Shown one piece after another: positions 1 through 15,462 of a stretch of DNA of 15,462 bases. The stretch is taken from NCBI GenBank assembly GCA_031286975.1, contig JAITTM010000184.1, positions 1-15,462 on the forward strand, given 5' to 3'. Numbering within the stretch: the first letter of the stretch is position 1; each line of letters starts with the position of its first letter. The notes beneath the pieces are model-generated. The model saw nothing but the letters and a program-made list of their open reading frames with translations. It searched no databases and was not told the DNA's origin. The translations under genes were made by a program, and so were the position numbers. The DNA is from Coriobacteriales bacterium. Lineage in GTDB: Bacteria; Actinomycetota; Coriobacteriia; Coriobacteriales; UBA8131.

Positions 1-1316
1 AGACCGTACCCGTAAACGACCCCTTTGCAGAAGGTGCCTTTGCTGATACCACACCCAGCTACATGCAGGGTGTCTTTGCCACCGACTCAGAGGATGGCGC
101 GATAGCGGCATCTGCTATCAAGCATGACTCGCCGGTGGATACCAGCAAAGAGGGTGTCTACAAGGTTACCTACAACGTCACCGACTCCGACCATAACTAT
201 GTGGAAAAGGCCGGTATGGTTGCGGTGGGCGACTACATCATCATACCGGGCACCGAGTATATGCTCGCCGGCAAGTCGCCTATCCGTCTGAAACTCAGTG
301 ATGTTGCGACAGCCAATTCTGATTTGGAGAAAGCCGCCAGTATAACAGCCTGGAAGATATCTGATGCCAGCGCCGCTGCCGTCACCTTGAATCCAGCCCA
401 GCTGGATAACAAGGTGGGCACACAGACCATCCGCTTTGCCGTACAGGCAGAGCCTGGAACCTACCTCGATGTCACCTTCCTTATCGATGATGACCGTCTA
501 ACAGTGACCTACTACGCTAACGGCGCCACCTCAGGCAACCCGCCTGCCACTGGCCTGTATTCGGCAGGCGACAGTGTGGTCACGTCTGACCAGAGCAGTT
601 TGCGGCGCACCGGCTACACCTTTGGTGGTTGGTCGTTTACCGGCAACGGTGGCGCAGCCTATCAGGCTGGACAGCGCTTCAACATCTATGAGGACACCAG
701 GCTCTATGCGGTCTGGAATCCCATCCCCGTGGTGCAGCAGCCTACCATAATCCTGCAGCCGCCTAGTGTAATCACGCAGCAGCCTATCGTCATTCAGAGC
801 CCCACTAGCCCGGTGGCATCCACCGCAGCTATTCGCGAGATGCCGGTGCCTTATGAGGTTCAGATTCCGATTGGTACCCCAGAAGAAGAGGTAATCCCTG
901 AGCCAGTTGTCCCAGAGCGCGGCATCACAGGGTCGTGGAGTCTGGTCTCCCTGTTGCTCAGCATATTCGTTTTTGCTGCCTCAGCCATCCTTGCTTTTCT
1001 CAATCTACGTCGTCGCGATGAGGATGATGAGGAGGAGTACCTTGACGAGGATCAGCAAGCGCGTCCGGCTTACCTGCGGGCACTCTCGTATGTGACTGCG
1101 CTGCTTGCCCTGGTGCCTGGCATCCTGTTCTTTGCCCTCGACGACCTGTCAAAGTCGATGGTAGGAGTCAACGACAACACGATTCCCGTAGCAATCGCGT
1201 TCTCGATAATCTGTGTGCTCATCGCGATTTATGCCATTCTCAGCACGATGGCGAAGAGAAACACGGACGACTTCGATAACGAGTTTGCAACCGTTGGGGG
1301 AGAGTACCTCGACTAA
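1..1316 (+). CDS. Cell-surface protein, 3' part (Ig-like region, InlB_B repeat, membrane tail)
   Basis: The frame is open from base 3 with no stop and no convincing start, so the gene begins upstream and about 437 residues are visible. The first ~80 residues (ending near VEKAGMVAVGDY) resemble a cadherin/Ig-like bacterial surface domain. A Listeria-Bacteroides (InlB_B) repeat follows at about 505-720, recognised by TVTYYANGATSG, GYTFGGW and the closing LYAVWNP. Next comes a Pro/Gln/Ile-rich stalk (about 720-900), then a first hydrophobic segment (about 935-1005) followed by a very acidic patch, and two more hydrophobic segments (about 1075-1135 and 1180-1245). There is no LPXTG sortase signal, so anchoring would be by the membrane segments. 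This architecture is usual for adhesins and surface proteins of Coriobacteriia and Firmicutes. Ligand and role are unknown. It appears unrelated to the downstream cluster, from which a terminator separates it. Confidence 0.85.
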   Translation, partial: TVPVNDPFAEGAFADTTPSYMQGVFATDSEDGAIAASAIKHDSPVDTSKEGVYKVTYNVTDSDHNYVEKAGMVAVGDYIIIPGTEYMLAGKSPIRLKLSDVATANSDLEKAASITAWKISDASAAAVTLNPAQLDNKVGTQTIRFAVQAEPGTYLDVTFLIDDDRLTVTYYANGATSGNPPATGLYSAGDSVVTSDQSSLRRTGYTFGGWSFTGNGGAAYQAGQRFNIYEDTRLYAVWNPIPVVQQPTIILQPPSVITQQPIVIQSPTSPVASTAAIREMPVPYEVQIPIGTPEEEVIPEPVVPERGITGSWSLVSLLLSIFVFAASAILAFLNLRRRDEDDEEEYLDEDQQARPAYLRALSYVTALLALVPGILFFALDDLSKSMVGVNDNTIPVAIAFSIICVLIAIYAILSTMAKRNTDDFDNEFATVGGEYLD

Positions 1317-1338
1317 GCACGGTTCATAATCTTGAGAA

Positions 1339-1376
1339 ACAAGGCGCTATCATCGTTGATGGCGCCTTGTTTTATT
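1339..1376 (+). terminator. Intrinsic terminator of the surface-protein gene
   Basis: A 14-bp stem (ACAAGGCGCTATCA with TGATGGCGCCTTGT, one G-U pair) closes a TCGT tetraloop. Its last T begins a T-rich tail (TTTTATT). It starts 23 bases after the stop codon, which is the normal place for a factor-independent terminator. Confidence 0.9.
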
Positions 1377-1469
1377 CCCACGCACTTTGTTCGTAATCGG
1401 TGTCTCCCCCGATTGCCGTCATCGATGGTTCGCTCGCATAAGATCAGGGCTAAATTTTATGGCAATCAG

Positions 1470-1504
1470 AGGATATAACCTAAAAAGGATGAGCCTAAAA
1501 AGGA
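1470..1504 (+). promoter_or_regulatory. Candidate promoter with tandem 11-bp repeats
   Basis: AGGATATAAC at 1470-1479 contains a good -10 hexamer (TATAAC). No clear -35 is seen. Immediately downstream the sequence CCTAAAAAGGA occurs twice (1479-1489 and 1494-1504), 15 bp apart, where transcription would start; each copy is nearly symmetric (CCT-N4-AGG). The position suggests operator sites over the start point. The same AGGATATAAC recurs before the torD-like gene. The rest of the 1317-1586 gap holds the terminator and no gene that I can support. Assignment is by pattern only. Confidence 0.4.
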
Positions 1505-1586
1505 AGTTTCACCATCTTTTGAGTAAGCAATCGCAAAAAAGACAGGTAGGATTTTGACTATCGAATAAAAGGGAGAGGAATTCGTA

Positions 1587-2357
1587 ATGGGAGAAATTGA
1601 AGACGGCGCTGAAAATCTGTCAGCTGAAGCCGCGCCTGATGCACAAACTAAAACACCACTGACCTTCGAGCAAAAAGTCGACCATGTCGCACACCTGTTG
1701 CTTGCCAACACCCTCAATCGTCCGACGCTTTATAGGATACTTGGCATCACGGCGCAGGGGGCGGTGCCCCTGTTCGACCTGGAGGATCAGATCCAGAAGC
1801 TGCCCGAGTTCACAACGGCGACTCAGCCACCCTACTACCTCATCGAATGGCTGGTCGATGCCGAGGCGCTCCGCTTCATCGAGGTCGATGCCACCGGTGC
1901 CCCCATCACAGACGAGCAGCGCGAGGGCAAAACCGCCGACGAGATAGACGACCTGATCGATGACATGATCATCGAGATCACCGATGTGGGTCGCGAGGTG
2001 GCGGCGATCTTCGATCCTCGGGATCGACTTGCGACTTTGCTTCAAGATAAGCCCGTGCGCTATGACACCTATGTCGAGGTGCTGGAATTTCTCACCCAAA
2101 AGCATAGCTACAATCAGATAGACAGTCTCTTGCGGGGGCGCCCGATATTGTTCGATGGTCGTGACCCTGGCGACCCCCCTATGCAACCAAGTGTGTTTGT
2201 CGACAAGCTGGCGGCCGCTGGTGCCATCGTGTTTGATGAAGGTTGGATCATCACTCCGGAGGGGCGCGCGCTTTTGCAGGACGCCAAAAAGCCTGAACGA
2301 GTTAATCTGTGCTCAACGTCTTTAAAAGACGAGCAGATAGGGCAAGAACACGAATGA
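1587..2357 (+). CDS. Unrecognised 256-aa protein, probable duplicated winged-helix domains
   Basis: I do not recognise this family. The ATG at 1587 follows a purine-rich Shine-Dalgarno (GGGAGAGG, 1571-1578) at 8-base spacing. After an acidic, Ala-rich N-terminus (about 25 residues) come two units of similar plan. Each has helices, then a hydrophobic helix (YLIEWLVDAEALRFIE; VFVDKLAAAGAIVFDE), then a short strand and a conserved-looking ending (ITDVGREVAAIF; ITPEGRALL), as in the recognition helix and wing of winged-helix proteins. Between them lies a strongly acidic stretch (DEIDDLIDDMIIEI). There is no signal peptide, membrane segment or cysteine cluster. It lies 187 bp before the molybdoenzyme gene on the same strand with no terminator between. 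Possible roles are a regulator of the cluster or a cytoplasmic maturation partner; both are inference. Confidence 0.75.
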   Translation: MGEIEDGAENLSAEAAPDAQTKTPLTFEQKVDHVAHLLLANTLNRPTLYRILGITAQGAVPLFDLEDQIQKLPEFTTATQPPYYLIEWLVDAEALRFIEVDATGAPITDEQREGKTADEIDDLIDDMIIEITDVGREVAAIFDPRDRLATLLQDKPVRYDTYVEVLEFLTQKHSYNQIDSLLRGRPILFDGRDPGDPPMQPSVFVDKLAAAGAIVFDEGWIITPEGRALLQDAKKPERVNLCSTSLKDEQIGQEHE

Positions 2358-2459
2358 GAACAAAGGATTTTATGCGGCAAAGAGAGGAGGATCGGGAGAG
2401 AGGTACTCCAGGGCGAACCAGCCTAATGGGGGAGTGTGTCAGGTGGGTTCCACAAAATA

Positions 2460-2491
2460 CCCTCGGTTCGAAGGATTAGATTAGCTGAGGG
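2460..2491 (+). promoter_or_regulatory. Imperfect inverted repeat upstream of the molybdoenzyme gene
   Basis: CCCTCGG (2460-2466) and CTGAGGG (2485-2491) form an inverted repeat with one mismatch and an 18-bp spacer, 54 bp before the ATG at 2545. Such spaced half-sites are typical of dimeric regulators, but could also form an RNA hairpin in the leader. No convincing -10/-35 pair is visible in the 2358-2544 gap. The gene itself has a good Shine-Dalgarno (AAGGAG) just before 2540. Confidence 0.3.
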
Positions 2492-2544
2492 CGACAGTTG
2501 GGCGATCCACAGGGAACGACAAGTAGCAAGAAAAGGAGTGAGAT

Positions 2545-5500
2545 ATGAAACAAGCTACAATGAGTCGCCGCACGTTTGTGAAATCTGCGGCAATCGCTGG
2601 TGCTGCGTTAACCGTGAGCTCTGCGCTTACCGGTTGCTTCGAGCAGACCACGCCATCAGATGATGGAGGATCAAAATCGCAGGTCGAAATGTACGTTTCG
2701 ATCTGCCACGGTTGTATCCAGGCATGTCCTTGCAAGGTGTATCTGGAGGACGGCGTGGTGGTCAAGATCGAGGGACATCCCGACGCCCCAACAAGCCAGG
2801 GTTCTCTCTGCATGAAGGGTCTTAACCAGATTCATACGTGCTACAGCCCTCGTCGTGTGCTGTATCCGCTTAAGCGCACGGGTGCGCGCGGAGCGAATAC
2901 CGCCGCTTGGGAGCGCATCTCCTGGGATGAGGCCGTGCAACTCGCCGCCTCGAAGATCGCGGAGACCATCGAGATGTATGGCACCTACTCGTTCTTCTGC
3001 TCGGTTGGCGGCGGCGGCGCCTACAGCTTCATGCAGGCTATGACCACCCCTATGGCACTCGGTTCACCCACGGTATTCGAGCCTGGTTGCGCGCAGTGCT
3101 ATCTGCCCCGTATCGCCATCGCCGGCTATATGTACAACGGTGCCGACCAGTCCATCGCCGACTGCGCTGTGCTTGAGCCCTTTAAGGGCCTTGCGCCGCT
3201 TGAGGCCGATAAAGGCGTTACGCAGGACACGAAGGTACTCGTGCTCTGGGCCGCCCAGCCGTCCGTCTCACAGACCGCCCAGTCAGGGCGCGCCATGGCA
3301 GAGCTGCGCGCGCGTGGTTGCAAGACCATCGTTGTTGACCCGAACTTCTCCCCGGACGCTGTTAAGGCGACCATCCATCTTCCCGTCCGTCCTGGTGCCG
3401 ACGATGCCCTTATCTTGGCATGGTATCGCATCATCCTCGACGAGAAGCTCTATGACGAGGAGTTCACCAAGTTCTACACCAACATGCCCTTCCTTATCAA
3501 CCCCGAGACCAAGCTGCCCTGGCTTGCCACGGATATCCTCCCCGACTACGAGTCCACCACCCCGGACGACACGCCGGACTATCTCTGCGTTGACGAGGAT
3601 ACCGGTAAGCTTACTGTGTTGCCCTTTGGTGACCCTGCAGTGCTCAAGACCTTTGTCAACCCGCAGGTGCTTGCGTCTATCGAGGTCAACGGTGTGCTCT
3701 CCAAGACCGCCGGCCAGATCTACCGCGATGAGGCCGAGCCCTGGACACTGGAGAAGGCCGAGGAGTTCTGCTGGGTGCCCAAGGATCGCATCCGTGCCGC
3801 CATCGACCTGTATGCCAGTGCAGAAGTCGCCGGTATCGCCAATGGTGTGGCATCCGACATGGAGGAGACCGCCTCTCAGGTACCGCTTGGTCTGTGCGGT
3901 CTCGATATGATCATGGGCTACGTTAACAAGCCCGGCGCGACCCTGACGCAAAACGGCCCGCTGCCCGCTGATGGCGAAGCCCCCCGCCCAACCCGTTTCT
4001 GGAATGGTTTTGGTGGCATGTTTGGTCAGATGTACGGCATCGGCTACGAGGTTGGTGCTACCAAGGAGGCCAACGAGGCTCGCATCGCCGCGATTCCTGA
4101 GGTCTGGGATCCCTCCATGGAGAGTGCGCCCTTCCGGACACAGGCGACCCTGTATGCGATGAACCAGCTGCTGATTGACCGCCTTGGCATGAAGAACCAC
4201 AAGGGTCTTTACGAGTGGTGCCACAGCCACATCCCCACCGTGCGTGAGGCCATCGAGACCGGCGAGCCCTTCAAGCCGCGCGTCTGGTTTGATATGTCCG
4301 GCAACAAGTTCGTCGTGCTGGGCAGCGCAGGTGCCTGGTACAACGCCATCATGAACGACGGCGTAGACTTCATCATCTGCCAGTATCCGATGATCACCTC
4401 CTTCCAGATCGAGGTCGCCGACCTCATCTTCCCGCTGGAAGAGTGGCTTGAGGCTACTGGCGCGTCCGAGTTCGGTCAGCTCAACTACGCCTTCCCCTCC
4501 CCAGGTGTCATCCATCTTGGCGAGACGGTGCCCAACTCCGTTCCACCCAAGCGTGTTATCGATGCTGCGTCCGCCCTTCTCAACGAGAAGCTTGACACCA
4601 TCACCTTTGGCGCCACGGGCAAGTCGATGACGGAGATGGGCTTGCAGTTCCCGCTCGGCCTAGGCGTTATGGGCGGCAACGATAGCGAAGATGCCATATG
4701 GGCAACCCAGATCGAACGGTTTGGTCCAGTTGTCGGTATTGCAGCAGACGCCACGGCGGCGGAGTACCTTGCCGCGGCCAAGAACCGTGACGATGCCTAC
4801 ATCGTCACACCGCCCGATCAGTATTGGACCTATGGACAGCACCTCGTCACGGCAGCAGACGGTCTGCCCGTGGGCTTTGGCACCGAATCACGCAAGTGCG
4901 AGGTCTACTGCACGCTCCTTCTCAAGATGGGCCGCAATGGCTTCCCCTATTGCTATCCGCGTGAGCAGGCCCCCATCGATCCGCGCGTGGGCACCTTTGG
5001 TGGCGACTACTCGCCCATCTGCAACGTACCGCAGCAGAAGGAAGCACCTGATGTTGCCAATGCCGGCAGCTTCACCGCTGGCTTCGATCCCGAGTTCCCG
5101 CTGGCGATGACCTCTGGGCGCGTGTACTACTTCCACCACGGAACCATGCGTCACTCGGCGTATGCCCGCGAGCTCTGCCCCGTTGCCCCCGTACGCATCA
5201 ATCCCAAGACCGCTGCCGAGTATGGCATCGCGGATGGCGACTGGGTCGAGATCTCCTCGCGCCGCACCCAAGGTGAGGCCTATGACCACACCAAGGTCAC
5301 CGGCACCGAGCTCTCATACTCCGGCACCAGGGAGCAGAACACCAAGACAGCTGAGCCTATCCGCACCATCGCCTACGTGGCCGAGGTCGTGGCTCCCAAC
5401 GTGCTGTGGATGGAGCGCTTCTGGAATCCGGAGTGCTTCGACTCATCACAGGGCACCAAGACCGGTGGTTGGCAGGAGTGCAACGTCAATGTCATCACCA

Positions 5501-5739
5501 ACGCGGTTGACCCGAACTTCAACGAGGTCTTTGGCTCCTACACCAATCGCGGCTTCCAGGTCAACATCAAGAAGTCGACAAAGCCCGATAACATCTGGTT
5601 CGATCCCAAGGATTTCACACCGTTCCTGCCCACTACTACCAATGAATATGCGCCCGATGATATCGGCGTAGCAATCAGCAACACGGCGCTCAATACGCCC
5701 ACCGTTGTCTTTCCAGCCCCCGCGGGAGGTGGTCAATAA
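2545..5739 (+). CDS. Tat-exported molybdopterin oxidoreductase, catalytic subunit (DMSO reductase family, catechol dehydroxylase-like)
   Basis: 1064 residues. The N-terminus carries a twin-arginine signal (SRRTFVKSAAIAG, residues 7-19) ending in a lipobox-like LTGC (C31). A [4Fe-4S] site follows as C54-x2-C57-x3-C61-x27-C89. Then come the molybdopterin oxidoreductase domains: the sequence around C182/C185 (PGCAQCYLPR) lies where the Mo-ligating residue is found in relatives, PGADDAL follows near the first pterin-binding region, and ADLIFPLEEWLEATGASE is a family-typical motif. The C-terminal region (from about residue 850) is a molybdopterin-dinucleotide binding domain. Length and layout resemble Eggerthella/Gordonibacter catechol dehydroxylases and the transhydroxylase group more than the shorter classical DMSO reductases (about 800). 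It would act outside the membrane, fed by the downstream ferredoxins. Substrate is unknown; the catechol assignment is inference. Its stop overlaps the next start (TAATG). Confidence 0.93.
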   Translation: MKQATMSRRTFVKSAAIAGAALTVSSALTGCFEQTTPSDDGGSKSQVEMYVSICHGCIQACPCKVYLEDGVVVKIEGHPDAPTSQGSLCMKGLNQIHTCYSPRRVLYPLKRTGARGANTAAWERISWDEAVQLAASKIAETIEMYGTYSFFCSVGGGGAYSFMQAMTTPMALGSPTVFEPGCAQCYLPRIAIAGYMYNGADQSIADCAVLEPFKGLAPLEADKGVTQDTKVLVLWAAQPSVSQTAQSGRAMAELRARGCKTIVVDPNFSPDAVKATIHLPVRPGADDALILAWYRIILDEKLYDEEFTKFYTNMPFLINPETKLPWLATDILPDYESTTPDDTPDYLCVDEDTGKLTVLPFGDPAVLKTFVNPQVLASIEVNGVLSKTAGQIYRDEAEPWTLEKAEEFCWVPKDRIRAAIDLYASAEVAGIANGVASDMEETASQVPLGLCGLDMIMGYVNKPGATLTQNGPLPADGEAPRPTRFWNGFGGMFGQMYGIGYEVGATKEANEARIAAIPEVWDPSMESAPFRTQATLYAMNQLLIDRLGMKNHKGLYEWCHSHIPTVREAIETGEPFKPRVWFDMSGNKFVVLGSAGAWYNAIMNDGVDFIICQYPMITSFQIEVADLIFPLEEWLEATGASEFGQLNYAFPSPGVIHLGETVPNSVPPKRVIDAASALLNEKLDTITFGATGKSMTEMGLQFPLGLGVMGGNDSEDAIWATQIERFGPVVGIAADATAAEYLAAAKNRDDAYIVTPPDQYWTYGQHLVTAADGLPVGFGTESRKCEVYCTLLLKMGRNGFPYCYPREQAPIDPRVGTFGGDYSPICNVPQQKEAPDVANAGSFTAGFDPEFPLAMTSGRVYYFHHGTMRHSAYARELCPVAPVRINPKTAAEYGIADGDWVEISSRRTQGEAYDHTKVTGTELSYSGTREQNTKTAEPIRTIAYVAEVVAPNVLWMERFWNPECFDSSQGTKTGGWQECNVNVITNAVDPNFNEVFGSYTNRGFQVNIKKSTKPDNIWFDPKDFTPFLPTTTNEYAPDDIGVAISNTALNTPTVVFPAPAGGGQ

Positions 5740-6398
5740 TGCCTAAGAGAACTCTGGTCATCGATCTTGATCGTTGTTCCGGTTGCGACTCCTGTGTGTT
5801 AGCCTGCAAGTTCTAGAACAACGTAGCACTTGGTAATTACTGGAACGTCGTGCAGCCCGTCGGCCCTGCCGGCACGCATCCCGACATCGAGATGTACTGG
5901 CTGCCCCTGCAGTGCCAACAGTGCGAGAATTCGCCCTGCGTCGCCGTGTGCCCCACGGGTGCGTCCTATCGCGATCCTGACAACAACGTCGTCCTGATCA
6001 ACAAGGAGGAGTGCATCGGCTGCAAGACCTGCCTGGGTGCTTGTCCGTGGAGCGACCCCGACGGTGCCAAGAAGCCCAGCGTGCGCTGGTTCAACGCAGA
6101 AGAGAAGGTTGTGGAGAAGTGCACGCTTTGCAACCACCTCACCGCAACGAGCGATGGCGTCGAGAACACACACGACACCACCGACTCCGCGCATGCTGTG
6201 CCGCCCTGCGTGCACAATTGTTCCTGCAAGGCTCGTCACTATGGTGACCTGGACGACCCCAACTCAGACGCCAGCAAGCTTATCGCTCAGGCGGAGGCGG
6301 ACGGTCGCAAGGTCTGTGCGCTCGAAGGCGAGGGCGCAACACCGGTGGCTCGCTACATCCTCTCAGAAGAGATCGCTGCTTGGAGAGGCTTGGGTTAG
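5739..6398 (+). pseudogene. DmsB-type four-cluster [4Fe-4S] electron-transfer subunit, interrupted by in-frame TAG at codon 26
   Basis: The ATG at 5739 overlaps the previous stop and has a strong Shine-Dalgarno (GGAGGT, 5725-5730, spacing 8), so this start is secure. The reading frame spans 219 codons, the usual size for DmsB/PsrB-type subunits, and has one internal stop, TAG at 5814-5816. All sixteen cluster cysteines are intact: C13-C16-C19-C23 before the stop; C59-C62-C67-C71, C92-C95-C98-C102 and C128-C131-C157-C161 after it. The protein would wire the NapG-like ferredoxin to the catalytic subunit. In many relatives the residue is Glu (pattern CKxEN), so GAG to TAG is a one-base change. 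Reinitiation at GTG 5850 would lose cluster I and has no Shine-Dalgarno. It is either a fresh pseudogene, a base-call error or a suppressed codon; I cannot tell which. Confidence 0.85.
5814..5816 (+). other. In-frame amber codon in the ferredoxin subunit
   Basis: The codons around it read Lys-Phe-TAG-Asn-Asn, three residues after the last cysteine of cluster I. The TAG lies in the middle of a perfect 10-bp palindrome, GTTCTAGAAC (5810-5819). The frame continues without another stop to the TAG at 6396-6398. Other genes in the window end in TAA, TGA and TAG, so TAG also serves as an ordinary terminator here. Confidence 0.95.
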
Positions 6399-6461
6399 TT
6401 ACGTAGTGCCCAGCGGTTTGTTGCAGCTTTGTTTGTCTTGCAACAGCGCTGCTGGTTAAGT

Positions 6462-6495
6462 CTGTGGTGGCGGAGCGCCCGCTCCGCCACCACAG
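6462..6495 (+). other. Perfect 15-bp stem-loop between the two halves of the cluster
   Basis: CTGTGGTGGCGGAGC (6462-6476) pairs perfectly with its complement at 6481-6495 around a GCCC loop. It lies 64 bases after the ferredoxin-subunit stop and 80 before the torD-like start. No T-run follows (GGCCTGAAAT), so it is not a standard intrinsic terminator. It could protect the 3' end of the upstream message, attenuate transcription or be a partial terminator that lowers expression of the maturation and electron-input genes. Confidence 0.65.
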
Positions 6496-6514
6496 GGCCT
6501 GAAATCTCAGTGAT

Positions 6515-6524
6515 AGGATATAAC
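6515..6524 (+). promoter_or_regulatory. Candidate internal promoter, -10 element
   Basis: AGGATATAAC, identical over ten bases to 1470-1479 upstream of the first gene of the cluster. It contains the -10 hexamer TATAAC 51 bases before the torD-like start. Upstream, both copies also share a GGGC followed by an A-rich patch, but no canonical -35. A promoter here would let torD and the two ferredoxin genes be made independently of the strong hairpin just before it. Confidence 0.35.
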
Positions 6525-6574
6525 AGAGCGCATCCCAAAAACAGGGGTCATCCGAAGAAATAACCATCGCCGAT

Positions 6575-7249
6575 GTGCTGGTCAATCGAGCAGCCATCTA
6601 TCGGATGCTTTCACGCATATACTTTAAGCCGCTGAGTGAAGAGGAGGTCGAGACCTTTGCCGCAATGGATTTTATCTCCCTTGCCGCGGATTTTGAGGGC
6701 GACGACCTGCTGGCTGAGGGCTTTAACGACATGGGGCGAGCCCTCAAGCGGCGCAATACCGGCACCCGGCAACAGCTTTCCACCGATTACACCATGTGCT
6801 TTGACGGCATCGACGCGATAGGTGAAGAGGTCGCGGTTCCCTATGCCAGCGTATTTTTGGGTGAATTCGCCTTGATGAACCAGGAGCCCTACCATAAGGT
6901 CTATAAGCTCTATCGCTCCGAGTCCGTCAAGCTCAAGGATTCTCTCAGGCTGCCCGACGACCATATCAGTTTTGAGCTTGAGTTCCTTGCCCTGCTCTCA
7001 GACCGTGCCGCCGCGGCGCTTAAAAACGATGAGCACGCCGAGGTTATCCGCAATTTTGAGTTGTCGCGTGAATTCATCAACGAGCACATCCTGAGCTGGT
7101 TTGACCTGCTTGCCGAGCGCGCCGAGAAGCTGCTCAAAACCCGCTTCTATCGGGGTGCCCTCAAGGTGACCAAGGGCTATCTGGAGCTTGATCTGCAAAC
7201 GATCGCAGACCTTATCGAGGCTTATTCCGATGAATGCACCAATGAATGA
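6575..7249 (+). CDS. TorD-like molybdoenzyme maturation chaperone
   Basis: 224 residues, mostly helical, of the TorD/DmsD/NarJ family. These cytoplasmic chaperones bind the Tat signal of a molybdoenzyme and hold it until the cofactor is inserted. Family features seen: NRAAIYRMLSRIYFKPL near the N-terminus, VPYASVFLG and PYHKVYKLYRSE in the middle, and the typical LPDDHISFELEFLALL. The obvious client is the catalytic subunit of this cluster. The start is uncertain. GTG at 6575 is the only in-frame common start after the stop at 6521, but has no close Shine-Dalgarno. An ATA codon at 6560 (reading ITIADVL) lies 12 bases after AGGGG (6543-6547) and may be the true or a former start. The 3' end overlaps the next gene by 20 bases, showing tight co-translation. 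Confidence 0.9.
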   Translation: MLVNRAAIYRMLSRIYFKPLSEEEVETFAAMDFISLAADFEGDDLLAEGFNDMGRALKRRNTGTRQQLSTDYTMCFDGIDAIGEEVAVPYASVFLGEFALMNQEPYHKVYKLYRSESVKLKDSLRLPDDHISFELEFLALLSDRAAAALKNDEHAEVIRNFELSREFINEHILSWFDLLAERAEKLLKTRFYRGALKVTKGYLELDLQTIADLIEAYSDECTNE

Positions 7250-7958
7250 AGCCCACCCAGAGCGCAACTCTGAATCAACAGCCAAAGACAAGGGAATCTC
7301 ACGGCGCAACCTGATTACGGGAGCTGCCGGGGCAGCCGTCGTGCTGGGCATGGGCGGTGCGGTGCGCGTGGTAGGTGGCACGGTGCCGCTCAGACCGCCG
7401 GGAGGGCAGGATGAAAGCCGCTTCATCGGCACCTGCATCCGTTGCGATCGCTGTAGGAGCATCTGCCCCCGCCACGCCATCAAGGGCTGCGGCATCGAGG
7501 ACGGCATCATAAATATGCGCACCCCCAAGCTCAACTACCGCATCGGGCGCATCACCTCCGGCTATACGCGCTTGCACGAGGCCGCCACTCCCTATGAGGG
7601 GCTTTTGGATGCGGAGGGCAACGGCTATTGCGACTTTTGCAACCTCTGTATCGAGAACTGCCCAACCGGCGCGCTGAGCGATTTTGACCCAGAGAGCGCC
7701 TGGATCGGCGTGGCCGCTGTGGTTCCCAACCTCTGCATCGCCTTTGATAAGCTGGGTGGCTGCCGCAAATGTGTGGACTACTGCGCCTTTGATGCGATCA
7801 CCCTCGACGAGGCCAAGCGCCCCGTGGTTCACCCCGAGAAATGCAACGGTTGCGGTGTCTGCGAGAACATCTGTCCTTCGAGCAGCTATCGCACATTCAC
7901 GAGTCGGTCTCGCCGTGGCATCAATGTCAACGTCGATGAGCAGGGGAGGCCGCAATGA
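7230..7958 (+). CDS. NapG-like Tat-exported ferredoxin with four [4Fe-4S] sites
   Basis: 242 residues from ATG 7230, chosen because GAGG lies 9 bases upstream and the Tat signal then begins near residue 24; an in-frame upstream start at 7188 would overlap torD by 62 bases, and ATG 7242 is an alternative. The signal reads SRRNLITGAAGAAVVLG. Four cysteine sets follow: C69-C72-C75-C79, C134-C137-C140-C144, C169-C178-C181-C185 and C205-C208-C211-C215, the NapG/MauM pattern. NapG with NapH forms a quinol dehydrogenase that passes electrons to periplasmic molybdoenzymes. It sits between the chaperone and the NapH-like gene with overlaps at both ends, so it is translated as part of a unit. No napA, napB or napC is nearby, so the name reflects family and not nitrate reduction. 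Confidence 0.92.
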   Translation: MNAPMNEAHPERNSESTAKDKGISRRNLITGAAGAAVVLGMGGAVRVVGGTVPLRPPGGQDESRFIGTCIRCDRCRSICPRHAIKGCGIEDGIINMRTPKLNYRIGRITSGYTRLHEAATPYEGLLDAEGNGYCDFCNLCIENCPTGALSDFDPESAWIGVAAVVPNLCIAFDKLGGCRKCVDYCAFDAITLDEAKRPVVHPEKCNGCGVCENICPSSSYRTFTSRSRRGINVNVDEQGRPQ

Positions 7959-8893
7959 AGATCACCCTCATAAGAAGGATCACCATTGCGGTCGCCTTTG
8001 TGGTGGTGGTTATTGGCTTGGTGTTCGATGCGGGAACCGGCACCTTCTCGTCCTTTGGCTGGCAGGCCATAGCGGCGATCTGCCCCCTGGGCTCACTGGA
8101 GAGCTTTCTTGCCAGCAGGACCATCTTTCCGCGCGCCCTGATCGTGCTGGCAGTTGCGCTGCTGCTCGTTGTTGTTTTTGGCAAGGTGTTCTGCTCCTGG
8201 TTCTGCCCGGTCGTGCCGCTCAGGAGCCTGTTCAGTCTCAAGACGTGGAAGAACCTGCTCGCCCGCAACAAGGGCGAAGCCACAAAAGACCCTGGGGAGA
8301 AACCCACGGCGCAATCTGACGCGCCGGCAGCCGCGTCGGCAGACGCGCGGGGATGTAAGGCTTGTACTTCTCCCTGTGCTTCAAAGCGTGCCAAGCTGGA
8401 CTCCCGCCATCTGGTGTTGGGTGGCACGCTACTCTCGGCGGCAATCTTTGGGTTTCCGGTCTTCTGCCTCATCTGCCCCATAGGGCTGACCTTTGGCACC
8501 GTTATTATCCTCTGGCAGTTTTTGGGCTTTAACGACCTCAGCCTGTCGCTGCTCATCTATCCGGTGCTCTTGGTGCTGGAGCTGGTGGTCTTGCGCAAGT
8601 GGTGCATGAAGTTCTGTCCGTTGGGCGCGCTGCTCTCGCTGATGAGCCTGTCCAACCGCTTTTTTCGTCCCAAGGTTGATGCCTCCAAGTGTCTCAGGGA
8701 GCAGGGAGCGGCTTGCAGCGTCTGTGTGGATGTGTGCCCCGAGAACCTTGACCCCCATTTTGCACACGGCATGAATGAGTGCAGCAAATGCGGACTCTGC
8801 GTTGACAAATGCCCCGCCACAGCGATACGCCTGCCCTTCAAGGGAGGCACCAGTGCCTCCTCGTCCGCGCCGGAAGCCCAAGAGCAGAACTGA
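7955..8893 (+). CDS. NapH-like membrane-bound ferredoxin (quinol dehydrogenase component)
   Basis: 312 residues. ATG 7955 overlaps the previous stop (ATGA) and follows GGGGAGG (7943-7949). About four to five hydrophobic segments (residues 7-24, 60-80, 152-172, 175-192, 196-214) carry the family motifs CxxxCP at C80/C84 and C217/C221 and CxxCP at C171/C174. The C-terminus has two ferredoxin sites: C246-C254-C257-C261 and C276-C279-C282-C286. NapH oxidises menaquinol and hands electrons to NapG. An extra hydrophilic loop (about 98-150) between the second and third segments contains CKACTSPC, three cysteines that could bind or relay an additional cluster. This gene closes the cluster; a short charged Ser/Ala/Glu-rich tail ends it. 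Confidence 0.92.
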   Translation: MKITLIRRITIAVAFVVVVIGLVFDAGTGTFSSFGWQAIAAICPLGSLESFLASRTIFPRALIVLAVALLLVVVFGKVFCSWFCPVVPLRSLFSLKTWKNLLARNKGEATKDPGEKPTAQSDAPAAASADARGCKACTSPCASKRAKLDSRHLVLGGTLLSAAIFGFPVFCLICPIGLTFGTVIILWQFLGFNDLSLSLLIYPVLLVLELVVLRKWCMKFCPLGALLSLMSLSNRFFRPKVDASKCLREQGAACSVCVDVCPENLDPHFAHGMNECSKCGLCVDKCPATAIRLPFKGGTSASSSAPEAQEQN

Positions 8894-8953
8894 GACTGCA
8901 GCAACCTGCTTGCGGCAACCTGCCACAGCGATACGCATATCCTGCCCGGCACG

Positions 8954-8962
8954 TGATAGAAT
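8954..8962 (+). promoter_or_regulatory. Extended -10 promoter for the permease gene
   Basis: TGATAGAAT gives a TGn extension followed by the -10 hexamer TAGAAT, 37 bases before ATG 8999. The -35 region is poor, which an extended -10 can tolerate. The leader would be about 30 bases. I see no terminator between 8893 and here, so read-through from the ferredoxin genes is possible. Confidence 0.4.
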
Positions 8963-8998
8963 GGCCAAGTAACCAGAGCCACCAGAGAGAGCTGTTGC

Positions 8999-10504
8999 AT
9001 GGGCATGAACAAGAGCATCCTACGCAAGAAGAGCATCGAGCAGACACTCGAGATGACGCAGGAGGAGGGGCATAGTCTCAAGCGTAATCTCGGGCCGCTC
9101 GACCTGGCGTTCCTTGCGGTCAGTGTGTGCGTCGGTGCGGGTATCTTCAGCGTCTCGACAAAGGTCATGACGCAGAACGCGGGTCCGGCGACCATCCTCT
9201 CGTTTATTATCGCGGCTTTTGTTTGCGGGCTTGCCGCGATGTGCTACGCGGAATTCTCGACCTCCATACCGGTTTCTGGCAGCGCCTACTCGTACTCCTA
9301 TACCTCGCTGGGCGAGATATTCGCCTGGATCATCGGCTGGGATCTCATACTGGAGCTCTTTTTGGCAACGGCGGTCATCGCGAAGTACTGGGCGATCTAT
9401 GTGACGGATGCCTTGCACGTCTTTGGCATCGACTTCGCCCTGAGCTTCACGGTTGCGGGCTTTACCGTCGATTTTGGGGCGGCAATCGTCGTGCTTTTCT
9501 TCGCAACGCTGCTGAGTATCGGCACAAAGCTGTCGGCCAGGGTCACCAACACCATGACCTGCATAAAGATAGGCATCGTCTTGGTCATCATCGTTGCGGG
9601 CCTTATCTATTTCAATGGGCAGAACCTCGTGCCTTTCGTTCCCGCCGAGCTGCCCAGCCAGGACACGGCGGTCGGTACCTTGACGAGCACGCTGTGGGGC
9701 ACCCTCACGGGGCTTGGCGGCAATCACTTTGGGGTGGGCGGGATATTTGCCGGCGCGGCGATTATCTGCTTCGCCTATGTGGGCTTTGACACGGTTGCCA
9801 CCGCCGCGGAGGAGACGCGCAACCCCCGAAAAAACGTCCCTATCGGCATCATTTTGGGGCTGGGGATAGTCACGGTGCTCTATGTGGCGGTCGCCTTTGT
9901 GACCTGCGGCATGGTCAACTACCAGGATCTGGCAAATTTTGCAGCATCGCAGGGGCGCGAGGTCTCGCTCGCAACCGCCTTCTTGTATCACGGAGCGACC
10001 TGGCAAAGCGCGGTGATCGCCGTTGGTGCGGCCGTGGGGCTTACAACCGTCGTGATGGTGGAGCTCTTTGGGCTCTCGCGGGTGATATTCGCCATGAGCA
10101 GGGACGGGCTCTTTCCCCAAAGGTGGTCAAAGACCTCCGAGAAGCGCAAGACCCCTGTGGGCATCACGGTAGTCATCGGGATCGTTGCCGCCCTGACCGC
10201 CTCGCTCACCTCCGTCGATGAGTTGGCGGACATGATCAACATCGGCACCCTGAGCGCCTTTGTGCTGGTAAGCATAGGCGTCATATTCATCAGAAAAAAC
10301 GCTAGGGAGCACCACATCGACCAGACAAAGACCTTCAAAGTTCCGCTGTTTCCCGTGCTGCCCATCCTGTCGGCGATTCTCTGTCTCTGGCTGATGCTCA
10401 ACCTGACCAACATCACCTGGCTTCGCTTTGTTGCCTGGCTTCTTGCAGGCTTTATAATCTACTTCAGCTACTCCCGTCGCCACGCCAAGATCAACGACGA
10501 GTAA
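8999..10504 (+). CDS. APC-family amino-acid permease (YfnA/cationic amino-acid transporter-like)
   Basis: 501 residues with about 12 hydrophobic segments. The first helix shows the glycine motif VGAGIFSVSTKVM that binds the amino-acid carboxylate and amino groups. It is followed by CYAEFSTSIPVSGSAYSYSY and IIGWDLILELF, the signature of the bacterial CAT-type branch (YfnA, GkApcT), and later by FAYVGFDTVATAAEETRNP, typical of helix 6-7 in this branch. It imports amino acids in exchange or with protons; the exact substrate (cationic, branched or other) is not readable. The ATG at 8999 follows GAGAGAG; a second ATG two codons later is also possible. It has its own promoter and ends before a repeat element, so it seems separate from the molybdoenzyme cluster. 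Confidence 0.9.
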   Translation: MGMNKSILRKKSIEQTLEMTQEEGHSLKRNLGPLDLAFLAVSVCVGAGIFSVSTKVMTQNAGPATILSFIIAAFVCGLAAMCYAEFSTSIPVSGSAYSYSYTSLGEIFAWIIGWDLILELFLATAVIAKYWAIYVTDALHVFGIDFALSFTVAGFTVDFGAAIVVLFFATLLSIGTKLSARVTNTMTCIKIGIVLVIIVAGLIYFNGQNLVPFVPAELPSQDTAVGTLTSTLWGTLTGLGGNHFGVGGIFAGAAIICFAYVGFDTVATAAEETRNPRKNVPIGIILGLGIVTVLYVAVAFVTCGMVNYQDLANFAASQGREVSLATAFLYHGATWQSAVIAVGAAVGLTTVVMVELFGLSRVIFAMSRDGLFPQRWSKTSEKRKTPVGITVVIGIVAALTASLTSVDELADMINIGTLSAFVLVSIGVIFIRKNAREHHIDQTKTFKVPLFPVLPILSAILCLWLMLNLTNITWLRFVAWLLAGFIIYFSYSRRHAKINDE

Positions 10505-10515
10505 GCGCGCTGGAA

Positions 10516-10563
10516 GGACAAAATAGGGATGGTTTCTATTTTGCCGGAACCGTCCCTATGTCC
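10516..10563 (-). repeat. GGGACGGT-type hairpin repeat (REP-like)
   Basis: Read on the minus strand, this begins GGACATAGGGACGGTTCC. It folds into a long stem: 10523-10534 pairs with 10548-10559 (one G-U), and GGAC 10516-10519 pairs with GTCC 10560-10563. A second, mutually exclusive stem is available: CAAAATAG 10519-10526 with CTATTTTG 10536-10543. It covers the last codons and stop of the XRE gene and lies 11 bases after the permease stop, so it may also act as a two-way transcription end. The GGGACGGT core recurs, inverted, at 11262-11343. Confidence 0.6.
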
Positions 10564-11122
10564 AGATGAAAGTACTTATGTAGGCGAGAACCCCGCCGAT
10601 TATGGCTGACACAATTCCCATGAGCACACGCGTTGCAACCAGATGCTGTCGTTCGCGCGCGATGCGCTTCTCGTCGCGGGGGACGTGATCCATGAACGAG
10701 AGGATCTCAGAATAGGTGTGCACGCCGTTTCTCTTTTTGATGTGCTCAAGCACAAAGGATGCAACAGTTCCGATGGCAAGGATGCCAAGCGGCAAAGCCA
10801 GCCCCCAGTTGCCCCAATACTCCATGGCAGGCATAACGGAGAACAGCCCTACAACAACACAAATCAGCATAACCCACGACCATGCCTTCATCTTCATCTC
10901 ATCAACGGTTTTTCTCATAGCCACAACATCTCCTTTTAGCAACTCATCAACAGTCACGGCAAAAAGGGTGCTGAGCAGCAGCAGGCTGTGGATATCCGGA
11001 TACGTGCGATCCGTCTCCCAGTTTGAGATCGTCTGTCGCGAGACATAGATGCGCCCCGCAAGTTCCTCTTGAGAAAGCCCCAGCCTGGTTCGGTGCTCCC
11101 GTATCTGTTTGGCAAGCTCCAC
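10556..11122 (-). CDS. XRE-family regulator with C-terminal membrane segments
   Basis: 188 residues. Residues 3-63 are a classic XRE/Cro-type helix-turn-helix (LGLSQEELAGRIYVSRQTIS, then NWETDRTYPDIHSLLLLS). After a short linker come three hydrophobic segments (about 80-98, 105-126 and 163-185), with a charged loop between the last two (KKRNGVHTYSEI... RIARERQH). This makes a membrane-held DNA-binding protein, a form common in Gram-positive bacteria for sensing at the membrane. The start is GTG, preceded on the minus strand by AAAGGGG 5 bases away. The stop codon lies inside the arm of the adjacent hairpin repeat. Its neighbours give no clear target. The palindrome TGGA-N4-TCCA at 11157-11168, about 35 bp upstream of the start, could be an autoregulatory site. 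Confidence 0.88.
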   Translation of the reverse strand: MELAKQIREHRTRLGLSQEELAGRIYVSRQTISNWETDRTYPDIHSLLLLSTLFAVTVDELLKGDVVAMRKTVDEMKMKAWSWVMLICVVVGLFSVMPAMEYWGNWGLALPLGILAIGTVASFVLEHIKKRNGVHTYSEILSFMDHVPRDEKRIARERQHLVATRVLMGIVSAIIGGVLAYISTFIWT

Positions 11123-11250
11123 AGAACCCCTTTCGCTTGGGATAAGGCTACGTTGATGGACGAATCCATGCTACCAAAACCCTTTTGCAGCCGCAGCCGC
11201 GCGCCCGCCAAAACCCTTTGACATTGCGCATATCGAGCTTCTGGGTCATT

Positions 11251-11343
11251 TGTGGTCAGTTGGGGACGGTACGATTTTGACTGTGGTCATTTGGGGACGG
11301 TACGATTTTGACCACTTTCTGAAGGTTGGTCATTTGGGGACGG
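11251..11343 (+). repeat. Tandem GGTCATTTGGGGACGG repeats
   Basis: Two nearly identical copies reading GGTCAKTTGGGGACGGTA, then CGATTTTGAC, start at 11254 and 11285 (31 bp apart). A third, truncated copy (GGTCATTTGGGGACGG) starts at 11328, and a fragment GGTCATTTG lies at 11244. The remaining 11123-11471 gap holds a separate direct repeat (CCAAAACCCTTT at 11174 and 11208), and a terminator. A 65-codon open frame crosses the repeats, but its composition is set by them and I do not call it a gene. These resemble the short dispersed elements that RAYT/IS200-like transposases spread; that link is inference, as no transposase is present. Confidence 0.65.
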
Positions 11344-11400
11344 CAACCAGATACCACAGTATGGTGGTGCGGGGCGGGCGGGGTGTGGGTTACAAAGCCT

Positions 11401-11445
11401 TAAAAGCAAAAGGGGAGCCGACACGTGTGGTGCCGACTCCCCTTT
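11401..11445 (-). terminator. Intrinsic terminator of the minus-strand flavoprotein gene
   Basis: On the minus strand AAAGGGGAG pairs with CTCCCCTTT (9 bp), extended inward by short G-C helices separated by mismatches, and is followed by TTTTGCTTTTA. It begins 26 bases beyond the flavoprotein stop (11472-11474), the expected place. Confidence 0.85.
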
Positions 11446-11471
11446 GAAAAGAATCACAATGATTCAGTAGC

Positions 11472-13358
11472 TTACAGGGCTGCCAGATCCTTGCCGAGCA
11501 GGTAGGACAGAGTGCAGCATACGCCGCCGAGATTCTGCCCAAATACCACAAAGTTGTAGGTGGTTGCATAGAAGTCGCCGGTCATGATGCCGGTGTTGTA
11601 TAGACCGGGAATCGGCTTGTCATTCTCGTCACAGACCTGCATCTTCTCATTGGTGCGCAGACCGCCGCAGACTGTGAGGAAGGTGGAGCAGCTGCCGGGG
11701 GTTGTGATGCTGGCATAAAAAGGCGGAGTGTCGATAGGATGTAGCGCCTCGGGGGCGACGTGAAACTCGTCGTCACGACCCTGTTTAGCGTATTTGTCAT
11801 AATCCAGAATCGACTGCTTGGCAGCGGCAACGTCGATGGGATGAGCGGCATTGACCTGATTGAGTAGGTCGTCGAGGGTATCAGCCTTAAAGGTGCTCTG
11901 CGGACCCGCGGAACCAAAGGGGCCTGCTGGTGCGTCGGGATCGGGAGGCATCGCCGAGGCGTCCCAACCGGCAATCAGCTGCTCGGAGGTCTGCGGCAAG
12001 ATGCCATTCTCGCGACCAACGTTGACGCCAAAGGACTCCCACTCATCCTGGAGCTTGGCATAATTAATGTCCCAGACGCTAAAAGCGAATCTGTTGGGAC
12101 GATTGAGGAGAGAAACGCCGCCATGACCAAAGTTGACGGTCTCCCGCTGGAAGCGATGACCGGTCTCGTCGAGGTTGATGCTGTCGCAGTTTGACAGGGC
12201 GTTGAGGGAGGGTCCGGGAACGCCGACGTTGATCATTGGGGCGATATTGTTCCTCTGCCAGGCAGCTCCGGCCCACAGGCCCATCTTGTGTCCGTCACCG
12301 GGAAGGAGACCAGTGAAGTTTAGCTCAATGTCGTAATTGGGATTCTCTTCCCACTCCCAGTTGATGGTGTCGCGGTACATCTTGTAGGTCCAAGGAGCGT
12401 GTTTCGCCATCATGTCCTTATTGATGGAGAAGTCGCCGGTGGCAAGCACAACAGCTTTGTTGGCGGCGTAACGGACATAGGTGCCATCTTCCATACGCTG
12501 GGCGATTACGGCGCTTACGCGGTCGCCGTCCTTCTCAAGATAGAGGGCTTTGGTGTTAAAGTCGATGGCTCCGCCCCGCTCAACAATGGTATCGGCATAG
12601 GCTTGCGCCTGCAAAGGTGCGCCAAAGAGAGCGCCGAAGGGCTGCTCGTCGTTGAAGAAGTTGTGCGACGCAGGGGGGGAGTCAAGAATATGATCGGGAT
12701 CGACATAGCCCGGCTCCATCGAAACCTTGAGACCCTTTGTCTGCATGATGTCGATCATCCAGTCCATGGACTCCGCGCTGTTATTCATCCACTTGGCCCA
12801 AAGTTTTCCGTTATTCTGATACGCGCCGCTGACCTGCTCCACCTTGACGAGGTGTCTGATTTCGGGCGAATCGGGACCGATATCACCAATCAAGGATTTT
12901 TGATACTTTGATCCGATGGAAGAGTTGGAACCACCACGACCAATAGGGCGACTGCTGGCGGAGAATACCCGCACGTCGGCACCATCCTCTTGGGCTTTTG
13001 TTGCGGTGCAGAGTGCCGCAAGCCCTGCTCCAACGACGATGATGTCGTGGGTGATGGTCTCGGCGATCTGATCTTCGGCAATGGGATCCGGCGGAATTTC
13101 AAAGCTCCACTTCTGGTCAAACGAATCGGCGGTCAGAACGCCGCCTGCAGGTGTTGCTGAGGGCGGAGTCGCGGGGGAGTTGCCCGCGGGTGTCTCGGTC
13201 TTAGGCGTACAGCCGACGAGACCCGCAACGGCGGTGAGCGCTCCCAAGCCGGCTGCGGTCGTGACAAAAGCGCGCCTTGAAATACCGGTGTGTCGCCCTT
13301 CGACAATAATCTCCTCGTCCATGTTTACGGTTTCTGTTCTTTCTTGATCATTCCTCAT
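11472..13358 (-). CDS. Tat-exported FAD-dependent reductase of the fumarate reductase flavoprotein superfamily, atypical active site
   Basis: 628 residues from the ATG at 13358, chosen for the strong AAGGAGG 4 bases upstream; the longer frame to 13409 has no such site. A Tat signal (ISRRAFVTTAAG, residues 26-37) ends in a lipobox-like LVGC (C50), followed by a Pro/Thr/Ala spacer. The FAD-binding fold starts with DIIVVGAGLAAL (105-116) and is followed by RPIGRGGSNSS. The C-terminus has GLYNTGIMTGDFYATTYNFV where FAD-binding relatives end. The fumarate-reductase catalytic residues are missing: no TRD after GHRF (401-403), no HHTMGG (here LTVCGG, 561-566) and no NRLGG. It therefore probably reduces another substrate, as many Coriobacteriia paralogues do. 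No cytochrome or FMN-binding partner is adjacent. It is divergent from the reductase at 13777. Confidence 0.88.
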   Translation of the reverse strand: MRNDQERTETVNMDEEIIVEGRHTGISRRAFVTTAAGLGALTAVAGLVGCTPKTETPAGNSPATPPSATPAGGVLTADSFDQKWSFEIPPDPIAEDQIAETITHDIIVVGAGLAALCTATKAQEDGADVRVFSASSRPIGRGGSNSSIGSKYQKSLIGDIGPDSPEIRHLVKVEQVSGAYQNNGKLWAKWMNNSAESMDWMIDIMQTKGLKVSMEPGYVDPDHILDSPPASHNFFNDEQPFGALFGAPLQAQAYADTIVERGGAIDFNTKALYLEKDGDRVSAVIAQRMEDGTYVRYAANKAVVLATGDFSINKDMMAKHAPWTYKMYRDTINWEWEENPNYDIELNFTGLLPGDGHKMGLWAGAAWQRNNIAPMINVGVPGPSLNALSNCDSINLDETGHRFQRETVNFGHGGVSLLNRPNRFAFSVWDINYAKLQDEWESFGVNVGRENGILPQTSEQLIAGWDASAMPPDPDAPAGPFGSAGPQSTFKADTLDDLLNQVNAAHPIDVAAAKQSILDYDKYAKQGRDDEFHVAPEALHPIDTPPFYASITTPGSCSTFLTVCGGLRTNEKMQVCDENDKPIPGLYNTGIMTGDFYATTYNFVVFGQNLGGVCCTLSYLLGKDLAAL

Positions 13359-13562
13359 GGTTCCTCCTTGATCTTGGTGCATGTTTGCAGTGACCAACCC
13401 AAAGAGCATAGTTCATAAAAGAACATTCGTATAGGGCGCAAACCAGCCCATATGGTAGTTTGGCATGAACCAAAATGGCCCATTTCTACATTTTTCAAAA
13501 GCTTCAGGGTAATACGACAGCCCGCTTTTTGAATTGGCAATACTGTAGCGATTACTTTGCCA

Positions 13563-13624
13563 TGAATCGCTCTGGGCTCAGTGAAGGCAAAAGTATAATT
13601 GCCCACAAAACCCAGGGCGATTCA
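13563..13624. promoter_or_regulatory. Divergent control region: 14-bp inverted repeat around a TATAAT box
   Basis: TGAATCGCTCTGGG (13563-13576) and CCCAGGGCGATTCA (13611-13624) are inverted repeats differing at one position (a T-G pair). Between them lies a second small inverted repeat, GGCAA (13586-13590) and TTGCC (13599-13603), and a perfect -10, TATAAT (13594-13599). The -35 position overlaps the left arm and is poor, which suggests activation or repression through the repeat. On the minus strand the same place offers TATACT. The remainder of the 13359-13776 gap holds GTTC-N6-GAAC at 13411-13424 and a leader hairpin, and no gene I would call. Confidence 0.5.
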
Positions 13625-13667
13625 GCAGAAGAGTCTCTTTCGTCACGTTTTGCTTCGCGCAGGCTTG

Positions 13668-13695
13668 GGCACTCCCCCGCAACGGGTGAGCTGCC
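13668..13695 (+). other. Leader stem-loop of the plus-strand flavoprotein gene
   Basis: CTC and CCCG (13672-13679) pair with CGGG and GAG (13683-13690) across one mismatch, with a CAA loop. GGCA (13668-13671) pairs outside with TGCC (13692-13695) past a bulged C. A second weak stem follows (GCTGAC 13710-13715 with GTCGGC 13723-13728). If transcription starts after the TATAAT box, both lie in a leader of about 170 bases. CCCCGCAACGGGTGAG resembles a stretch of the cobalamin riboswitch core, but the other conserved blocks are not seen, so I do not call a riboswitch. Confidence 0.45.
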
Positions 13696-13776
13696 ACCCC
13701 AAAAGGAGGGCTGACGTTTTTTGTCGGCGCTCGTAGCATACGTTGAAAGTAGAGCCGCGAATACATTGGAGGAAAA

Positions 13777-15312
13777 ATGGAACCTGCAAAAGAATCGTTA
13801 TGTAAGCACGAGGCCGCGAAGCATCCGCACCCAACAGGGATGAGCCGTCGATCCTTTATCGTGGGTGCCGCGGGCTTTGGGGCAGTATCACTCGCAGCCC
13901 TTTTGGGAGTTTCAGGCTGCGCACCCAGACTCGCATCAGAAGCCGCCGATGGGGCGAGCGAAGAAGCCCCGAGCTACGACATCATCATCATAGGCGCTGG
14001 GGGTGCCGGCATGGTTGCGGCCCTCCATGCCTTCGAGGCGGGCGCTCGTGTTCTTCTCCTGGAAAAAAATGCCTCTACAGGAGGAAACACGAACTTTGCA
14101 GAGGGCGGCATGAACGCAAGTGAAACGAGGTTGCAGGCAGAGAACGATATTCTCGACAGCAATACGCTGTTTGCAGAGGACACATTTATTGGCGGTCACG
14201 AAAAAGGCAACAGGGATCTCATCAACCATATGTGCCAAAACTCGAGCGCTGCCATCGATTGGTTGGAAGACCACGCGTTGCCACTCACAAAACTTGGCAC
14301 TTCTGGTGGCGCCTCAGTAAAACGCATCCATCGTCCTGGCGATGGTAGCGCAGTGGGACAATATCTGGTAACTGGACTCACAGGGCTCTGCCAAGAAAGC
14401 GAAATCGACATTTTGCTCCAAAGCGATGTTGAAGAGATACTCAGCACTGAGGGGGTAATTTCTGGTGTTCGGGTCGTGAGTCTTGAAAGTAACAAAACGA
14501 CCGAGTACCGTGCTCCCGCAGTTATTGTCGCAGCAGGCGGCTTTGGCGCAAACCACGAAATGCTGGCGAGCTATCGTCCCGAACTTCTTGATGCGGTAAC
14601 CACCAATCTTGCAAGTGCGCAAGGCGATGGCATTGCGCTGGCTGAAGCTCTTGGAGCAGCTACCGTTGATATGGGAGAAATCCAGGTGCATCCCACGGTT
14701 GAGCAGAATACGGCTATTCTTCTCAGTGAGGGAATCCGTGGTGACGGCGCAGTGCTCATCAACGCAGAGGGCAAGCGATTCACCAATGAGTTGCTTACGC
14801 GCGATGCTGTTACCGCGATTGAATGGGAACAACCGGGAGGATGGTCCTATGCCGTGTTTGACAAAGAAGTCTATGACGCAAATACGAGTATCGCCAAAAA
14901 ATTTGAGCCCAAAGGTCTTGCTCTGCAGGCAGAGAGTCTTGAGGAGCTTGCCACAGAGATGGAAGTCGATGTCGCGAACTTTATGGATGCTTTGACTGCC
15001 TATAATTCTGCTATTGAAGCTGAGACCGTCGATCCCTTTGGCCGCACAGAGAGCCGCAATCTTATCAAGCATCCGCCGTTTTATGCCATAAAAGTTGCTC
15101 CTGGTATTCATCATACGATGGGTGGCATAAAGATTGATACTCAGGCACAGGTTATAGATACCACGGGCAACGTCATTCCCGGGCTATTTGCTGCTGGTGA
15201 AGTAACCGGTGGCATCCATGGCGGCAATCGCCTGGGTGGCAATGCTGTGTGCGACATAAATGTGTACGGCGCTCAAGCGGCAAGATCGGCTCTTTCTTTT
15301 GTGGGTCTTTAG
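13777..15312 (+). CDS. Tat-exported fumarate reductase-like flavoprotein (FccA/UrdA core)
   Basis: 511 residues. ATG 13777 follows GGAGG (13768-13772) by 4 bases. The Tat signal (MSRRSFIVGAAGFG, residues 22-35) ends in a lipobox-like VSGC (C48). The FAD fold begins with DIIIIGAGGAGM (68-79), and GGNTNFAEGGMNA is the family's flavin-contact motif. All the residues expected for fumarate-type reduction can be placed by motif: H185 (HRPGDG), R342 in NELLTRD (the proton donor Arg), H445/H446 (HHTMGG) and R485 (GGNRLGG). It lacks the haem domain of FccA and the FMN-binding domain of UrdA, so electrons must come from a partner not seen here. The likely substrate is fumarate or another small alpha,beta-unsaturated acid. 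By eye the gene is more AT-rich than the molybdoenzyme cluster. Confidence 0.9.
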   Translation: MEPAKESLCKHEAAKHPHPTGMSRRSFIVGAAGFGAVSLAALLGVSGCAPRLASEAADGASEEAPSYDIIIIGAGGAGMVAALHAFEAGARVLLLEKNASTGGNTNFAEGGMNASETRLQAENDILDSNTLFAEDTFIGGHEKGNRDLINHMCQNSSAAIDWLEDHALPLTKLGTSGGASVKRIHRPGDGSAVGQYLVTGLTGLCQESEIDILLQSDVEEILSTEGVISGVRVVSLESNKTTEYRAPAVIVAAGGFGANHEMLASYRPELLDAVTTNLASAQGDGIALAEALGAATVDMGEIQVHPTVEQNTAILLSEGIRGDGAVLINAEGKRFTNELLTRDAVTAIEWEQPGGWSYAVFDKEVYDANTSIAKKFEPKGLALQAESLEELATEMEVDVANFMDALTAYNSAIEAETVDPFGRTESRNLIKHPPFYAIKVAPGIHHTMGGIKIDTQAQVIDTTGNVIPGLFAAGEVTGGIHGGNRLGGNAVCDINVYGAQAARSALSFVGL

Positions 15313-15346
15313 ACAATCAGGGAAGCATGAATTAATCAATTGTCTA
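15310..15346 (+). terminator. Inverted repeat over the stop codon, possible terminator
   Basis: TAGACAAT (15310-15317, which includes the stop codon) and ATTGTCTA (15339-15346) are perfect inverted repeats with a 21-base loop. An alternative pairing, CAGGG 15318-15322 with CCCTG 15350-15354, would compete. No T-run follows, so termination is uncertain; the site could equally be a protein-binding site. Confidence 0.35.
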
Positions 15347-15428
15347 GTGCCCTGTAACAGCTAAAAATGTACAGAGTCACTTGTTCATATTCCGCATTGC
15401 TGCGTTGTCCTTTTTCACATTACGTACA

Positions 15429-15457
15429 GTAGTGCTCGGTCGGACGCCTTGCACTAC
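15429..15457. repeat. Inverted repeat near the window end
   Basis: GTAGTGC (15429-15435) and GCACTAC (15451-15457) form a 7-bp stem, with a GG/CC pair inside the loop. The flanking sequence 15347-15462 holds no open frame or other feature that I can support; the region continues beyond the window. Confidence 0.4.
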
Positions 15458-15462
15458 GAAAT

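Follow-up and report, generated by a model that had tools for sequence, protein, structure and literature searches.

A single in-frame TAG in a four-cluster ferredoxin gene of a Coriobacteriales draft genome, probably a recent loss of function, and pyrrolysine cassettes among its relatives

Does a single in-frame TAG in an otherwise conserved four-cluster ferredoxin gene mark the loss of an enzyme subunit, an error in a draft sequence, or a codon that the cell can read? The question is raised by a molybdopterin oxidoreductase operon in the stretch of 15,462 nucleotides analysed here (the window), the contig of which belongs to G000, a draft of 1.72 Mb in 230 contigs that is 76.5% complete. In the named collection, the loci closest to the window come from Coriobacteriales and Eggerthellales metagenome assemblies, several of them presumably of termite or cockroach gut origin, judging by their isolate names. 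Since the family of the window includes pyrrolysine users, it is fair to ask whether the codon is decoded in G000.

The ferredoxin frame and its operon

Translation of positions 5739-6398 of the forward strand yields 219 codons and a terminal TAG, the sole interior stop being the TAG at codon 26 (Table 1). The preliminary description of a single amber codon in a four-cluster ferredoxin frame is thus borne out, with the addition that the gene also ends on TAG. All sixteen cluster cysteines are present, as had been claimed, at positions 13, 16, 19 and 23; 59, 62, 67 and 71; 92, 95, 98 and 102; and 128, 131, 157 and 161 (the positions are computed, and their allotment to four motifs is our own judgement); two further cysteines lie at 163 and 193. 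The strong ribosome site and the coupling to the catalytic gene described earlier are equally apparent: the sequence GGGAGGTGG precedes the ferredoxin ATG, which shares one base with the stop of the catalytic gene. What the frame lacks is an uninterrupted reading.

Table 1. Features of the operon, in positions of the window
Feature	Position	Strand	Remarks
Catalytic subunit, molybdopterin oxidoreductase (DMSO reductase superfamily)	2545..5739	+	1064 aa; Pfam Molybdop_Fe4S4, Molybdopterin, Molydop_binding
Four-cluster ferredoxin (beta) subunit frame, interrupted	5739..6398	+	219 codons, terminal TAG
In-frame TAG, codon 26 of the ferredoxin frame	5814..5816	+	Absent in 29/29 other loci
Longest open piece left 3' of the stop	5850..6398	+	182 aa from a GTG start; first four cluster cysteines missing
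Strong hairpin between the ferredoxin gene and torD	6461..6496	+	16 pairs, one of them G-U; 4-base loop
Remnant of the torD start region	6510..6535	+	Start-site profile; AGGA retained; CAG (6524-6526) in place of the ATG of relatives
TorD-like chaperone	6575..7249	+	GTG 6575 is the earliest ATG, GTG or TTG left in frame
NapG-like ferredoxin	7188..7958	+	Listed from TTG; real start probably farther inside
NapH-like membrane ferredoxin	7955..8893	+	

The four-cluster ferredoxin beta subunits NrfC, ArrB, TtrB and DmsB resemble the interrupted frame in their sixteen cluster cysteines and in the molybdopterin catalytic subunit encoded next to them. The present gene differs in being broken after codon 25 and, when read through, in falling under the curated cut-off of all 25 listed models among the 33 NCBIfam models that it matched, a comparison that included these four families; the best matches were NrfC (TIGR03149, 118 bits) and ArrB (117 bits). 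The piece downstream of the stop has solved relatives in 6cz7_B and 2vpw_B. A restart at GTG 5850 was rejected, being possible on paper, yet giving a product short of the first cysteine motif.

The catalytic subunit aligns along almost its entire length with relatives that are free of stops, and its nearest solved chains by sequence are those of thiosulfate reductase (2vpw_A) and acetylene hydratase (2e7z_A). Near its N-terminus it carries an RRTF motif, which we take to be of the twin-arginine type. The ferredoxin frame is followed by genes for a TorD-like chaperone and for NapG-like and NapH-like ferredoxins, in that order, and TAG 5814-5816 is the only stop within the frames of the operon. 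The hairpin between the ferredoxin gene and torD has a stability of about -34 kcal/mol as RNA, with no T run after it; a scan of the window against Rfam returned nothing at the gathering score.

Codon 26, sequence constraint and the torD start

A set of 31 loci was compared by tblastn; one of these is the window itself and another, L032, gave no match, leaving 29 others. None of the 29 has a stop at the equivalent of codon 26. Glutamate occupies the site in 25 of them, and valine, alanine, tryptophan or glutamine is found in the remaining four, which are distant paralogues. In a second set of 28 hand-picked loci, with those four paralogues left out, the codon specifies glutamate throughout (28/28). 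This set includes homologues from the pyrrolysine-coding relatives G009, G011, G012 and G019. The earlier remark that relatives often have glutamate here is therefore well founded. The check proposed with it was a comparison among sister strains; the loci available are homologues, and in these the stop is absent throughout. That 29 other loci align with the ferredoxin frame, none with a stop, shows that the frame did not arise by chance.

Relaxed constraint on the beta subunit was not found by dN along the window branch when G007, the nearest genome in sequence, served as sister. For nine of ten outgroups the window branch measured 0.044-0.068 against 0.040-0.061 for the sister, and for the tenth, L073 (115 codons), 0.037 against 0.083. 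Some other choices of sister and outgroup made the window branch longer (up to 0.097 against 0.046), and others made it shorter. Since the window branch is about as long as that of the sister, any loss is recent; judged from this comparison, a stop at codon 26, if real, must be very recent. Among 18 aligned rows, the beta subunit of the window shows only two private changes at otherwise invariant columns, namely the stop and V21L, five codons away. No excess of such changes was detected in the beta subunit, NapG or NapH, and the NapG- and NapH-like genes have open frames with few of them.

The situation at torD is different. Its frame opens after TAA 6521-6523 and then contains no ATG, GTG or TTG until GTG 6575, whereas each of the 17 related rows, which represent 15 different loci because two appear twice, has an in-frame ATG upstream of the corresponding position. 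A start-site profile was built from 14 related sites, with one ATG per locus picked by us where several existed. Applied to positions 6380-6699, it placed 6510-6535 at the top with 10.1 bits, the runner-up scoring 0.8; its own 14 sites range from 2.2 to 32.9 bits, and two of them (L068 and L071) score under the window. The AGGA and the codons that follow remain recognisable around the CAG at the start position. Because the region departs from its relatives by more than one base, it is not explained by a single miscall. In torD, the window also deviates alone at 6 columns that are otherwise invariant, against 0-3 such private changes in ten relatives; dN over the body of the gene, with G007 as sister, shows no clear rise (0.121-0.167 against 0.102-0.156). 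GTG 6575 has no clear ribosome site but could still start torD, and we therefore regard the change as a lesion of the start, not as proof of loss. Of the earlier statement that the chaperone and NapGH-like genes are intact, the part on NapG and NapH stands, their frames being open, and the part on the chaperone is doubtful.

In a separate case on a related contig, the NapH homologue at L066:7446-8276 contains one stop in its tblastn alignment and may be a further case of a disrupted gene, in a sister operon.

TAG in the family and in the source genome

PylB scored over its cut-off in six of the 33 family genomes, and PylS did so in the same six (L102-L107, that is G012:C20, G009:C73, G032:C57, G028:C6, G019:C201 and G011:C117). 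These genomes carry 11 methylamine methyltransferase genes with exactly one in-frame TAG each: five for MttB in four genomes, three for MtmB in three and three for MtbB in two. All five MttB rows over the cut-off have one TAG, and none of the 23 below it has a stop. The six MtmB rows over the cut-off comprise one TAG-bearing gene each in G009, G011 and G012 and three rows with no stop at all (a partial one in G024 and two in G011). All three MtbB rows over the cut-off have one TAG, and a single partial row below it has no stop. This co-occurrence makes the decoding of TAG worth a real test. A tRNA-Pyl was found in five family genomes at 96-105 bits, the next best score among the 33 being 34.0 bits; the model was built from the five that it recovers, which match by construction. 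G009 has PylC and PylD over cut-off as well. In G009, G012 and G028, the G+C content of the pyl stretches is close to that of the remaining contigs sampled from each genome, and in G009 it slightly exceeds all of them; a binning error is possible. As for precedent, PMC11764691 already reports 81 bacterial PylRS genes, two of them in Actinobacteria.

In the G000 draft, none of PylS, PylB, MttB, MtmB and MtbB was detected over its cut-off. The best PylS match reached 19 bits (cut-off 178), and similarly weak matches occur in 13 of 14 control genomes, with E values up to 0.001; the best PylB match reached 32.5 bits against a cut-off of 348. The three methyltransferases gave no match, so the draft holds no TAG-bearing methylamine methyltransferase gene. 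No tRNA-Pyl was found among the 150 of 179 first-look candidates that were scored, the best of which (31.9 bits) is a tRNA-Ser. ARAGORN called 24 tRNAs from 26 hits (two marginal ones were left uncalled and the set is incomplete), and none has a CTA anticodon. G026, the neighbour of G000 in the rpoB tree (support 81/92), is negative for both PylS and PylB. The search for pylS, pylT or an amber suppressor, which the preliminary description had proposed as a check, thus came back empty in a 76%-complete draft, and its option of a decoded TAG finds no support there. On present evidence G000 does not appear to be a pyrrolysine user, absence from an incomplete draft being no proof. The G019 draft illustrates this caveat: PylS, PylB and a TAG-bearing MttB are present and tRNA-Pyl is not, so that absence from a draft is weak evidence.

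The use of TAG as an ordinary terminator was also surveyed. In contig samples that are non-random, partly picked owing to hits in earlier searches, TAG ends 60 of 161 genes in G000 (and also the ferredoxin gene itself), 32 of 108 in G007, and 44 of 146, 26 of 118 and 15 of 86 in the pyrrolysine-positive G028, G009 and G012. The G000 share exceeds that of the pooled pyrrolysine-positive samples (85/350; Fisher p 0.003), but no excess is seen against G028 alone (p 0.23) or G007 (p 0.24). Terminator use is therefore weak evidence, since pyrrolysine-positive genomes also end 17-30% of their sampled genes with TAG.

A scan of about 205 kb of G000 for same-frame interruptions, which requires 50 codons or more on each side of the stop and would thus miss TAG 5814 and stops near gene ends, returned seven (3 TAG, 3 TAA and 1 TGA). 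None looks like a split gene: four were judged by eye from a methionine soon after the stop, two have different Pfam families on either side, and one has a ferredoxin downstream (only the downstream side was tested). The identical scan of three pyrrolysine-positive genomes gave six TAG interruptions, all within MttB, MtmB or MtbB, so it does detect recoded genes.

Explanations and implications

Taken together, these data are best accounted for by a recent loss of function, a nonsense mutation in an operon that is probably starting to decay (we put the probability at about 0.7). The points that speak for it are the absence of the stop from all 29 other homologous loci, the glutamate codon in all 28 hand-picked ones, the unrelaxed beta subunit, the lost ATG and the 6 private changes of torD, and TAG as a terminator; decay itself is read from two lesions only, the TAG at codon 26 and the torD start, with no excess of private changes in the beta subunit, NapG or NapH and no clear rise of dN in the torD body to add to them. 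The mutation, carried by the strain or its population, would cut the beta-subunit gene after 25 codons, TAG being an ordinary stop in G000. As the product would end just past the first cysteine motif, the four-cluster electron wire would not be made and the catalytic subunit would lose its electron partner, the electron route being taken from the family. The neighbouring torD, without the ATG that its relatives have, would fit an operon in early decay. We infer that the change is present in living cells and that the enzyme is off.

The preliminary description had offered recent inactivation, a base-call error and decoding side by side. Recent inactivation fits best the stop-free homologues, the lack of relaxed constraint and the torD lesion, and decoding has lost ground; error stays as a rival. 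A consensus or assembly error, with the gene intact in the cell, seems unlikely to us and yet has several points in its favour: the draft is fragmented into 230 contigs and 76% complete, a single codon is hit in an otherwise conserved frame, and V21L, only five codons off, is likewise private to the window in a column that is otherwise invariant. It is opposed by the torD start, which one miscall would not produce, and by the G000 interruption scan, blind though it is to stops near gene ends: with none of seven interruptions resembling a split gene, errors that create stops seem infrequent.

Decoding would take one of two forms, and we consider both very improbable. The lower odds go to pyrrolysine. 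G000 would be one of the family's pyrrolysine users, its cassette lying in the quarter of the genome that the draft lacks, and a cell that reads UAG as pyrrolysine in the presence of methylamines would tolerate a change from glutamate to UAG in a respiratory Fe-S subunit. The six cassette-bearing relatives with their 11 TAG-bearing genes, and the G019 example of what a draft can omit, are in keeping with this. It is contradicted by the G000 draft, in which PylS, PylB and the three methyltransferases stay under their cut-offs and tRNA-Pyl was not found, by the neighbour G026, negative for PylS and PylB, by the glutamate conserved at the site even in pyrrolysine-coding relatives, and by the gene's own TAG terminator. 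If true, it would place pyrrolysine outside the methyltransferases and tie a respiratory complex to methylamine supply. Hardly better placed is the idea that another amber-suppressor tRNA, or leaky read-through, yields some full-length protein. The frame beyond the stop is conserved, and the 26 tRNA hits fall well short of a complete set, which leaves room for an overlooked suppressor; against this, none of the called tRNAs has the anticodon, and with 60 of 161 sampled genes ending on TAG, efficient suppression would be costly.

Among known cases, nonsense pseudogenes resemble this locus in the lone stop within a conserved frame, in having stop-free homologues and in a second lesion, here at the start of the next gene; it differs from them in showing no relaxed constraint yet, which would be expected only of a very recent lesion, and in being known from draft sequence alone. 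The pyrrolysine-coding MtmB, MtbB and MttB genes of the family likewise contain one in-frame TAG each within a conserved frame, but their TAG is shared among homologues and their genomes encode PylS and PylB, neither of which applies to the ferredoxin gene. For annotation, the operon should be left out of counts of working reductases, and torD should not be called intact before its start is inspected. The case illustrates how an in-frame stop can be tested ahead of any proposal of decoding.

The ferredoxin stop is an ordinary finding, and the pyrrolysine cassettes in the relatives are the better lead. Their occurrence among the Coriobacteriales drafts of this family is patchy; automatic annotation would therefore split the methyltransferases at TAG, and stray in-frame TAGs need a genome-by-genome check. 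In G009, a 908-aa protein encoded between tRNA-Pyl and pylB (L103:3454-6180) resembles the corrinoid-activating AcsV and RamA, scoring under the cut-off of each. The tRNA-Pyl of G009 (L103) and G011 (L107) are alike and differ from those of G012, G032 and G028 (L102, L104 and L105), and G009 and G011 share the gene order corrinoid protein, MtmB, tRNA-Pyl. Pyl may have been acquired more than once in the family. Finally, the partial MtmB of G024 (L143; G024:C34:3481-4188), which is over the cut-off, begins directly after the usual TAG position; G024 is negative for PylS and PylB in a 51%-complete draft, and it may be a seventh pyrrolysine user.
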